From the NCBI GenBank assembly GCA_913049845.1, contig CAJWZE010000005.1, forward strand, positions 1-59,265: DNA of 59,265 nucleotides. Direction: 5' to 3'. The position numbers and the translations under genes were made by a program. This DNA is from an uncultured Cryomorphaceae bacterium. GTDB lineage: Bacteria; Bacteroidota; Bacteroidia; Flavobacteriales; Schleiferiaceae. Below, piece after piece: positions 1 to 59,265 of this stretch (its first letter is position 1; each line of letters opens with the position of its first letter). The notes below the pieces were generated by a model that had not been told where the DNA came from, made no database searches, and saw nothing but the letters and a program-made list of their open reading frames with translations.

Positions 1-1851
1 CCTGCAACTATTGCAGATAACGTAGGTGATAACGTAGGTGATGTTGCGGGTATGGGTGCGGATTTGTTCGGTTCGTATGTTGCAACTGTACTTGCATCCA
101 TGGTCCTAGGTAACTATGTGATAAATGATAACTTATTGAGCACTGGAAATTTCCTCGATAATCATGGACCAATTATTCTGCCAATGATGATTGCTGGAGT
201 AGGTATTATCTTCTCTATAATTGGTACTTTCTTCATTCGTATCACAGACAATAATGCGAAAGAGCCTGAGGTTCAACGTGCTTTGAATATCGGTAACTGG
301 TCGTCAATCATTTTGACAAGTGTTGGTTCATACGTTTTGATTCAAATATTGTTGCCAGAAACATTGAGTATGAAGTTCTTTGGTGAAGGTTTTAAAGAAG
401 TTACACGCAATGCTGTTTTTGGAGCCGTTATCGTAGGTCTTGTAGTTGGTGCATTGATTTCCTATTTCACCGAGTACTATACAGGACTGGGTAAAAAGCC
501 AATTTTGGATATAGTTCAGAAATCAGCTACCGGTGCTGCAACAAATATTATTGCTGGTTTGGGTGTAGGAATGATTTCTACCTTCGCGCCAATCCTTCTA
601 TTCGCTGGTGCAATCTGGTCTTCTTACGCATTTGCTGGTTTCTATGGTGTTGCAATCGCAGCCTCTGCAATGATGGCAACTACTGCAATGCAGTTGGCTA
701 TTGATGCTTTTGGTCCTATTGCGGATAACGCAGGTGGTATCGCAGAGATGAGCGAATTGCCAGAAGAGGTACGTGAGCGTACGGATATTTTGGATTCAGT
801 TGGTAATACTACCGCTGCAATCGGTAAAGGTTTCGCGATTGCTTCTGCGGCATTAACTGCATTAGCATTGTTTGCAGCCTTTGTAACCTTCACAGGTATT
901 GATGGTATTAACATCTTTAAAGCCCCTGTACTTGCGATGCTATTCGTTGGGGGTATGGTTCCTGTAGTGTTCTCAGCATTGGCGATGAACGCAGTAGGAA
1001 AAGCAGCCATGGAAATGGTAAAAGAAGTGCGTCGTCAGTTTAAAGAAATACCTGGTATCATGGAATACAAGGCTGAGCCAGAATACGATAAATGTGTTGC
1101 AATCTCAACGGAAGCGTCTTTAAAAGAAATGATGTTGCCAGGTGCAATGACTATTATTTTCCCCCTCGTTGTAGCATTCTTGCCAATGGCCTTTGGTTAC
1201 ACTGGCCAAGAAGCAGCTGAGATGCTTGGTGGTTATATGGCCGGTGTAGCTGTTAGTGGTGTTCTTTGGGCAATCTTCCAAAATAACGCTGGTGGTGCTT
1301 GGGATAACGCTAAGAAATCTTTCGAGGCAGGTGTCATGATTGACGGAGAAATGACTTACAAAGGTTCTGACGCACACAAAGCTGCAGTGACTGGTGATAC
1401 AGTAGGTGATCCATTTAAGGATACTTCAGGTCCATCGATGAACATCTTGATCAAATTGACTTGTTTGGTAGGTCTTGTTATTGCGCCAATTCTTGGTGGC
1501 GGTCACGAGAGCCTTGCTGCTTCAGCTCGCACTGAAGAGGTAGTTGAGGTTCGTCAAGAGGTCATGAAAATAAAGTTGAAGGACGTAGCGGTTCGTTTAG
1601 ATGGTACAGTTGATGGTGAAGCTTTTGCTTCACTGGATATAACAGTAGAGGATATGGCTGCAACTATCAGTATTTCATTCGTTTCAGAAGAGTTCAACGG
1701 GACGTTTACTTCATCAGAAGCAGATACGGACGGTATGAACTTCGATGCGCATGGTATGGTAAGTATGAACGGTGAGGAGCTTGGTGCTGCTACCCACTTC
1801 CACCTAGACAAAGAAGGTTCAATTAGTGAATTTGTAATCCTGTTCGAATAA
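1..1851 (+). CDS. hppA: Membrane-bound pyrophosphatase (ion-pumping), 5' end cut off by window
   Basis: Integral membrane enzyme that hydrolyses pyrophosphate and pumps H+ or Na+ across the inner membrane. The reading frame is open from base 1, so the N-terminus lies outside the window; 616 residues are visible. Family signatures are clear: the [12 protein letters not shown] acidic motif at residues 7-18, a second pyrophosphate-binding block near 240-260 ([12 protein letters not shown]) and [16 protein letters not shown] near 465. In [10 protein letters not shown] (268-277) the position that is Lys in K+-independent enzymes is Ala272 and position 275 is Gly, which predicts a K+-dependent enzyme. 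After the last membrane segment (about residue 495) there is an extra tail of roughly 115 residues, rich in alternating hydrophobic and acidic residues, that is not part of the standard fold. A hairpin terminator follows. Confidence 0.96.
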
Positions 1852-1867
1852 GAAAAGGGTTCTCTAA

Positions 1868-1903
1868 TAAAAAGCCGCGGCCATCGGCCGGGGCTTTTTA
1901 TTT
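1868..1903. terminator. Bidirectional intrinsic terminator between hppA and M20 peptidase
   Basis: AAAAGCCGCGGCC pairs with GGCCGGGGCTTTT (13-bp stem, one mismatch, 3-base loop). It has A-runs on the left and T-runs on the right, so it can serve the two convergent genes on both strands. Confidence 0.85.
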
Positions 1904-1925
1904 TCAATCAAATGTTGCATTTCAT

Positions 1926-3380
1926 CTATATACGCTGAAACAGGTCTAAATAGAAGCGGCAAAGGTCGCGGTAAGCATCAACATGCAGGCGCTCATTAAT
2001 ACCATGTATACGCGGTAAATCTTCAGCAGTCAGCGCGATAGGAAGGAAGCGATAGATCTGCTGAGCTAGCCCATCAAAGTTCTTCGAATCTGTACCGCCA
2101 AGTGTAAGGTATGGGCTGACTAGCGCTTCCGGGAAGGTCGCTCTAATGCTCTGTCCTAGGGTTAGGAAATCTTTGCCTTCAAAGGATGATGTAGCGGTAG
2201 GGTCAGTGCCGTAGTCATTGTACCATTGTACTGCGCCATTATATTCTGAAGCACGTTCGCTGTAGGCATTGATAATATCATGAACAGAGTAGCCTGGTAG
2301 AATTCGTGTGTTACACACTACACGCGAGGAAGAAGGAATTACATTGTCTTTGATACCAGCCCCGACCATGGTTGCTACGGCTGTGTTCGTAGTTAATGCG
2401 CGGCCTGTGGAGGAGCCTTGGTAATTACTCAATATGAGGGAGTTGGTCAAAGGACGTAAACTGAAGGCCCACTTTAATCCAAAGGACATTTCCGGGGCAA
2501 GGTGGGTCATAAATCCTTGCAGCGGGTCAGTAAATTCAGGCTTGAACATCGGGTCTTCATTGAGCGAGGTGATGAATGCCGAAGCACTCAATATAGCATT
2601 CCCAGTATCCGGCATACTGCTGTGGCCGCCAGGTTGCTCGAAGTTGACTTCAACACTGATGTATCCTTTTTCAGCGACTCCAATTAGAGCAACAGGCGTT
2701 TTTTTAAGGCCTGGCACAGAACCTATAGAAATAGTTCCTGCCTCATCAAATATGGTGCGGAAGGTAATGCCTTTTTCTCGGCATATCGCTGCCGCTGCAC
2801 CGGCGCCATTGCGACCGCCTATTTCTTCGTCTTGACCGAAGCAGAAATAGAAGTTGTAAGAAGGTTGCCAGTCATTGGAAATTAAAGTTTCGAGCGCTTC
2901 GAGAATTCCAAAGGCTGATGCCTTGTCGTCCAAAGTACCGCGGCCGTACACGTAGTTGTCTACGATTTCTCCAGCAAAGGGATCGGCTTCCCAGTCTTTG
3001 ATGGTTTTAGGGTCTACAGGGACGACGTCTAGGTGTGAGATGAAGAGTATGTTCTCTGCGTTCTCTTTTGTTCCGTCGAGCTTCATCCATAGGGTATGGG
3101 TGCTTACGGTATCTATATGAAGCCTTTCATATACTGCTGGGAAGGAAGCCTTTAAATGCGCAAACAAGCCATCAAAAGCAGCACTATCAATCATTACCGG
3201 TACTTGGCTGATGGTTTTATAGCTAAGTCCTTTGGCAAATATTTCAGTGGCCGCAGAACGAATATGATAATTCTCAGTAGCCTTAGTAGGGATGTATTTA
3301 TCCTGTATGCTTTGGAGTTTAAAAACAGGAAGGACGGCGATTAAAGCAATTGCTATTAAGGTGAGGATGATCTTCTTCAT
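1926..3380 (-). CDS. Exported M20-family metallopeptidase (PM20D1/carboxypeptidase S-like)
   Basis: Zinc-dependent peptidase or amidohydrolase of the M20 family, 484 residues from the ATG at 3380. An upstream in-frame start at 3425 would put 15 polar residues ahead of the signal segment, so it was not chosen. Residues 1-20 (MKKIILTLIAIALIA) form a signal peptide or membrane anchor, so the enzyme acts in the periplasm. Metal-site motifs are intact: SHLDVVP (His116), GRGTLDDK (Asp151, bridging), GQDEEIGG (Glu185/Glu186, catalytic base and ligand) and a C-terminal His in RIHGINE. The PM20D1 relatives act on N-acyl amino acids or peptides; the substrate here cannot be read from the sequence. Divergent from the small membrane protein at 3430. 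Confidence 0.88.
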   Translation of the reverse strand: MKKIILTLIAIALIAVLPVFKLQSIQDKYIPTKATENYHIRSAATEIFAKGLSYKTISQVPVMIDSAAFDGLFAHLKASFPAVYERLHIDTVSTHTLWMKLDGTKENAENILFISHLDVVPVDPKTIKDWEADPFAGEIVDNYVYGRGTLDDKASAFGILEALETLISNDWQPSYNFYFCFGQDEEIGGRNGAGAAAAICREKGITFRTIFDEAGTISIGSVPGLKKTPVALIGVAEKGYISVEVNFEQPGGHSSMPDTGNAILSASAFITSLNEDPMFKPEFTDPLQGFMTHLAPEMSFGLKWAFSLRPLTNSLILSNYQGSSTGRALTTNTAVATMVGAGIKDNVIPSSSRVVCNTRILPGYSVHDIINAYSERASEYNGAVQWYNDYGTDPTATSSFEGKDFLTLGQSIRATFPEALVSPYLTLGGTDSKNFDGLAQQIYRFLPIALTAEDLPRIHGINERLHVDAYRDLCRFYLDLFQRI

Positions 3381-3405
3381 ATACGTATACTTGGTGAAGC
3401 GTTTG

Positions 3406-3413
3406 TAACTTTG
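3406..3413 (+). promoter_or_regulatory. -7 box TAACTTTG for the 3430 membrane-protein gene
   Basis: Perfect match to the Bacteroidota -7 consensus TAnnTTTG, ending 16 bases before the ATG at 3430. No clear -33 TTTG was found. Confidence 0.4.
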
Positions 3414-3429
3414 CTCAAAATACAAATAG

Positions 3430-3870
3430 ATGTATATAGGATTACTACACTTACATCATTGGTTGCCATTTTTATGGCTACTACTTATTCTAGTGGCTTT
3501 GGTTCAGAATTTTTTGGTCTGGAAATCGGACCGTGAATTCAACGCGAGTCTTCAGCGTCAAAATAAAATCACATTGATCTTAACGCACCTTCAAGTGACT
3601 GTAGGGCTTATTATGCTTGCGCTTGCAATTGCCAATGAAATGATTCCAGATATGGGAACATTGATGGGAGATGCTACGCTGCGTTTTAAATACGTCGAGC
3701 ACCCAACTACCATGTTGCTTGGAGCGGTTTTTATTACCGTTGGAAATGCGAAGAGCAAGCGTCTATCATCTGAACAGGATAAAGCGAAGTCGGTTGTGAT
3801 TTGGTTTGGTATTGGACTGGCACTAATCGCGGTGAGATTCCCATGGGAAGCCTTTTTACATGGTGCATAA
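3430..3870 (+). CDS. Small four-helix membrane protein, cytochrome b-like
   Basis: 146-residue integral membrane protein with four predicted transmembrane helices (about residues 8-28, 46-66, 90-108 and 120-138). The first helix begins with His-rich LLHLHHWLPF, and further His residues occur at the ends of helices (THLQVT, EHPTTM). This pattern resembles small Bacteroidota proteins annotated as cytochrome b-like, where paired histidines could bind heme; heme binding is inferred only. It lies 13 bases upstream of hflX in the same direction and is probably co-transcribed with it. No enzymatic motif is visible. Confidence 0.75.
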   Translation: MYIGLLHLHHWLPFLWLLLILVALVQNFLVWKSDREFNASLQRQNKITLILTHLQVTVGLIMLALAIANEMIPDMGTLMGDATLRFKYVEHPTTMLLGAVFITVGNAKSKRLSSEQDKAKSVVIWFGIGLALIAVRFPWEAFLHGA

Positions 3871-3883
3871 CTAAATCAGTTAA

Positions 3884-5077
3884 ATGTTAGAACTCAAGAA
3901 GAAACGAACTTCCAAGAGAGAGCGTTGCGTTCTTGTTGCTATTATCAATAAGCAGCAGGACGAAGAGAAGTCGCTAGAATACCTCGAAGAATTGCGTTTT
4001 CTCGCAGACACGGCGGGGGCAGATACGGTGCGATTTTTCACCCAGAAATTGTCGCATCCCAATTCAAAGACCTTCCTCGGTACAGGAAAGATGGAAGAAA
4101 TCCTAGGGTTTATAAAAGCCGAGGATATTGATATGTTAATTTTTGATGATGAATTGACCCCATCGCAGCTCAAGAATATTGAGGTAATTATGGAGGTGAA
4201 GGTCATCGATCGAACCAATCTCATCTTGGATATTTTTGCGGCTAGGGCGCAGACGAGCTATGCTCGGACCCAAGTGGAATTGGCCCAGTATCAATACTTA
4301 CTTCCACGACTAACGAGAATGTGGACTCACCTTGAAAGACAGAAAGGAGGTATTGGTATGCGCGGGCCTGGCGAGACCCAGATTGAGACAGATAGGCGAA
4401 TTATTCAGCAGAAAATCTCTCAACTCAAAAAGAAGTTACAGAAGATTGATGCGCAGATGAGTACTCAACGCAGTAACAGGGGTAAGCTAACGCGTGTGGC
4501 GCTAGTAGGGTATACAAACGTGGGGAAGAGTACGTTGTTGAATTTGCTGTGTAAAACGGATGTGTTGGCAGAGAACAAGTTGTTTGCTACCTTGGACACT
4601 ACGGTGCGTAAGATCAATATCGACAATCTCCCTTTGCTGTTGACCGATACTGTTGGCTTCATCAGAAAGTTACCGACACAGTTGGTCGAGAGTTTCAAGA
4701 GTACCTTGGACGAGGTGAGAGAGGCGGATGTGCTGATGCACGTGGTAGATATTTCTCACCCAAATTTCATGGAACACATCGACAGTGTTAATGGCATCTT
4801 GCAGGAGATTGAGAGTCTAGACAAGCCGACCATTATGGTTTTTAATAAGATTGATGCCTTCACATATGAGGAGGCGAACGAGTGTGAATTAGAATTGACG
4901 TCTAGAAATTATGATTTTGACCATTGGAAAAGGAGTTGGATGAATCAGATTGGTGAACGCGCGGTGTTCATTTCAGCACAAGACAGAAAAAATATTGGCG
5001 AATTAAGGCGCACGGTGTATCGTGTGGCATCAGAAATACATGCATCAAGGTTCCCATTTAACACCTTTTTGTATTAA
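3884..5077 (+). CDS. hflX: Ribosome-associated GTPase HflX
   Basis: TRAFAC-class GTPase of 397 residues that binds the 50S subunit and is known in other bacteria to split or rescue stalled and heat-damaged ribosomes. The N-terminal HflX domain carries the typical LSHPNSKTFLGTGK segment (glycine-rich nucleotide-binding subdomain), followed by a coiled-coil region and the family signature GGIGMRGPGETQIETDRR. The G domain has G1 GYTNVGKS (209-216), G3 DTVGF (255-259) and G4 NKID (321-324). Length and domain order are standard. The neighbours (small membrane protein upstream, maeB 12 bases downstream) suggest a housekeeping transcript, not a dedicated stress operon. Confidence 0.95.
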   Translation: MLELKKKRTSKRERCVLVAIINKQQDEEKSLEYLEELRFLADTAGADTVRFFTQKLSHPNSKTFLGTGKMEEILGFIKAEDIDMLIFDDELTPSQLKNIEVIMEVKVIDRTNLILDIFAARAQTSYARTQVELAQYQYLLPRLTRMWTHLERQKGGIGMRGPGETQIETDRRIIQQKISQLKKKLQKIDAQMSTQRSNRGKLTRVALVGYTNVGKSTLLNLLCKTDVLAENKLFATLDTTVRKINIDNLPLLLTDTVGFIRKLPTQLVESFKSTLDEVREADVLMHVVDISHPNFMEHIDSVNGILQEIESLDKPTIMVFNKIDAFTYEEANECELELTSRNYDFDHWKRSWMNQIGERAVFISAQDRKNIGELRRTVYRVASEIHASRFPFNTFLY

Positions 5078-5089
5078 ATCTAAAACGAC

Positions 5090-7360
5090 ATGAGTCAGAG
5101 ACCCATACGCAAAGCGGACACCTTAAAGTACCACCAGCAACCCAAGCCGGGTAAGATTGAGGTTATTCCTACGAAACCTTCAAATTCTCAGCGTGACTTG
5201 AGTATCGCCTATTCACCCGGCGTTGCAGAGCCTTGTAAGGAGATTGCAGTAAATCCGGAAGATGTATACAAGTACACGTCAAAAGGAAACTTGGTTGCGG
5301 TAATTTCAAACGGCACGGCAGTTTTAGGTCTCGGTGATATAGGACCAGAAGCGTCTAAGCCAGTGATGGAAGGAAAGGGCGTGTTGTTCAAAATATTTGC
5401 AGATATCGATGTATTTGATTTAGAATTGGAAGCAGCAGATCCGGATAAATTTATAGATACCGTAAAAGCTGTCGCTCCAACTTTTGGGGGTATCAACCTT
5501 GAGGACATTAAGGCGCCCGATTGTTTTTACATCGAAAAGCGTCTTAAGGAAGAGTTGAACATTCCAATCATGCACGACGATCAGCACGGGACTGCCATTA
5601 TTACTGCTGCGGCATTGTTGAACGCCTTGGAAATTTCAGAAAAGGATATTAGCTCTGTAAAGGTGGTATTTAATGGTGCGGGTGCATCAGCCATCTCCTG
5701 TGCTAAATTATACCTCAGTCTCGGTGTGCAACCTGAGAACCTGTTCATGTGCGATTCTAAAGGATTGGTCACTACTTCAAGAGATAGCTTAAACCCTGAG
5801 AAAGAAATCTTTGCCAAAGACAACGCTGCCGCAGATCTGGCGACCGTTATGAACGGTGCCGATGTATTTGTTGGCCTTTCTAAGGGCGGAATTGTGAGCA
5901 AAAACATGGTTAGGACTATGGCGGCGAATCCTATTGTATTTGCTTTAGCCAACCCCGATCCTGAGATTTCTTATAAAGATGCAATGGCAGCGAGAGAGGA
6001 CATCATTATGGCAACTGGGCGCAGTGATAATCCGAATCAAGTAAATAATGTATTGGGTTTCCCATTCATTTTCCGTGGTGCTCTCGATGTCCGAGCTACT
6101 GCCATCAATGAAGAAATGAAGTTGGCTGCTGTAAGAGCAATTGCAGAACTAACAAAAGAGCCTGTCCCGGAGTTAGTAAACCTTGCCTACGGCGAGAGCA
6201 ACCTTACATTTGGCCCCACGTATATTATACCTAAGCCGTTTGATCCAAGATTGATTACTACAGTGGCTCCAGCAGTTGCAAAAGCAGCTATGGACAGCGG
6301 TGTGGCCAAGGCTCCTATAAAGGATTGGGAAGGTTACAATGGTGTTCTAAGTTCCCGCTTGGGAAGAGACGATAAATTCATCCGTCTGTTGAATGAGAAT
6401 GCTTCGCAGAAGCCTCAACGTATCGTTTTTACTGAAGGCGATCAGTACCGTATTCTAAAGTCAGCGGAAATCTTGATCAATGGTGGAACAGCCAAGCCAG
6501 TATTACTAGGGCCTAAAGCCAAAATTGAAAAGATTATTGAAGAATACCAGCTTGAACTGGGCGGCGCGGAGATTATTGATATAATCGCAGATTCAAACGG
6601 ACGTGAGGATTATGCTCAAAAACTCTACGACATGCGTATGCGCCGCGGTTGGACATTGGCAGAATGTCGCAGTAAGATTAAATCAAGAGAGTATTATGGA
6701 AATATGATGCTCAAGGAAGGTCGAGTAGATGCACTCATCAGCGGCTTGACCGTAAAATACCCCACAGCGCTTCGTCCAATTTTACGTATAATAGGCACTG
6801 AGACAGGTCTAAGGAAGGCTTCAGGTATGTACATCTTATTGACCAAGCGAGGCCCTATGTTCTTTGCAGATACAACGATCAACCTTGATCCTACAGTGGA
6901 AGAAATCATCCAAATGGTATTGAATGTTGCCGATACAGTACGTCGTACCAATATCGAACCTAAGGTGGCTTTATTGAGTTACTCAAACTTTGGCTCGAGC
7001 AATGGGCCAGATGCACGTAAGATGGCAAAGGCGAGCAAGATTCTGCGAGAGGAACATCTAGACCTTATCGTCGACGGTGAGATTCAGGCCAACTTTGCAT
7101 TGAACCCAGAGCTCCTTAATGAAAGCTTCCCGTTCTCTGACCTTGTCGGCCCCCGGGCGAATGTATTCATTTTCCCGAATCTCGCTGCGGGAAATATCAC
7201 CTATAAGATGCTCCAAAGCTTTGGGGCGGCCGAGGCTATTGGTCCTATGCTCATAGGAACGCAGAAGAGTGCTCACGTACTGCAACTCGGCGCTTCGGTT
7301 CGTGAGATTGTAAATATGGCTACATTGGCGGCCGTTGATGCACGTACGCGTAGAGGATAA
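5090..7360 (+). CDS. maeB: NADP-dependent malic enzyme, MaeB type (malic enzyme-phosphotransacetylase fusion)
   Basis: Oxidative decarboxylation of malate to pyruvate with reduction of NADP+, a source of NADPH and pyruvate. The 756-residue protein has the MaeB architecture: malic enzyme N-terminal domain (YSPGVAEPC near 41-49 with the catalytic Tyr, [26 protein letters not shown] metal/NAD region), Rossmann domain ([15 protein letters not shown]) up to about residue 425, then a phosphotransacetylase-like domain (from [11 protein letters not shown] to the end) that in studied homologues is catalytically inactive and binds acetyl-CoA as an allosteric regulator. It starts 12 bases after hflX. 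It is convergent with the cyclase-family gene with a single base between the stop codons. Confidence 0.95.
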
Positions 7361-7361
7361 G

Positions 7362-8114
7362 CTAGTGCTGTTCTAGTAAGTAGAGCATTGGTCTTGAAGG
7401 CGCGGCATCATTTTGCATAGGAGCAACCTGCAGGTTCAGCAGATAATTTCCCGGGACTACATGATCAGGTATATGGGCCAATTCTGTTATGGTCCTGTGC
7501 AGACTTTTCTCTGGGTGGTCTCCCCAAAAACTCCTATGGCAAGCCAGTGCGCCACCATCTTCTTCTTGATCCACACTGGGTTGGTCAATAATTAGATGGT
7601 CAATACCAGCAGTGCGCAAGAATGCACCTATTTCAGCATCTAAATAAGGCCAATCACTGTTACTATAGTTTCTGCTGCGATTAGCATTCCCGCAATCCGT
7701 TTTTAGAATAACAGTACTAACGCCTTTAGTTCCGCCTTTGCGCTCCGCCTCTTGCCAAGCTTTTTCAAAGTTCACCATGCTCACCTTACCGTCCTCCACG
7801 AGTGGGTACAACACTAAAACAATGGAAAATGGATTCTTAAAATGCTCGTGTACGGAATGCCGCTCCTTTGTAATGTGACCGGCTGTTTCAGTATGTGTCC
7901 CGTGTGCATGGGGATTAAAATTAATGGAGAAGAAATTCACTCCACCACCCATAGCCACCGATCCTTTCCAGTCACCTAAAATCACAGGAGAGAATGTGGG
8001 TGCATTAATGTACCAAGCGCGTGCTACATCGCCCACAGGCATGCTTAAATCTGCAAAAGGCGTGCTGAGATCTATCGTGTACTCCGCGCCATTCAGGTGT
8101 AGGTTAATCTTCAT
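7362..8114 (-). CDS. Cyclase-family metal-dependent hydrolase (kynurenine formamidase-like fold)
   Basis: 250-residue member of the cyclase/KynB family (PF04199-type). The ATG at 8114 is preferred over an in-frame TTG at 8126; it overlaps the end of hemW by 11 bases, suggesting translational coupling. The metal-binding motif appears as HAHGTHTETAGH, where the classic form is HxGTHxDxPxH; thus the Asp is Glu and the Pro is absent, as I recall from a subgroup found in Bacteroidota. Other conserved pieces are ILKTDCGNANR and IDQPSVD. Whether it is a formamidase, an esterase-like cyclase or another amidohydrolase is not decidable here. It is the last gene of a three-gene unit behind a histidine kinase and hemW; no kynurenine-pathway genes lie nearby. 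Confidence 0.8.
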   Translation of the reverse strand: MKINLHLNGAEYTIDLSTPFADLSMPVGDVARAWYINAPTFSPVILGDWKGSVAMGGGVNFFSINFNPHAHGTHTETAGHITKERHSVHEHFKNPFSIVLVLYPLVEDGKVSMVNFEKAWQEAERKGGTKGVSTVILKTDCGNANRSRNYSNSDWPYLDAEIGAFLRTAGIDHLIIDQPSVDQEEDGGALACHRSFWGDHPEKSLHRTITELAHIPDHVVPGNYLLNLQVAPMQNDAAPSRPMLYLLEQH

Positions 8115-9249
8115 CGTCGTGATCAATCATAAGACCCGCTATAATCGCATCGCTGGTCATCCAATTCTCTGGTAAAATACGGAACCCATCGTTAATCGGC
8201 GCTATAACTCCCGCACGAAGACCTGCGTCTATATTTATTCTAAAGGCCTCCTCATGAGCATTATCCAATCCGAGCTGCGGTAAATCCTTACTGTATCTGA
8301 AACCGTCTGCTGTCCGCAGCCGTACCATTAGCCGTTCGTTCAGCTGCTCGCTCACAGTAAGCTCTTCCTCTGTAATGGCGGCACCTTGTGTGTAGAGGTT
8401 GTTGTTGCTCACATTCCAAAACCTGAGTTTTCCATCGAAAGAATGTGCTCCTGGACCAATGCCCAAATAAGGCTGATACGACCAATAGTGCTGGTTGTGT
8501 GCGCTGCGTTTGCCGGGCTTCGAATAATTAGACAATTCATAATGCTCGTAACCCTGCGCTTGTGCCCATTTACCTAACTGTTGGTATTGCTCAAGCACTA
8601 CCTCCTCGCGAGGAAGAATGGTTGTTCCTTTTTTTACTTGACTTGCAAGGACGGTATTTTCTTCTACACTGAGGGCATAACAGCTCATATGTGGGGGTGA
8701 ATACTTTTCTAGTTGTTTAAGATTTTTTTGCCAGCTCTCTGTTGTGGAGCCCGGCATCCCATAGATGAGATCTACACTATAGTTTTCAAAATCACTCTCG
8801 CTAATCCATTGCAATACTTGGTGAGACTCCTCATTGGTATGTGCTCTATTACTCGCGCTGAGCTCACCTCCGTCAAAACTTTGTATGCCTACACTCAACC
8901 TATTGATACTTGAGCGGTACCATCGCTCAAGGCGCTCAGTGGTAATGTCGTCTGGGTTTACCTCAAGGGTAATTTCTACTTCCGAAGAAATATCTTCAAA
9001 ACTACTATGAATATGTTGCAGAATGCGCTCTATCTCTTCACTTTCGAGCAAGCTAGGGGTGCCTCCACCAAAGTAAATACTTACAATCTGCGCTTGATTC
9101 CAAGGGGTAAGAATACTCCGTTTATCCATCTCTTTGAGCATATGATCCAGGACATTTTCTCGCGTTGTTAGGTTCGTAGAGAAGTGAAAATCACAATAAC
9201 TACATGCTTGCTTGCAGTAGGGAATATGGAGATAGATGCTACTCTTCAT
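8104..9249 (-). CDS. hemW: Radical SAM heme chaperone HemW
   Basis: 381-residue radical SAM protein. The iron-sulfur cluster motif is CKQACSYC (Cys12, Cys16, Cys19) close to the N-terminus, followed by Phe (CDF), which is the HemW form instead of the CxxxCxxCNR-like HemN/coproporphyrinogen dehydrogenase form. Further family motifs are FGGGTPSLL, SVGIQSFD and LIYGMPGSTTESW. HemW homologues bind heme and deliver it to respiratory proteins; they are often misannotated as oxygen-independent coproporphyrinogen oxidase. The ATG overlaps the stop codon of the upstream histidine kinase by one base (TAATG) and the gene overlaps the cyclase gene at its 3' end, so the three are probably translated as a coupled unit. 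Confidence 0.92.
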   Translation of the reverse strand: MKSSIYLHIPYCKQACSYCDFHFSTNLTTRENVLDHMLKEMDKRSILTPWNQAQIVSIYFGGGTPSLLESEEIERILQHIHSSFEDISSEVEITLEVNPDDITTERLERWYRSSINRLSVGIQSFDGGELSASNRAHTNEESHQVLQWISESDFENYSVDLIYGMPGSTTESWQKNLKQLEKYSPPHMSCYALSVEENTVLASQVKKGTTILPREEVVLEQYQQLGKWAQAQGYEHYELSNYSKPGKRSAHNQHYWSYQPYLGIGPGAHSFDGKLRFWNVSNNNLYTQGAAITEEELTVSEQLNERLMVRLRTADGFRYSKDLPQLGLDNAHEEAFRINIDAGLRAGVIAPINDGFRILPENWMTSDAIIAGLMIDHDDED

Positions 9250-10403
9250 TAGAGTATAGAGGGTAGCGTTATTTTGAATGTAGAGCCTTGGTTCAATTGG
9301 CTATCTACTAAAGAGATGCTGCCATTGTGATATTCGCCTACAATACGTTTTGCCAAGCTCAGTCCTAATCCCCATCCTCTACTTTTGCTACTGTATCCGG
9401 GCTTGAAGATAGAACGTTGAATATTTGAGGGTATACCCTTACCTGAATCTTTGACAAAAATGAAAATATCAGTGCCATTCAATCGGGCTTCTACTTCTAT
9501 TGATCCCTTTCCTTCTAGCGCATCTGTCGCATTGGTGATGAGGTTTTCGAGGACCCACGATATGAGCTGAGGATTGTGTTTCGCTTGCAGGTCGCTGGCA
9601 ATTTTCGAGTTAAACGTCACATTTTTCCCAAGACGGTTCACTAGGTAATCTAAGCTACTTTCAATAGTATACGTGAGTTCGGTATGTGTCAATTCAGGTT
9701 GAGAACCAATCTTACTAAAGCGTTCCGTAATGGCCGTAAGTCTGTCCACATCGCGCTCCATTTCTCCAAAGGCTTCTTCCCCTGGATACTTGTCTTTGAG
9801 GTAAGCCATCCACCCGAGCATTGCGCTTAATGGAGTACCTATTTGGTGAGCCGTTTCTTTTGCCATACCTGTCCATACCTTGTTTTGCTCGCTCCTTCTG
9901 GCATTAGAAAAGGCCATGTAGCTGATGAGCATGTAAATGGAGATCACGCCCAGGAGTAATAATGGATAGAGTCGAAGCTTGGTAAGTAAGGACGAACCTT
10001 TATAGTAGAGGTAGTTTGTCTTACCGTCGAGGTAGGGGTTTTCTAAAACTTGACCGCTTTCTTTGAATTCTTCCAGTTTACGCTTTAGGTAGCGCTCTGG
10101 ATTAGACTCTGGTACATCTAAATTGCGGTGAGCAATGATTTTACCTTCGTCGTTTACAAGAATAACAGGAATGGTCTTGTTGTCTTGAATGATTTGGGAA
10201 TAGAAGGCTAGGTTGCTGTCATCTTCAGAAAGGAAAACAGTCTTTACTGCTTTGGCCCACAGCACAATCTTGCGCTCTTCTTCTGCTCGAAGTTCTTTGA
10301 TGAAGGTCTCTGTATAGAATAGCGATACTATACCAATGACTACACCGAAAGCAATCAGGGCTGCTTTCCACCATTGTTTACTTATATATACGTCCCATTT
10401 CAT
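9249..10403 (-). CDS. Membrane sensor histidine kinase, orphan
   Basis: 384-residue two-component sensor. Transmembrane helix 1 spans about residues 13-30 and helix 2 about 145-165; between them is a periplasmic domain of roughly 110 residues that senses an unknown signal. The cytoplasmic part has an H-box AHQIGTPLSAM with the phospho-accepting His, an N-box NLITNATDAL, and ATP-binding G boxes DSGKGIP and GWGLGLSLAKRI. No HAMP or PAS domain is obvious. There is no response-regulator gene beside it; it is coupled to hemW, so a link to heme or redox state is possible but only inferred. The gene is divergent from the glycosyltransferase at 10441. Confidence 0.9.
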   Translation of the reverse strand: MKWDVYISKQWWKAALIAFGVVIGIVSLFYTETFIKELRAEEERKIVLWAKAVKTVFLSEDDSNLAFYSQIIQDNKTIPVILVNDEGKIIAHRNLDVPESNPERYLKRKLEEFKESGQVLENPYLDGKTNYLYYKGSSLLTKLRLYPLLLLGVISIYMLISYMAFSNARRSEQNKVWTGMAKETAHQIGTPLSAMLGWMAYLKDKYPGEEAFGEMERDVDRLTAITERFSKIGSQPELTHTELTYTIESSLDYLVNRLGKNVTFNSKIASDLQAKHNPQLISWVLENLITNATDALEGKGSIEVEARLNGTDIFIFVKDSGKGIPSNIQRSIFKPGYSSKSRGWGLGLSLAKRIVGEYHNGSISLVDSQLNQGSTFKITLPSIL

Positions 10404-10428
10404 GCCTCTAATCTAGTGGTTTCTTTGC

Positions 10429-10436
10429 TACATTTG
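10429..10436 (+). promoter_or_regulatory. -7 box TACATTTG, four bases before the start of the 10441 gene
   Basis: Perfect TAnnTTTG box. Only TTTT separates it from the ATG at 10441, so transcription is predicted to begin at or within a few bases of the start codon (leaderless mRNA). No clear -33 element. Confidence 0.5.
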
Positions 10437-10440
10437 TTTT

Positions 10441-11163
10441 ATGCCAAAAAGCCTTGTTATAATTCCAACATACAACGAGATTGAAAACATCGAAAAGATG
10501 TTAGAAACCGTAATGAATCTGGAACGCGCTTTTGATGTTCTTATTGTTGACGACGGCTCTCCGGACGGTACTGCGGACTGTGTACGTAAGTTGATGGCCA
10601 AACACGAAGGACGAATTAACCTGCAGGAACGCATCAGCAAATTAGGTTTGGGAACGGCGTACATCCATGGTTTCAAATGGGCGCTTGCACGTGACTATGA
10701 GTATATTTTTGAGATGGACTGTGATTTCTCCCACAACCCTGAAGATCTCCCTCGACTTGAAGCAGCATGTATCGATGGTGCAGGAGTGGCTGTAGGGTCT
10801 CGGTATGTGACCGGCGTAAATGTTGTTAACTGGCCGATTAGTCGGGTATTATTGAGCTATTTCGCGAGCGTCTATGTTAGATTCATCACGGGAATGCCTA
10901 TCCAGGACGCTACCGCAGGTTTTAAGTGCTACCGTCGATCTACTTTGGAAGCCATTGACTTTAGCAAAATCCAATTCGTGGGATATGCCTTTCAAATTGA
11001 AATGAAGTTCACTGCATGGCGCAAGGGTATAGAAGTTGTTGAAGTGCCTGTCATCTTCACCGACCGTACGGAAGGAGAGAGTAAGATGTCAAGCGGCATC
11101 ATCAAAGAGGCCATTTTTGGCGTCATTAAATTGAAACTTAGAAGTCTAATCACCAGGGCTTAA
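10441..11163 (+). CDS. Polyprenol-phosphate mannosyltransferase-like family 2 glycosyltransferase
   Basis: 240-residue GT-A glycosyltransferase of the dolichol-phosphate mannose synthase (DPM1) type. It would transfer mannose from GDP-mannose to a polyprenyl phosphate at the cytoplasmic face of the inner membrane. Motifs: IIPTYNEIENI at the N-terminus, nucleotide-binding DDGSPDGT (37-44), metal-binding Asp pair in EMDCDFSHNPEDL (DCD at 93-95), and ATAGFKCYRR. There are no C-terminal membrane helices, as in the soluble DPM1 class. The lipid-linked sugar could feed protein O-glycosylation, which occurs in the periplasm of this phylum. pyrC follows 19 bases downstream. Confidence 0.88.
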   Translation: MPKSLVIIPTYNEIENIEKMLETVMNLERAFDVLIVDDGSPDGTADCVRKLMAKHEGRINLQERISKLGLGTAYIHGFKWALARDYEYIFEMDCDFSHNPEDLPRLEAACIDGAGVAVGSRYVTGVNVVNWPISRVLLSYFASVYVRFITGMPIQDATAGFKCYRRSTLEAIDFSKIQFVGYAFQIEMKFTAWRKGIEVVEVPVIFTDRTEGESKMSSGIIKEAIFGVIKLKLRSLITRA

Positions 11164-11182
11164 CCACTCCGAATAAACAAAT

Positions 11183-12526
11183 ATGTGTAAGTCTTATTTG
11201 ATTAAAGATGCCCGTATTGTCAATGAGGGCAAAGTAGTAGAAGGCGATGTGCTTATCGAAGCTGGGCGTATTACCAAGATAGATTCAAGCATCGGACCGA
11301 AATCTGCTAATGTCAACGTCATCGATGCTGAAGGAAAGTTTTTGATTCCGGGTATCATTGACGACCAAGTGCACTTCCGCGAGCCGGGTCTTACCCACAA
11401 GGGAGATTTGCGCTCTGAAAGCAGGGCTGCGGTGGCCGGCGGTATCACCAGCTTTATGGAGCAGCCGAATACCAAGCCGGCGGCAACGACCGTGGAGGAG
11501 CTAGAAAAGAAGTACCAGCGTGCCGCTCAGGTGAGTTTGGCGAATTACAGCTTCAATATGGGCGCTTCCAACGATAATTTGGAGGAGCTTAAGAAAGTGA
11601 GTAAACTCGACGTGGCGGCTATTAAAATTTTTATGGGTTCGTCTACGGGAAACATGCTCGTAGACCAGCAAAAAACCCTGGAAGGAATTTTCCAATTGGA
11701 CCACCAGCTCATCACCCACTGTGAGGACGAGCAGACCATTCGAATGAACCTAGATAAGGCGAAGCAGCATTACGGAGAAGATATTCCGATGTCGATGCAT
11801 CCGGTAATTCGCAGTGCAGAAGCCTGTTATTTGAGCTCAAGCGCGGCGGTAGAATTGGCCAAGAAATACAACTCTCGTTTGCACGTTTTTCATATTTCGA
11901 CAGCGAAGGAAACAGGGTTGTTCACTAATAAAATTCCATTGGAAGAGAAGCGTATCACCGCTGAGGTTTGTGTGCACCACCTTTGGTTTGATGACAGCCA
12001 CTACGAGAGTAAAGGCGCACACATCAAATGGAACCCGGCCGTAAAACAAACGAGCGATCGAGAAGGTCTTTGGAAGGCTCTTTTGGACGGTCGTTTGGAT
12101 GTGGTAGCAACCGATCATGCCCCTCACACGCTCGAGGAAAAGAGCAACAAGTATTTAAATGCTCCATCGGGAGGGCCTCTGGTACAGCACACTTTACCAG
12201 CAATGATGGAGTGTGTACATAACGGCATTTGGGATATTCAGACCATGGTAAAGAAGATGTGTCACAACCCGGCCATATTGTTCAGAATGCATGACCGTGG
12301 ACACATACGCGAAGGTTACCACGCCGACCTCGTGCTACTCGAGCCAAACCGGCCTTGGAAAGTCAATAAAGACAACATTCTTTACAAATGTAAATGGTCA
12401 CCGTTCGAGGGTACCACATTCAAGAGCAAAGTAACGCATACCTTTGTAAATGGTCATTTGGCCTTTAAAGAAGGTGTTTTTGACGACAGCCAGTTGGGTA
12501 AACGTTTACTATTTAACAGAGACTAA
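11183..12526 (+). CDS. pyrC: Dihydroorotase
   Basis: Amidohydrolase of 447 residues that closes carbamoyl-aspartate to dihydroorotate in pyrimidine synthesis (type I/class I family). Seen: IPGIIDDQVHFREPG at 55-69, the lysine expected to be carboxylated and bridge two metals (Lys148 in AIKIFMGSS), His179 in ITHCEDE, a later His in LHVFHIST, and the catalytic Asp in ATDHAPHT. In the usual HxH metal pair the first His is replaced: the sequence has Gln62-Val-His64. All other catalytic positions look intact, so I still call it dihydroorotase; a metal site altered in this way, or an allantoinase-like relative, cannot be fully excluded. It overlaps the DUF4296 gene by one base (TAATG). Confidence 0.88.
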   Translation: MCKSYLIKDARIVNEGKVVEGDVLIEAGRITKIDSSIGPKSANVNVIDAEGKFLIPGIIDDQVHFREPGLTHKGDLRSESRAAVAGGITSFMEQPNTKPAATTVEELEKKYQRAAQVSLANYSFNMGASNDNLEELKKVSKLDVAAIKIFMGSSTGNMLVDQQKTLEGIFQLDHQLITHCEDEQTIRMNLDKAKQHYGEDIPMSMHPVIRSAEACYLSSSAAVELAKKYNSRLHVFHISTAKETGLFTNKIPLEEKRITAEVCVHHLWFDDSHYESKGAHIKWNPAVKQTSDREGLWKALLDGRLDVVATDHAPHTLEEKSNKYLNAPSGGPLVQHTLPAMMECVHNGIWDIQTMVKKMCHNPAILFRMHDRGHIREGYHADLVLLEPNRPWKVNKDNILYKCKWSPFEGTTFKSKVTHTFVNGHLAFKEGVFDDSQLGKRLLFNRD

Positions 12527-12885
12527 TGAAAAATTGGATTTGGATACCACTTTTAACATTCACCGCTTGCGGCAGTAAGGAGGTACCTGTTCCAGAACAC
12601 GTGATATCGGAAAAGCAGATGGTTCCCATTCTTGTCGATGTCCATATTGTTGAAGGTGCAAGAAACGGCGTCTTAATTCTCGGAGACACCAACGACATAG
12701 AAGACTACTATGCAAAGGTTTACGAGAAGCACGGGATTACGGAGAATGATTTCAAGCGCAGCTTTAAGTTTTACAACAGCGAGCCGGAACTGTTCATACC
12801 TATATACGAAAAGGTGTTGGACTCATTGAAAATCAATGGAGCAGCCCTTGCTCGAAAAGGCACAGAATCAGATTACGAAGAATGA
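12526..12885 (+). CDS. DUF4296 lipoprotein
   Basis: 119-residue probable lipoprotein. A short N-terminal hydrophobic stretch ends with the lipobox-like TFTACGS, so the mature protein would start at Cys15 and be membrane anchored. The rest matches the DUF4296 pattern: an acidic segment MVPILVDVHIVEGA, then YYAKVYEKHGITENDFKRSFKFY and a helix with LDSL. Its role is unknown. Translation is coupled to pyrC upstream and to the DUF2141 gene downstream (4-base overlap), so all three share one transcript. Confidence 0.78.
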   Translation: MKNWIWIPLLTFTACGSKEVPVPEHVISEKQMVPILVDVHIVEGARNGVLILGDTNDIEDYYAKVYEKHGITENDFKRSFKFYNSEPELFIPIYEKVLDSLKINGAALARKGTESDYEE

Positions 12886-13301
12886 TGCGCGCTTTATTCG
12901 TTTTATTTCTGTTCTTGTTAGGTACTTTTACGTTCGGGCAATCCCACACTATAGAGATGTGCTTTTCGGATGCATCGCAATATCCAACGAGGGTTGCCTA
13001 TGAGGTTCAAAACGATAAAGGTATCATCTTAAAGCAAGGGTTTCTTGAGGTGGTAAGTGCTTCTGAGTATTGCGAAGTACTGCTCGCGGTGAGCAAAAAA
13101 TTTGCTGTACTTGTTTACGAGGACGCTAATAGAAATTCTCAAATGGACCGCGGCTGGTTCGCGCAGCCACTAGAAAAGTACGCCTTCAGCAATAATGCTT
13201 GGGCAACGCTTTCTAAGCCAGATCTTGAAGATATGCTCATATCAAGAACGGGCGCAAAAACGAGGGTGACACTTACCTTTAAATCAGTGACTGACTTTTA
13301 G
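12882..13301 (+). CDS. Secreted DUF2141-family protein
   Basis: 139 residues, with a signal peptide (MMRALFVLFLFLLGTFTFGQ) predicted to be cleaved after about residue 19. The body is a small beta-sandwich-type domain; the conserved DUF2141 stretch FAVLVYEDANRNSQMDRGWF followed by FSNNAW is recognisable, which in relatives contains acidic residues suited to calcium binding. The function is unknown. Two tandem ATG codons (12882 and 12885) could serve as the start. The gene overlaps the convergent esterase gene by four bases. Confidence 0.75.
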   Translation: MMRALFVLFLFLLGTFTFGQSHTIEMCFSDASQYPTRVAYEVQNDKGIILKQGFLEVVSASEYCEVLLAVSKKFAVLVYEDANRNSQMDRGWFAQPLEKYAFSNNAWATLSKPDLEDMLISRTGAKTRVTLTFKSVTDF

Positions 13302-14074
13302 AGTTGGTTTAAGAACGTAACGACACATTCAGCAAATGCTTCACGTGATTCCGCATGCACCCAATGGCCAGCGCCAGCGATGACATGTAGCTCGGCGTTC
13401 GGGAAATGCTCGTAAATCTTATCCTCATCATCATCAGTGATGTAGCCACTCTGCCCTCCGGCAACGAATAGAGTAGGTCCACCGAAATAGCCGTGATCGA
13501 GGGCTTTTCCAACATTGCTTAATTCCTTTTCTAATACTTCGAGATTGAATCGCCAAGCTAATTCCTCCTTGGTTTTCCAGTGAAGACTTTTCATGAAGAA
13601 TTGAATGATTCCACGGCTCGTCAATGTCTGGCTTAAGACCCCTTCGATGTCCTTGCGACTCTTGGTAGTAGCGAAATCTATGCTCTTCATCGCTGAGATA
13701 TACGCATCGTGATGCACCGGATAAAACTTCGGTGCAATGTCTACAACAATCACTGCATCGACTAGTTGTGGCTTCCGCACAGCGAAATTCATCACAGTCT
13801 TACCGCCCATGCTGTGTCCAAGAAGTACTACGTTTTCAAGATGATGATTGCTGATGTAGGCTTCAATATCGGCTGTCATCACATCGTAGTTGTGTTCGTT
13901 GTGATGTGGGCTTCGGCCGTGATTTCGTCCATCTACTGCGTGAACTTGCCAGCCTTTGGTAGCGAAGAATTTGGCGTGGGTCGTCCAATTATCGCCCATC
14001 CCAAAGAGTCCGTGTAGGATAATTATCGGCCGGCCTTCGCCATATACTTTTGAAAAGAGCGGTACTACTTCCAT
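13298..14074 (-). CDS. Alpha/beta-fold hydrolase (YbfF-like esterase)
   Basis: 258-residue serine hydrolase. The oxyanion-hole HG (21-22), the nucleophile elbow GHSMGG (Ser88) and a C-terminal His in GAGHWVHAE are all present; the acid is probably the Asp in the TDDDED region. This is the profile of the YbfF/PhaC-like short-chain acyl esterases; no specific substrate can be named. Its ATG overlaps the end of pdxJ by ten bases, so it is likely translated from the pdxJ transcript. Confidence 0.85.
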
Positions 14075-14805
14075 GAAGAGGGGTTAAGGCAGTTGAGGTA
14101 TTGCCTAATGGTATTATGCAATCCAAGGTATAAGGCATCCGCAATAAGTGCATGACCTATGCTCACTTCATCGAGTAAGCCGTGCAATTGCTGACCGAAA
14201 TATGCCAGATTCTCTAGACTGAGGTCGTGACCAGCATTTACACCTAAGCCAATCGACTTTGCATATTTGGCAGAGTGCGCATAAGGCGCTATTGCATTCT
14301 CAAAATCCTTTTGGTATCCAACAGCGTAGTCTTCTGTGTAGAGTTCTATACGGTCAGCACCTACCTTCTTTGCACCATCAATGAAATCTAGATTGGTTTC
14401 AATGAACACACTCGTACGAATGCCTGCCGCCTTGAATGCGGCTATGACCTCAGTCAGGAGCGCTTGGTGTTTTATGGTGTCCCAACCGGCATTGGAAGTA
14501 AGCACATCTGGACTATCTGGAACTAAGGTTACTTGTGCGGGCTTATTGTCTAAAACGAGCTTGATAAATGCTTCATTTGGATACCCTTCAATATTGAATT
14601 CAGTTGTTATCGCCGTGGCCAATTCAGCTACATCGGCGTAGCGAATGTGCCGTTGGTCTGGTCGTGGGTGAACTGTAATTCCCTCTGCACCAAACTGTTC
14701 ACAATCCAGTGCTGTTTTTAGTACGTTAGGGATATCTCGGCCGCGCGCATTTCGTAAAGTCGCAATTTTGTTGATGTTTACGCTGAGTTTTGTGTGCTCG
14801 TTCAT
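14065..14805 (-). CDS. pdxJ: Pyridoxine 5'-phosphate synthase
   Basis: 246-residue TIM-barrel enzyme that condenses 1-deoxyxylulose 5-phosphate with 3-amino-2-oxopropyl phosphate to form pyridoxine phosphate, the last ring-forming step of the DXP-dependent vitamin B6 route. The start [20 protein letters not shown] at 14805 matches the family N-terminus; an upstream frame extension to 14865 lacks similarity and was rejected. Motifs seen: [13 protein letters not shown] (catalytic Glu/His region), [16 protein letters not shown], and GVNAGHDL near the C-terminus with the conserved His. A promoter box lies 5 bases before the ATG. It is divergent from the CBS-nadK unit and followed by the esterase. 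Confidence 0.95.
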
Positions 14806-14810
14806 GGGTA

Positions 14811-14818
14811 CAAAGCTA
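14811..14818 (-). promoter_or_regulatory. -7 box TAGCTTTG, five bases before pdxJ start
   Basis: Read on the minus strand the sequence is TAGCTTTG then GTACCC-type spacer of five bases and ATG. This predicts a leaderless or nearly leaderless pdxJ mRNA. Confidence 0.5.
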
Positions 14819-14829
14819 AAGAAAAGGCC

Positions 14830-14837
14830 TATGTTTG
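14830..14837 (+). promoter_or_regulatory. -7 box TATGTTTG, seven bases before the CBS-protein start
   Basis: Perfect TAnnTTTG box ending seven bases before the first of two tandem ATGs (14845, 14848). It lies back-to-back with the pdxJ promoter, 11 bases apart. Confidence 0.5.
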
Positions 14838-14844
14838 TCATAGA

Positions 14845-15510
14845 ATGATGAAACAATCCGTACATTTTGAATCCTTTGAGGCGCTGGCCCCAGAAACATC
14901 CTTAATAGAAGCCATTGATCGGATGGAAGAGATGAAGGTGAGTGACTTACCAGTCGTGAACGCTGAGGGCATTTACCTTGGTTTGGTGAGTGAAGATGCA
15001 TTGTTGGAATATGTCGACGAAAACGCGCCCGTAATTAAAGTTATAAACCCTTCCAATGCCCACTATGTTCTGCCCGATGCGCATCACTTCGACGTGCTTG
15101 CCATGGTTGTTCAGTACCGCTTGACTTCGCTGCCTATTGTTTCTGCAGATGGAACCTACCAGAGTGCATATTTACTGAGCGATGTTTTGGAGTTTTTTAG
15201 GAATACGCCCACATTGATGCAGCCCGGCGCATTGCTCACTATGAGTGTTGACCAGAGCCAATATTCCATCTTGACCATCGCAAATGCTGTAGAGCAAAAC
15301 GATGCCAAGTTGCTCGGGCTATGGCTGATTACTCCGGATTTAACATCAGAGGTCAAAATGATTCTCAAGCTAAACGTTGAACACAGTACACCCATCGTTC
15401 AAAGTCTCGAGCGCTATGATTACCGGTTAGACAGTATTACAGGAGATGCTAACTTTGAACTCGATTACAAAGAGCGTTTCAATCATCTAATGAATTATTT
15501 GAAGTATTAA
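14845..15510 (+). CDS. CBS domain-pair protein
   Basis: 221 residues, starting at the tandem ATG 14845/14848. It contains two CBS motifs (about residues 8-60, with [16 protein letters not shown], and 70-125, with [16 protein letters not shown]), the module that binds adenosine ligands such as AMP, ATP or SAM. A C-terminal ACT-like region follows (about residues 135-221, [20 protein letters not shown]). Such proteins usually regulate a partner. It overlaps nadK by one base (TAATG), and the partner or ligand may therefore concern NAD(P) or energy state; this is inference from position. Confidence 0.85.
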
Positions 15511-16400
15511 TGAGGATCGCATTATTTGGCCCAGCGCCTAAGACTCAGAACCTCCCGTACATCGAGGTCGTTTTGGAGAAACTCATCGAAGAAAGTGTTC
15601 AGATTGGTGTATGTCGTCCTCTGAAAGACGCGGTCCAGCAGATGAAGGAGGAAGAATTCGCCGAGCTCGAATATGTCGTGTACGACAATGAAGAAGAATT
15701 GGACAACTTTGATCCAGATTTTCTCATCTCCTTAGGTGGCGACGGTACCATACTTGATGCTACTGTTTTAATCCAGAGTAAGGACATCCCAATTTTAGGT
15801 ATTAATATGGGCCGATTGGGTTTTTTGGCAAATGTTGCCAAAGGCAATATTGAAAGTTCGCTCGATGCCCTGTTCACTGGCAGATTCCAGTTGGATTTTA
15901 GGAGCCTACTTCAAGTACGTACCTCGTGTGGAAAGTTGATGAAGCCCAACTTCGCATTAAACGAAATCACATTGGCTCGTAAGGAAAGTACGAGTATGAT
16001 TACCGTGCATACCTACCTCAACGGCAATTACTTGAACAGCTACTGGGCCGATGGCCTCATTGTGGCAACACCTACGGGCTCTACGGGCTACAGCTTGAGC
16101 TGTGGTGGCCCTATTATTATGCCCAACAGTGATAATTTTGTGTTAACGCCCATTGCGCCTCACAATTTAACGATGCGTCCTTTCGTTATCAACGATAGTA
16201 ACACGTTGCGGATGCAGGTAGAAAGTCGTGAAAATGAATTTTTAGCCTCTTTGGACAGCCGTATTCACAGTTTCAATACGGATACTGAACTTTTGATTCA
16301 AAAAGCGGATTTCCGCATTGCTTTGGTACAAACAGAATTACAAGATTTTCCGTCCACTATGCGCAATAAGTTGAGCTGGGGACGCGATTACAGAAATTAA
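15510..16400 (+). CDS. nadK: NAD kinase
   Basis: 296-residue kinase making NADP+ from NAD+ and ATP. The GGDGT motif (76-80) that holds the catalytic Asp is present, as are the NE motif (LNEITLARKE) and the glycine-rich TPTGSTGYSLSCGGP. It has the usual bacterial length. It is embedded between the CBS protein and the DUF6089 barrel gene with one-base overlaps at both ends, so it is translated as part of the envelope-biogenesis transcript. Confidence 0.95.
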   Translation: MRIALFGPAPKTQNLPYIEVVLEKLIEESVQIGVCRPLKDAVQQMKEEEFAELEYVVYDNEEELDNFDPDFLISLGGDGTILDATVLIQSKDIPILGINMGRLGFLANVAKGNIESSLDALFTGRFQLDFRSLLQVRTSCGKLMKPNFALNEITLARKESTSMITVHTYLNGNYLNSYWADGLIVATPTGSTGYSLSCGGPIIMPNSDNFVLTPIAPHNLTMRPFVINDSNTLRMQVESRENEFLASLDSRIHSFNTDTELLIQKADFRIALVQTELQDFPSTMRNKLSWGRDYRN

Positions 16401-17224
16401 TGAAAAGAAGCGCTTATACACTTTTACTTCTGGTCGTTTCATGGACGGCAAGTGCGCAGTTCTACGAGGTTGGTCTTGGTGCAGGCGGCACACTCTTTCA
16501 CGGCGATGTTGGTGCTGTGGCCTTCAATGCGGAGGGAGCTTCAGGCTTCGTCCCGAACCAAAATTTCACGACGGTAACACTTCGTCGTCAGTTTAATTGG
16601 CATTGGAGTACACGCTTTAACTATACCAAAGGGAACATTGGCAGTAGCGACAGTTGGGCAAACGACGATTTTAAAATGGTCCGTAACATCGACTTCAGAA
16701 CAGCGGTTGATGAATTTGCCTTCCTCACCGAATTCAACTTTTGGCCGTATGGTACAGGGACTAAAAACAATCAAAGCTTTTACATTTTTAGTGGCCTGGG
16801 TTTAACAGTTTACAATCCGCAAGGGGAATACAACAATGATTGGGTCGATTTACGACCCTTGGGTACCGAAGGTCAGCAGACTGAACTTTCAGACCAACTT
16901 TTCTATGGAACAACCACTATTACTGTACCTATGGGTATGGGATATAGAAGATCCTTAGCTCGAGACTGGAGTATGACTGCAGAGATTGGCTGGCGACGTT
17001 ACGGGTCTGATTATATTGACGACACCTCAGGCGATTTTGTGAATGCTGTTGACCTCGCTGAGGAGCGCAATGCTGTGGCTGCCTACTTTGCAAATCCAGG
17101 AAATGTCCCCTACAGTAATGGATTGGCCAGAGGTAATGCTAATACAAAGGATTGGGCTATTTTTACAGGAGTAACCATTTTCTATAATCTAAGTCCTCGC
17201 CATGAACGCTGTAGCGGATTCTAA
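16400..17224 (+). CDS. DUF6089 outer-membrane beta-barrel protein
   Basis: 274 residues. Signal peptide MKRSAYTLLLLVVSWTASAQ with cleavage after Ala19-ish, then repeated amphipathic strands with aromatic girdle residues (FYEVGLGAGGTLFHGD, FNWHWSTRFNY, FYIFSGLGLTVYNP, WSMTAEIGWRRYG). This is the pattern of the small outer-membrane barrel family DUF6089. The function is unknown; its constant neighbours here (uppS, bamA) suggest a role in envelope assembly. The 3' end overlaps uppS by 23 bases, a longer overlap than elsewhere in the cluster. Confidence 0.85.
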   Translation: MKRSAYTLLLLVVSWTASAQFYEVGLGAGGTLFHGDVGAVAFNAEGASGFVPNQNFTTVTLRRQFNWHWSTRFNYTKGNIGSSDSWANDDFKMVRNIDFRTAVDEFAFLTEFNFWPYGTGTKNNQSFYIFSGLGLTVYNPQGEYNNDWVDLRPLGTEGQQTELSDQLFYGTTTITVPMGMGYRRSLARDWSMTAEIGWRRYGSDYIDDTSGDFVNAVDLAEERNAVAAYFANPGNVPYSNGLARGNANTKDWAIFTGVTIFYNLSPRHERCSGF

Positions 17225-17987
17225 AACGTACCGAGAGAATAGGCTAAAAGCAGGACTAGATCCTCACAACATGCCCAAACACATTGCTGTAATTATGGAC
17301 GGCAATGGACGTTGGGCCAAACAGCAGGGATTTATTACACGCGTTCGCGGGCACGAGGTAGGTGTTGAGGCATTGCGCCGAATTACGACCTCATCGGCGG
17401 AACTGGGTTTGAGATTCTTAACCGTTTATGCCTTTTCAACCGAAAATTGGAACCGACCAAAAACCGAAGTAGATGCCTTGATGAATATTCTGATGACGGC
17501 GCTAGAGAAGGAATTGCCGGTGCTTCAGAAGAATAATGTGCGTTTAAATGCTATTGGAAATATAGACTCGCTACCTGAAAAAGCAAATAAAAAGTTAATC
17601 TCTGTAATTAATGCTACATCCGGCAACGATGGGTTAACTTTGACACTTGCATTGAGCTACGGTTCGCAGGATGAAATGGTCCAAGCCATCCGTAAGGTAG
17701 CCCTAGAGGTAGCCGAAGGGAAATTGGATCCAGAGAGCATAACAGAGGAGCATGTGGAGAAACATTTGTTTACGGCAGGTATGCCGCATCCGGATCTTCT
17801 TGTGCGCACTTCGGGGGAGCAAAGGATAAGCAATTACCTGCTTTGGCAGCTTGCTTATGCGGAGTTTTACTTTACTCCAGTCTTGTGGCCTGACTTCGAT
17901 GCTGAGGGGTTGTACGAAGCCATCGCATCTTTTCAAAAAAGAGAGCGTCGCTTTGGACAAACTTCGGAACAGCTAACTGTGAAGTAA
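17202..17987 (+). CDS. uppS: Isoprenyl transferase (undecaprenyl diphosphate synthase)
   Basis: 261-residue cis-prenyltransferase that extends farnesyl diphosphate with isopentenyl diphosphate to give the C55 lipid carrier for peptidoglycan and O-antigen. It has the family signature HIAVIMDGNGRWAK with the catalytic Asp33, VYAFSTENWNRP, and the C-terminal DLLVRTSGEQRISNYLLWQ that binds the substrate diphosphates. The start lies inside the end of the DUF6089 gene; no later Met fits before HIAVIMDG apart from Met24, and the N-terminal 20 residues are of normal length for the family. bamA begins four bases after the stop. Confidence 0.95.
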   Translation: MNAVADSKTYRENRLKAGLDPHNMPKHIAVIMDGNGRWAKQQGFITRVRGHEVGVEALRRITTSSAELGLRFLTVYAFSTENWNRPKTEVDALMNILMTALEKELPVLQKNNVRLNAIGNIDSLPEKANKKLISVINATSGNDGLTLTLALSYGSQDEMVQAIRKVALEVAEGKLDPESITEEHVEKHLFTAGMPHPDLLVRTSGEQRISNYLLWQLAYAEFYFTPVLWPDFDAEGLYEAIASFQKRERRFGQTSEQLTVK

Positions 17988-17991
17988 GAAC

Positions 17992-20463
17992 ATGACGAAT
18001 AGATTTTTGGCCATTTTACTTTTGGTCACTTCCTCTTTTACGACCAAAGCACAAGTCACGGTTGGTGGTGACTTTAATCTTATCCCTGGAATCAATTACG
18101 AGATTGCCGGCATCACCGTGAGCGGCGCAGGTTCCTTAGATCCTAATGTGGTTATCATGCTTACCAACTTACGTGTTGGCGACAATATTCAGTTTCCAGA
18201 TCCAAAGCTTGCTGATGCTATTCGGACGTTGTGGCGCCAACAACTCTTCGAAGACATTACCTTCAAAGTAGTCTCCAAAGTTGGCAAGAAAGTCTACCTG
18301 GATATACAGCTCGTGGCGCTTCCAAAACTGAGCAAATACTACATGACCGGGCTAAAGAAAGCCTGGAAAGACGACATCCGCGAAGAACTGGACCTGCGTG
18401 CAGGCAAGGTGGTCAATGAGAACCTCAAGGTTATGAGCCGAAATAAGATCAAAAAGTACTTCTTCGAGAAAGGCTATTTGAATGCGGCTGTTGAAGTGCT
18501 TGAAAAGGGAGATACAACCTACAATAATGCGGTAATCTTAGGATTCAAGATTGATCCCGGCGCGCGCGTCAAAATTGGAGATATTATATTCACAGGGAAT
18601 GAAGCTGTAAGCGAAAAAGTGCTGCGTAAGGCAATGAAGAATACCAAAATTAAAGGTAAGGCTATCTTCAAATCGTCAAAACTAAAGAAGAAGGAGTACC
18701 GCGAAGATTTGCGTGCTATAGTAGCGAAATACAATACTCTAGGATACCGTGACGCTCGTGTAGTTAGCGATACAGTCTACAGCGTTAGCGACGAACTAGT
18801 GCAGATTGATATAGTCGTTGAGGAAGGTAAAAAGTACTACTTCGGAGACATCACCTTTATAGGGAATTCCAAATACGAAACAGAGCTTCTCTCGGGTATA
18901 TTGAAAATCGAACCTGGCGACATCTACGATTCGCAGCACTTGAACGAGCGGGTAAGTTTCGATCCAAATGGAAACGATGTTGCATCGATTTACCTAAACA
19001 ACGGATACTTATTCTCTCAGGTTATTCCGGTGGAGAAAAACGTAACCAACGATACTATTGGTATCGAAATCCGTATTCAAGAAGGTCGCCAAGCGACTAT
19101 TCGCAAGGTAAGTATTAGCGGTAACGAAAGAACAAACGACCACGTGATATACAGAGAGGTGCGCACCAAGCCGGGAGATTTGTTTTCAAAGGCGATGATT
19201 CAGCGGACCATTCGTGAGCTTTCGCAGTTGGGCTATTTTGACCAACAGCAGATTGGAGTGAACCCAGTACCAGACCCACAGACGGGAACGGTAGATTTAG
19301 AATATACTGTAGTAGAGCGTTCTACATCGCAGCTTGAGTTGCAAGGCGGCTGGGGTGCCGGTCGTGTGGTTGGAACCTTGGGTCTAAATTTCAACAACTT
19401 CTCCGCACGCAATATCAATAAAAAACGCGCTTGGCAACCATTGCCAACGGGTGACGGGCAGACCATCAACATCCGTGCACAGTCAAACGGTTTGTACTTC
19501 CAGAGTTACAATGCCTCGTTTACAGAACCTTGGTTGGGTGGTCGCAAGCCGAACAGCTTCACAGGAACAATATACCACAACGTTCAGACCAATGGGGTAG
19601 AGCGCACGAACCCGAACCGTCAAAGCTTATACATAACCGGTATCAACTTCGGTTTGGGTCAGCGTTTGAAGTGGCCCGACGATTACTTTACCTTATACCA
19701 GGGTATCGAGTTCCGTCGCTTTAACCTTGATAATTACCCAACGGGATTCTTGAATTACACAAAGGGGATTTCGAACAACGTGAATTACAAGTTCACCTTG
19801 GGTCGTAATAACACAGATGTACCGATCTTCCCAACGCGTGGTTCTCAAATCAGCTTTGCTGCAGAACTTACGCCCCCCTTTAGTATGTTCCGTGATAACA
19901 TTGATTACAAGAACCTGAGCTCAGAGGAACGTTTCCGTCTTGTTGAGTACCACAAGTGGAAGTTGAACGCAGATTGGTTCGCGCCGATTACCTCTAAGTT
20001 CGTTATCCGTACCCACGGTGAGTTTGGTTTTTTGGGAAGCTACAACAAAGACTTAGGTCTTCCGCCGTTCGAGCGTTTCTACGTGGGTGGTGACGGGTTG
20101 ACCAACTTCGTGATTGACGGTCGAGAAATCATCGGTCTTCGTGGTTATCAAAACAACTCAATCACACCAGCAGGTGGAGGAGCGTTGTACAACAAGTACA
20201 TCTTCGAGCTACGTTACATCATTGCAAATACTCCTTCAGCACAGGTGTTCCCATTGGTGTTTATGGAAGCAGGTAACAATTATGATAATTTTTGGGACTA
20301 CCGAGCGTTTAATCTCAAGAGAAGTGCTGGTGCTGGTATCCGTATCTTCATGCCTATGTTCGGCTTGATGGGTGTTGATGTTGGGTATGGATTTGATCCA
20401 GAGCCGAACGGCGCAACCGCAAGCGGTTGGCAGACGCACTTCATCATTGGTCAACAGTTCTAA
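17992..20463 (+). CDS. bamA: Outer-membrane protein assembly factor BamA
   Basis: 823-residue Omp85 protein, the core of the machine that folds beta-barrel proteins into the outer membrane. Signal peptide (about residues 1-21, ending TKA-QV), a periplasmic part with POTRA repeats to roughly residue 440 (for example YFGDITFIGNSKYETELLSG and IRKVSISGNERTNDHVIYREV), then a 16-strand-type barrel ending in ...IIGQQF with a terminal Phe, the classic outer-membrane signal. The GxGxGY-type and VRGY-like loop appears as GLRGYQNNSITP. It sits between uppS and two periplasmic chaperone genes, the standard Bacteroidota arrangement. Confidence 0.95.
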   Translation: MTNRFLAILLLVTSSFTTKAQVTVGGDFNLIPGINYEIAGITVSGAGSLDPNVVIMLTNLRVGDNIQFPDPKLADAIRTLWRQQLFEDITFKVVSKVGKKVYLDIQLVALPKLSKYYMTGLKKAWKDDIREELDLRAGKVVNENLKVMSRNKIKKYFFEKGYLNAAVEVLEKGDTTYNNAVILGFKIDPGARVKIGDIIFTGNEAVSEKVLRKAMKNTKIKGKAIFKSSKLKKKEYREDLRAIVAKYNTLGYRDARVVSDTVYSVSDELVQIDIVVEEGKKYYFGDITFIGNSKYETELLSGILKIEPGDIYDSQHLNERVSFDPNGNDVASIYLNNGYLFSQVIPVEKNVTNDTIGIEIRIQEGRQATIRKVSISGNERTNDHVIYREVRTKPGDLFSKAMIQRTIRELSQLGYFDQQQIGVNPVPDPQTGTVDLEYTVVERSTSQLELQGGWGAGRVVGTLGLNFNNFSARNINKKRAWQPLPTGDGQTINIRAQSNGLYFQSYNASFTEPWLGGRKPNSFTGTIYHNVQTNGVERTNPNRQSLYITGINFGLGQRLKWPDDYFTLYQGIEFRRFNLDNYPTGFLNYTKGISNNVNYKFTLGRNNTDVPIFPTRGSQISFAAELTPPFSMFRDNIDYKNLSSEERFRLVEYHKWKLNADWFAPITSKFVIRTHGEFGFLGSYNKDLGLPPFERFYVGGDGLTNFVIDGREIIGLRGYQNNSITPAGGGALYNKYIFELRYIIANTPSAQVFPLVFMEAGNNYDNFWDYRAFNLKRSAGAGIRIFMPMFGLMGVDVGYGFDPEPNGATASGWQTHFIIGQQF

Positions 20464-20470
20464 ATTTAGC

Positions 20471-20478
20471 TACCTTCG
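20471..20478 (+). promoter_or_regulatory. -7 box TACCTTCG with -33 TTG, five bases before the first ompH start
   Basis: TACCTTCG, a common variant of TAnnTTTG, ends five bases before ATG 20484. A TTG at 20447-20449, 21 bases upstream, fits the -33 element. This gives the first chaperone gene its own promoter inside the end of bamA. Confidence 0.5.
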
Positions 20479-20483
20479 CCACA

Positions 20484-20993
20484 ATGAATTGTAAAGGTCT
20501 CTTTCTTGCCCTTGCCCTTGTTTTGAGCACAGCAGTGTTCGGCCAGCGCTATGGTGTGGTCGATACTGATTACATTTTGAAGAGCCTACCTGAATATGCA
20601 CAATCAAAGAGGCAAATCGATAAGTTGAGTGAGCAGTGGGCCGGAGAAGTAAGTGCACTTCAAAGCGAATTAGAGAGCTTGAAAGACGCATTAAATGCAG
20701 AACGTATATTACTTTCGCCAGAGAAATTAAAAAAAAGAGAAGAGGGTATCGAGGCTAAACAAGCGGAAGTCATAGCTCTTCAACAAAAATACTTCGGACC
20801 TGAGGGACAGCTTTTTGAAAAGCGTAACCAGTTGGTTCAACCCATCCAAGACAAGGTTTTTGGCGCTGTTCAGGCAGTAGCTAAAAAGCGTAAATTGGAG
20901 TTAGTTCTTGATAAAAGTGCTCAAAGTGGTGTTCTTTTTGTCGATAAGGAAAAGGACTACAGCGATGAAGTATTAAATAGTTTAAAGCGATAA
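20484..20993 (+). CDS. ompH: OmpH/Skp-family periplasmic chaperone (copy 1)
   Basis: 169 residues from the ATG at 20484 (an upstream in-frame extension into bamA is not plausible). Signal peptide MNCKGLFLALALVLSTAVFGQ, then the OmpH core: a short beta segment YGVVDTDYILKSLPEY and a long alpha-helical coiled-coil arm (about residues 38-115, Lys/Glu/Gln rich). Skp-type trimers hold unfolded outer-membrane proteins in the periplasm and pass them to BamA, directly upstream here. A second copy follows 11 bases later; the two share fold but differ clearly in sequence. Confidence 0.9.
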   Translation: MNCKGLFLALALVLSTAVFGQRYGVVDTDYILKSLPEYAQSKRQIDKLSEQWAGEVSALQSELESLKDALNAERILLSPEKLKKREEGIEAKQAEVIALQQKYFGPEGQLFEKRNQLVQPIQDKVFGAVQAVAKKRKLELVLDKSAQSGVLFVDKEKDYSDEVLNSLKR

Positions 20994-21004
20994 AAACAAT
21001 AGAA

Positions 21005-21514
21005 ATGAAAAGATTATTACTTGCACTTGCCTTAACACTGGGGTTTGCTTCAACGTCAGTTGCTCAGCAAAAAGTTGGTCACGTTAATGTTGATGAGCTA
21101 TTGGCAGTTATGCCAGAGACTCAGGCAGCACAATCAGAAATTACAAAGTACCAAGGTCAACTTGAGGGCGATGCTCAAGCGATGCAGGAAGAGTACATGA
21201 CAAAAATGCAAAACGCGCAAGCCAACGTAGACACTTGGACACAGTTGCGTCTTCAGAAGGAGCAAGAAGAGCTCGAGGCTATGGGTCAGCGAATCATGGC
21301 GTTTAACCAGAGTGCTCAGCAAGAGCTTCAGCGTAAGCAGATGGATCTCATGTTGCCTATCATCGAGAAGGCACAAGAGGCAGTAAATAAAGTAGCTGCT
21401 GATAATGGGTTCGCCTACGTTCTCGACGCTTCTGCTTCAAAAGCAGTAGTAGTTTATTTGGACGGCGGTGAAGATATTATGCCGCTAGTGAAGGCTGAGT
21501 TGGGTATCCAATAA
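21005..21514 (+). CDS. ompH: OmpH/Skp-family periplasmic chaperone (copy 2)
   Basis: 169 residues: signal peptide MKRLLLALALTLGFASTSVAQ, N-terminal strand KVGHVNVDELLAVMPETQAA, long coiled-coil arm (about 40-120, QLEGDAQAMQEEYMTKMQNA and onward), C-terminal strands FAYVLDASASKAVVVYL. It is the same length as the preceding copy, suggesting an old tandem duplication; mixed trimers are possible. A terminator hairpin ends this long transcript 20 bases later. Confidence 0.9.
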   Translation: MKRLLLALALTLGFASTSVAQQKVGHVNVDELLAVMPETQAAQSEITKYQGQLEGDAQAMQEEYMTKMQNAQANVDTWTQLRLQKEQEELEAMGQRIMAFNQSAQQELQRKQMDLMLPIIEKAQEAVNKVAADNGFAYVLDASASKAVVVYLDGGEDIMPLVKAELGIQ

Positions 21515-21535
21515 GTTGAAAGAAATAGATTTTTA

Positions 21536-21570
21536 GACCCCTTGTTGGCAGAGCCGGTGAGGGGTTTTTT
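21536..21570 (+). terminator. Intrinsic terminator after the bamA-ompH-ompH block
   Basis: ACCCC...GGGGT stem with an imperfect inner part (TTGTTGGCAGAGCCGG) followed by six T. Confidence 0.65.
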
Positions 21571-21586
21571 ATGGCTATATTATTGG

Positions 21587-21594
21587 TAACTTTA
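21587..21594 (+). promoter_or_regulatory. Near-consensus -7 box TAACTTTA, six bases before murI
   Basis: One mismatch to TAnnTTTG (last G is A). It lies between the upstream terminator and ATG 21601, the only place a murI promoter could be, and again leaves almost no leader. Confidence 0.35.
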
Positions 21595-21600
21595 TATGGT

Positions 21601-22380
21601 ATGGCTAGCATTGAAAAAATAGGTTTGTTTGATAGTGGACTAGGAGGTCTTACGGTACTTAGTGCACTTAATAGGATGCTTCCAGATGCGGCTAAAGTCT
21701 ATTATGGCGACACACTTCACCTGCCGTACGGCGATAAGAGCGACGATGCTATCATTGGGTATAGTACAGAGATTGTACAGTTCTTAAAAGACCAAGGATG
21801 CGGACTTATCGTAATTGCCTGTAATAGTGCGAGCGCAGCAGCCGGTAAAGCCTTGGAAGAGCTTTTTCCGGAATTGATATTTATCAATGTGATTGACCCT
21901 GTGGTTGATTATTTAGCATCCCTTCCCGCCCAAACGGTTGGCCTGCTTGGTACGCGCGCCACAGTTCGCAGCGGTGCGTATTCTCAGAAACTTGCTGCGA
22001 AGAACACCGACGTTCAGCTTCAAGCATTAGCCACGCCGCTTTTGGTTCCTCTAATTGAGGACGGATTCCTAGGTACAGGTATCGACGCAAGTGTTTTGGA
22101 ACACTATCTAAAAGATTCGACTATGAAAGGAATTACTGCTTTGGTTCCAGGCTGTACACATTACCCATTATTGGAAAAAGCGGCAACTTCTATACTTTCG
22201 GGAGTAGATTGGGTAGATGCACCTTCCATAGTAGCTGAGACTGTGTCTAAGCATTGGTCAGGCCAGCGCAGCGAAAGCGATGCGTTTTACCTCAGCGACC
22301 GCACGGATAATTTCCTAAGACTTGCAGAAAAGACCTTTGGTATGGATGCTTGTTGGGAACTTGTCCGTTTAGCAGACTAA
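21601..22380 (+). CDS. murI: Glutamate racemase
   Basis: 259-residue cofactor-independent racemase making D-glutamate for peptidoglycan. Start ATG 21601 (MASIEKIGLF) is chosen because the family N-terminus begins just before DSGLGGLT (Asp11); an upstream in-frame ATG at 21571 lies in the terminator T-run. The two catalytic cysteines are Cys74 in IACNSAS and Cys185 in GCTHYPLL. Length is normal. The gene follows its own terminator and promoter region, and is convergent with the holin-like gene. Confidence 0.95.
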   Translation: MASIEKIGLFDSGLGGLTVLSALNRMLPDAAKVYYGDTLHLPYGDKSDDAIIGYSTEIVQFLKDQGCGLIVIACNSASAAAGKALEELFPELIFINVIDPVVDYLASLPAQTVGLLGTRATVRSGAYSQKLAAKNTDVQLQALATPLLVPLIEDGFLGTGIDASVLEHYLKDSTMKGITALVPGCTHYPLLEKAATSILSGVDWVDAPSIVAETVSKHWSGQRSESDAFYLSDRTDNFLRLAEKTFGMDACWELVRLAD

Positions 22381-22734
22381 TTACCTGTTCTCCCCCCAAC
22401 GGTACATCCACGAACTAATCGCTGAAATCAGGAAGCTGAACAGTATGGCGGTCCAAGTGCTTCGCACAAGTAGTCCATCGATCCACTGATCTGCTACTCC
22501 AATGATAATGGCGTTGATTATGAGCAAGAAAAGTCCAAGACTCATCACAGTAATGGGAATGGTGATGACAATAAGCAGTGGTTTCAGCGTTGCATTTAGC
22601 AGCCCCAAAACGATAGCGATTCCAACGGCTGTGGTAAAGCTATCTATTTGAACTCCGGGCAAGAGCCAACCTGCTAGGAAAACTGATAAGGAGGAAATTA
22701 TAAGGCGGGTAATAAGGCTACTATTTTGTTTCAT
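22381..22734 (-). CDS. Four-helix membrane protein of the phage holin superfamily IV (PF04020-like)
   Basis: 117 residues from the ATG at 22734 (MKQNSSLITRL). Four hydrophobic helices: about 8-25, 32-50, 54-78 and 90-110. The stretch GIAIVLGLLNATLKPLLIVITIPIT is typical of this family, which is widespread in bacterial chromosomes without prophages; despite the name there is no evidence of a lysis role. No phage gene lies nearby. It is divergent from the M1 aminopeptidase with 36 bases between starts. Confidence 0.8.
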   Translation of the reverse strand: MKQNSSLITRLIISSLSVFLAGWLLPGVQIDSFTTAVGIAIVLGLLNATLKPLLIVITIPITVMSLGLFLLIINAIIIGVADQWIDGLLVRSTWTAILFSFLISAISSWMYRWGENR

Positions 22735-22770
22735 TTGCGGTAAATTAGGGTGCATAAAAAAACACTCCTA

Positions 22771-24723
22771 ATGAAAGTACGTTTTTTACTGAGCATAGCT
22801 GTTCTATCGGCCCTATTTTTCGCAGCCTGTAACCAAGAAACTCCTGCCCCTACTACTGTACCACAACCTACTAAGGTGAAGACGATGGTAGATACTTCCG
22901 TTCGCGCTGAGCTGTTCGAAGATCCACACAGCTACTCTCGTGAAGAGTCGAAAGTGACTCATTTGGACTGGGAAGCGGCGGTAGATTTCAAAAAAGAAGT
23001 TATTACCGCTACTGCCGTCTGGACTTTGGAAGAGGGACACGGCGATACGGTCATTTTTGACATTAAGGACTTGGAGGTGAATGAGGTTATGGTGGACGGA
23101 AGCAGAGCGTTATTCACTATTCAGGGCTCTGACCCTTTGTTGGGTTCAGCACTCGTAGTTCCTGCTCCGGGTGCCCAATCTATTAGCATCTTATATACGA
23201 CGTCGCCTGAGGCTGAAGCGTTACAGTGGTATCCTGCGGAATTGACTCAGGGCAAACGTCAGCCTTTCTTATTTACCCAAAGTCAGGCTATCCTTGCACG
23301 TACTTGGGTTCCTTGTCAAGACCGTCCAGGCGTGCGATTCACTTATGAAGCGACCGTGAAGGTGCCAAAGGAGACTTTGGCACTTATGAGTGCATCTAAC
23401 CCCACACAGAAAAATGAAGAGGGTATTTATGAATTTAGCATGCCGCAACCGATACCTTCTTACTTGCTTGCATTGGGAGTGGGTGATTTAGCGTTCATTC
23501 CTTTGGGAGAGCGCTCGGGTGTATATGCTGAGCCTGAAATGGTGCGCAATGCCGCCTATGAGTTTGCACAGACCGAGGATATGATTGCCGATGCAGAGGA
23601 GATGTATGGTCCGTACTACTGGGGCCGCTACGACATGCTTGTACTTCCGCCTTCTTTCCCATTCGGGGGGATGGAAAATCCAAGACTAACCTTCTTGACG
23701 CCGACCGTTGTGGTTGGTGATATGAGTCTAGTAAGCTTGATTGCCCACGAGTTGGCGCACAGCTGGAGCGGGAATTTGGTGACAAATTCTACTTGGAATG
23801 ACTTCTGGATCAACGAGGGATTTACGGTCTACTTTGAGATGCGCATTATGGAAAAGCTCTACGGGGTCGATTTTGCTGACATGCTCGAGGCTTTGAGTTA
23901 CGACGATTTGCAAAAGGAATTGGCTGTGATGCTCGAAGAAAATATTGATGCCACTTCTTTAAAACAAGATTTGAAAGGCAAGAATCCTGATGATGGGGTG
24001 AATGCCATTGCTTACGATAAAGGTTTCCACTTCTTACGATTGTGCGAGAACACCTTGGGCCGCAAAAAGTGGGACGAGTTTTTGACTTATTACTTTGACA
24101 AGTACAAATTCAAAACAATGGTGACCGAGGTCTTCCTTCAGGAATTAGCTCGAGTGTTGACCCAGGAGCAATGGAATAAAGTTGGTGTAGAGGAGTGGGT
24201 ATACGGTACAGGTCTACCGGTTAATTGTCCGTTCCCAGCATCTAACCGTTTTGTGGTAGTAGATGATGCTGTAACAATGCTATTGAATGTGGATCCGGAT
24301 GCAGCGGATGCACGAAGTAAGGCCTATCTAACGCAAGAAACGACCATCCGCTGGACGACTCAGGAGTGGCTTCGCTATATTAGAGGTCTTGAGTCAAGTG
24401 GCGCCACAGAGGGACATTATGCATTGGCGGACGGGAACTATGGTTTTAGTGGCAGTCCAAACCCGGAGATTGTCGCAGCGTGGTATTCTGCTATCCTAAA
24501 GACAGGATTTGAGGGTTACGACAACGACATCTATACCAAGAAGGTTGAGAGCTTTTTGGGCAGTGTGGGACGACGAAAGTTTATCGTTCCAATGTACCAG
24601 AGCATGTTGGAAGGCGACGAAAAACGCCAAGCTTGGGCTAAAAAGATTTATATGGAATCAAGAGCTTCCTACCACCCGTTGGCACAAGGTACTTTGGACG
24701 CCCTCTTTGCGGAGCAGATGTAA
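22771..24723 (+). CDS. M1-family aminopeptidase, lipoprotein
   Basis: 650-residue zinc aminopeptidase related to leukotriene A4 hydrolase. N-terminal signal ends in the lipobox FFAAC (Cys19), so it is anchored in a membrane facing the periplasm or surface. Active site: exopeptidase motif GGMEN (299-303), zinc site HELAH (326-330) with the third ligand Glu349 18 residues on (INEGF), then the conserved Tyr in AYDKGFHFL. The C-terminal part (about 510-650) is the helical LTA4H-type domain. It would trim N-terminal residues from small peptides for nutrition or turnover. Start ATG 22771 was chosen over an upstream in-frame ATG because it begins the signal peptide (MKVRFLLSIAVL). Confidence 0.92.
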   Translation: MKVRFLLSIAVLSALFFAACNQETPAPTTVPQPTKVKTMVDTSVRAELFEDPHSYSREESKVTHLDWEAAVDFKKEVITATAVWTLEEGHGDTVIFDIKDLEVNEVMVDGSRALFTIQGSDPLLGSALVVPAPGAQSISILYTTSPEAEALQWYPAELTQGKRQPFLFTQSQAILARTWVPCQDRPGVRFTYEATVKVPKETLALMSASNPTQKNEEGIYEFSMPQPIPSYLLALGVGDLAFIPLGERSGVYAEPEMVRNAAYEFAQTEDMIADAEEMYGPYYWGRYDMLVLPPSFPFGGMENPRLTFLTPTVVVGDMSLVSLIAHELAHSWSGNLVTNSTWNDFWINEGFTVYFEMRIMEKLYGVDFADMLEALSYDDLQKELAVMLEENIDATSLKQDLKGKNPDDGVNAIAYDKGFHFLRLCENTLGRKKWDEFLTYYFDKYKFKTMVTEVFLQELARVLTQEQWNKVGVEEWVYGTGLPVNCPFPASNRFVVVDDAVTMLLNVDPDAADARSKAYLTQETTIRWTTQEWLRYIRGLESSGATEGHYALADGNYGFSGSPNPEIVAAWYSAILKTGFEGYDNDIYTKKVESFLGSVGRRKFIVPMYQSMLEGDEKRQAWAKKIYMESRASYHPLAQGTLDALFAEQM

Positions 24724-24731
24724 GTGAGAAG

Positions 24732-27137
24732 TTATTTTAAGTACAGTATGCTGTGGGATAAGCTGTCTGACTCTGGCCAGAGTAATTCAAAACTACCCTT
24801 ATTCCTATCGTTTTGACGTTCGTCTTCTTCATCCCGCTTGAACAGCGTTTTTAGGTCTTCTTTCTCTTGCTTAATAGTCGATTTAAGGGAGGTGCGAATC
24901 TGTCGTCTGTCCAATCTGATGCAAGGATCTTCTAGGTTACAACCCACAATTAGTCTCATATAGGGTTGGTTTTCAGTCTCTGCCTCAGCCACCCAATCAC
25001 CTAAATCACGGTTGGAATTTTTGCCGCGTAATGCCAAATCCTTCAGCCCAATACGTATGCTATATTCGATATCATCAGTCTCTAAATTTTGCCAACCGTT
25101 CACCCAGAGATTGATGGCACTATTGTCCACACGCGTCTCAGGAATGATTAAGGTATCCCCACGAATCTGAAAAGGGCCTTTTAAATAAGGAAAGTCAATA
25201 TGGGACAGTTCATCTCTGTCTACAAAAGTACTGAGTTCTTGGAGCGGCACATAGTTCTGCAAGGAACCATTATTTACCTCTGCCTGGACGTCAATACTGG
25301 TCAATTGTGAGATGACATCCCAATCTCTATCAAAATGGAAGGTCATTTCCGCTGTCGCGTTTACGGTCCCTTTCAAGTTACTTTCATCAAGATCTTCAAT
25401 ATCGAAGCTATCAAAGCTTTTGAGAAGCTCATCCATTTCTATAGTAGTACAGGACGCTGAACTCCAAAAACTACTGCCACTGCCTTCTTCCGCCAAGGCC
25501 CAATTGCCTCTGAAGGTGCCACCACATCCGTCGATACGCATTTCTCGCCCTAGTAGATTGGTACCGCGGTTGTAGATCGTGCCTCGCAATCCTTGACCAT
25601 CAAACTTTCCGAGGTTGAGGTTGTCGATTAGGACGTCCACCTCAAAATCGAACCCGAAATCGTCATTCTCGTCTTCACTGTCTTCAAACTCCCAAAAGAG
25701 TAGGGGGTCGGCATCAATGGTCGGGCTTTCTAGCCTCAGGGCCACTTGCGGTCGACCGTTTATTGCATCAATTATAGCACCTGTGGCCACAGCGTTATTT
25801 GGCCCGCTCTGAACAAAACAGCGGTCTACTCTGATATCATCACCCCTTACCGTCAATTCCGCTTCAAGATTTTCAAAATTGATATTGCTTTCGCTGATTC
25901 CAAAGCTCACTTCCTTCAGCTGTAGATTACCCTCAAATACGGTTTGTCCTATTGGTTCAAATTCGTCCCAACTGTTGAAGCGTTGCGCTATGGAAAGTGC
26001 CGTTCCACTCCAAAACCCCATTGGATTAATGAGGGTTTCGATATCCACAAAAGCAAAGAGTTCACTGAGGTTAGAACCACCTTCTAGATTGGCACTAAGC
26101 AGCGGCTTTTTGCTGTCCATCGATGCTGAACCGCGCAATTCTCCCGTAGTAGTTTTAAGCGTAATATTCTCAATGTTGATGCTGGGCACATCCTCCCAGA
26201 GAATAACAACGCTAGCACGACAGTCAGAAATGGTAATGCCCTTGTAAGAGAATGCACTGCCGATTGGCTGCAAGTACAGTGCCCATTTCTCGTAGGTACC
26301 TTTCCAACGCAGCGTGCTATTAAATTTTTCGATGGAAACATCTTCAAACTCAAGGAGCGGAAGACTCTTTATGATGGGCAGTAGATTACCAGTTTCTAGG
26401 GCCAATTCTCCGCCATCTTGATCCAATGACCCGCTCAACTGGCTGCCATTCACATTGATTTTTGACGAAGTTATTCCCCATTTATCGCCTTTGCCATCAA
26501 AGACAAAGGTACCTGAGATTGCCGCCTCACGCACCCAAAGTTCCCGATCCAGTTGGAGCTCGTTTTGAACTAAATCCACTCGTCCACTCAAGGTAATTTT
26601 ATCATCAATAGTTCCAGAGAGAACAGCACTATTTGTATAGCTTTTGAAGTCGATACCGTCTTTCGGTGCGATGTAGTTGAGGGCTAAATTTTGAAGCTCA
26701 ATGCGCTCCATTTCTACGCTTGCGAATCCTTCTTCTTCGCTTGAATTAAACAAATCCCAATTCGTTGCTTTCCCATTGTCGAATAAATACAAGCGGCCGT
26801 CGCGAATACTTAGTTCTTCAACAATATATTCCCCCTGAATAACAGAAAGCATATTCATACCTAAACCCACATATTGGGTCTCGAGCAGAAATTCATCTTT
26901 GCGTAAAGGGTCTTCAATGCGCACGTCGTTTAGTGCGATACGCAACCTTGGGAATCCACCCAGAAAATCAAGCTCAATACTGCCCACAGAAATGGGTGCC
27001 TTGAGCTGCTTGTTAATCTTAGCTACGCCGCCAGCAATGATGGCATCTTGTTGCGTGTAAATGTAACAGGTAGCACCACCTAGCAGCAAAACCAATATAC
27101 CGAGAAGTATACAAAGAACCTTCAATGCCTTACGCAT
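24732..27137 (-). CDS. AsmA-family inner-membrane/periplasmic protein
   Basis: 801 residues. One N-terminal membrane anchor (about 5-27, LCILLGILVLLLGGATCYIY), followed by the AsmA start VAKINKQLKAPISVGSIELDFLGGFPRLRI and a very long beta-rich body of repeated strand units, with an AsmA_2-like C-terminal region (MRIDGCGGTFRGNW, then ELSTFVDRDELSHIDFPYL). AsmA-type proteins are inner-membrane-anchored, bridge-like proteins that in Proteobacteria help move phospholipids to the outer membrane. A charged tail (Asp/Glu/Arg/Lys rich) ends the protein. Four bases separate it from the pseudouridine synthase upstream, so the two are co-transcribed. It is convergent with the aminopeptidase. Confidence 0.85.
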   Translation of the reverse strand: MRKALKVLCILLGILVLLLGGATCYIYTQQDAIIAGGVAKINKQLKAPISVGSIELDFLGGFPRLRIALNDVRIEDPLRKDEFLLETQYVGLGMNMLSVIQGEYIVEELSIRDGRLYLFDNGKATNWDLFNSSEEEGFASVEMERIELQNLALNYIAPKDGIDFKSYTNSAVLSGTIDDKITLSGRVDLVQNELQLDRELWVREAAISGTFVFDGKGDKWGITSSKINVNGSQLSGSLDQDGGELALETGNLLPIIKSLPLLEFEDVSIEKFNSTLRWKGTYEKWALYLQPIGSAFSYKGITISDCRASVVILWEDVPSINIENITLKTTTGELRGSASMDSKKPLLSANLEGGSNLSELFAFVDIETLINPMGFWSGTALSIAQRFNSWDEFEPIGQTVFEGNLQLKEVSFGISESNINFENLEAELTVRGDDIRVDRCFVQSGPNNAVATGAIIDAINGRPQVALRLESPTIDADPLLFWEFEDSEDENDDFGFDFEVDVLIDNLNLGKFDGQGLRGTIYNRGTNLLGREMRIDGCGGTFRGNWALAEEGSGSSFWSSASCTTIEMDELLKSFDSFDIEDLDESNLKGTVNATAEMTFHFDRDWDVISQLTSIDVQAEVNNGSLQNYVPLQELSTFVDRDELSHIDFPYLKGPFQIRGDTLIIPETRVDNSAINLWVNGWQNLETDDIEYSIRIGLKDLALRGKNSNRDLGDWVAEAETENQPYMRLIVGCNLEDPCIRLDRRQIRTSLKSTIKQEKEDLKTLFKRDEEDERQNDRNKGSFELLWPESDSLSHSILYLK

Positions 27138-27141
27138 TCGC

Positions 27142-28047
27142 TTATCTCGTTTTTAAGAAGCCCACCTCTTTAGGATCAAGGTGTCTGTATTCGCCTCTGT
27201 TCAATTTCTTTTTAGTTAGACCTGCGAAGGATACACGGTCTAGTTTTTCTACCTCGAAACCATAATGAGCAAACAAACGGCGCACAATTCTCGGCTTATT
27301 TGCATTAATACGTATGCCTAATTCTCGAGGATTTTTATCGCTCGTAAAGTGGATTTCTTCCACCTTTACTATGCCATCCTCAAGTTTAGTTCCTGAAGCG
27401 ATAGTATCGAGTTGTTGCTTACTTAACGATTTATCGAGCACTATATGATAGATATTGGCTGCGCCGTTGACTCCTTTGGTCAATTTTTTTGCCGTATCTG
27501 CATCGTTAGTCAATAGTAGCACACCGGTGCTGCCGCGTTCCATCTGTCCAACGGGGTAAATTCTTTCATTACACGCATTGCCGACAAGCTCAAAAACGGT
27601 CTTGCGTGCTTTTGGATCATCCATAGAGGTGAGGAACCCTTTTGGCTTATTCAGGAGTACATAACGCATCTTATCCGTTTTCAAAGCGGTACCGTTGTAC
27701 TTCACCACATCTTTCGGTTTCACTTTGTAGCCCATTGAAGTCACAATTTTATTATTAACAGACACCAAGCCTGCGCCAATGAGATCATCGGCTTCTCGAC
27801 GTGAACAGATTCCTGCATTCGATAAATATTTATTCAAGCGGACTTCGTCGCTAGCACTACTAAGTTGCTCGGCAGTTTTATTGCGAACGCCTCTATATTT
27901 TTTTACAGGGCGTGCGCCGCGCTGCGGACCGTCGCCGACTTCTTCTCGTTCCCACGTTTTCTTAGGACCACTAGCGAAGCGGTTGTTATTTGATTTTTTG
28001 GATTTTCCTCGACGAGGTCCGTTGTTACTAGAACGACTGTTGCGCAT
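27142..28047 (-). CDS. RsuA/RluB-family rRNA pseudouridine synthase with altered catalytic motif
   Basis: 301 residues. A basic, disordered N-terminal tail (1-60, Arg/Lys/Asn/Ser rich) precedes an S4 RNA-binding domain (RLNKYLSNAGICSRREADDLI, about 70-115) and the pseudouridine synthase domain (LLNKPKGFLTSMDDP onwards, NKPRIVRRLFAHYGFEV, KLDRVSFAGLTKKKL). In this family the catalytic Asp lies in a GRLD-type motif; here the aligned stretch reads YPVGQMERGSTGVLLLTND, so the Asp is Glu170 (codon GAA at 27538-27540) and the preceding Arg is Gln. The frame is intact and the rest is well kept. It may still modify 23S rRNA, be a slow enzyme, or act only as an rRNA-binding protein. Confidence 0.85.
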   Translation of the reverse strand: MRNSRSSNNGPRRGKSKKSNNNRFASGPKKTWEREEVGDGPQRGARPVKKYRGVRNKTAEQLSSASDEVRLNKYLSNAGICSRREADDLIGAGLVSVNNKIVTSMGYKVKPKDVVKYNGTALKTDKMRYVLLNKPKGFLTSMDDPKARKTVFELVGNACNERIYPVGQMERGSTGVLLLTNDADTAKKLTKGVNGAANIYHIVLDKSLSKQQLDTIASGTKLEDGIVKVEEIHFTSDKNPRELGIRINANKPRIVRRLFAHYGFEVEKLDRVSFAGLTKKKLNRGEYRHLDPKEVGFLKTR

Positions 28048-28500
28048 AGCAGGAATAATTTCTGCAAAGTTAGCTTAGTTCGAGGCCATTAGCACCAAGA
28101 TGGCGCGGGAATGACTAACATTCGAGGGCAATTACGTCAAGGACTAAACTTTGGTTTGGTAAAAAGAAGAGTAGAATCTGTCATTCATAGCAATGGTATT
28201 CGACCATCAAGGGAACCATTTATTTCAGAATACCATCTTTTTACCCTTGGGACATAAGCCCCTCCGGCATACCGATATGTTTGCGACATTCCACTTCAGC
28301 CGTTATGAGTAAACCATTTTTTCTGGCGACTAAATCAATCTTAGTGCACGAGTATTAATAGTTTTCAAACATTACCTCACAATGATCATTTCTTAAGTAA
28401 GGTGTGGCATGCCTCTAGTAAAATTGGTAATCCAAGTAGGAGGTTACCACATAGTTTGTCTGTACGCAAGAATAGTGTACAACTTTAGGTGTTCAACTAC
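28048..28500. other. Gene-poor 450-base stretch with possible decayed coding remnants
   Basis: No convincing gene. The plus strand has a 48-codon open frame from ATG 28111 to 28257 (Arg-rich start MTNIRGQLRQGLNFGLVKRR). The minus strand, about 28400-28490, can be read as LRTDKLCGNLLLGLPILLEA then CHTLLKK and a stop, which looks like the end of a lost protein but has no start. A perfect 9-bp inverted repeat (ATGGTATTC at 28193-28201, GAATACCAT at 28228-28236) is present. No tRNA, IS ends or promoter other than the 28065 box was recognised. Confidence 0.4.
28065..28072 (-). promoter_or_regulatory. -7 box TAACTTTG upstream of the pseudouridine synthase
   Basis: Perfect TAnnTTTG on the minus strand, 17 bases before the ATG at 28047; a TTGG about 22 bases further upstream is a weak -33 candidate. 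Confidence 0.5.
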
Positions 28501-29382
28501 TTAGAGGCTGAAGGATATTTTATGTTTAGAAATCGTAGCTTGACTCCCAATAATAATAGGGAATTGCCTTGCTGTATGTCCAAAAGGCAGGTTGCGCAGC
28601 ACTGGAACGCCCGAGGCTTCAAAGTATTTCACCAAGGTATACTCCAATGAGGAACACCACGGGGTAGCGTGATCGTGGATATCTGAGAATTGGCCGAAGA
28701 GGACAGCTCTTAATCCTTTAAAGGCACCTCTACGCTTTAAAGCCAAGAGCATTCGGTCAAGGTGGTAATGGTATTCGTCTAAATCTTCAAGTAACAGCAC
28801 TGTCCCATCCAGCGTCGGAAGGGAGGGCGTTCCGAAAATTGAGTAGATTACACTTAAATTTCCGCCGATTACTTTGCCACTGCAAGGGCTTGCTACTTCC
28901 GTCAATGAAAGGGGTAGTGGTCCGTTTTGGAGTAACTCAAAAGTGGCGCGCAAATCTTCGGGATTAGTTGTTTCAAAGCTAACAGGCATCGCGGCATGCA
29001 GGCTTAGTATTCCCTTTTGAAAAGCATGCGCTAAGAAGGTGGTAAAATCTGAAAACCCGATAAGCCATTTCGGCTGCTCTTGCAGGGCGACCCAATCAAT
29101 ATCGTCGACAATTTCGGCACTTCCGTAACCGCCACGAATGTTCCATATAGCCTTGACGTCCTGGTGGTGAATGAGCATATTTGTAGTGCGAATTCGCGCT
29201 TCATTTGTCCCGGCTACCTGTCCTACTTGCAGTAAAATATCTTCGGAATAGATGACCTTGAAACCCGCATCTTCGATGTGTGCCTTGGCGGTTGCAATCA
29301 TTTCTCTGGTTGCAAACCTTGCGGTAGCACTCAATCCTATTAAATCGCCGGGCTTTAATAAAGCGGGAATTCTTTGTTTCAT
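28501..29382 (-). CDS. LD-carboxypeptidase (S66 family)
   Basis: 293 residues from the ATG at 29382 (MKQRIPALLKPGDLIGL, the family N-terminus). The serine-peptidase triad is readable: Ser111 in GFSDFTTF, Glu199 in LLLEDLDEYHYHLDRML, and His269 in PFGHTARQFP. S66 enzymes remove the terminal D-Ala from tetrapeptides during murein recycling; related members cleave microcin C-type antibiotics. No signal peptide, so cytoplasmic, as expected for recycling. It is divergent from metG, with 65 bases between starts. Confidence 0.9.
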   Translation of the reverse strand: MKQRIPALLKPGDLIGLSATARFATREMIATAKAHIEDAGFKVIYSEDILLQVGQVAGTNEARIRTTNMLIHHQDVKAIWNIRGGYGSAEIVDDIDWVALQEQPKWLIGFSDFTTFLAHAFQKGILSLHAAMPVSFETTNPEDLRATFELLQNGPLPLSLTEVASPCSGKVIGGNLSVIYSIFGTPSLPTLDGTVLLLEDLDEYHYHLDRMLLALKRRGAFKGLRAVLFGQFSDIHDHATPWCSSLEYTLVKYFEASGVPVLRNLPFGHTARQFPIIIGSQATISKHKISFSL

Positions 29383-29410
29383 ACTCGAAAAATAGCACAT
29401 AAAACCTTCC

Positions 29411-29418
29411 TATCTTCG
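29411..29418 (+). promoter_or_regulatory. -7 box TATCTTCG for metG
   Basis: TAnnTTcG variant of the Bacteroidota -7 box, 29 bases before the metG ATG, in the 65-base divergent gap with the LD-carboxypeptidase gene. Confidence 0.4.
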
Positions 29419-29447
29419 CGATACCATCAATAAGGTGATTAGTCTAC

Positions 29448-31496
29448 ATGAATACGAACAAGAAAATCATGGTTACAGCAGCTTTGCCGTATGCCAACGG
29501 CCCCATCCACATTGGTCACTTGGCCGGCTGCTATTTGCCGTCGGATATCTACGTGCGCTACATGCGAATGCGGGGTCGGGATGTGAAGTTCGTATGTGGC
29601 TCTGACGAGCACGGTGTGCCCATAACTATAAAGGCAAAAAAAGAGGGCATCACCCCTCAAGAGGTGGTGGACCGTTACCACGCAATGATGAGCGACGCCT
29701 TCGAGGAATTCGGGATTAGCTTTGATCATTACAGCCGTACTTCCAGCGATCAACATCACAAAAATGCCAAAGAGTTTTTTATGAACTTGTTCGAGAAAGG
29801 TGCGCTTGAGGCAAAGGAAACTCAACAGTATTTCGATCCTGAAGCAGGCCAATTTTTGGCCGACCGCTACATCACAGGGACTTGTCCTAAATGTTCCTAT
29901 GACGAAGCTTACGGCGATCAGTGTGAGAAATGTGGTACGTCGTTGTCACCTACAGAACTTATTACTCCGAAGAGTGCCCTCAGCGGCGCCAAGCCAGAAT
30001 TACGAAGCACAACAAATTGGTTTCTACCGCTCGACAAACTGAGCGATGATTTACGCACTTTCTTGAAGACCCGCGAAAATTGGAAGCCTAACGTGATTGG
30101 TCAGTGTATGAGCTGGTTGAATGCCGGAGACGGACTTCAGCCGCGTGCGATGACCCGTGATTTGAACTGGGGTGTGCCGGTGCCTATCGAAGGCGCCGAG
30201 GGTAAAGTCATGTACGTATGGTTCGATGCACCTATCGGATATATAAGTGCGACACAGGAGCTTCTCCCGAACGATTGGGAAAAGTATTGGAAAGGTGATG
30301 ATGCGGAGATTGTACACTTCATAGGAAAGGACAACATTGTATTTCACTGTATCATCTTCCCAGCCATGTTGCAGGAGCACGGCGACTATGCTTTGCCAAA
30401 GCAAGTACCAGCGAATGAATTCCTCAACCTTGAGGGTCGCAAGTTGAGTACCTCTAAAAACTGGGCCGTTTGGTTGCACGAATACCTTCAAGATTTCCCA
30501 GGTCAGAAAGACGTACTGCGCTACGTATTGACTGCAACGATGCCAGAGACCAAGGACAATGATTTCACGTGGGCCGACTTCCAGCAGCGCAACAACAGCG
30601 AGCTTGTGGCAGGCTTTGGAAACTTCGTAAATCGCGTTATGGTGCTCACTCACAAGTATTATGACGGCGTTGTGCAAGAGCCGGGCACCTTGACTGATGA
30701 AGACCGCGAGGTCTTGTTAAATATGGCTCAATATGGCCGTCGTATTGCCAAGAACCTGGAAGATTTCAAATTCCGTGAGGCCATCAGTGAAGCTATGAGT
30801 ATAGCCCGCCTTGGTAACAAATACCTCCAAGAGCAAGAGCCATGGAAAGTATACAAACAAGATCCAGTCCGCGCAGGTACAGTCCTTTATGTCGCCACAC
30901 AAATCACGGCAGTATTAAGTATCGTTTTCGAACCGTTTCTCCCAGGCACAGCCGCGAAACTTCGGAGTATGTTGGCGATGGATACATTGCCAGAATGGAA
31001 GGCGATAAAAAACGAAACCATCATTGACGCAGGCATAAAGCTGGGCAAGGCAGAATTATTATTTGCTAAAATCGAAGACAGCCAGGTAGAAGCGCAACGC
31101 ACCAAATTAGAGGCAACTTTAGTTCAAAAAGAAGAAGAAATGGAAGAAAATTCACACGCAGCACAGAAGAAAGACATCAGCTTTGATCAATTTATGGAAA
31201 TGGATCTACGAGTAGGGACCATCCTTGAAGCAGAGCGCTTACCAAAAGCAGATCGACTGCTTAAGTTTTTGGTTGATACAGGCCTTGATAAGCGCACCAT
31301 AGTAAGCGGTATTGCCGAGCACTTCACTCCCGAAGAAATGGTGGGTAAAGAAGTAACCGTTTTGATGAATCTTCCACCACGCAAGATTCGCGGGGTGGAA
31401 AGTCAGGGTATGCTGCTCATAGCAGAAGACGCAGACGGCAAATTAAGTTTGATGAGCCCAAAAAGCGGCACACCAAGCGGTTCAGTGATTAGATAA
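29448..31496 (+). CDS. metG: Methionine-tRNA ligase
   Basis: 682-residue class I aminoacyl-tRNA synthetase charging tRNA-Met. HIGH-type motif [11 protein letters not shown] (His21-His24), a zinc knuckle with CPKC and CEKC (Cys146, 149, 159, 162), the KMSKS-type loop as KLSTS (332-336), the anticodon-binding helical domain, and a C-terminal OB-fold tRNA-binding domain (from about residue 578, [14 protein letters not shown]) that allows dimerisation. A Glu/Gln-rich linker connects the last two. tRNA-Arg(CCG) begins seven bases after the stop codon and both are closed by one terminator. Confidence 0.96.
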
Positions 31497-31502
31497 TATT
31501 CC

Positions 31503-31574
31503 GGCTCCGTAGTTCAACGAATAGAACGCAGGTTTCCGGTACCTGAGATAAGGGTTTGATTCCCTTCGGGGCTT
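31503..31574 (+). tRNA. tRNA-Arg (anticodon CCG), unusual
   Basis: Cloverleaf read by eye: acceptor GGCTCCG (31503-31509) with CGGGGCT (31567-31573); D stem GTTC/GAAC with loop AACGAATA; anticodon stem CAGGT/ACCTG with loop TTCCGGT (anticodon CCG at 31536-31538); T stem AAGGG/CCCTT with loop TTTGATT. Odd points: the first acceptor pair is G-U, the discriminator is U, the variable loop has only four bases, the D loop lacks a GG pair and the T loop has U at position 56. No CCA is encoded. Confidence 0.8.
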
Positions 31575-31576
31575 CT

Positions 31577-31608
31577 AAGAACCCGCGCCACAGGCGCGGG
31601 TTCTTTTA
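31577..31608 (+). terminator. Strong intrinsic terminator after metG-tRNA-Arg
   Basis: Perfect 12-bp stem AGAACCCGCGCC / GGCGCGGGTTCT with a 3-base loop ACA, then TTTTATGTTTTT. Confidence 0.9.
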
Positions 31609-31613
31609 TGTTT

Positions 31614-32876
31614 TTAACAGCTATTAGCTAGCACGAATACGAGATACTTCGTTACTCGAGCGCTCCCATCATTGGGTGAAAACACAACTTTAAGTATGAT
31701 GTTTTCTACAAGGCAAAATGATTGTATCTGCTCTTCTGTTTGGATAAAGTCCACGAATGAGTAATGATAGTCACCACACTCTTTTAATACAAGTTCCTTA
31801 AAGTCTTCGATAGATATATTGGGATTCCACCGTTGTTCCTCTTGTGTGTATTTATATAAGTCGACGATATCATAACTCATATCTAGCGCGCGCCACACTG
31901 ATTGAAAATCAGGCTCTTGAATATCACAGAAATCGCCGTCTCCAGAGATCCCGATTCCGCCATTAAACCTTTGGAAAAGAGAAAATGTACCAGGCTCTTT
32001 TGAAATAAATCTCAGTGTCAAATTTCCGCTAAAGCCGTCGTTTCGAAGCAAATTCATAGTTTGATCTAAATCGAAGAAGACCTTAATGGTATCTAGGCTT
32101 TCTCGTTCGGATATTTCCGCAATTTTAAAACCTGTGTTTTGCTCAAAAAACGAAGAATGAATCTCAAATTTATCGAATAGGACAAAATTTGGCTCGGAAT
32201 CAACAAAATGCACGTTTTTAAAGTGTCCATCCTCATCCACTTGGACATACCTTTTATTGTTTGTTTCGTCCAGATGAAAGTCATTATCTATGAGCGTGCT
32301 GTGCTTATCCGGTAAAATTACTTTGAATATGCTTGAGAACTCAAATTGCTGTTCAATAGGATCGAAGTAATAAGGGACGCTTGGTGAATAACGCCTTGCC
32401 TCAAATTCATGAAAATCAAAGCCGGTGTAATACATCTGGCTAGAAAGAAGGAATCCTTCAATTGGCTTTCCTTCAGCGCTCAAGGTTAGAGCCCAGTACT
32501 GCTGGTATCTATCTTTAAGAGCGATTAGAAAATAATTTTCTTCTGTGTGAATGGCATCAGTGTTCTTGATTTCACCGAATTCTTTAAACCTTACAAAGCC
32601 ACTTTTGTGCCGATTTAGATTCCTGTCATCAATTTTTTCACCCATTGATCGAGCTATTCTAATTGAGTCGTTAGGATATAGAAGAACCTTTTTTACTTTA
32701 ATATTATGGTCATCTTTTTGTTGACCTATTAAAGTCGTATTTATTGCCAAGAGCAAACATAAAGCGAATATGTGGTGAGTTGAAATCAAAATTATTGGTG
32801 GACAGAACAAGTTAAAGTTTAGACAACTTCTTGGCAATTTGTAGTTCGACCCTGAAAATAATTCTAATCTGGACAT
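31614..32876 (-). CDS. Secreted protein of unknown function
   Basis: I do not recognise a family. The open frame starts at ATG 32876 (420 residues), but the hydrophobic export signal (HHIFALCLLLAINTTLIGQQ) begins only at about residue 35; a TTG at 32789 directly in front of it (M-ISTHHIFALCLLL...) may be the true start, giving about 391 residues. The mature part is rich in aromatic and acidic residues with no repeats or catalytic motif that I can see. The DNA is more AT-rich than its neighbours. It is a single gene between the metG-tRNA terminator and the cold-shock genes, with a 180-base AT-rich gap upstream in which no consensus promoter stands out; it may be an acquired accessory gene. Confidence 0.7.
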   Translation of the reverse strand: MSRLELFSGSNYKLPRSCLNFNLFCPPIILISTHHIFALCLLLAINTTLIGQQKDDHNIKVKKVLLYPNDSIRIARSMGEKIDDRNLNRHKSGFVRFKEFGEIKNTDAIHTEENYFLIALKDRYQQYWALTLSAEGKPIEGFLLSSQMYYTGFDFHEFEARRYSPSVPYYFDPIEQQFEFSSIFKVILPDKHSTLIDNDFHLDETNNKRYVQVDEDGHFKNVHFVDSEPNFVLFDKFEIHSSFFEQNTGFKIAEISERESLDTIKVFFDLDQTMNLLRNDGFSGNLTLRFISKEPGTFSLFQRFNGGIGISGDGDFCDIQEPDFQSVWRALDMSYDIVDLYKYTQEEQRWNPNISIEDFKELVLKECGDYHYSFVDFIQTEEQIQSFCLVENIILKVVFSPNDGSARVTKYLVFVLANSC

Positions 32877-33057
32877 CCTGTTTTATTTTGATGCTAATGC
32901 AAAGTGTGGAATAACAGACATAGAAATGGTGTTGATTTTTCTAAGAATGCATGTATAGCTTTGATAACAATAACACACGGAAAATAATGATAAGAATTAA
33001 GGGTCTTACTCTTTGTCAACTAGAAGGGCTGTTATTAGGGGATTTTCTAGAGGCGTG

Positions 33058-33249
33058 TTATGGTTTCAACATCACATTCACTGCGCTTAAGCCTTTCTCT
33101 CCCTCCTGAAGTTCAAAGATCACGAAATCTCCAGCGTTGATTTGATGTTTCAGTCCACTGATGTGTACGTGGTATTCATTGTCTGTGCCTTCCTCTTTTA
33201 TGAAGCCGAAGCCCTTGTCAATGTTATAAAATTTTACAGTTCCTTTCAT
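33058..33249 (-). CDS. Cold-shock domain protein (63 aa), distal copy
   Basis: Single cold-shock (OB-fold) domain that binds single-stranded RNA or DNA. RNP1 is KGFGFI (about 13-18); RNP2 is EYHVHISG, where the usual form is FVHxS. Short 63-residue form typical of Bacteroidota. It lies downstream of a second cold-shock gene on the same strand, with a transcription terminator in between, so its expression depends on read-through or a promoter in the 68-base gap. Confidence 0.9.
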   Translation of the reverse strand: MKGTVKFYNIDKGFGFIKEEGTDNEYHVHISGLKHQINAGDFVIFELQEGEKGLSAVNVMLKP

Positions 33250-33265
33250 AGTTTTAAAGCTAGCA

Positions 33266-33297
33266 ATAAAAAAGGCCTCCCGTTAGGAAGGCCTTAG
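33266..33297 (-). terminator. Intrinsic terminator between the two cold-shock genes
   Basis: Minus-strand hairpin AAGGCCTTCC / GGGAGGCCTT with loop TAAC-like, followed by TTTTTTATT. It sits immediately after the proximal cold-shock gene and 16 bases before the distal one. Confidence 0.85.
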
Positions 33298-33317
33298 TTG
33301 AAATCTTTAGGTATTGG

Positions 33318-33509
33318 TTACGCTTGCTTTACGTTTACAGCGTTTAATCCTTTCTTTCCTTCTTGCAATTCAAACTCGACTGCATCGCCTTCGCTAATTT
33401 CATCAACTAGACCTGTTACGTGTACAAAGTACTCTGTGTTTGAATTGTCGTCTTTAATAAAGCCAAATCCTTTGTCAGTATTAAAGAACTTTACTGTTCC
33501 TTGATTCAT
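33318..33509 (-). CDS. Cold-shock domain protein (63 aa), proximal copy
   Basis: 63 residues; RNP1 KGFGFI and RNP2 YFVHVTG both near consensus. About 60% identical by eye to the neighbouring copy, so a tandem duplication. Probable RNA chaperone. The region 33510-33600 upstream is AT-rich and contains a plausible promoter (TTG, 20 bases, CACCTTCG), giving a leader of about 15-20 bases, much shorter than the long leaders of classical cspA. Confidence 0.92.
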   Translation of the reverse strand: MNQGTVKFFNTDKGFGFIKDDNSNTEYFVHVTGLVDEISEGDAVEFELQEGKKGLNAVNVKQA

Positions 33510-33525
33510 AATAAATATTAAAGTA

Positions 33526-33556
33526 CGAAGGTGAGACTTAATTTTTAACCTAGCAA
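33526..33556 (-). promoter_or_regulatory. Candidate promoter of the proximal cold-shock gene
   Basis: Minus strand: TTG, 20-base spacer, CACCTTCG (33526-33533), one to two mismatches to TTTG-N19-21-TAnnTTTG. Confidence 0.35.
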
Positions 33557-33605
33557 TATCATTTACAGTTATTTACATAAAGTTATAATTGAATGTCTCT
33601 TTGTG

Positions 33606-33613
33606 TACATTTG
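33606..33613 (+). promoter_or_regulatory. -7 box TACATTTG for tRNA-Val
   Basis: Perfect TAnnTTTG 13 bases upstream of the tRNA 5' end. Confidence 0.5.
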
Positions 33614-33626
33614 CAGTAGAGTTTGA

Positions 33627-33701
33627 GGGCTATTAGCTCAGTTGGTTCAGAGCGCTGCCTTGACAGGGCAGAGGTCACTGGTTCGAATCCAGTATAGCCC
33701 A
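33627..33701 (+). tRNA. tRNA-Val (anticodon GAC)
   Basis: Standard cloverleaf: acceptor GGGCTAT/ATAGCCC, D arm GCTC-AGTTGGTTCA-GAGC, anticodon arm CTGCC/GGCAG with loop TTGACAG (anticodon GAC), T arm ACTGG-TTCGAAT-CCAGT, discriminator A. CCA is not encoded (ACCC follows). Confidence 0.95.
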
Positions 33702-33712
33702 CCCAAATAAAC

Positions 33713-33741
33713 AAAAACCCCAGTATTTACTGGGGTTTATT
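33713..33741. terminator. Bidirectional terminator after tRNA-Val and plsC
   Basis: AAACCCCAGTA / TACTGGGGTTT stem with A-run before and T-rich after; serves the tRNA on plus and plsC on minus. Confidence 0.85.
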
Positions 33742-33776
33742 CGTATTTCCAATTTTTTGGATATCGGCTAAAAGTT

Positions 33777-34613
33777 CTAAGCTAATAACTCCTCTTTCGA
33801 TTCTGGGCTAAAACTTAGGATAGAAGGGTCAATTCTTGTCAGCGCTTCACCTATGAACTCCTCTTTAACCGGAACCTCAAAATGTAAAACGTCTTTCAAG
33901 TGGCTTTTGTTGAAGTCATAAAAGGCTTGCATAGCCTCTTTAGCATCATTGAAGAATTTTGGCTCAGAGAAGTAAATTTCAACGGGAATCCGCCATTGGC
34001 CTAGCACCTGCCAAAAATGCTTTAAAAAGTGAGGGACAAATCCTTTCTTGAGAGAATGGAAATACGGCACCGCATCGTTTTTATATTTAAAACACATGAA
34101 GGTGATTGGAATCTCCACGCGCTGTGCCAAAAGAAATAGGCCGGGTTTCACGGGGTAGATGTCGTGGGTTCCAGAGGTCCTTCCTTCAGGTGAGGTCATT
34201 AAACACAACCCTTTTTTGAACCTTTTATCTCCATCTATCAATACCTGTTTTCCCGCATCTCTGTCGTGCCTCTTGACCCAGATCACATTTAATGCCTTAC
34301 CTAACCAACCTATCAGTGGCCAATTCTTAAAGTTATTCGCCGCTAGTAAGGTGGTCGGATGCTTTATGAAATTCAAGAACATTATGTCTAGATACGAAGG
34401 ATGGTTGATCAGGATCAACTGCATTTGACGCGTACTCTGTCCGTGGACTTTACTGCGAATTCCCAACAACTTGGCTTTACAATACATACCAAAGCGCAAC
34501 ATAGCATGGGCACTTTTTTTCCCGAAGATTCTTCCACCAATCACCAAAAGGCTCGTTAGGGTAAATAATGCAGCCAGGCCTACCAAGCGTATCGTTGCGA
34601 GTATATGTTTCAT
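33777..34613 (-). CDS. plsC: 1-acyl-sn-glycerol-3-phosphate acyltransferase family
   Basis: 278 residues from the ATG at 34613. Membrane-associated acyltransferase of the LPLAT/PlsC family that makes phosphatidic acid from lysophosphatidic acid. N-terminal membrane helix (about 5-25), catalytic HX4D motif as NHPSYLD (His71, Asp76), and the phosphate-binding EGTRS-type motif as PEGRTSG (Glu143). The long C-terminal part (after 200) is typical of Bacteroidota members, some of which acylate other lipids, so the exact acceptor is uncertain. Single-gene unit with its own terminator. Confidence 0.87.
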   Translation of the reverse strand: MKHILATIRLVGLAALFTLTSLLVIGGRIFGKKSAHAMLRFGMYCKAKLLGIRSKVHGQSTRQMQLILINHPSYLDIMFLNFIKHPTTLLAANNFKNWPLIGWLGKALNVIWVKRHDRDAGKQVLIDGDKRFKKGLCLMTSPEGRTSGTHDIYPVKPGLFLLAQRVEIPITFMCFKYKNDAVPYFHSLKKGFVPHFLKHFWQVLGQWRIPVEIYFSEPKFFNDAKEAMQAFYDFNKSHLKDVLHFEVPVKEEFIGEALTRIDPSILSFSPESKEELLA

Positions 34614-34644
34614 TCTGTGTGAGTAGAACGCCAAAATACAAATT

Positions 34645-34652
34645 CAAAATTA
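34645..34652 (-). promoter_or_regulatory. -7 box TAATTTTG for plsC
   Basis: Perfect TAnnTTTG on the minus strand, 31 bases before ATG 34613. Confidence 0.4.
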
Positions 34653-34733
34653 CTGTCACAGAAAAGGTCCCTTCTTGTATCTTAGGAATCCTTGGCAGCT
34701 TTGATGCCGAGCACCTTGTAGTATTAAGAGAAC

Positions 34734-35453
34734 ATGCCCAAGATTATTCACGCTATTTCTGGTCCTCGCAATATTAGTACAGCACTTATGTACAGCTTCG
34801 CACAGCGACCGGGCTGCAGGGTCATTGATGAGCCAATGTACGGGATGTATTTAAAGGCATTGGATCCGAATCATCCAGGGAAAAAAGAAATTTTAGCCCA
34901 GTGGCCGACGAGTATTGAAGGGGTGAAGATGTGGGTGCGTTCTTTCGAAGAATGCGACGAGCTGTACTTAAAAAACATGGCGCATCACATGGACGGTCAA
35001 CCATGGCATTGGGTGGACCCCGATGCCTATTTATTCTGGATCAGACACCCGCGTAAGGTAGTGCAGAGTTTCACCAAAGTCATTGATACCATCAGACCAA
35101 GAGATATTGGGCTTATCGAAGAGTGGGACCAATTCCAGCAGTTGCGACGTGGCGACGTACCGATAGTGGTGGTCGATTCCGACGAGATGTTGTTAAACCC
35201 CTCTAAAAATATGACAACTATTTGTCAGGCTTTGGGACTGGCGCCGAGAGAGGAGATGATGAATTGGCTTCCGGGAAAGAAAGAATACGACGGACCTTGG
35301 TGGCCACATTGGTATGCCAAGGTTCACAAGAGTGAAGGATTTGGTCCTGCCAAGGCTATGCCTGAACTGCTTATAGAAGATCACGAGGCCATAGTTACGG
35401 CAACTTTGCCGGCGTACGAGGCACTTTATAACCAACGATTACAATTCGATTAA
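34734..35453 (+). CDS. Sulfotransferase-like P-loop protein paired with an aminotransferase
   Basis: 239 residues. The N-terminus HAISGPRNISTALMYSF (about 6-22) is a sulfotransferase-type P-loop that in true sulfotransferases holds the 5'-phosphosulfate of PAPS; a second segment YLFWIRHPRKVVQSFTK (about 98-115) matches the 3'-phosphate-binding RHPR/RxP strand. The rest is Trp-rich (PWWPHWYAK). The whole fits the sulfotransferase family typified by GPRNxSTALM proteins. No sulfate-activation gene is nearby and the substrate is unknown. Only one base separates its stop from the class IV aminotransferase gene, so the two are made together. In plants, as I recall, a related P-loop domain is fused to a branched-chain aminotransferase-like domain. 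Confidence 0.82.
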   Translation: MPKIIHAISGPRNISTALMYSFAQRPGCRVIDEPMYGMYLKALDPNHPGKKEILAQWPTSIEGVKMWVRSFEECDELYLKNMAHHMDGQPWHWVDPDAYLFWIRHPRKVVQSFTKVIDTIRPRDIGLIEEWDQFQQLRRGDVPIVVVDSDEMLLNPSKNMTTICQALGLAPREEMMNWLPGKKEYDGPWWPHWYAKVHKSEGFGPAKAMPELLIEDHEAIVTATLPAYEALYNQRLQFD

Positions 35454-35454
35454 T

Positions 35455-36363
35455 ATGCTACAACAGTTCGATCCAAGAAATAAAGAAATCCAAGTTTGGG
35501 TAGGCGACGGTTTGATTCACCGCGATTCTGCGAAGGTCAGTGTTTTCGACAGTTCGGTGCAAGGCGGCGATGCCGTTTGGGAAGGAATGCGTGTTTACAA
35601 ACACGGCGTGTATTGCCTTGAAAGACATCTCGATCGCTTGGAAGATAGCGCCCTAGCAATGGCTTTTGAAGGTGTACCGTCGCGCGAGTTTATTGGAAAA
35701 GCCATTCGTGCTACCCTTGAGGCTAATGGTATGATTGACGATACACACATTCGTTTGACCTTGACAAGGGGAGAGAAGGTGACCTCGGGGATGGACCCTC
35801 GATTGAATCAAATGGGGTGTACGCTGATTGTTTTGGCCGAATGGAAACCGCCTGTCTACGACAATGAAAAGGGTATACGAATCATCACCTCGGCCATCCG
35901 TCGAAATAGTCCGATGCATTTAGATTCGAAGATTCACCACAATAATTTGATCAATAACATCTTGGCGAAGATTCAGGCGAATCAGGCAGGAGTCGATTCT
36001 GCTTTAATGCTCGATAACCAAGGATTTATCGCAGAGATGAACGGGGCGAATATTTTTATGGTAAAAAACGGCAAGATTTTGACGCCTACCGCGGATGCTT
36101 GTTTGCACGGCATTACGCGGGGGTTGGTGTTGGAATTGGCCAGAGCGCATGATATGGTTGTGGAAGAACGCAATATCTCTTTGACTGAGCTGTATTCGGC
36201 AGACGAGGCTTTTGGCACGGGATCGATGGGAGAATTGACCCCGATTACTGAAGTGGACGGCAGATCCTTGGTAAACAGGGCAGGACCCAAGGTGACCCAA
36301 CAGCTTGTTAAAATATTTGAAGCCACCCACCAGAAGTTGAGCACTCCGGTGGCCAATTTGTAA
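35455..36363 (+). CDS. PLP-dependent class IV aminotransferase (BCAT/D-amino-acid aminotransferase-like)
   Basis: 302 residues, fold type IV. Catalytic lysine Lys159 in HLDSKIHHNNLINNIL, the phosphate-cup Glu194 in FIAEMNGANIF, and the glycine-containing loop FGTGSMGELTPI near the C-terminus. The N-terminal VWVGDGLIHRDSAKVSVFDS is typical of the family. Substrate cannot be assigned: members include branched-chain transaminases, D-alanine transaminases and 4-amino-4-deoxychorismate lyases. Its tight pairing with the sulfotransferase-like gene, not with ilv/leu or folate genes, suggests a specialised role. Confidence 0.88.
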   Translation: MLQQFDPRNKEIQVWVGDGLIHRDSAKVSVFDSSVQGGDAVWEGMRVYKHGVYCLERHLDRLEDSALAMAFEGVPSREFIGKAIRATLEANGMIDDTHIRLTLTRGEKVTSGMDPRLNQMGCTLIVLAEWKPPVYDNEKGIRIITSAIRRNSPMHLDSKIHHNNLINNILAKIQANQAGVDSALMLDNQGFIAEMNGANIFMVKNGKILTPTADACLHGITRGLVLELARAHDMVVEERNISLTELYSADEAFGTGSMGELTPITEVDGRSLVNRAGPKVTQQLVKIFEATHQKLSTPVANL

Positions 36364-36388
36364 CTTGCAGCAAACCTCAATAAGACCA

Positions 36389-37648
36389 ATGAAAAAGATC
36401 TTTGTCCTTAGTTTTGCCCTGCTGAGTATTGTGCTTCCCGCGCAAGAAATACCGACAATTTCAGGCTGTTTCACTAACCTACCAGACACGATATCGACCA
36501 TCAAGATTGCCTTTTTAAAGGGTAATGGTCTCTCAGTTAAGGCGGAGTATTCACTTCAAGACGGTTGCTTTTCGGGTGTTTGGGAACATGCTGAACAGGG
36601 TATTTTCATAGCTTATATTTCCGTATCTCATACTTTTGATTTTGTGATTTCAGAGGGTAATGTTCATCTAGAAGGCGACTACAATAATATCCAAGCGACG
36701 GTTCGTCAAGGCCCTGGTCACGATGATTTTGCAGGATTTAAAGCACTACTAAGTACTGGCCCAAATGAGAATCAGATTCGTGAGTACCTCTTGGGTATGA
36801 AGGACGCAGGCCTCAAGGAATTCCTATTGCCACAGCTGTTGCCGCTGAATCCGGATACCAATTTGTATTGGTTGCGCGGGCATTTTTGGGACTATACCAA
36901 CTTGCTATCTTCCAACACCTTAATTAATCCCTTTTTCGAGAAAAATAGAGATCTCTATTTTGACCAAATCCTAGGTCACGATCCCGATACCATCATTAGC
37001 TACTTAAATGCACTTTTTTCGCAACCGATGGAAGAGGATGTCAAAAAGGTGCTCGTTTCAACGGCAACCTATAAATACGAGACCTCAAAGTATATGGGTG
37101 AGGACGAGGTCTTTGTTTGGTTGGTACAAAAATTCTACAATCGCGGTTATGCTGATTGGATGTCCAAGGAAGATTTGGGGAAAATTAGGGAAAAGTCGGA
37201 GGGGCTAGCTACAGAGCTAATCGGTAATCCAGCACGCGACTTCGCGTTTGACACAAAAGATATGGGGCGCATTAAACTTAGCGAGGTGCAAAGCCCCGTG
37301 ACCATTTTGTATTTTTGGGACAGTGAATGCGGACATTGTAGGAAGGAGACGCCTCGATTGAAAGAATTGTACGATGAATACAAGGATAAGGGTGTTGAGG
37401 TTGTAGCCATAACGCTTGAGAATGAATTCACGGGATGGAAAAAGTACATTGATGAGTATAATCTCAATTGGATCAATGGATTTGAAAGCGATTTTGACCG
37501 CCCGAATTTCCTTTGGTACTATTATATCCCATCCACGCCCAAGAAGCTCATCTTGGATGCTGATAAGAAGATTATCGCCAAGAACCTAGATGTGGAAACG
37601 ACGATGCGTACCTTCTTAGACGATTACCTAGCTGGGAGGGTCGATTAA
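36389..37648 (+). CDS. Periplasmic thioredoxin-fold oxidoreductase (TlpA-like, with N-terminal DUF4369-type domain)
   Basis: 419 residues from ATG 36389 (signal peptide MKKIFVLSFALLSIVLPAQ). The first half (about 20-130) is beta-rich and resembles the DUF4369-like region often found before such proteins; a helical middle part (about 130-285, DUF5106-like) follows. The C-terminal domain (about 285-419) is a thioredoxin fold with active site CGHC (314-317), preceded by VTILYFWDSE. It would reduce or isomerise disulfides or reduce peroxides outside the cytoplasm. It starts 25 bases after the aminotransferase stop and may be on the same transcript, though its role need not be shared. Confidence 0.85.
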   Translation: MKKIFVLSFALLSIVLPAQEIPTISGCFTNLPDTISTIKIAFLKGNGLSVKAEYSLQDGCFSGVWEHAEQGIFIAYISVSHTFDFVISEGNVHLEGDYNNIQATVRQGPGHDDFAGFKALLSTGPNENQIREYLLGMKDAGLKEFLLPQLLPLNPDTNLYWLRGHFWDYTNLLSSNTLINPFFEKNRDLYFDQILGHDPDTIISYLNALFSQPMEEDVKKVLVSTATYKYETSKYMGEDEVFVWLVQKFYNRGYADWMSKEDLGKIREKSEGLATELIGNPARDFAFDTKDMGRIKLSEVQSPVTILYFWDSECGHCRKETPRLKELYDEYKDKGVEVVAITLENEFTGWKKYIDEYNLNWINGFESDFDRPNFLWYYYIPSTPKKLILDADKKIIAKNLDVETTMRTFLDDYLAGRVD

Positions 37649-37655
37649 TAGTCTT

Positions 37656-37663
37656 TATTTTTG
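37656..37663 (+). promoter_or_regulatory. -7 box TATTTTTG for the 37690 gene
   Basis: Perfect TAnnTTTG, 26 bases before ATG 37690 in the short AT-rich gap after the oxidoreductase gene; no -33 match. Confidence 0.35.
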
Positions 37664-37689
37664 TATATTTAATTGATAATCAATCAAAT

Positions 37690-38229
37690 ATGAGAAACAC
37701 AATCATTGTTTTACCTTTCCTATTACTGCTTTCCTTTTCCTTAAGTGCTAGTACCAATCCTTATGTATTTGGCATATTAGACACTTGTGGTTACGACATA
37801 GAATGCAGTATCGAATACGATTTTTCAGAGGCCTATCTTTCTGATGTTCCCGGGGTCAGATCATATTCGTTTTCTTGCGACTCATACACAGCTCGCGGTA
37901 CCTTGAATATGGAAAATGGTGATTCCATTTATGCTGAACAAAGTGCGTGCCACCACTTTTCTTGGAAGGCTGTTCTAGTCACTGAACGAGAAATCGTTGA
38001 TTTCAATGGAGCTATTCTTGAGTTTGCGGCACTCTTTGAATACCACATGCAATTTAACTACATAAAAGCTACGATTGATGGTAGGTCTATTGTTGAGCGT
38101 GCACCGGAGGGATTATACCAAGAAATACGCGTGGTAGATCCTAATGATTATCTACAAGATTTTTATATCATTCTTAAAGAAGATCGGCGTGGTAGAGATG
38201 TAATTGAGATTTCTTATTATGGCGGATAA
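37690..38229 (+). CDS. Small secreted protein, unknown function
   Basis: 179 residues with a clear signal peptide (MRNTIIVLPFLLLLSFSLSAS, cleavage about 20). The mature protein is acidic, has several cysteines (CGYDIEC, SFSCDSY, SACHHF) that could form disulfides, and alternates polar and aromatic residues as in beta-sheet proteins. I recognise no family. It stands alone with its own promoter box; 260 AT-rich bases follow without a gene, ending at the promoter of the OmpA lipoprotein. It could be a poorly conserved envelope or exported protein. Confidence 0.65.
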   Translation: MRNTIIVLPFLLLLSFSLSASTNPYVFGILDTCGYDIECSIEYDFSEAYLSDVPGVRSYSFSCDSYTARGTLNMENGDSIYAEQSACHHFSWKAVLVTEREIVDFNGAILEFAALFEYHMQFNYIKATIDGRSIVERAPEGLYQEIRVVDPNDYLQDFYIILKEDRRGRDVIEISYYGG

Positions 38230-38434
38230 TAAATAGGGGCCATATTGGAGCGAAAAGCTCTTCTTTAAAAGACATATTTACCGGACGTTAATCTTACGTT
38301 TATTTGCAACCTGTACTTTTTTATTCTTTGAAAGTTTACATCAGCACTTGTTGTATTACTTGGATTAAGTCCTTTTTTTCTTATAATTAAGACTTAATAC
38401 TCTGAAAACAAGCTAAAATTGGGTTAACTCTCAC

Positions 38435-38464
38435 TTTGAGAGGTCAATTTGTTTCTTATTTTTA
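38435..38464 (+). promoter_or_regulatory. Candidate promoter of the OmpA lipoprotein gene
   Basis: TTTG at 38435-38438, 18-base spacer, TATTTTTA at 38457-38464 (one mismatch to TAnnTTTG). This is the best two-part match in the window; leader about 20 bases. Confidence 0.5.
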
Positions 38465-38490
38465 CGTTACAGGAATCCAAAAGAGAAAAA

Positions 38491-39315
38491 ATGAAAAAGG
38501 TATTCGTTTTCGCTGCCGCAGCTGCATTGACATTGTCAAGCTGTGTAAGCAAGCAGAAATATGTTGAGTTGGAAGAAATGCAGAAAGCAACTTCTGATAA
38601 ATTGAGCAACACTAAAATGGAATTGGCTGCAGCAACTGCAGAGAAGAATGCACAAGCAGCTGAATTAGCTTCTTTGCGTGCAACATCTTCAGATTTGATG
38701 AAGCAGGTAGGTGACCTTACTCGTATGAGCGCTACAAACGCTGAAAACATGGAAAAGACACTTGAAAGCATCAACGAGAAAGAGGTAACGATTACAAACC
38801 TTCAAGACGCAATGAACCGTAAGGACAGCGTAACATTGGCTTTAGTTACTTCATTGAAAGGTGCCCTAGGCGATATGAACGACGAAGATGTTCAGATCAG
38901 CGTAGAGAAAGGTGTGGTGTATGTAAACTTGTCTGATAAGTTGATGTTCCGTCCAGGTTCAGCATACGTTAGTAAGGACGCTAAGACTGTTCTAGGTAAA
39001 GTAGCTAAGATTATGGCTGCAAAACCAAACCTAGAAATCTTGGTTGAAGGTCACACGGATACTGATCCAATTGCTACAGACTGCATCAAGGACAACTGGG
39101 AGTTGAGTGCACATCGTGCAACTAACATTGTACGTGTTTTACAGAACGACTTCGAGATTGCTCCAGAGCGTATGTCTGCCGCTGGTCGTGGTGAGTACAT
39201 TCCTGTTGCTTCAAACGATACACGCGATGGCCGCGCGGCAAACCGTCGTACTCGTATAGTAGTTCTTCCTAAGTTGGATGAATTCAACAAAATGATTGAA
39301 GAAGGTTTGAAATAA
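38491..39315 (+). CDS. OmpA-family peptidoglycan-binding lipoprotein
   Basis: 274 residues from ATG 38491. The lipobox TLSSC puts lipidation at Cys18. A coiled-coil segment (about 22-125, KQKYVELEEMQKATSDKLSN onward, Ala/Glu/Lys rich) leads to an OmpA C-terminal domain (about 150-265) with GHTDTDPI, NWELSAHRATNIV and the closing NRRTRIVVLP. Such proteins tie the outer membrane to peptidoglycan. Codon usage is strongly biased, as in abundant proteins. It is a single-gene unit with a strong terminator. Confidence 0.92.
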   Translation: MKKVFVFAAAAALTLSSCVSKQKYVELEEMQKATSDKLSNTKMELAAATAEKNAQAAELASLRATSSDLMKQVGDLTRMSATNAENMEKTLESINEKEVTITNLQDAMNRKDSVTLALVTSLKGALGDMNDEDVQISVEKGVVYVNLSDKLMFRPGSAYVSKDAKTVLGKVAKIMAAKPNLEILVEGHTDTDPIATDCIKDNWELSAHRATNIVRVLQNDFEIAPERMSAAGRGEYIPVASNDTRDGRAANRRTRIVVLPKLDEFNKMIEEGLK

Positions 39316-39336
39316 TCAATTCTTACGAGCATAAGG

Positions 39337-39366
39337 AAGCCCGGTGTACATACACCGGGCTTTTTT
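39337..39366 (+). terminator. Intrinsic terminator after OmpA lipoprotein
   Basis: Perfect 12-bp stem AAGCCCGGTGTA / TACACCGGGCTT, loop CA, followed by TTTT. Confidence 0.9.
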
Positions 39367-39399
39367 GTAGCTTAACCTATATCTGAAACAAACAAAAAA

Positions 39400-39699
39400 A
39401 TGAATTACTTTATTATGGGTGGCCCGCTCTTTATGGGGATACTAACATTAATATGTATTGCTATGCTGTTGGCATTTTTCTTGAAAAAGAACTTAGTAAA
39501 GCAACTTGGATTACTAGCCATAGCCGTAGGGTTCTTAGGTCAAATGTTTGGACTCTTTGGAGCATTTGAAGCCATAGAATCTGCGGGAGGCATTAGTCTA
39601 CCGATGCTAGCTGGCGGATTGAAAGTGAGTAGCATCGCATCAATATACGGGCTCTTGATTTATACCATATCCCTTTTACTGCGAATGCTTGAAGGCTAG
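39400..39699 (+). CDS. Minimal MotA/TolQ/ExbB-like membrane protein
   Basis: 99 residues with three hydrophobic helices (about 10-28, 34-55, 72-95). The middle-to-end stretch GFLGQMFGLFGAFEAIESAG and GGLKVSSIASIYGLLIYTIS closely follows the conserved proton-channel core of ExbB/TolQ/MotA proteins, but the usual cytoplasmic domain and N-terminal helix are reduced. No ExbD/TolR partner gene is adjacent. It might pair with a distant partner or act alone; function unknown. It lies between two terminators as a monocistronic unit. Confidence 0.72.
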   Translation: MNYFIMGGPLFMGILTLICIAMLLAFFLKKNLVKQLGLLAIAVGFLGQMFGLFGAFEAIESAGGISLPMLAGGLKVSSIASIYGLLIYTISLLLRMLEG

Positions 39700-39711
39700 A
39701 ATATTTAAAAT

Positions 39712-39743
39712 AAAAAAGGCGGCTCGAGAGAGCCGCCTTTTTT
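39712..39743. terminator. Bidirectional terminator between the ExbB-like and small lipoprotein genes
   Basis: AAAAAAGGCGGCTC / GAGCCGCCTTTTTT with GAGA loop; symmetric A- and T-runs. Confidence 0.9.
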
Positions 39744-39759
39744 ATGTTCTTGTACAATG

Positions 39760-39993
39760 TTAAGGACATTCTACACGTCTTACCATCAAATAGGCATTTC
39801 CACCGCTGACGGTAGAATCGATAATACCAGCATCTAAACACGTGTCTTGTGCAACGGTAGTCGAGTAATCCAATACCCACCCGCCTAGTGCAGTATTTGT
39901 GTAATTATCTAGGATTAAATCACAGTCGCAAGTTCTTGTACACGAGGCTAGGAACAGACCGCTAGCAAATGCAAATAATGCGATTTTCTTCAT
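39760..39993 (-). CDS. Small Cys-containing lipoprotein, unknown function
   Basis: 77 residues. Signal MKKIALFAFASGLFLASC with lipobox LASC (Cys18), then CTRTCDCDLILDNYTNT and a Thr/Asp/Gly-rich tail. Five further cysteines could form disulfides. No family recognised. It is a single gene with its own terminator, directly downstream of a gap after the PafA gene; the start is well placed at the signal peptide. Confidence 0.65.
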   Translation of the reverse strand: MKKIALFAFASGLFLASCTRTCDCDLILDNYTNTALGGWVLDYSTTVAQDTCLDAGIIDSTVSGGNAYLMVRRVECP

Positions 39994-40065
39994 AATAAAT
40001 AGCCTTTAGTTTTTCTGAGTTACTGAAAATACTAAACTTTATCTAATCTATAAGGATCAGTCTTA

Positions 40066-41643
40066 TTATTCTACGAGACTATTGGGTGCGTACGGAAGAT
40101 TACATTTTTCAGCCACCTTGTCCACGATGTTGGTGACATCGACACGTTTATTGCTTTCGCCACTTTTGATACCGCTTCCCATGAGTAAGAAAGGAACATG
40201 AGTATCGTATAGATACCCTGAACCGTGCGTAGAACCATATGGACCGTAGAATATGCAGTTGGGTTGAAGGGTAAAAATGAGCTCACCGCCAAACCTGCTT
40301 TGATGGCCTTCGTGAAGCAATTCCAGTAAGGCGTCATTCGCGCTATTGCGCACTTCGGAAGCGGTATAAACACGCATGAAAGGATCAGTAGCCTCAACCA
40401 ATAACGCAATCTTATTGGCGCGTTCTTTGGCCCAGCTATTCAAGTGAATGTGGTGGTTGAAGATCTTGAATACTGCATTTTCAATACCTAGTTCTTCTTG
40501 AATACGTTCGTTAATATCTCCAATAACATCAGCATTCTGGAAATTACGCACCCCTAGACCATAATAAGCCAAGTGATTTGGATTTTCTGAAGCACCATGG
40601 TCTGCTGTTAAGTAAATGACATACGCATCACGACCTACCGCCTTGTCTAGCTTCTTAATGAGCTTGCCTAGTTGACGGTCCAATTTCAAATACATATCAT
40701 GCACTTCACGTGAGCGTACCCCAAAGGTGTGTCCGGCATAGTCAGTAGAGGAGAAGCTCACACCCAAGAAATCAGTATACTTATCCTTACCTAGTTCTTC
40801 TTTTTCTAAAAGCAACAAGGCCATATCGAGCACCAGTTCATTACCTACAGGTGTGTTCTTTAGCGACCCTAATCCGCGTGTCTGGATCAATTGCTTCAAA
40901 TCATATGGAAAGCTTGACGTACCCTTGTTCAACTTTGGCTCGTACGGATTTTCATCTGCTAAGCTTTCGTCGTATTTACGCTCAGCCATCTCTAACTTCC
41001 AATCCTTCTTTGCCATATCCATAGCATGCTCTTTCTCATTGTATTTCTCTACGTAATCTGGAAGTTCGTCGCAATAGTAGCTGCTGCTCACAAAGTGCAG
41101 CTTATTATCAAGCCAAAACGCGCCATCCGCAAAGTGACCAGCAGGGAATATAGCTCCACGATCCTTTACGCTCACACCGTAGCTCTTTCCACGGTGGTTT
41201 GTGTGTAATTTGATTCCGTCAGAAAAAGTCAATGCACGTAAGTTCTTTGGCGAACGGCGAGAGGAACTTTCAATGGTTCCAATCGGGCTGACCGTGGTAT
41301 CCTCCGCACAATACATCTCGTACTGACTCTCCTTCACCCACCAATCGTTGGCTACAATGCCGTGGTACTTTGGAGTAGTTCCTGTTGATATTGATGCGTG
41401 TCCAGGCCCTGTGTAGTTCGGAATGTAATTGTAGTGCGCGTTGCGGTACACTTTACCTTCATCAAGAAGAATACGAAATCCACCATCTTCGGCAAATTGA
41501 TGGTTAAAACGCTGCAGATATTCTGCGCGCATTTGATCAACTACTACTTGCACGACCAGTTTAGGCTGTGCCTGAACGCTTATTCCGATTAGGAGGACAA
41601 CTGCTGCTCCAACCGATCTTTTTTTATTTGAATATCTTCCCAT
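40066..41643 (-). CDS. pafA: Alkaline phosphatase PafA-type
   Basis: 525-residue periplasmic phosphomonoesterase of the alkaline phosphatase superfamily, common in Bacteroidota for phosphate scavenging. Signal segment about 10-26 (SVGAAVVLLIGISVQAQ). Active-site elements agree with the characterised PafA enzyme: Asp36 in VVVDQMRAEYL, nucleophile Thr78 in NYTGPGHASISTG, Asn99 in GIVANDWW, and a Lys-Asp-Arg triplet in GVSVKDRGAIFP (the K..R pair that marks monoesterases), plus metal ligands in LTADHGASE and YGSTHGSGY. The ATG lies inside the upstream ABC-F gene (55-base overlap). No Pho-box is visible. Confidence 0.9.
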   Translation of the reverse strand: MGRYSNKKRSVGAAVVLLIGISVQAQPKLVVQVVVDQMRAEYLQRFNHQFAEDGGFRILLDEGKVYRNAHYNYIPNYTGPGHASISTGTTPKYHGIVANDWWVKESQYEMYCAEDTTVSPIGTIESSSRRSPKNLRALTFSDGIKLHTNHRGKSYGVSVKDRGAIFPAGHFADGAFWLDNKLHFVSSSYYCDELPDYVEKYNEKEHAMDMAKKDWKLEMAERKYDESLADENPYEPKLNKGTSSFPYDLKQLIQTRGLGSLKNTPVGNELVLDMALLLLEKEELGKDKYTDFLGVSFSSTDYAGHTFGVRSREVHDMYLKLDRQLGKLIKKLDKAVGRDAYVIYLTADHGASENPNHLAYYGLGVRNFQNADVIGDINERIQEELGIENAVFKIFNHHIHLNSWAKERANKIALLVEATDPFMRVYTASEVRNSANDALLELLHEGHQSRFGGELIFTLQPNCIFYGPYGSTHGSGYLYDTHVPFLLMGSGIKSGESNKRVDVTNIVDKVAEKCNLPYAPNSLVE

Positions 41644-43547
41644 AGGCTCATCTTGGAGGCTAGCTCCTCTTTTTTTTTCTCGTATTTTGGATAGAAATCA
41701 GGGTCTTTGATTAGCTCCATGTAGCTATCTGCGTCTGCTAATTTCGCATCCCAATCTTCCAAGGTCATCTCTAAGTTCTCAATTTCCGCTTCAACATCGG
41801 CCAACTTTCGCGATAAACTGCGGATATCTTTCTCAAGCTGCTTCCGCTCCTGATAACTGATTCGCCCATTATCGTTCTTTTGCGCCTTCTTCGATTTCTT
41901 TTCTGTGGCTGATTTTACCTCGACTGCCCGCATATTTTCCATCTTACGCTGCTTAAGGTAATAGTCAATCCCACCGAGTAATATTTTTACACGCTCATTT
42001 CTAAACTCCACAGTTTTCGTGACTAGCCCTTCCAAGAACTCGCGGTCGTGACTTACCACAAGCAATGTTCCATTAAAAGACAACAACCGCTGCTTCAGAA
42101 CATCCTTACTGTTCATGTCAAGGTGGTTCGTCGGCTCATCCATTACCAAGAAGTTAATAGGTTTCAGCAAGAGTTTACACAGCGCCAATCGACCGCGCTC
42201 TCCTCCGCTTAAGACCTTCACCTTTTTCTCCACGTCTTCACCACGGAACATAAACGATCCCAACACACTTCTTGCATTCTTGCGCATTTCCTCAGGCGAT
42301 GCATTCTCAATGGTCTGAAGAGCCGTCAAATTTCCGTCCAATTCGTCCGCCTGTTCCTGTGCGAAGTAACCCACTTGAACATTATGTCCAAGCTCGAGAA
42401 TTCCCTCCGCACTAATCTCTTTCAAGAGCGCCTTTACCAAAGTCGATTTTCCCTGTCCGTTCTGACCGATAAAGGCCACGCGATCTCCGCGCTCAATTTC
42501 TAAATCAACACCGTGAAGCACTAAATTCTCACCATAGGCTTTCCGCACGCCTTCTGCTTTGGCAACAACCTTCCCAGACCTTGGGGCTGGCTGAAACTTA
42601 AAATGCATAGCTGAGGTATCTTCATGGTCTACCTCAACGCGTTCCATACGTTCAAGTTTCTTAATCAAACTCTGGGCAAAGGAGGCCTTAGAAGCTTTCG
42701 CGCGGAAGCGCTCAATCAACTCTTCTGTTTGCTTAATCTCTTTTTCCTGATTTTTTGCGGTGGCCAATTGTTTTTCGCGTAAATCTGCACGGAGTTCCAC
42801 GTATCTGGTATAAGGGGCATGAAAATCATAGGCCTTGCCTAGTGTAATCTCTATAGTACGGGTAGTTACATTATCCAAAAAGGTACGATCGTGACTGACC
42901 ACCATCAACGTCTGATTGCTCTCACTCAAATATTTCTCAAGCCACATAATACTTTCGATATCGAGGTGGTTGGTGGGCTCATCCAAAAGAAGCAATTCTG
43001 ATTTCTGTAAGAGCAATCGCGCCAATTCTGCTCGCATTCGCCACCCTCCTGAAAAGGTGTACAAAGGCTTCTCGAAGGTTTCGGGAGTAAAGCCTAATCC
43101 CTTAAGGACTATTTCTACATCGGCATCAATGCTATCTCCTCCTATGAGGCCGAAGCGCTCGCTGAGCTCGCTTAGCTCATTAATCAGATTAGCATAGCTA
43201 TCACTTTCATAATCGGTGCGGACTTCAAATTCCTTATTGATCTCCTCAATACGCGTATTAATAAGTGTCAATTCGTCGAAAGCGCTGCGAGCAATCTCTA
43301 CAATGCTCTTGTCCATATCAATTTTCAGGTCCTGACGCAGAAAACCAATCCTCACCTCTTTGGCCTTACTTATTGACCCTTCATCAAGAGAATAATCACC
43401 TGCGATTAATTTTAGGAGCGTCGATTTTCCAGCACCATTTCTCCCCACCAGACCAATTCGGTCTCCTGGATTAATTTGAAATCCTATGGTATCAAATATG
43501 GCACGACCTCCGAAAAATAGCGAGGCTTTGTTCAAGGCTAAAATCAT
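41589..43547 (-). CDS. ABC-F family ATPase (translation/ribosome-associated)
   Basis: 652-residue soluble protein with two tandem ABC ATPase domains and no membrane part. Domain 1: Walker A GRNGAGKST, signature SGGWRMRAELARLLL, Walker B LLLDEPTNHLD. Domain 2: GQNGQGKST, SGGERGRLALCKLLL, LVMDEPTNHLD. Between them is the ABC-F linker (about 240-310, QEKEIKQTEELIERFRAKAS), and a C-terminal coiled coil (about 555-650) rich in Lys/Glu. This is the YdiF/Uup-like layout; such proteins bind the ribosomal E site. There is no sign of an antibiotic-resistance-type long linker. A promoter box lies five bases before the ATG. Confidence 0.92.
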   Translation of the reverse strand: MILALNKASLFFGGRAIFDTIGFQINPGDRIGLVGRNGAGKSTLLKLIAGDYSLDEGSISKAKEVRIGFLRQDLKIDMDKSIVEIARSAFDELTLINTRIEEINKEFEVRTDYESDSYANLINELSELSERFGLIGGDSIDADVEIVLKGLGFTPETFEKPLYTFSGGWRMRAELARLLLQKSELLLLDEPTNHLDIESIMWLEKYLSESNQTLMVVSHDRTFLDNVTTRTIEITLGKAYDFHAPYTRYVELRADLREKQLATAKNQEKEIKQTEELIERFRAKASKASFAQSLIKKLERMERVEVDHEDTSAMHFKFQPAPRSGKVVAKAEGVRKAYGENLVLHGVDLEIERGDRVAFIGQNGQGKSTLVKALLKEISAEGILELGHNVQVGYFAQEQADELDGNLTALQTIENASPEEMRKNARSVLGSFMFRGEDVEKKVKVLSGGERGRLALCKLLLKPINFLVMDEPTNHLDMNSKDVLKQRLLSFNGTLLVVSHDREFLEGLVTKTVEFRNERVKILLGGIDYYLKQRKMENMRAVEVKSATEKKSKKAQKNDNGRISYQERKQLEKDIRSLSRKLADVEAEIENLEMTLEDWDAKLADADSYMELIKDPDFYPKYEKKKEELASKMSLWEDIQIKKDRLEQQLSS

Positions 43548-43552
43548 CGTGA

Positions 43553-43560
43553 CAAAAGTA
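43553..43560 (-). promoter_or_regulatory. -7 box TACTTTTG, five bases before the ABC-F start
   Basis: Minus-strand TAnnTTTG with only GTCACG-type five bases before ATG 43547; predicts a leaderless mRNA. Confidence 0.45.
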
Positions 43561-43584
43561 GCAAAACGAATTGCCTATGTGCCG

Positions 43585-43592
43585 TAATTTTG
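43585..43592 (+). promoter_or_regulatory. -7 box TAATTTTG for the DUF983 gene
   Basis: Perfect TAnnTTTG 25 bases upstream of ATG 43618. Confidence 0.45.
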
Positions 43593-43617
43593 ACCAAACT
43601 AAAGGAACGTTATCATC

Positions 43618-44001
43618 ATGCTCAAGGGAACAAAAGTCTATAGCATTACAAAGAGTAAATGTCCTCGGTGTATGGAAGGAGAGATCTATCCTGATAAAAA
43701 TCCGTACCGATTCAAAACTATGACAGACTTTAATCCACGTTGTAGTGTTTGCGATCAGAACTTCGAACCTGAACCAAACTTCTACTATGGCGCAATGTAT
43801 GTCAGCTATGGATACACAGTTGCAATATTTATCGCCGTATACACTTTCTTAGGAATTTGGATGGACTGGAGTATGTGGTCCACCGTTGGCGCTCTAGCTC
43901 TAATATTGGTAGTCACTGCGCCGATCATATTTAGAATTTCACGAACTACATGGCTCTCACTTTTTGTGAAATACGACAAAAACGTTAATAAAAACGCTTA
44001 G
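43618..44001 (+). CDS. DUF983 membrane protein with zinc-ribbon-like N-terminus
   Basis: 127 residues. N-terminal CPRCMEG and CSVC pairs (about 15-18 and 40-43) would bind a metal, followed by FEPEPNFYYGAMYVSYGYT and two membrane helices (about 58-78, 84-104), as in DUF983. Function unknown; some relatives lie near respiratory genes. It is convergent with the FAD oxidoreductase gene and overlaps it by 17 bases. Confidence 0.85.
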   Translation: MLKGTKVYSITKSKCPRCMEGEIYPDKNPYRFKTMTDFNPRCSVCDQNFEPEPNFYYGAMYVSYGYTVAIFIAVYTFLGIWMDWSMWSTVGALALILVVTAPIIFRISRTTWLSLFVKYDKNVNKNA

Positions 44002-45031
44002 GTAAACATTCCTCGAGCAAATCTGTACCGTACATAAAGTGCTCTACAAGTACCTTAGCTAGGTAAGGTGCCATAAGCACAGCACGTGACCCCATACCGC
44101 CAAAAACCCAGGTGTGCGGAAGCCTGTGGGGTCCAACCATAGGCCTACGGTCCTTCGTGGCTGGACGAATACCACTTAAGTGATCCATCGTATCAGATGA
44201 ACCGTTCCATACTTTGCTAACGTGCTGTTCAAGTTCTTCTCGCTTTTCAGTGCTTGGACCATCATTAAAGCCTTCCCAAGCATAAGTAGCCCCTACAGTA
44301 ACTTCAGCATTCCCTTCACTAAGCATAAAATGCTTTTGATGAATACATTCATTTTCCATAGGTGCATCTAATTTCACGCGTAAAATCTCGCCCTTCACAG
44401 GCGCAAATCCCTCCTGTTGTAAAACCGTTTCACCCAAAGCCATTTGTGCTCCTTGACAGCTTATCACGGCGTGCGCACGTAGGTCACTGTAATCTAAACC
44501 TTCAGCATCTCGAACAACGGTATCCCATTCAAAGTGTTCGCTACGAAAGCTGTTTTCCTTGCGCAGCGCCTCACGAACAGCTTCGATGAAAGCTAGCACA
44601 TTCAAACGCCCTGTTCCTTTCATTCGACCACTTTCAAACTTCCCTACAATACCGTCGGGGAGAGGAGAAATACAATCTTTTAAGTAGGGAGAAAAAGCAG
44701 GTGAATCGCATAGTTCCATCCAAGTATTCTGCTCTTCAGCGTTGTGGAACACACGGCGGATAGATATGGGGTCAAAGAACTTCACTGAAGTCCAAACTTC
44801 CATATCAGGATATACGGCATGCAGTTCGGCCATCATTTCATCGGCTTTCCAAACCTTCTTCATGCGTTTGAGGACAATAGGATTCCAAAGGCCTGATGCA
44901 GCTGTTGAGCATTTGTTCTCCTTCGGCAAGTCATATACTACTACACTGGCGCCATATTTCATGAGCGTGTAACCAAGCACACACCCGGAAATGCCTCCGC
45001 CGACGATAATATAGTCTACATGTTTTTGCAT
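43985..45031 (-). CDS. FAD-dependent amine/amino-acid oxidoreductase (DAO family)
   Basis: 348 residues. FAD-binding Rossmann motif GGGISGCVLGY (about 12-22) and C-terminal GGMGSRAVLMAPYLA for flavin; the DAO fold is readable throughout (SGIRPATKDRRPMVGP). These enzymes oxidise glycine, sarcosine or D-amino acids, or deliver electrons from other amines; the substrate is not clear. The ATG sits two bases beyond the T-run of the terminator that ends the gldKLMN block, so it has practically no room for a separate promoter or leader; expression must rely on read-through. Confidence 0.83.
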   Translation of the reverse strand: MQKHVDYIIVGGGISGCVLGYTLMKYGASVVVYDLPKENKCSTAASGLWNPIVLKRMKKVWKADEMMAELHAVYPDMEVWTSVKFFDPISIRRVFHNAEEQNTWMELCDSPAFSPYLKDCISPLPDGIVGKFESGRMKGTGRLNVLAFIEAVREALRKENSFRSEHFEWDTVVRDAEGLDYSDLRAHAVISCQGAQMALGETVLQQEGFAPVKGEILRVKLDAPMENECIHQKHFMLSEGNAEVTVGATYAWEGFNDGPSTEKREELEQHVSKVWNGSSDTMDHLSGIRPATKDRRPMVGPHRLPHTWVFGGMGSRAVLMAPYLAKVLVEHFMYGTDLLEECLPKRFY

Positions 45032-45032
45032 A

Positions 45033-45069
45033 AAAAACTCCTGCTATTAAAGGTAACAGGAGTTCTTCA
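45033..45069 (-). terminator. Intrinsic terminator after gldN, abutting the next start codon
   Basis: Minus strand: GAACTCCTGTTA / TAGCAGGAGTTTTTT, about 11-bp stem with one mismatch and an inner CCTTTAA loop. The T-run ends one base before the ATG of the FAD oxidoreductase. Confidence 0.75.
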
Positions 45070-45087
45070 ATATTGTTAGCTCAAAGA

Positions 45088-45933
45088 CTAGTATGTCCAC
45101 ATATCATGCTCTTTGTTGCGCAAATCTTCTTTGATTGCGGCAGCTTCGAGCAACTGAGACATCGCACTGTTTCTCTTGTAATCTTCAATCGTTCTATCGT
45201 AAACGTTGTCTTGTTTGGTAACAACTGAGTTGAACTTTCTAAAGTGCATAATTTGATCGAATGTCAAACGCTGGTTGTTGTTCTTCTCGTTGTAAGCAAC
45301 AGATGTAGCCATAGCATAGCGCGCATCAGGGAACCAAATCCAGAATGGATTATAGGTTAACGAAGTATTACGTGGATCACGAACTTCTGGCGCAATACCA
45401 ATAATTCTGTTTTTCAACTCACCGCGTTGCTTGTCAAAGTACCAGTCACTCTTGAGGTGGTATGCAACGACATTGTTGGCCTTAATCGTGATAGTATCGA
45501 TAGCCAAAGGTGGACCAAATGGATCATCTGGATCAGGAATAGTATCGTAAGATTCAATTTTTTGACGAACCTCGTCTACGGTAAGTGGCAATTCGAACTT
45601 ATCGTCAAGGAAAATCTCAGTAATGGTATTTTCTGTAGTAATGCCGTCAACCAATACATCCCACAATGCTTTACGATCTGGCATAGGCTTGATGGGGTAG
45701 TAAAGTGAAAGATTGATTTTTTCTCTTAAATCGATACGTTCCCAGTGACGCTCAGACCACAACATGTCGTCTTGACGCAGGAACGGGTAAGGAACTACAC
45801 GATTATTTCTGTAGTGCTTGTTTGCTTCAGGAACAATACCGTCGTCTGATGGGTCTAAAATTTGAGCTTCAGCAGTACTGAATGACAATGCTACAGTGAA
45901 AGCTGCAAATACAAAGGTTCTTAATTTTAACAT
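45088..45933 (-). CDS. gldN: Type IX secretion/gliding protein GldN (PorN)
   Basis: 281-residue periplasmic protein with signal peptide (to about residue 23, AEA-QI). Known to associate with GldK at the outer membrane, forming the ring of the type IX secretion system. Family features: YPFLRQDDMLWSERHWERIDLREKINLSL-type N-terminal block, then SDWYFDKQRGELKNRIIGIAP and YNPFWIWFPDAR. One base separates it from gldM; order gldK-L-M-N is the conserved one. Confidence 0.95.
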   Translation of the reverse strand: MLKLRTFVFAAFTVALSFSTAEAQILDPSDDGIVPEANKHYRNNRVVPYPFLRQDDMLWSERHWERIDLREKINLSLYYPIKPMPDRKALWDVLVDGITTENTITEIFLDDKFELPLTVDEVRQKIESYDTIPDPDDPFGPPLAIDTITIKANNVVAYHLKSDWYFDKQRGELKNRIIGIAPEVRDPRNTSLTYNPFWIWFPDARYAMATSVAYNEKNNNQRLTFDQIMHFRKFNSVVTKQDNVYDRTIEDYKRNSAMSQLLEAAAIKEDLRNKEHDMWTY

Positions 45934-45934
45934 C

Positions 45935-47458
45935 TTAGTTCAAGTCAATAGTAATCGGCGCAACTCTTGGCTTGATGCCTTTACCAGTTTTCGCACGAAT
46001 ATTTCTAATAATTACTGGTGTACCTGGTTTCGCTTTATCCAAAGCAGCGCGTGCGTTGGGATTTAACGTATTTCCTTTACAATCGATAGGAGCGAAGGGA
46101 GGAACAATGATTTGGAAGCTTGTTACTTTCAAAGGAAGTTCAAAGTCAAAATTATTGAACTTCGCTTCAACTTTAGCTTTCTTTATTAGGTTCGCAGACA
46201 TTAGACCTTCTGTTTTACCGAAGATAGATCCGGCAGCATCAGGAAGATTCTTCACACGAAAAAGCTTACTTCCCATATTCTTGGTCTTATCGCCTTCTCG
46301 AACACTAACAGAAATTTTTAGCTCACCACCTTTATTACGGGTCACATCAGCCATGTATCCGTTACCTGACTTCTTGACGCCTGTACCCGATACAATTAAG
46401 TTAGACGGATCAACACCAGGAACAGAAATTTCCAAAGGGTTATCTACACCGCGGTAGAGAACATTCATCTTGGTTGGAGAAATAACCACACTAGGAGGTG
46501 CAACATTAAATGTGCCTTCCACAGGGAAAACTTTCTCTTCACCGTTCTGAACCAGTTTGATTTCACCGTTCCATACAGTCTCACCCACACGATTCGCCGG
46601 GAAACGAACTTTAGCGACACCGCCAACGATATCTTCTGCGCTCAACTCTTGGCCGTTGATGGTAACTGTTGGGTTTTGTGTATCGTCAAAGGCTGCCAAG
46701 AAAACGTCGGCTTCGTACTCATCACCTTTAGTAACAAATGTGCTCTTAGGCATTACTACGGTTCTTACGCCGGTAAACTTTAAATCTGAAGCGGTAATGT
46801 TCTTTTGCAGGTAGTCAATAACATTTGCCTCAGAAGTACGAACGTCACTTTGCATTTTCGTCAAGAACGTTAATACAGAGATGAGCGGGAAGTGCTCAAA
46901 TTTGTGTTGTTCCCAACTGATGGTAGTTCCGTCGTGCTTGTAATCGCTTAAATCAAATGTTTCTTCAATAGAGTTCATCAAAAGCTCGTTGCCTTCTGCC
47001 TCTGTCTTCATGAATTCGCGGTAATCAGCAAGCGCTGCTTTAAGCTTGGCTCCATTACCCTGGTTAAGGAAATAGTTCGGTGAAGATTCCAAGTCGTCCA
47101 TTTTCTGGGGCTTGTTCGGATCCCCGCTTTCTTCATCTGCACCTCCTGAAGCTTCAATTACACCTCTCTTGAGGTCTTCAATCTGCTGGTAAAGTGTTGC
47201 TGAACGAGATTTTACGTCATTTGCTTTATCTCTCCACGGTCCAGCTTTCACTGGGTTTTCAGCAGCAGCTGCTTCAAATGCCGTGTAGATACTAGAATTT
47301 TGTTTTTCTACTGTTTCAATAGATGCCTCTTGGCTAACCATTACTTCGTAGAATGCGTCCATTACTTCTTTGCTCACGTTAAGAGCGAGAAGCGCAGTCA
47401 ACACGAGATACATCATGTTGATCATTTTCTGACGCGGTGTTAATTTTCCTCCTGCCAT
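45935..47458 (-). CDS. gldM: Type IX secretion/gliding motor protein GldM (PorM)
   Basis: 507 residues. A single N-terminal membrane helix (about 14-30, MMYLVLTALLALNVS) follows MAGGKLTPRQKM, including the conserved Arg9 that interacts with GldL. The large periplasmic part has the four-domain D1-D4 layout that spans the periplasm to GldKN and transmits rotary motion. Length and C-terminal AFINLN-like ending (PITIDLN) are normal. It is cotranslated between gldL and gldN. Confidence 0.96.
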   Translation of the reverse strand: MAGGKLTPRQKMINMMYLVLTALLALNVSKEVMDAFYEVMVSQEASIETVEKQNSSIYTAFEAAAAENPVKAGPWRDKANDVKSRSATLYQQIEDLKRGVIEASGGADEESGDPNKPQKMDDLESSPNYFLNQGNGAKLKAALADYREFMKTEAEGNELLMNSIEETFDLSDYKHDGTTISWEQHKFEHFPLISVLTFLTKMQSDVRTSEANVIDYLQKNITASDLKFTGVRTVVMPKSTFVTKGDEYEADVFLAAFDDTQNPTVTINGQELSAEDIVGGVAKVRFPANRVGETVWNGEIKLVQNGEEKVFPVEGTFNVAPPSVVISPTKMNVLYRGVDNPLEISVPGVDPSNLIVSGTGVKKSGNGYMADVTRNKGGELKISVSVREGDKTKNMGSKLFRVKNLPDAAGSIFGKTEGLMSANLIKKAKVEAKFNNFDFELPLKVTSFQIIVPPFAPIDCKGNTLNPNARAALDKAKPGTPVIIRNIRAKTGKGIKPRVAPITIDLN

Positions 47459-47506
47459 TTGTCTAGGATTTTACGGTTAAAGTAAGTTAAATTGAATCGG
47501 GTAAGA

Positions 47507-48142
47507 TTACTTGCCCATTGCAGTTAACATACCGCCGTAAACGCTATTTAATGATTCTAAGTTACCTTTCAATGAAGCCAACTCAGAAGCAAGATCAGTA
47601 GCATTGCCAGAAGCAGCAGCCAATTTTTCCATAACGTCGTTTTGACGCTCTACCTGAGCTGTAGTATTTTCAAGTTGAACAGAGTAAAGTGCATTCAAGC
47701 TTTCCATGTGCGTTGCCGCTGTGCTCAATTGCTCTGAATAGGCAGCAGTTGCACCTGCAGCATCAACGGCACCACTTAGGCTACCCGCAGTTTCACTTAA
47801 AGAACGCATACCTTCTCCTAATCTCTCGATAAGAGCAGCATCTACGCCACCATTTTCCAAAGCATTATCTAGTTGCTCTGTAACTGAAAGTGCACGATCG
47901 CCGTCTGCTGAAGCTAGTTCGGGGTAAACCAATGTCCAGTCGTAATCAGCTGCTGGTTTCTCGAATGCAGAGAACATAAAGATTACAGCCTCTGTAGTCA
48001 AACCTACAACAAGCATGATGTTCGCTCCTTGCCAGTGCATGATCTTAAACATCGCACCAGTAATTACTACTGCTGCACCAATACCATAGAGCTTCGCCAT
48101 AAAGTTTTTGAAGCGCTTTCCGTTTACATCAATTAAAGCCAT
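47507..48142 (-). CDS. gldL: Type IX secretion/gliding motor protein GldL (PorL)
   Basis: 211-residue inner-membrane protein that with GldM forms the proton-driven rotary motor. Two helices at about 14-32 and 42-60; the key acidic residue of helix 2 is Glu51 (VVGLTTEAVIFMF). The cytoplasmic C-terminal region (about 80-205) is a long helical/coiled-coil domain rich in Ala, Glu and Ser. The start (MALIDVNGKRFKNF) agrees with the family. Confidence 0.95.
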   Translation of the reverse strand: MALIDVNGKRFKNFMAKLYGIGAAVVITGAMFKIMHWQGANIMLVVGLTTEAVIFMFSAFEKPAADYDWTLVYPELASADGDRALSVTEQLDNALENGGVDAALIERLGEGMRSLSETAGSLSGAVDAAGATAAYSEQLSTAATHMESLNALYSVQLENTTAQVERQNDVMEKLAAASGNATDLASELASLKGNLESLNSVYGGMLTAMGK

Positions 48143-48181
48143 AATCTTAAAGTTAAGTTTGTTATTAGGGTTATGTTGTTA

Positions 48182-49597
48182 TTAAAAGTCTTTAAGGTCT
48201 CTACCTAAGAAACTTTGTACTGTTCTGAATCCAATGTAGCTTTTTGCCGTGTCTTGGTATTCGTAATCACGAGCACCCAGCTGAAGGAAGTAAGCTACGT
48301 CCTTCCATGATCCACCACGAATCACCTTGCGCTTCATAGTTTCATTTTCGTCTTCGTACGCATTGTACTGGAATTCAGTGGCGACATCGCTGCCGAAGGC
48401 GTAAGACTGTACATCAAACGCTGTGGATGTCCACTCACTTACGTTACCTGACATACAGTAAAGGTTATATCCGTTTGGAGAGTACGCTGTTGTTTTCACT
48501 GGGTAGAAACCACCGTCGGCAGTCAAATTACCGCGTCGCGGTTTGAAGTTAGCGAGGTAACAACCTGCACTATTCGTAGCGTAAGGACCACCCCAAGGGT
48601 ATGTAGTTAATTCTTCACCACCGCGAGCAGCGTATTCCCACTCCGCTTCTGTAGGTAGACGAAAGTCGTGCTCGATAAGTTCACCTGAACGCTTCAAATA
48701 GTCACGACGGTATTTGCCTCTCCAGTTCGCAAAGGCACGAGCCTGTCTCCAGCTTACCCCTACTACTGGATATTCATCGTACGCTGGGTGCCAGAAGTAC
48801 TTGTCGTGCATTGGCTCATTAAACGAATACGTGAAATCATGAATCCATACAAGTGTGTCCGGATATACATTAATAGTTTCTTTCTCAAAAAATGATGCAC
48901 GGTTACTTTCAGCTTTGTTGTCTTCAATAAAATCGCGGTAGCTGAACAATTCGCCATCTCCATTCTCATCCTTGTAGTCAAATTCTACACGGTTCAACTT
49001 TGACGAAGCCTTCTGCTTGTTAATCCAGTAATAGGTATAGTTCAACTGACGAGTATCCATGTGACGGTAACCCAACCACTGCTCTTCAGGTGCGAGGTAC
49101 ATAGTTTCCACAACTTCAGTGTATTCAGTCGAGGGGTAACGATTTTTGTCCCATTCTAAATACGGGTCCCAATCCAAACGACGCATCATACTATCGGGGT
49201 AGTTCAATGCTACATATTCCTGGAAATAGGTTGGATCCTCCATCTCACCAAGATCAATGTATTCGAAATCTTCAACAAGACCTTCAGCCAGACGAGTTCT
49301 TGCGATAGAATCGCGCACCCAGCTCACAAACTGACGATACTCATTATTAGTGATTTCCGTTTGATCCATGTAGAATGCAGGAATACTCACTGTTTTCGCA
49401 GGAGCGGTATATGCATACGGCACATCCTCATCGTGATTACCCATGGTAAAGCTACCTTGTGGAATATATACCATGCCGTAAGGCTCGCTAGGATACCATG
49501 TTTGACGGTCTTGAACGCCGACTAATTCGCCATGATCGTTACTTCCACAAGAAGCCAAAATGGCAACTGATACAAGTCCAAATAGGAGCTTTTTCAT
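48182..49597 (-). CDS. gldK: Type IX secretion/gliding lipoprotein GldK (PorK)
   Basis: 471 residues from ATG 49597 (MKKLLFGLVSVAILASCGSN; lipobox LASC, Cys17); the in-frame ATG at 49627 would place ten polar residues before the signal. Formylglycine-generating-enzyme/sulfatase-modifying fold (IPQGSFTMGNHDEDVPY, RLPTEAEWEYAARGG, YCMSGNVSEWTST, VIRGGSWKD), which in GldK is structural and not catalytic. It forms the outer-membrane ring with GldN. It is preceded by the porP/sprF-like gene 48 bases away. Confidence 0.95.
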   Translation of the reverse strand: MKKLLFGLVSVAILASCGSNDHGELVGVQDRQTWYPSEPYGMVYIPQGSFTMGNHDEDVPYAYTAPAKTVSIPAFYMDQTEITNNEYRQFVSWVRDSIARTRLAEGLVEDFEYIDLGEMEDPTYFQEYVALNYPDSMMRRLDWDPYLEWDKNRYPSTEYTEVVETMYLAPEEQWLGYRHMDTRQLNYTYYWINKQKASSKLNRVEFDYKDENGDGELFSYRDFIEDNKAESNRASFFEKETINVYPDTLVWIHDFTYSFNEPMHDKYFWHPAYDEYPVVGVSWRQARAFANWRGKYRRDYLKRSGELIEHDFRLPTEAEWEYAARGGEELTTYPWGGPYATNSAGCYLANFKPRRGNLTADGGFYPVKTTAYSPNGYNLYCMSGNVSEWTSTAFDVQSYAFGSDVATEFQYNAYEDENETMKRKVIRGGSWKDVAYFLQLGARDYEYQDTAKSYIGFRTVQSFLGRDLKDF

Positions 49598-49645
49598 AAC
49601 TGTATTTGCTTTCAACTGTGTTCTCATTTTTAGTAAGGGACTATA

Positions 49646-50590
49646 TTACAAAAATATAGGGTTCCTGTAGCTCCCTTTTTCTTTGGGTGGTATTTCAATG
49701 GTAAAGCAGTAACTCATCATGATTTCATGCGAACCGCTGCTTGATGTTCTCAAACTAGAAGTTGTTAAGTCATACGAGTAAGTTGCTCTAAGATCTTTTG
49801 TGATTTGGTAACCCGCCATTATCGATAAAGCATCGTATACACGATAGGTAACGCCGCCCCAGAATTGATTATTATAAGTTGCCGCTGCATTTAGGTCGAG
49901 CTGTGTTGTAACTAAATCCGTTTTGATCATCATCGCCGGCTGTAATATGAAACCGTTTTGTAAGTCGATATCATATCCACCCATCAGATAGTAATGTCTT
50001 TGGCCTCTAATCTGTGCCATCTGCGAACCTATTGCACTTTGAAGAATATCCTTTGTTTCAATCAATCGAGTACTGCTTAACCCAGCGTACCAATTGGAGT
50101 TGGTGTAATACGCACCAAAGCTCAAATCTGTAGCCATAGACGTATTATTAGGATTGTTTAAAACGAGCGATGGGTCATTCATAGTCTGAGGAGGTGCCCA
50201 AGTACCGCTCGTCATCGCTTTATTTCTGAAGTCAACACGCAAACCCAAACCTAGTGAACCACCGGCAAGAGACATTTGGTACCCATAGCCAATACCCGCA
50301 GTAACGTCTTGGAAGAAACCAATCATATCATTGGTGAAATTCAATGACAAACCACCACCAATTAAATCTAGCGGCACGTTGACATTGAAGTTTTGAGTTG
50401 TAGGTGCGTTATCAAATCCAACCCACTGCGAACGGTGTGCGGCCGATAGACAAATTGCATCTCCGGAACCAATGACTCCAGGATTGTAGAATATCTTATT
50501 GTTCGCGAACTGCGTAAACTGCACATCTTGCTGTGCCCAAAGGGCTGATGAACAGAGGATTACAAACAAGGCAAAGCGGGTTTTTCTCAT
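49646..50590 (-). CDS. PorP/SprF-family type IX secretion outer-membrane protein
   Basis: 314 residues. Signal peptide (to about residue 19, WAQ) and an outer-membrane barrel with the family start QDVQFTQFANNKIFYNPGV and later NPNNTSMATDLSFGAYY, LMGGYDIDLQNGFILQPAMM and QITKDLRATYSYDL. PorP/SprF proteins serve specific type IX cargo or the core machine; position directly upstream of gldK marks this one as the core-linked member. The symbol could be porP or sprF, so none is given. Upstream at about 50626 a TATCTTTA box may be its promoter. Confidence 0.9.
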   Translation of the reverse strand: MRKTRFALFVILCSSALWAQQDVQFTQFANNKIFYNPGVIGSGDAICLSAAHRSQWVGFDNAPTTQNFNVNVPLDLIGGGLSLNFTNDMIGFFQDVTAGIGYGYQMSLAGGSLGLGLRVDFRNKAMTSGTWAPPQTMNDPSLVLNNPNNTSMATDLSFGAYYTNSNWYAGLSSTRLIETKDILQSAIGSQMAQIRGQRHYYLMGGYDIDLQNGFILQPAMMIKTDLVTTQLDLNAAATYNNQFWGGVTYRVYDALSIMAGYQITKDLRATYSYDLTTSSLRTSSSGSHEIMMSYCFTIEIPPKEKGSYRNPIFL

Positions 50591-50670
50591 GTATTAAAAC
50601 GCTAACGTCTTTTGATCGTCGCTAAAGATAGAAAAATTCCCGAGCGAATAACACTTTTTTCCTAGAGTTA

Positions 50671-51822
50671 TCAGGCTTTCTGCTGTGCTTTCCACCAACG
50701 TTTTGGGATTTTACCCTCCATCGCTTCGAGATAATCATCGTGACTACAAGGTACTAAGGCAAATCGATCCGATTGAAACTCACCTTTTGGAATCTCTATC
50801 CACCACCTACCGCTATTGGGACTTTTATAGAAATCAAGAATATCCTCATCATCGATAATTACGCTGTATTTCTCGTAATTCGCCTTTGAGCTTATTGGGA
50901 AATCACCGAAACGTAGGGAAACACCTTCGAAGAAATACCACAGGGCGTGCGCACACAGATGTGCACTCTGGCCGCGCTGATCGAAGCGCGGATTGTACTC
51001 AAAGAAACCGAGCTGGCTTAGAGTATCGCTCATCCCGGCATAACGAAGCATTGCGCAAAATTCATTTCCTGAAAACCCGTGTGGCGATGTGTAAAAAGTG
51101 CCAGGGTTGTAGCTCTGTCGTACGGCATTAATATCGACGCTTACGAGATCTGCTTCACGGAGAAGGGGTTCGGTATTGGGGATGCTGGCTTGTGCTTCGC
51201 CCAATCGCACTGCTTCAAAGAACAGATTCTCAATGAGTGCAATTTCATCAGGGCTATTGAAATACGTTTGGTAGCCGATATTGGTGAAGTTGTACAGGTT
51301 ATGTGGTTCCTGCAAAACAAGATGACTTACATAGCTTTGGTTGTCAAGATCGCGTCCTTCACTGCCGACGTCTAATCGTGAGTCAATGGCCACTACATTG
51401 ACCATTTTCTCGAGTTTGTCGTAAGCGCGATAATTCCCGTAGGTTAGGTCTTGTGATCCTCCAATGGTGATGGTGATTATACCCTTACGAAGCATCTTCT
51501 CACAAAAGTCTTGGAGTAGTAAGATGGTATCAACGTGGCGCTCTCCGCGATAAATATTACCCACGTCGGCAATCTTGTAATTCCAATTGCCTTGGTGCAA
51601 TTGATACAGAAACGGTCGTATGTGGTCAGCGGCAGTTTCACATCCGGTATTGCGGTATGCACGACGGTCTTCTTGAACACCCACAATGACGATTTTCACG
51701 CCATCCAAAGAGGGTAGACCATCGATTTCTGTGTGTCGTTCAATCTTTTGACCCAACTGGCCTGATTCTAAAACCGGTAGTTTGGAGAGAACACTTTCAG
51801 GTACAGGACTTAAATATTCCAC
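50671..51822 (-). CDS. Arginase/formimidoylglutamase-fold protein with altered metal site
   Basis: 383 residues, GTG start at 51822 (no ATG fits). The ureohydrolase fold is clear: GGSQD at 121-125 where arginases have GGDHS, DSRLD at 147-151 where they have DAHxD, and SVDIN at 228-232 where they have SxDxD. Thus three of the six manganese ligands are replaced (His to Gln124, His to Arg149, Asp to Asn232) and three Asp remain. Hence it is probably not a normal formimidoylglutamase or agmatinase, although it would be so annotated by homology. No other histidine-catabolism gene is nearby. It lies between topA (34 bases upstream) and the type IX genes; a structural or regulatory role is possible. 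Confidence 0.85.
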   Translation of the reverse strand: MEYLSPVPESVLSKLPVLESGQLGQKIERHTEIDGLPSLDGVKIVIVGVQEDRRAYRNTGCETAADHIRPFLYQLHQGNWNYKIADVGNIYRGERHVDTILLLQDFCEKMLRKGIITITIGGSQDLTYGNYRAYDKLEKMVNVVAIDSRLDVGSEGRDLDNQSYVSHLVLQEPHNLYNFTNIGYQTYFNSPDEIALIENLFFEAVRLGEAQASIPNTEPLLREADLVSVDINAVRQSYNPGTFYTSPHGFSGNEFCAMLRYAGMSDTLSQLGFFEYNPRFDQRGQSAHLCAHALWYFFEGVSLRFGDFPISSKANYEKYSVIIDDEDILDFYKSPNSGRWWIEIPKGEFQSDRFALVPCSHDDYLEAMEGKIPKRWWKAQQKA

Positions 51823-51856
51823 GCTACATCTTTTTTAACGTGGTCAATTTACCCCT

Positions 51857-54154
51857 TTAGTTTCTTCTTCCCCTTCTTCTTGTTGGCCCCGCAGCAATAA
51901 GTTCTTCACAAGAAGCTCGATTCAAAGTCTCAGGTTCTGTATCCTTGGGGATTTTGAAATTTTTACCGCCACTCTTGATATATGGACCATAGCGTCCTTT
52001 CAAGATTTGAATAACAGGTTCTTCAGTGAACTCTGCAATGATATTATTTGCTACTTCTTTTTGCTTCGCCTCAATAATCTCTATTGCTTTTTCAATACTT
52101 ACCTCTTCAGGTGTGTTATCGGTCAAGCTGAAAAATTTCTTGTTCCACATTACATAAGGACCGTAGCGACCAACGTTGGCTTTCACCTCTATGTCTTTGT
52201 ATAAACCTACCGTGCGAGGTAGTACCTCTTTACGCAGTGCCATTTCTAGCGTGGCATCATAAAAGCCTATACCTTGAGGTAATTTCTTAAATCGTGGTTT
52301 CGTCTCTTCGTCGCCATCACCGAATTGGAATACGAATCCATAACGGGCCAACTTCACGTAAATTGGTTCGCCAGTGCCCGGCTCTTCACCAAGTAAACGA
52401 CTCGCTGCACGCGCTCCTGCTGGAGTATTTTCAATCAAAGGGTGGAACTCGCTATAGAACTCACTGATACTTTCTTGCCAACCTTTTTGTCCGGCTGCTA
52501 CGGTATCAAAGTTTTGTTCAGCCTTTGCCGTGAACTGGTAATCCATAATCAAGCCGTAATGCTCAATGAGGAAGTCTGTCACAACGCGGCCGATGTCGGT
52601 TGGGAATAATTTGTTTTTGTCCGTACCGTAATTCTCTTTTCCTTCCTTCTGTTTTACACCGTCGGTGGTTGCGCTAAAGACTTTATAGGACCTCGATTCG
52701 CCGTCGAGCGATTGCTTCACAACATATTTGCGTTTCTGAATGGTTGAAATCGTTGGCGCATAGGTAGACGGACGTCCAATTCCTAGCTCTTCCAATTTTT
52801 TCACTAAGGACGCTTCAGTGTAACGAGGAACGTGCTTTGTAAAGCGCTCTGTCGCTGTGATTTCGTCAGAGCGAAGCAAATCACCTACTACTGCGGCTGG
52901 CAGCTGACCGTCAAGTTGTTCTGTATTTTCATCGTCAGTACCTTCTTGGTACACGCGAATGAAACCATCAAAAGTGATTACCTGGCCACGAGCACTGAAG
53001 TTCTGCGCCTCTGGTGCATTAGTGTTCGAAAGCTTAATGGTTGTATTTTCGAGCTGTGCCTCGGCCATCTGTGAAGCGATGGTTCGCTTGTAAATGAGTT
53101 TGTATAGTCTTTTTTGACCATCATCGGCACCTGCAATGTTCTTGCTGAAATTTGTCGGACGAATGGCTTCGTGTGCCTCTTGAGCGCCTCTACTCTTAGT
53201 GTTGAATTTGCGTGCTTGATGATAATTGTTTCCATATTGCGCTTGAACATGTGCAGCAATTCCCGCTAGGGCATCATTGCTCAAGTTGAAGCTATCGGTT
53301 CTCATGTAGGTAATGTGTCCGGCTTCATACAAACGCTGTGCTAGAGTCATGGTCTGACTTACACTGTATCCCAACTTACGGCTCGCCTCTTGTTGCAAGG
53401 TTGAAGTCGTAAATGGTGCTGCTGGCGAACGCTTTCCTGGTCGCTTATCCACAGATTCCACTTTGTATTGTGCACCCACACATTTCGAAAGGAATGCCTT
53501 TGTATCTTCTTCATTAGATAGGTTTTTGGCCAATTCAGCCTTAAAGCTAATTTTTCCATCAGTGAAGATTCCGCTTACCTTGTAGCTTGCTAACGGAACG
53601 TGTCCTTCAATCTCACGCTCTTTATCAACAATCAATCTTACTGCCACACTCTGAACTCGGCCAGCACTCAATCCACGTTGAATACTTTTCCAAAGTACAG
53701 GGCTCAATTCATACCCCACCAAACGGTCAAGTACACGGCGTGCTTGCTGCGCATCAACAAGCTCTTTGTTGATTTTTCTTGGATTTTTTACCGCACGAAG
53801 GATGGCTGTTCTAGTAATCTCGTTAAAGACAATACGCTCAGTTTTGTCATCGGTCAATCCTAGGCTCTCATAGAGGTGCCATGCGATAGCTTCTCCCTCG
53901 CGGTCCTCATCCGATGCGAGCCAGACTTTATCTGCACGTTCAGCTGCTCTTTTCAAATCCTTGACTAAGGATGTCTTGTCCTTTGATACACAATATTCAG
54001 GGGTGAAATTGTTTTCGATGTCAATGGCCATTCCTCTGTCGCAAAGGTCGCGGATGTGTCCATAGGAAGACATTACAGAAAAGTCATTACCCAAGTACTT
54101 TTGAATAGTTTTTGCCTTCGCAGGTGACTCAACGATAACGAGATTACTTGCCAT
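51857..54154 (-). CDS. topA: DNA topoisomerase I (type IA)
   Basis: 765 residues. Relaxes negative supercoils. Toprim domain with VIVESPAKAKTIQKYLG and the acidic SDEDREGEAIAWH (81-93); GRVQSVAVRLIVD; catalytic Tyr283 in GHITYMRTDS. The C-terminus (about 570-760) holds short repeated topoisomerase C-terminal units (KYGFVFQFGD, VGRYGPYVMW, KGRYGPYIKS) in place of the zinc fingers of the E. coli enzyme, and a basic tail RRRGRRN. Divergent from miaB; followed by the arginase-fold gene. Confidence 0.95.
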   Translation of the reverse strand: MASNLVIVESPAKAKTIQKYLGNDFSVMSSYGHIRDLCDRGMAIDIENNFTPEYCVSKDKTSLVKDLKRAAERADKVWLASDEDREGEAIAWHLYESLGLTDDKTERIVFNEITRTAILRAVKNPRKINKELVDAQQARRVLDRLVGYELSPVLWKSIQRGLSAGRVQSVAVRLIVDKEREIEGHVPLASYKVSGIFTDGKISFKAELAKNLSNEEDTKAFLSKCVGAQYKVESVDKRPGKRSPAAPFTTSTLQQEASRKLGYSVSQTMTLAQRLYEAGHITYMRTDSFNLSNDALAGIAAHVQAQYGNNYHQARKFNTKSRGAQEAHEAIRPTNFSKNIAGADDGQKRLYKLIYKRTIASQMAEAQLENTTIKLSNTNAPEAQNFSARGQVITFDGFIRVYQEGTDDENTEQLDGQLPAAVVGDLLRSDEITATERFTKHVPRYTEASLVKKLEELGIGRPSTYAPTISTIQKRKYVVKQSLDGESRSYKVFSATTDGVKQKEGKENYGTDKNKLFPTDIGRVVTDFLIEHYGLIMDYQFTAKAEQNFDTVAAGQKGWQESISEFYSEFHPLIENTPAGARAASRLLGEEPGTGEPIYVKLARYGFVFQFGDGDEETKPRFKKLPQGIGFYDATLEMALRKEVLPRTVGLYKDIEVKANVGRYGPYVMWNKKFFSLTDNTPEEVSIEKAIEIIEAKQKEVANNIIAEFTEEPVIQILKGRYGPYIKSGGKNFKIPKDTEPETLNRASCEELIAAGPTRRRGRRN

Positions 54155-54301
54155 AAAATTGATTCAGTTAGAAGAATAAGAGCACAAAGTAAAGACGAAA
54201 AAGATTATTAAAACAACAACTTATTACCTCTCATGTTCACTTATATATGTATTACTACGTAATAGGAATTTTAAAATCAGACAAATTGTCAGTTAAGGAT
54301 G

Positions 54302-54309
54302 TATATTTG
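54302..54309 (+). promoter_or_regulatory. -7 box TATATTTG for the miaB operon
   Basis: Perfect TAnnTTTG, 41 bases before ATG 54351, in the 196-base divergent gap with topA. It could drive the miaB-to-secG transcript; no -33 match. Confidence 0.45.
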
Positions 54310-54350
54310 CCACATCGCAAGAGAAAGTCAAGTTTTGAGCGAATTGAAAT

Positions 54351-55829
54351 ATGGAAGGAAAAACGAAGCGCGCAAGCGGAAGAGGTCTCTACGCCGAGGG
54401 CGATAAGAACCCACGTGAGCACGATGGAACCGTGCTAGAAACGAAAAACTATACAGGCACCAAGAAGCTTTATATAGAGTCTTATGGTTGCCAAATGAAT
54501 TTTTCGGATAGCGAGATCGTTGCCTCAGTATTGGGCAACGAAGGGTACAGCACCACAAAGAATCCAGAGGAAGCAGACCTAGTGTTGCTAAATACTTGTT
54601 CAATCCGCGACAAGGCTGAGCAGACGGTGCGCAATAGATTGAATCACTTCAACGGCCATAAACGGAAGAATCCAGATATGAAAATTGGGGTCTTGGGCTG
54701 CATGGCTGAGCGCGTTAAAGGAAAGCTGCTTGAAGAAGAAAAGCTGGTGGATTTAGTGGTAGGGCCAGATGCCTACCGCGATTTACCGAACTTGTTGCAA
54801 GAGCTGGACGGCGGTAGAAAAGCGGTCAATGTGATTCTTAGTAAGAAAGAGACCTACGACGACATAGAACCCGTGCGCTTGGGTGGGAATGGTGTTAGTG
54901 CCTTTGTTTCTATTACCCGCGGATGTGATAATATGTGTACGTTCTGTGTCGTTCCGTTTACCCGAGGTAGAGAGCGTTCGCGCAACCCGCAAACCATCGT
55001 GGATGAGGCATTGGACTTACAGAGGAGAGGCTACAAAGAGATTACCCTGTTGGGACAAAACGTAGACAGCTACCTTTGGTATGGCGGCGGTTTAAAAAAG
55101 GACTTTGAGAAGGCCTCAGAATTGGCTAAAGCAAGTGCAGTTCATTTCGCTGACCTTATGGCTATGGTGGCTGAATCGGTGCCAAACATGCGCATCCGAT
55201 TCTCGACTTCGAACCCTCAGGACATGAGAGACGATGTGCTCGAAACCATTGCCAAATACAAGAACATTTGTAATTACATTCACCTGCCGGTGCAGAGTGG
55301 CTCGTCAAGAATTTTGGAGCTGATGAATCGCGGGCACAACCGTGATGACTACATTGCATTGATTGACCGCATCAACCGAATCATTCCGGGTTGTGCCATT
55401 TCACACGACATGATTACCGGCTTCCCGACGGAAACTGAAGAAGACCACCAGGAGACCTTAAGCTTGATGGAATATGTGAAGTACGATTTCGGGTACATGT
55501 TTTTCTACAGTGAGCGACCGAATACCTATGCGGCCCGTAAGCTAGAAGACGATATTCCATTGGATGTAAAAAAGCGCAGATTGAGCGAGATTATTAAGCT
55601 TCAGACCTCACACAGTTTGATGCGTCACCAGACGATGATTGGTAAAACGTATGAGGTGTTGGTGGAAGGAACTTCTAAAAAGAGCGATCAGCAATTGTTC
55701 GGGCGCACGGACACCAATAGCGTGGTTGTTTTTGATAAGCACGATTTTAAATCGGGCGACTTCTGTCACGTAAGAATTGACAGTTGTACTTCGGCCACAT
55801 TGATTGGTACAGTCGTTGAACAAGCGTAA
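54351..55829 (+). CDS. miaB: tRNA-2-methylthio-N6-dimethylallyladenosine synthase
   Basis: 492-residue radical SAM methylthiotransferase acting on A37 of tRNAs that read UNN codons. N-terminal UPF0004 cluster cysteines Cys47 (YGCQMNFSD), Cys83 (NTCSIRDKA) and Cys117 (LGCMAER); radical SAM triad Cys192, Cys196, Cys199 (RGCDNMCTFC); C-terminal TRAM domain (about 430-490, GTSKKSDQQLFGRTD). The first 35 residues, before the usual start of the domain, are basic and poorly conserved. The sigma-54 activator gene follows after 17 bases. Confidence 0.95.
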   Translation: MEGKTKRASGRGLYAEGDKNPREHDGTVLETKNYTGTKKLYIESYGCQMNFSDSEIVASVLGNEGYSTTKNPEEADLVLLNTCSIRDKAEQTVRNRLNHFNGHKRKNPDMKIGVLGCMAERVKGKLLEEEKLVDLVVGPDAYRDLPNLLQELDGGRKAVNVILSKKETYDDIEPVRLGGNGVSAFVSITRGCDNMCTFCVVPFTRGRERSRNPQTIVDEALDLQRRGYKEITLLGQNVDSYLWYGGGLKKDFEKASELAKASAVHFADLMAMVAESVPNMRIRFSTSNPQDMRDDVLETIAKYKNICNYIHLPVQSGSSRILELMNRGHNRDDYIALIDRINRIIPGCAISHDMITGFPTETEEDHQETLSLMEYVKYDFGYMFFYSERPNTYAARKLEDDIPLDVKKRRLSEIIKLQTSHSLMRHQTMIGKTYEVLVEGTSKKSDQQLFGRTDTNSVVVFDKHDFKSGDFCHVRIDSCTSATLIGTVVEQA

Positions 55830-55846
55830 ATCAAAGCAGTAGAACC

Positions 55847-57064
55847 ATGGCAGATCTTAAAAGTATAAAACAACGTTTTGGAATTATTGGGACCAGTCCG
55901 CTCTTGGATCGCGCCTTGAGCAAGGCGGTCCAGGTAGCCCCTACAGACATTAGTGTTCTGGTCACCGGTGAAAGCGGTGTGGGTAAGGAGAGTATTCCAA
56001 AAATTATTCACAACCTCAGTCACCGTAAGCATAAGCCGTACATCGCAGTTAACTGTGGTGCCATTCCGGAGGGAACTATTGATTCTGAGCTTTTCGGTCA
56101 CGAGAAAGGGGCCTTTACGGGTGCCACTGGTGCTCGAAAAGGGTATTTTGAGGAGGCCGACGGCGGCACGATCTTTTTGGACGAGGTGGGCGAATTGCCC
56201 CTGCCTTCGCAGGTACGATTACTTCGCGTGCTAGAAACTGGTGAATTCATTCGCGTGGGTGCTTCTCGTGCACAGAAGATTGATGTGCGTGTTGTGGGTG
56301 CCACCAACGTTGGCATGCTCGAGGCTATTAAGAAAGGCAAGTTTCGTGAGGATCTGTACTACAGATTGAATACCGTCGAAATTCAATTGCCTCCCCTGAG
56401 AGAGCGCCCTTCAGACATCCATTTGTTGTTTAGAAAATTCGCGGCTGATTTTGCAAACAAGTACCATTTACCACCTCTTCGATTGGACGAGGAAGCAGTT
56501 CGCTTACTGGAGCAGTATCGCTGGCCAGGGAACATTCGTCAGTTGCGTAATTTGGCGGAACAGATGAGCGTTGTTGAAACTACCCGCTTGGTAGGAAAGG
56601 ACTTGTTGAAGACTTATTTGCCGCAGGTGGATGCTTCGAATCTTCCTGCTTTAAGTAATACTAGAGTAACGGATAGTAGTGGAGATAGTTTCGCACAGGA
56701 GCGCGAGGCATTGTACAAGTTATTGTTCGAGATGAGGGCTGAGATAAATGGGTTGAAAGAAGCTTTTGGTAATGGGAAGGGACTCTATGAAAACATCCAA
56801 AACGAATACCCAAAAATCGGTCAAGAGTTCGCTAGACCAGGTGCTTCAACTAGTCACGAAGTGACTATAATAAGTAATGACGAGCGCGAGCAATTTGAAG
56901 ATGATACCATTGAGATTGAGAATTTGAGCTTGGTAGATAAAGAGATTGAATTGATTAAAAAGGCATTGGAAAAGTCTGGCGGTAAAAGAAAGAACGCGGC
57001 GAAGGAATTGGGGATTTCAGAGCGTACCTTATATAGGAAGATTAAGCAATATAACCTAGAATGA
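55847..57064 (+). CDS. Sigma-54-dependent transcription activator without receiver domain
   Basis: 405-residue bacterial enhancer-binding protein. AAA+ domain (about 10-250): Walker A GESGVGKE (41-48), GAFTGA (88-93), the loop that contacts sigma-54, and Walker B IFLDEVGE (109-116); R-finger region LRERPSDI. A linker of about 100 residues (acidic, poorly conserved) leads to a Fis-type HTH (about 372-405, NAAKELGISERTLYRKIK). There is no N-terminal receiver or GAF domain (only about 10 residues precede the AAA+ part), so activity must be controlled by expression, by other proteins or by DNA binding. The 4-base overlap with lptE ties it to the envelope genes; the groES-like promoter at 59180 is a candidate target. 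Confidence 0.92.
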   Translation: MADLKSIKQRFGIIGTSPLLDRALSKAVQVAPTDISVLVTGESGVGKESIPKIIHNLSHRKHKPYIAVNCGAIPEGTIDSELFGHEKGAFTGATGARKGYFEEADGGTIFLDEVGELPLPSQVRLLRVLETGEFIRVGASRAQKIDVRVVGATNVGMLEAIKKGKFREDLYYRLNTVEIQLPPLRERPSDIHLLFRKFAADFANKYHLPPLRLDEEAVRLLEQYRWPGNIRQLRNLAEQMSVVETTRLVGKDLLKTYLPQVDASNLPALSNTRVTDSSGDSFAQEREALYKLLFEMRAEINGLKEAFGNGKGLYENIQNEYPKIGQEFARPGASTSHEVTIISNDEREQFEDDTIEIENLSLVDKEIELIKKALEKSGGKRKNAAKELGISERTLYRKIKQYNLE

Positions 57065-57558
57065 GAGTAAGGGTATTCATCGCGTTAGCGGTTATTGCAT
57101 TTGGTTCTTGTAAAGGCGGATATAGCTTTACGGGTGGAAACGTTGGGGATGCCCAATCGTTATATGTAGGGTTCTTTGACAATAATGCCCAAATAGTGAA
57201 TCCAGAAATGTCGCAGATAGTGACCGAGGCTATTAAGGATATTTACGTTCAGCAAACCTCACTTGAGCTTAATGATGGACCTTCCGATATGGAAGTGGTC
57301 GGTGCGATCACAGAATATAGCCTGCGCCCTCAAGCAGCGCGAGGACCATCAGAAGTGGCACAAATGCGATTTACCATTGCCATAAATGTTGAATTTACCA
57401 ATCGACTGGAACCGAAAAATGATTTTTCCCAGCGATTTTCTCGCTACCGGGATTATGATGCCGATTTGAATTTTTCGGATATTGAAACGGAATTGTCAGA
57501 GGAAATTATAAAGGAATTGACTGAAGATATTCTCAATAGAGCCATAGCTAACTGGTAG
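57061..57558 (+). CDS. lptE: LptE-like LPS-assembly lipoprotein
   Basis: 165 residues. Lipobox FGSC (Cys17) after a short signal, then GGYSFTGGNVGDAQSLYVGFF and a region of alternating beta strands (VVGAITEYSLRPQAARG, FTIAINVEFTNRLEP) followed by a C-terminal helix (EIIKELTEDILNRAIANW). This matches the LptE/RlpB-type fold seen in Bacteroidota, the lipoprotein that plugs the LptD barrel in the outer membrane to export LPS. Coupled to the sigma-54 activator (ATGA overlap). No lptD is adjacent. Confidence 0.83.
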   Translation: MRVRVFIALAVIAFGSCKGGYSFTGGNVGDAQSLYVGFFDNNAQIVNPEMSQIVTEAIKDIYVQQTSLELNDGPSDMEVVGAITEYSLRPQAARGPSEVAQMRFTIAINVEFTNRLEPKNDFSQRFSRYRDYDADLNFSDIETELSEEIIKELTEDILNRAIANW

Positions 57559-57559
57559 A

Positions 57560-58708
57560 ATGAACGCGAAACAACTCAAGGAATTTTTTGAGCAACCTGA
57601 AAAGATGGACGATGCTGCTTTAGTAGCTTTGAAACAGGCTGTGCAAGACTTTCCCTACGCAGCACCCTTGCAGGTATTGTATATGAAGGCATTACAAAAC
57701 AGCGACAATTATCAACTACCTGTGCAGGTTAAGCGCTCTGCGATTGCGGTCCCGGACCGTACGCTACTTAAAGGTTTCTATGAGACTTCGGGTGCGCCAA
57801 TAAAAACGCCAGTAATTGACTTTGACCTTGATACTTTCAAAGCGCAGAAAAAAACCGAGAAAAAGCGAGTAACTAAAGCGCAGCCAAAAGCTGTCGAGGA
57901 GAAAGGGTCAACTGAGGAAAAGCCCGTTCCGAAGGCCGAAACCAAATCGCCTCCAAGGCAAGTGCCAAATCCAGTCTCGAAACCTGTGGTACCAAAAAGA
58001 GATCCAGATAGTCTTGATCATTTACCTGAAGGTGTGCGCAATGCCATATTGAGATCTAGGGCGCTAACCAAAAGTGAATCGGCCCCAGTGAAGAAGAGAA
58101 CTTCTGATGCTACAGCGGTCAAAACGGAGGAAGAACGTAAATCTAAAGCGCCTGTTACGGAAGAAAGCAAAGCGCCTTCCAAAAATCAGGATAAATCTGC
58201 GAAAAAAGCGGCATCTGAGGGGAAAAATCCCGCGGAGAAAGAGACAGTATCAGTCAAAGGCAGCCCATCCGAGGTAAAGGAAGCGGCGGTCCAACCGGAT
58301 GAAGATATTCGCATTATGCCCTTCAGCGAAAAGGCCTCGTTCTTGGAGTGGCTGAATGCTGATATGAGTGTGCAAGTAACGACTATCGATTATCAGCAAG
58401 ATTTTGCTGATGTTGATGTTGTTCAAGATCAAGGTGATTCGGAAGAGCAAGGCAATCAAATTCGTAAAATAATACAAGAGCTCCCGAAATTTGAAGTGGA
58501 GCCGTCCAACGGTAAAATCAATGTATTTACGCTTCAAGCAGATGCCGAAGGAAAGTTTGTAACGGAAACATTGGCAGAGATTTATTTCGGACAGCGCTTA
58601 TTTGATAAGGCCATCAAGGCCTATGAGATTTTAAGTTTGAAATACCCGGAAAAAAGTAGTTTCTTTGCCGACCGAATCAGAGCAATAAAGAAAGAAAAAA
58701 ACACATGA
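57560..58708 (+). CDS. Lys/Glu/Pro-rich cytoplasmic protein with C-terminal TPR-like helix pair
   Basis: 382 residues of unknown function. The N-terminal part (1-80) is a helical domain (LKEFFEQPEKMDDAALVALKQ and onwards). A long low-complexity middle (about 90-260) is rich in Lys, Glu, Pro, Ser and Ala with repeated KSxAP/EEKPVP-like units, likely disordered. The C-terminus (about 335-382, TLAEIYFGQRLFDKAIKAYE) resembles a TPR unit. No signal peptide. It lies one base after lptE and overlaps secG by four bases. The relation to neighbours is unknown; it may be a scaffold or regulator. Confidence 0.78.
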   Translation: MNAKQLKEFFEQPEKMDDAALVALKQAVQDFPYAAPLQVLYMKALQNSDNYQLPVQVKRSAIAVPDRTLLKGFYETSGAPIKTPVIDFDLDTFKAQKKTEKKRVTKAQPKAVEEKGSTEEKPVPKAETKSPPRQVPNPVSKPVVPKRDPDSLDHLPEGVRNAILRSRALTKSESAPVKKRTSDATAVKTEEERKSKAPVTEESKAPSKNQDKSAKKAASEGKNPAEKETVSVKGSPSEVKEAAVQPDEDIRIMPFSEKASFLEWLNADMSVQVTTIDYQQDFADVDVVQDQGDSEEQGNQIRKIIQELPKFEVEPSNGKINVFTLQADAEGKFVTETLAEIYFGQRLFDKAIKAYEILSLKYPEKSSFFADRIRAIKKEKNT

Positions 58709-59073
58709 CAGCACTATTCTCTATCCTTATCGTAGTTATCTCAGTATTACTTGTTTTGGTGATTCTAGTACAGAATCCCAAAGGTGGTGGTTTGAGCTCA
58801 GCCTTTGGTGGCGATAGCCCTCAAATGTTGGGTGGTGTAAAAAAGACAACCGACTTCCTAGATAAAGCGACTTGGGGTTTGGTTATTGGTCTTTTTGTTT
58901 TGGTGATCGCTATGAACATGAGCGGTGGTGAGGCAGTAGAGGAAGAGGATACCTTGTTGCGTGATCAAGTAGAGAACGCTGTTCCTTTCCAACCTGCAGT
59001 TCCTGTACCAGCTGCAGATGCACCTGTAGAGGACATGCCAGTAGAAGGTATGCCTGAGAGTGTTGATGAATAA
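58705..59073 (+). CDS. secG: SecG subunit of the Sec translocon
   Basis: 122 residues. Two membrane helices (about 3-22 and 52-72) around the conserved loop VQNPKGGGLSSAFGGDSPQM. SecG sits beside SecYE and improves SecA-driven export. The acidic, Pro-rich tail after residue 80 (VPVPAADAPVEDMPVEGMPE) is longer than in most SecG proteins. It overlaps the preceding gene by four bases and ends with a strong terminator. Confidence 0.93.
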   Translation: MTALFSILIVVISVLLVLVILVQNPKGGGLSSAFGGDSPQMLGGVKKTTDFLDKATWGLVIGLFVLVIAMNMSGGEAVEEEDTLLRDQVENAVPFQPAVPVPAADAPVEDMPVEGMPESVDE

Positions 59074-59093
59074 GAAGTTCTAAGAAATAGTTG

Positions 59094-59127
59094 AGCCCGA
59101 ACAGTCCTGCCGTTCGGGCTTTTTTTA
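59094..59127 (+). terminator. Intrinsic terminator after secG
   Basis: AGCCCGAAC / GTTCGGGCT stem (9 bp, 9-base loop) followed by seven T. Confidence 0.88.
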
Positions 59128-59137
59128 TCTTCCAAAA

Positions 59138-59202
59138 CTGACAGTTCTTCGTTTCGTAAGGTCGAGTTTGGTGTCAGAGTGGCACTAAAATTGAATTGGC
59201 AC
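59138..59202 (+). promoter_or_regulatory. Candidate sigma-54 promoter and enhancer-like repeat before the last gene
   Basis: Two TGGCAC hexamers (59180-59185 and 59197-59202), the -24 element of sigma-54 promoters. The first is followed by a 5-base spacer and TTGAA (TTGCA consensus at -12), one mismatch. Upstream an inverted repeat CTGACA (59138-59143)/TGTCAG (59172-59177) could be an activator-binding site. The terminator just before isolates this promoter from secG. Confidence 0.5.
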
Positions 59203-59246
59203 AAAATTTCGAGTAAGAAGAGCGACAAACATTAAAAACTCAAAAC

Positions 59247-59265
59247 ATGGCAGATTTAAACATTC
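59247..59265 (+). CDS. Start of a probable co-chaperonin GroES gene, cut by window end
   Basis: Only MADLNI is visible. A start of this form, with a sigma-54-type promoter after secG, is what I expect for groES in Bacteroidota, but six residues cannot prove it. The symbol is left empty for that reason. Confidence 0.4.

What the first reader, a model, noticed from the sequence alone, without database searches (positions are those of the whole stretch)
34734..36363. Sulfotransferase-like protein coupled to a class IV aminotransferase: a possible undescribed small-molecule pathway
The stop of the P-loop protein and the start of the aminotransferase are separated by one base, and no amino-acid-biosynthesis or sulfate-activation gene lies beside them. 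In plants, from general knowledge, a related sulfotransferase-type domain is fused to a BCAT-like domain in one protein. A bacterial gene pair and a plant fusion point to physically or metabolically linked partners whose reaction is not known to me. The P-loop GPRNIST and RHPRKVV segment are compatible with PAPS or another nucleotide.
Basis: partly seen in the sequence, partly recalled or inferred. Interest (0 to 1): 0.65.

Follow-up and report, generated by a model that had tools for sequence, protein, structure and literature searches.

The report
Sulfotransferase paired with lysine-less aminotransferase-like protein
Two adjacent genes, one for a sulfate-transferring enzyme and one for a relative of amino-acid transaminases that has lost the catalytic residue of that reaction, occur together in scattered Bacteroidota, which points to an undescribed small-molecule reaction rather than ordinary amino-acid synthesis.

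Summary
The gene pair is real: a 239-aa sulfotransferase (ST, PF19798) and a 302-aa class IV aminotransferase-like protein (AT), one base apart. In two samples of Bacteroidota, all 71 genomes with a full-length ST also carry the AT. The genes are same-strand neighbours in 68 of 71, in either order, and fused in one. In the 296-genome sample the AT occurs in 41 of 41 ST carriers and 5 of 255 others. The ST models as a PAPS-type sulfotransferase, nearest CurM, which is reported to sulfate a hydroxyl ahead of elimination. APS kinase is present in 40 of 41 ST carriers. It has His161 there, or Asn in a sister group, at the site where the closest crystallised protein (7z79, Variovorax) has Asn174. 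The lysine-less proteins form one clade in my tree. So the AT is not an ordinary IlvE and probably not a transaminase. Best reading: the ST sulfates an amino-acid-like hydroxy compound and the AT-like protein carries out a non-transaminating step on it, perhaps sulfate elimination. Substrate and chemistry are inferred. Ten paper searches gave me no description of the pair.

The parts
34734..35453 (+). Sulfotransferase gene (ST), PF19798, 239 aa
   Evidence: ORF; Pfam 143.6 bits; AF2 model pLDDT 93.7, pTM 0.90; best folds CurM/Ols sulfotransferases Z 14.9
34758..34784 (+). SGPRNISTA, residues 9-17: P-loop / 5'-phosphosulfate-binding segment (role recalled for sulfotransferases)
   Evidence: R12, N13, S15, T16, A17 invariant in 54 rows and in the 41 rows of A3
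34827..34835 (+). D32-E33-P34, invariant; E33 is a candidate catalytic base by recalled analogy with TPST/3-OST enzymes
   Evidence: invariant; role is inference
34971..34988 (+). K80-N-M82-A-H84-H85, invariant K, M, H, H after a core strand: candidate active-site residues
   Evidence: invariant; strand 76-82 in the model
35043..35069 (+). R104-H-P106-RKVVQ-S112: 3'-phosphate-binding type segment (role recalled)
   Evidence: R104, P106, S112 invariant
35455..36363 (+). Lysine-less class IV aminotransferase-like protein (AT), 302 aa
   Evidence: ORF; PF01063 166.2 bits; nearest PDB sequence 7z79
35935..35937 (+). Codon of His161, at the position of the catalytic Schiff-base lysine of class IV aminotransferases
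   Evidence: local alignment to archaeal BCATs; same column as N174 of 7z79, which the depositors mutated to K in 9j32; column is K in 13 of 14 comparison rows (the fourteenth, L003, has its K one column off)
35590..35592 (+). Arg46, kept (PLP phosphate site in BCATs, role recalled)
   Evidence: invariant in the 61 rows of A5
36034..36036 (+). Glu194, kept in the H type, Thr/Ser in the N type (pyridine-N contact in BCATs, role recalled)
36109..36120 (+). GITR, residues 219-222, kept (PLP phosphate cup, role recalled)
   Evidence: G219 and R222 invariant, T221 at least 90%

Best explanation
The pair encodes a two-protein module that acts on one small molecule. SHOWN by computation: the first protein has the predicted fold and conserved segments of a PAPS-dependent sulfotransferase; the second is a fold-type-IV aminotransferase relative that has lost the Schiff-base lysine (His161 here); the two occur together and are kept adjacent across the Bacteroidota sampled. 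INFERRED: the sulfotransferase moves sulfate from PAPS to a hydroxyl of a small amino-acid-like compound. The aminotransferase-like protein, with PLP or PMP held without a covalent lysine bond, or with an emptied PLP site, then carries out a step on the same molecule that is not transamination. The likeliest step is removal of the sulfate as a leaving group (elimination), because CurM, one of the two nearest sulfotransferases of solved structure, installs sulfate for that purpose, and because lysine-less relatives without an adjacent sulfotransferase sit beside amino-acid importers.
For: Pairing: AT in 71 of 71 ST genomes, same-strand neighbours in 68 of 71, median gap 2 bp (ST-AT order, 42 unfused) or 66 bp (AT-ST order, 23); 41 of 41 against 5 of 255 in the phylum sample, Fisher p 4e-45, not corrected for kinship. 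Two genomes with only an apparent ST remnant, G108 and G325, have no AT orthologue. In-frame fusion in L013. STs partnered with N-type ATs form one clade, 100/97. PAPS: best Foldseek and VIA-align hits are sulfotransferases, CurM/Ols Z 14.9; the family profile finds CurM ST at 1.6e-7 and Ols ST at 5.4e-7; APS kinase in 40 of 41. Lysine loss: 81 of 81 AT rows carry a His-type (56) or Asn-type (25) segment (columns); the N174K mutant deposit fixes the register; one clade, 100/96. Leaving-group role of CurM ST: passage of PMC6274090. Lysine-less relatives beside amino-acid transporters.
Against: No substrate, product or activity is known to me for either protein. No third gene family is widely shared beside the pair, so the neighbourhood does not name a pathway. 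The AT occurs without the ST in 5 of 296 Bacteroidota, and without an adjacent ST in the ten plasmid stretches read, so it seems to have a function that does not need sulfation in cis. N-type members have also lost Glu194, so PLP binding itself is open. One ST genome, G119, shows no APS kinase. CurM and Ols are only 14 and 19% identical in the structural alignment, so the elimination theme is an analogy. The APS kinase association may partly reflect shared ancestry or ecology; three of the five AT-only genomes (G183, G239, G242) have an APS kinase too. The 71 genomes include many near relatives.
Confidence: 0.45

Rival explanations
1. The AT-like protein is a catalytically dead partner that binds the substrate or a PLP-like ligand and presents it to, or regulates, the sulfotransferase; the only reaction is sulfation and the sulfate ester is the product.
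For: No lysine in any of 81 AT rows inspected; tight gene coupling and a fusion; N-type members have also lost Glu194.
Against: The AT occurs without an adjacent ST beside amino-acid permease and ABC transporter genes, so it seems to have a job of its own; 40 AT positions are invariant over 61 H- and N-type rows, more than a decaying scaffold would need; the AT is better conserved than the ST in the five nearest loci L004-L008, 86-94% against 73-86%.
Confidence: 0.25
2. The pair makes a sulfonate: the AT-like protein forms or holds an enamine or enol of an amino or keto acid, and the ST sulfonates its carbon with PAPS to give a cysteate-type product (the PAPS:2-aminoacrylate route to taurine proposed long ago; recalled).
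For: PAPS-type ST fold and APS kinase co-occurrence; PLP-type fold partner; a fusion would suit handing over a short-lived enamine.
Against: The nearest STs with solved structures act on oxygen (CurM, the others recalled); no cysteate or taurine gene family is shared nearby; the search for the enzyme name found no paper.
Confidence: 0.15
3. Ordinary IlvE-type branched-chain aminotransferase with an accidental sulfotransferase neighbour.
For: PF01063 and 220.9 bits to ilvE_I.
Against: Below the ilvE_I cut-off of 245.55; no catalytic lysine; the genome has another class IV protein, L003, that I read as IlvE and that keeps a lysine; the association with ST is complete in 71 genomes.
Confidence: 0.03

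Closest known systems
Aminotransferase-like protein of Variovorax paradoxus (PDB 7z79; N174K mutant 9j32)
   Same: Nearest PDB sequence for the AT and nearest structure for the AT half of the fusion model; catalytic lysine absent at the homologous position. A plasmid-borne member of the lysine-less clade, L089, matches it at 1.2e-91; 7z79 itself was not put in the tree.
   Different: It has Asn, the window protein has His161 and keeps Glu194. In the ten lysine-less plasmid relatives read, no sulfotransferase is annotated in the stretch. Its function is not known to me; no paper on it was found in the held library.
CurM and olefin-synthase (Ols) sulfotransferase domains (PDB 4gbm, 4gox)
   Same: Best profile and structural matches to the ST.
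   Different: CurM ST is a domain next to a thioesterase (Ols the same by recall); the window ST is a free 239-aa protein with a transaminase-fold partner.
Class IV branched-chain aminotransferases (IlvE; archaeal 5cm0, 5e25, 5mqz)
   Same: Same fold and family, 38-41% identical to the aligned part of the fusion model; phosphate-cup residues kept.
   Different: Schiff-base lysine and a nearby Tyr replaced.
[quoted passage not shown]
   Different: Not tested here: no plant sequences are held. Twelve papers use the name; passages of two give no domains or function of this protein, the other ten were seen as listings only.

Membership tests
PAPS-dependent sulfotransferase superfamily (PF19798) | Profile match over the curated cut-off | tested here: met
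   143.6 against 23.2 bits
PAPS-dependent sulfotransferase superfamily (PF19798) | Sulfotransferase fold | tested here: met
   Predicted model: sulfotransferases fill the first ten Foldseek ranks; VIA Z 14.9 to 4gbm and 4gox, rmsd 4.1 and 3.6, 221 and 213 aligned
PAPS-dependent sulfotransferase superfamily (PF19798) | Conserved 5'-phosphosulfate and 3'-phosphate segments (motif roles recalled) | tested here: met
   R12, S15, T16, R104, S112 invariant
PAPS-dependent sulfotransferase superfamily (PF19798) | PAPS binding and sulfate transfer | not testable with these tools
   Indirect support only: APS kinase in 40 of 41 carriers
Branched-chain aminotransferase IlvE | Score over the equivalog cut-off | tested here: not met
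   ilvE_I 220.9 against 245.55; the other 23 NCBIfam models listed are under their cut-offs too
Branched-chain aminotransferase IlvE | Schiff-base lysine | tested here: not met
   His161 at that column
Branched-chain aminotransferase IlvE | Branched-chain biosynthesis neighbourhood (usual, not strictly required) | tested here: not met
   none among the 13 window neighbours scanned or the shared ORF clusters
Lysine-less aminotransferase-like proteins (7z79 kind) | Catalytic lysine replaced, single clade | tested here: met
   55 rows on one side of a branch, 100/96; 7z79 not itself in the tree
Lysine-less aminotransferase-like proteins (7z79 kind) | PLP binding or activity | not testable with these tools
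   ligand content of 7z79 and 9j32 not available here
Plant ST-AT fusion proteins | Both domains in one chain in a plant | not tested
   no plant sequences in the collections
CurM/Ols leaving-group sulfotransferases | Sulfate is eliminated in the next step | not testable with these tools
   analogy

The most novel reading that the evidence does not exclude
A two-enzyme activation and elimination system for free amino-acid-type metabolites: a PAPS sulfotransferase turns a hydroxyl into a sulfate leaving group, and a lysine-less fold-type-IV PLP protein, with His161 or Asn where the Schiff-base lysine was, eliminates it without internal aldimine chemistry. The same lysine-less proteins in other bacteria would act on imported amino acids that already carry a leaving group (four of the ten plasmid relatives read have a chloride channel gene in the stretch). 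The fusion would be the same machine in one chain, possibly shared with plants and marine animals.
Probability: 0.17. Interest if true: 0.87.

Novelty: new variant of a known kind. Interest (0 to 1): 0.62.

Why it matters
Transaminase-fold proteins without the Schiff-base lysine are, as far as I know, rare and poorly understood. A conserved sulfotransferase partner gives a handle on what at least one clade of them does: the substrate should be something that can be sulfated. If the plant and invertebrate proteins prove to be the same system, the reaction is widespread, and genes now labelled branched-chain aminotransferase-like are mis-annotated. The pair is small and testable with PAPS and metabolite profiling.

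Tried and rejected
Ordinary IlvE with a chance neighbour: rejected by the lysine and by 71 of 71 co-occurrence. Kinase or GTP-binding P-loop protein: adenylate-kinase-like chains (Fap7, adenylate kinase) appear in the Foldseek list from rank 11 on, mixed among further sulfotransferases, after ten sulfotransferase chains. A longer conserved cluster: among ORFs of 100 aa or more in 54 loci, clusters found in three or more families were the pair itself, three clusters antisense to the AT, and two others seen in 9 and 6 loci (some loci have short flanks). Other class IV genes near the pair: only L057 showed a second, distant one. Virus-borne copies: a scan of viral contigs matched 14 stretches by pattern, none a relative. 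Plasmids: 2 of 72,556 records hold a distant ST relative, 25% identical. PDB search with the single ST sequence gave mostly antibody chains at E 0.016 or worse; the profile search was needed. Alignment A2 (130 rows) mixed ST rows into the AT half and was discarded; A4 replaced it. The fusion model has pTM 0.61 and low confidence at 187-211 and 247-252, so I draw nothing from the relative placement of its domains. Literature: ten searches gave no description of the pair, of a function for PF19798, or of 7z79; most of the papers they listed were not opened.

Rows dropped before counts. G108 (61-residue ST match) and G147 (under cut-off). G325 (46-residue match with a stop); G000 and G226 were already counted., row types: L014 and L097 (contig ends before the site), L013/L101 (fusion, KIHH seen), L099, L106, L127 (repeats), and L108 (AT frame under 250 residues; KIHH seen). 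L003 was left out of the tree: its lysine falls one column off in the alignment. The site's own columns were not left out of that tree. The 13 genome-contig loci were not added to the 71 because some are the same genomes (L101 is contained in L013; L106 and L006 match alike). The figure of 105 of 296 genomes with an APS kinase was counted by eye from the list (E under 1e-30). The AT match of G125 (36% identity, E 7.6e-38), the next below the 46, was not examined for its lysine. The 12 plasmid AT relatives read (10 lysine-less, 2 with lysine) were chosen by me from the 40 listed of 250 records, not drawn at random.

Full report
1. The observation. ORFs of 239 and 302 codons lie at 34734-35453 and 35455-36363 on the + strand, one base apart. 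The first matches PF19798 (Sulfotransfer_5, 143.6 bits) and no NCBIfam model. The second matches PF01063 (166.2 bits); all 24 NCBIfam models listed for it are under their cut-offs, ilvE_I with 220.9 against 245.55. The gene after the pair encodes a thioredoxin-like (AhpC/TSA) protein, and the gene before it, on the other strand, an acyltransferase. Neither is among the ORF clusters shared by three or more families around the pair.

2. The pair across Bacteroidota. A sample of 296 genomes of the phylum holds 41 with a full-length ST, one each, the window's genome included. In 39 of the 41 the AT lies next to it on the same strand. In the other two, G231 and G203, the AT is elsewhere in the genome. 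A sample of 196 genomes of the order adds 30 further carriers; 29 have the AT beside the ST (in one, L097, only its first 78 residues are on the contig), and the thirtieth, G419, has it elsewhere. In all: AT in 71 of 71, same-strand neighbours in 68 of 71. Of the 68, one (L047) has a 985-bp gap holding an opposite-strand ORF; the other gaps measured are at most 136 bp. Many of the 71 are near relatives.

The AT was sought in the same 296 genomes: 46 have a match at E 7.4e-45 or better, and the next is 7.6e-38. All 41 ST carriers are among the 46; the five others belong to one family (f30), and in one of them (G293) the AT is cut by the contig end. Fisher p is 4e-45, without correction for kinship. 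Two genomes with only an apparent ST remnant, G108 and G325, have no AT orthologue, and neither do the 12 other ST-less relatives searched.

Order is ST-AT in 43 (one of them the fusion) and AT-ST in 23 of the 66 loci measured. AT-ST is the order of all 23 linked N-type loci and of no H-type locus. In one Cryomorphaceae MAG (L013; L101 is the same DNA) the two are one 517-aa ORF with both Pfam domains. It is a single assembly, so an artefact is not excluded. In a tree of 74 STs, the 23 partnered with N-type ATs form one clade (100/97), although one bacterial family, f24, holds both types. The genes therefore seem to travel as a unit.

3. The first protein is a sulfotransferase. The AlphaFold2 model of the window ST has pLDDT 93.7 and pTM 0.90. 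Sulfotransferases fill the first ten Foldseek ranks, and VIA-align gives Z 14.9 for CurM (4gbm) and Ols (4gox) and 14.7 for human TPST1. The family profile finds CurM at 1.6e-7 and Ols at 5.4e-7 in the PDB. R12, S15, T16, E33, K80, H84, H85, R104 and S112 are invariant; their roles in PAPS binding or catalysis are recalled or inferred. APS kinase (PF01583, E 1.3e-53 or better) is present in 40 of 41 carriers, the window's genome included; G119 has no match. In the whole sample about 105 of 296 have one at E under 1e-30 (counted by eye), so 65 of 255 non-carriers; Fisher p 9e-20, again not corrected for kinship. Three of the five AT-only genomes have an APS kinase as well, so the enzyme does not track the ST alone. 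CurM ST sulfates a beta-hydroxyl before a decarboxylative elimination (passage of PMC6274090).

4. The second protein is not a normal aminotransferase. In the local alignment to archaeal branched-chain aminotransferases the window reads KIHHNNLINNILAK where they read NIKSLNYLNNILAK: the Schiff-base lysine is His161. The nearest PDB entry, 7z79, is titled aminotransferase-like protein from Variovorax paradoxus, and 9j32 is its mutant N174K. Counting along the alignment, residue 161 of the window protein falls on 174 of that chain, and the two PDB sequences differ there (N, K), so the depositors put a lysine at this place. Among 81 AT rows inspected, 56 have the His segment (KIHH or KIHS) and 25 the Asn segment (RLNC or similar); none is of another type (columns). 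Of 14 comparison rows, 13 have Lys at the column, among them the genome's own L002 (which I read as PabC-like) and two plasmid proteins of IlvE type; the fourteenth, the genome's L003 (which I read as IlvE), has a lysine that the aligner places one column off. The ten lysine-less plasmid relatives from Pseudomonadota have Asn. A tree puts all 55 lysine-less rows on one side of a branch (100/96), next to the two IlvE-type plasmid rows; the site's columns were left in, and the long K-type branches deeper in that tree are unsure. Residues of the phosphate cup stay conserved (R46, G219, R222). Glu194 stays in the H type but is Thr or Ser in the N type.

5. What AT-only relatives suggest. In four of the five f30 genomes with an AT and no ST (L137, L138, L139 H-type; L141 H-like, its AT cut off before the site) an amino acid permease gene lies directly upstream. 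Pfam was run on two of these permeases; the other two match at 70-79% identity. No match to it was found in the 70 ST loci fetched, whose flanks run from about 0.5 to 8 kb. The fifth (L140, N type) does not have it. Of ten lysine-less plasmid relatives read, nine have amino-acid or branched-chain ABC transporter genes in the stretch and one (L144) a TRAP binding protein. Four (L093, L144, L145, L150) have an annotated chloride channel gene, and others have ornithine cyclodeaminase, proC or MmgE/PrpD genes. No ST is annotated in those stretches; the rest of those genomes was not searched. In L047 the neighbours are an aminopeptidase P and an APH-M23-aminotransferase III protein. All this points to amino-acid-like substrates.

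6. Mechanism. Shown by computation: a PAPS-type sulfotransferase with its conserved residues, a lysine-less transaminase-fold partner, and complete co-occurrence in the samples. Inferred: both act on one hydroxylated amino-acid-like molecule, and the partner's step is not transamination. Most speculative: that the step is elimination of the sulfate. Rivals are a non-catalytic partner (0.25) and carbon sulfonation to a cysteate-type product (0.15).

7. Literature and novelty. Ten searches gave no description of the pair. Papers seen by passages only: PMC6274090, PMC12506393 (uses PF19798 as one of nine search models for plant sulfotransferases; the word aminotransferase was not found in its main text), PMC11625862 (lists PF19798; [quoted passage not shown]). 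Other papers, ten of the twelve among them, were seen as listings. The library lacks most subscription journals, so novelty is provisional. The plant fusion rests on recall. Each protein family is known; the module and its link to a lysine-less clade appear undescribed, hence a new variant of a known kind.

Noticed in passing
L137, L138, L139, L141 (about 6.7-8.3 kb in each): In AT-only genomes of one Bacteroidota family an amino acid permease gene lies directly upstream of the AT, 4 of 5 such genomes (not L140).
   Followed up: yes
L093, L144, L145, L150: Lysine-less AT relatives on plasmids of Pseudomonadota lie near chloride channel genes and transport genes; possibly release of a chloride leaving group.
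   Followed up: partly
L094:4974-6902: A plasmid sulfotransferase distantly related to the window ST (25% identity) sits close to an adenylyl-sulfate kinase gene (cysC) in a Dolichospermum MAG, further circumstantial support for PAPS use.
   Followed up: no
L047:8747-11800: A three-domain ORF (APH kinase, M23 peptidase, class III aminotransferase) beside an ST with a separated AT.
   Followed up: partly
L108:2031-2855: The AT frame in this genome may be interrupted: the open frame I took ends early although the homology runs on to residue 276.
   Followed up: no
window 45935-49627 (-): GldM with a formylglycine-generating-enzyme-like (FGE-sulfatase domain) protein nearby, as in gliding or type IX secretion gene clusters (cluster assignment recalled).
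   Followed up: no
window 40066-41643 (-): Phosphodiesterase-like protein (PF01663) whose start overlaps the end of a gene for a two-domain ABC ATPase (PF00005, PF12848).
   Followed up: no
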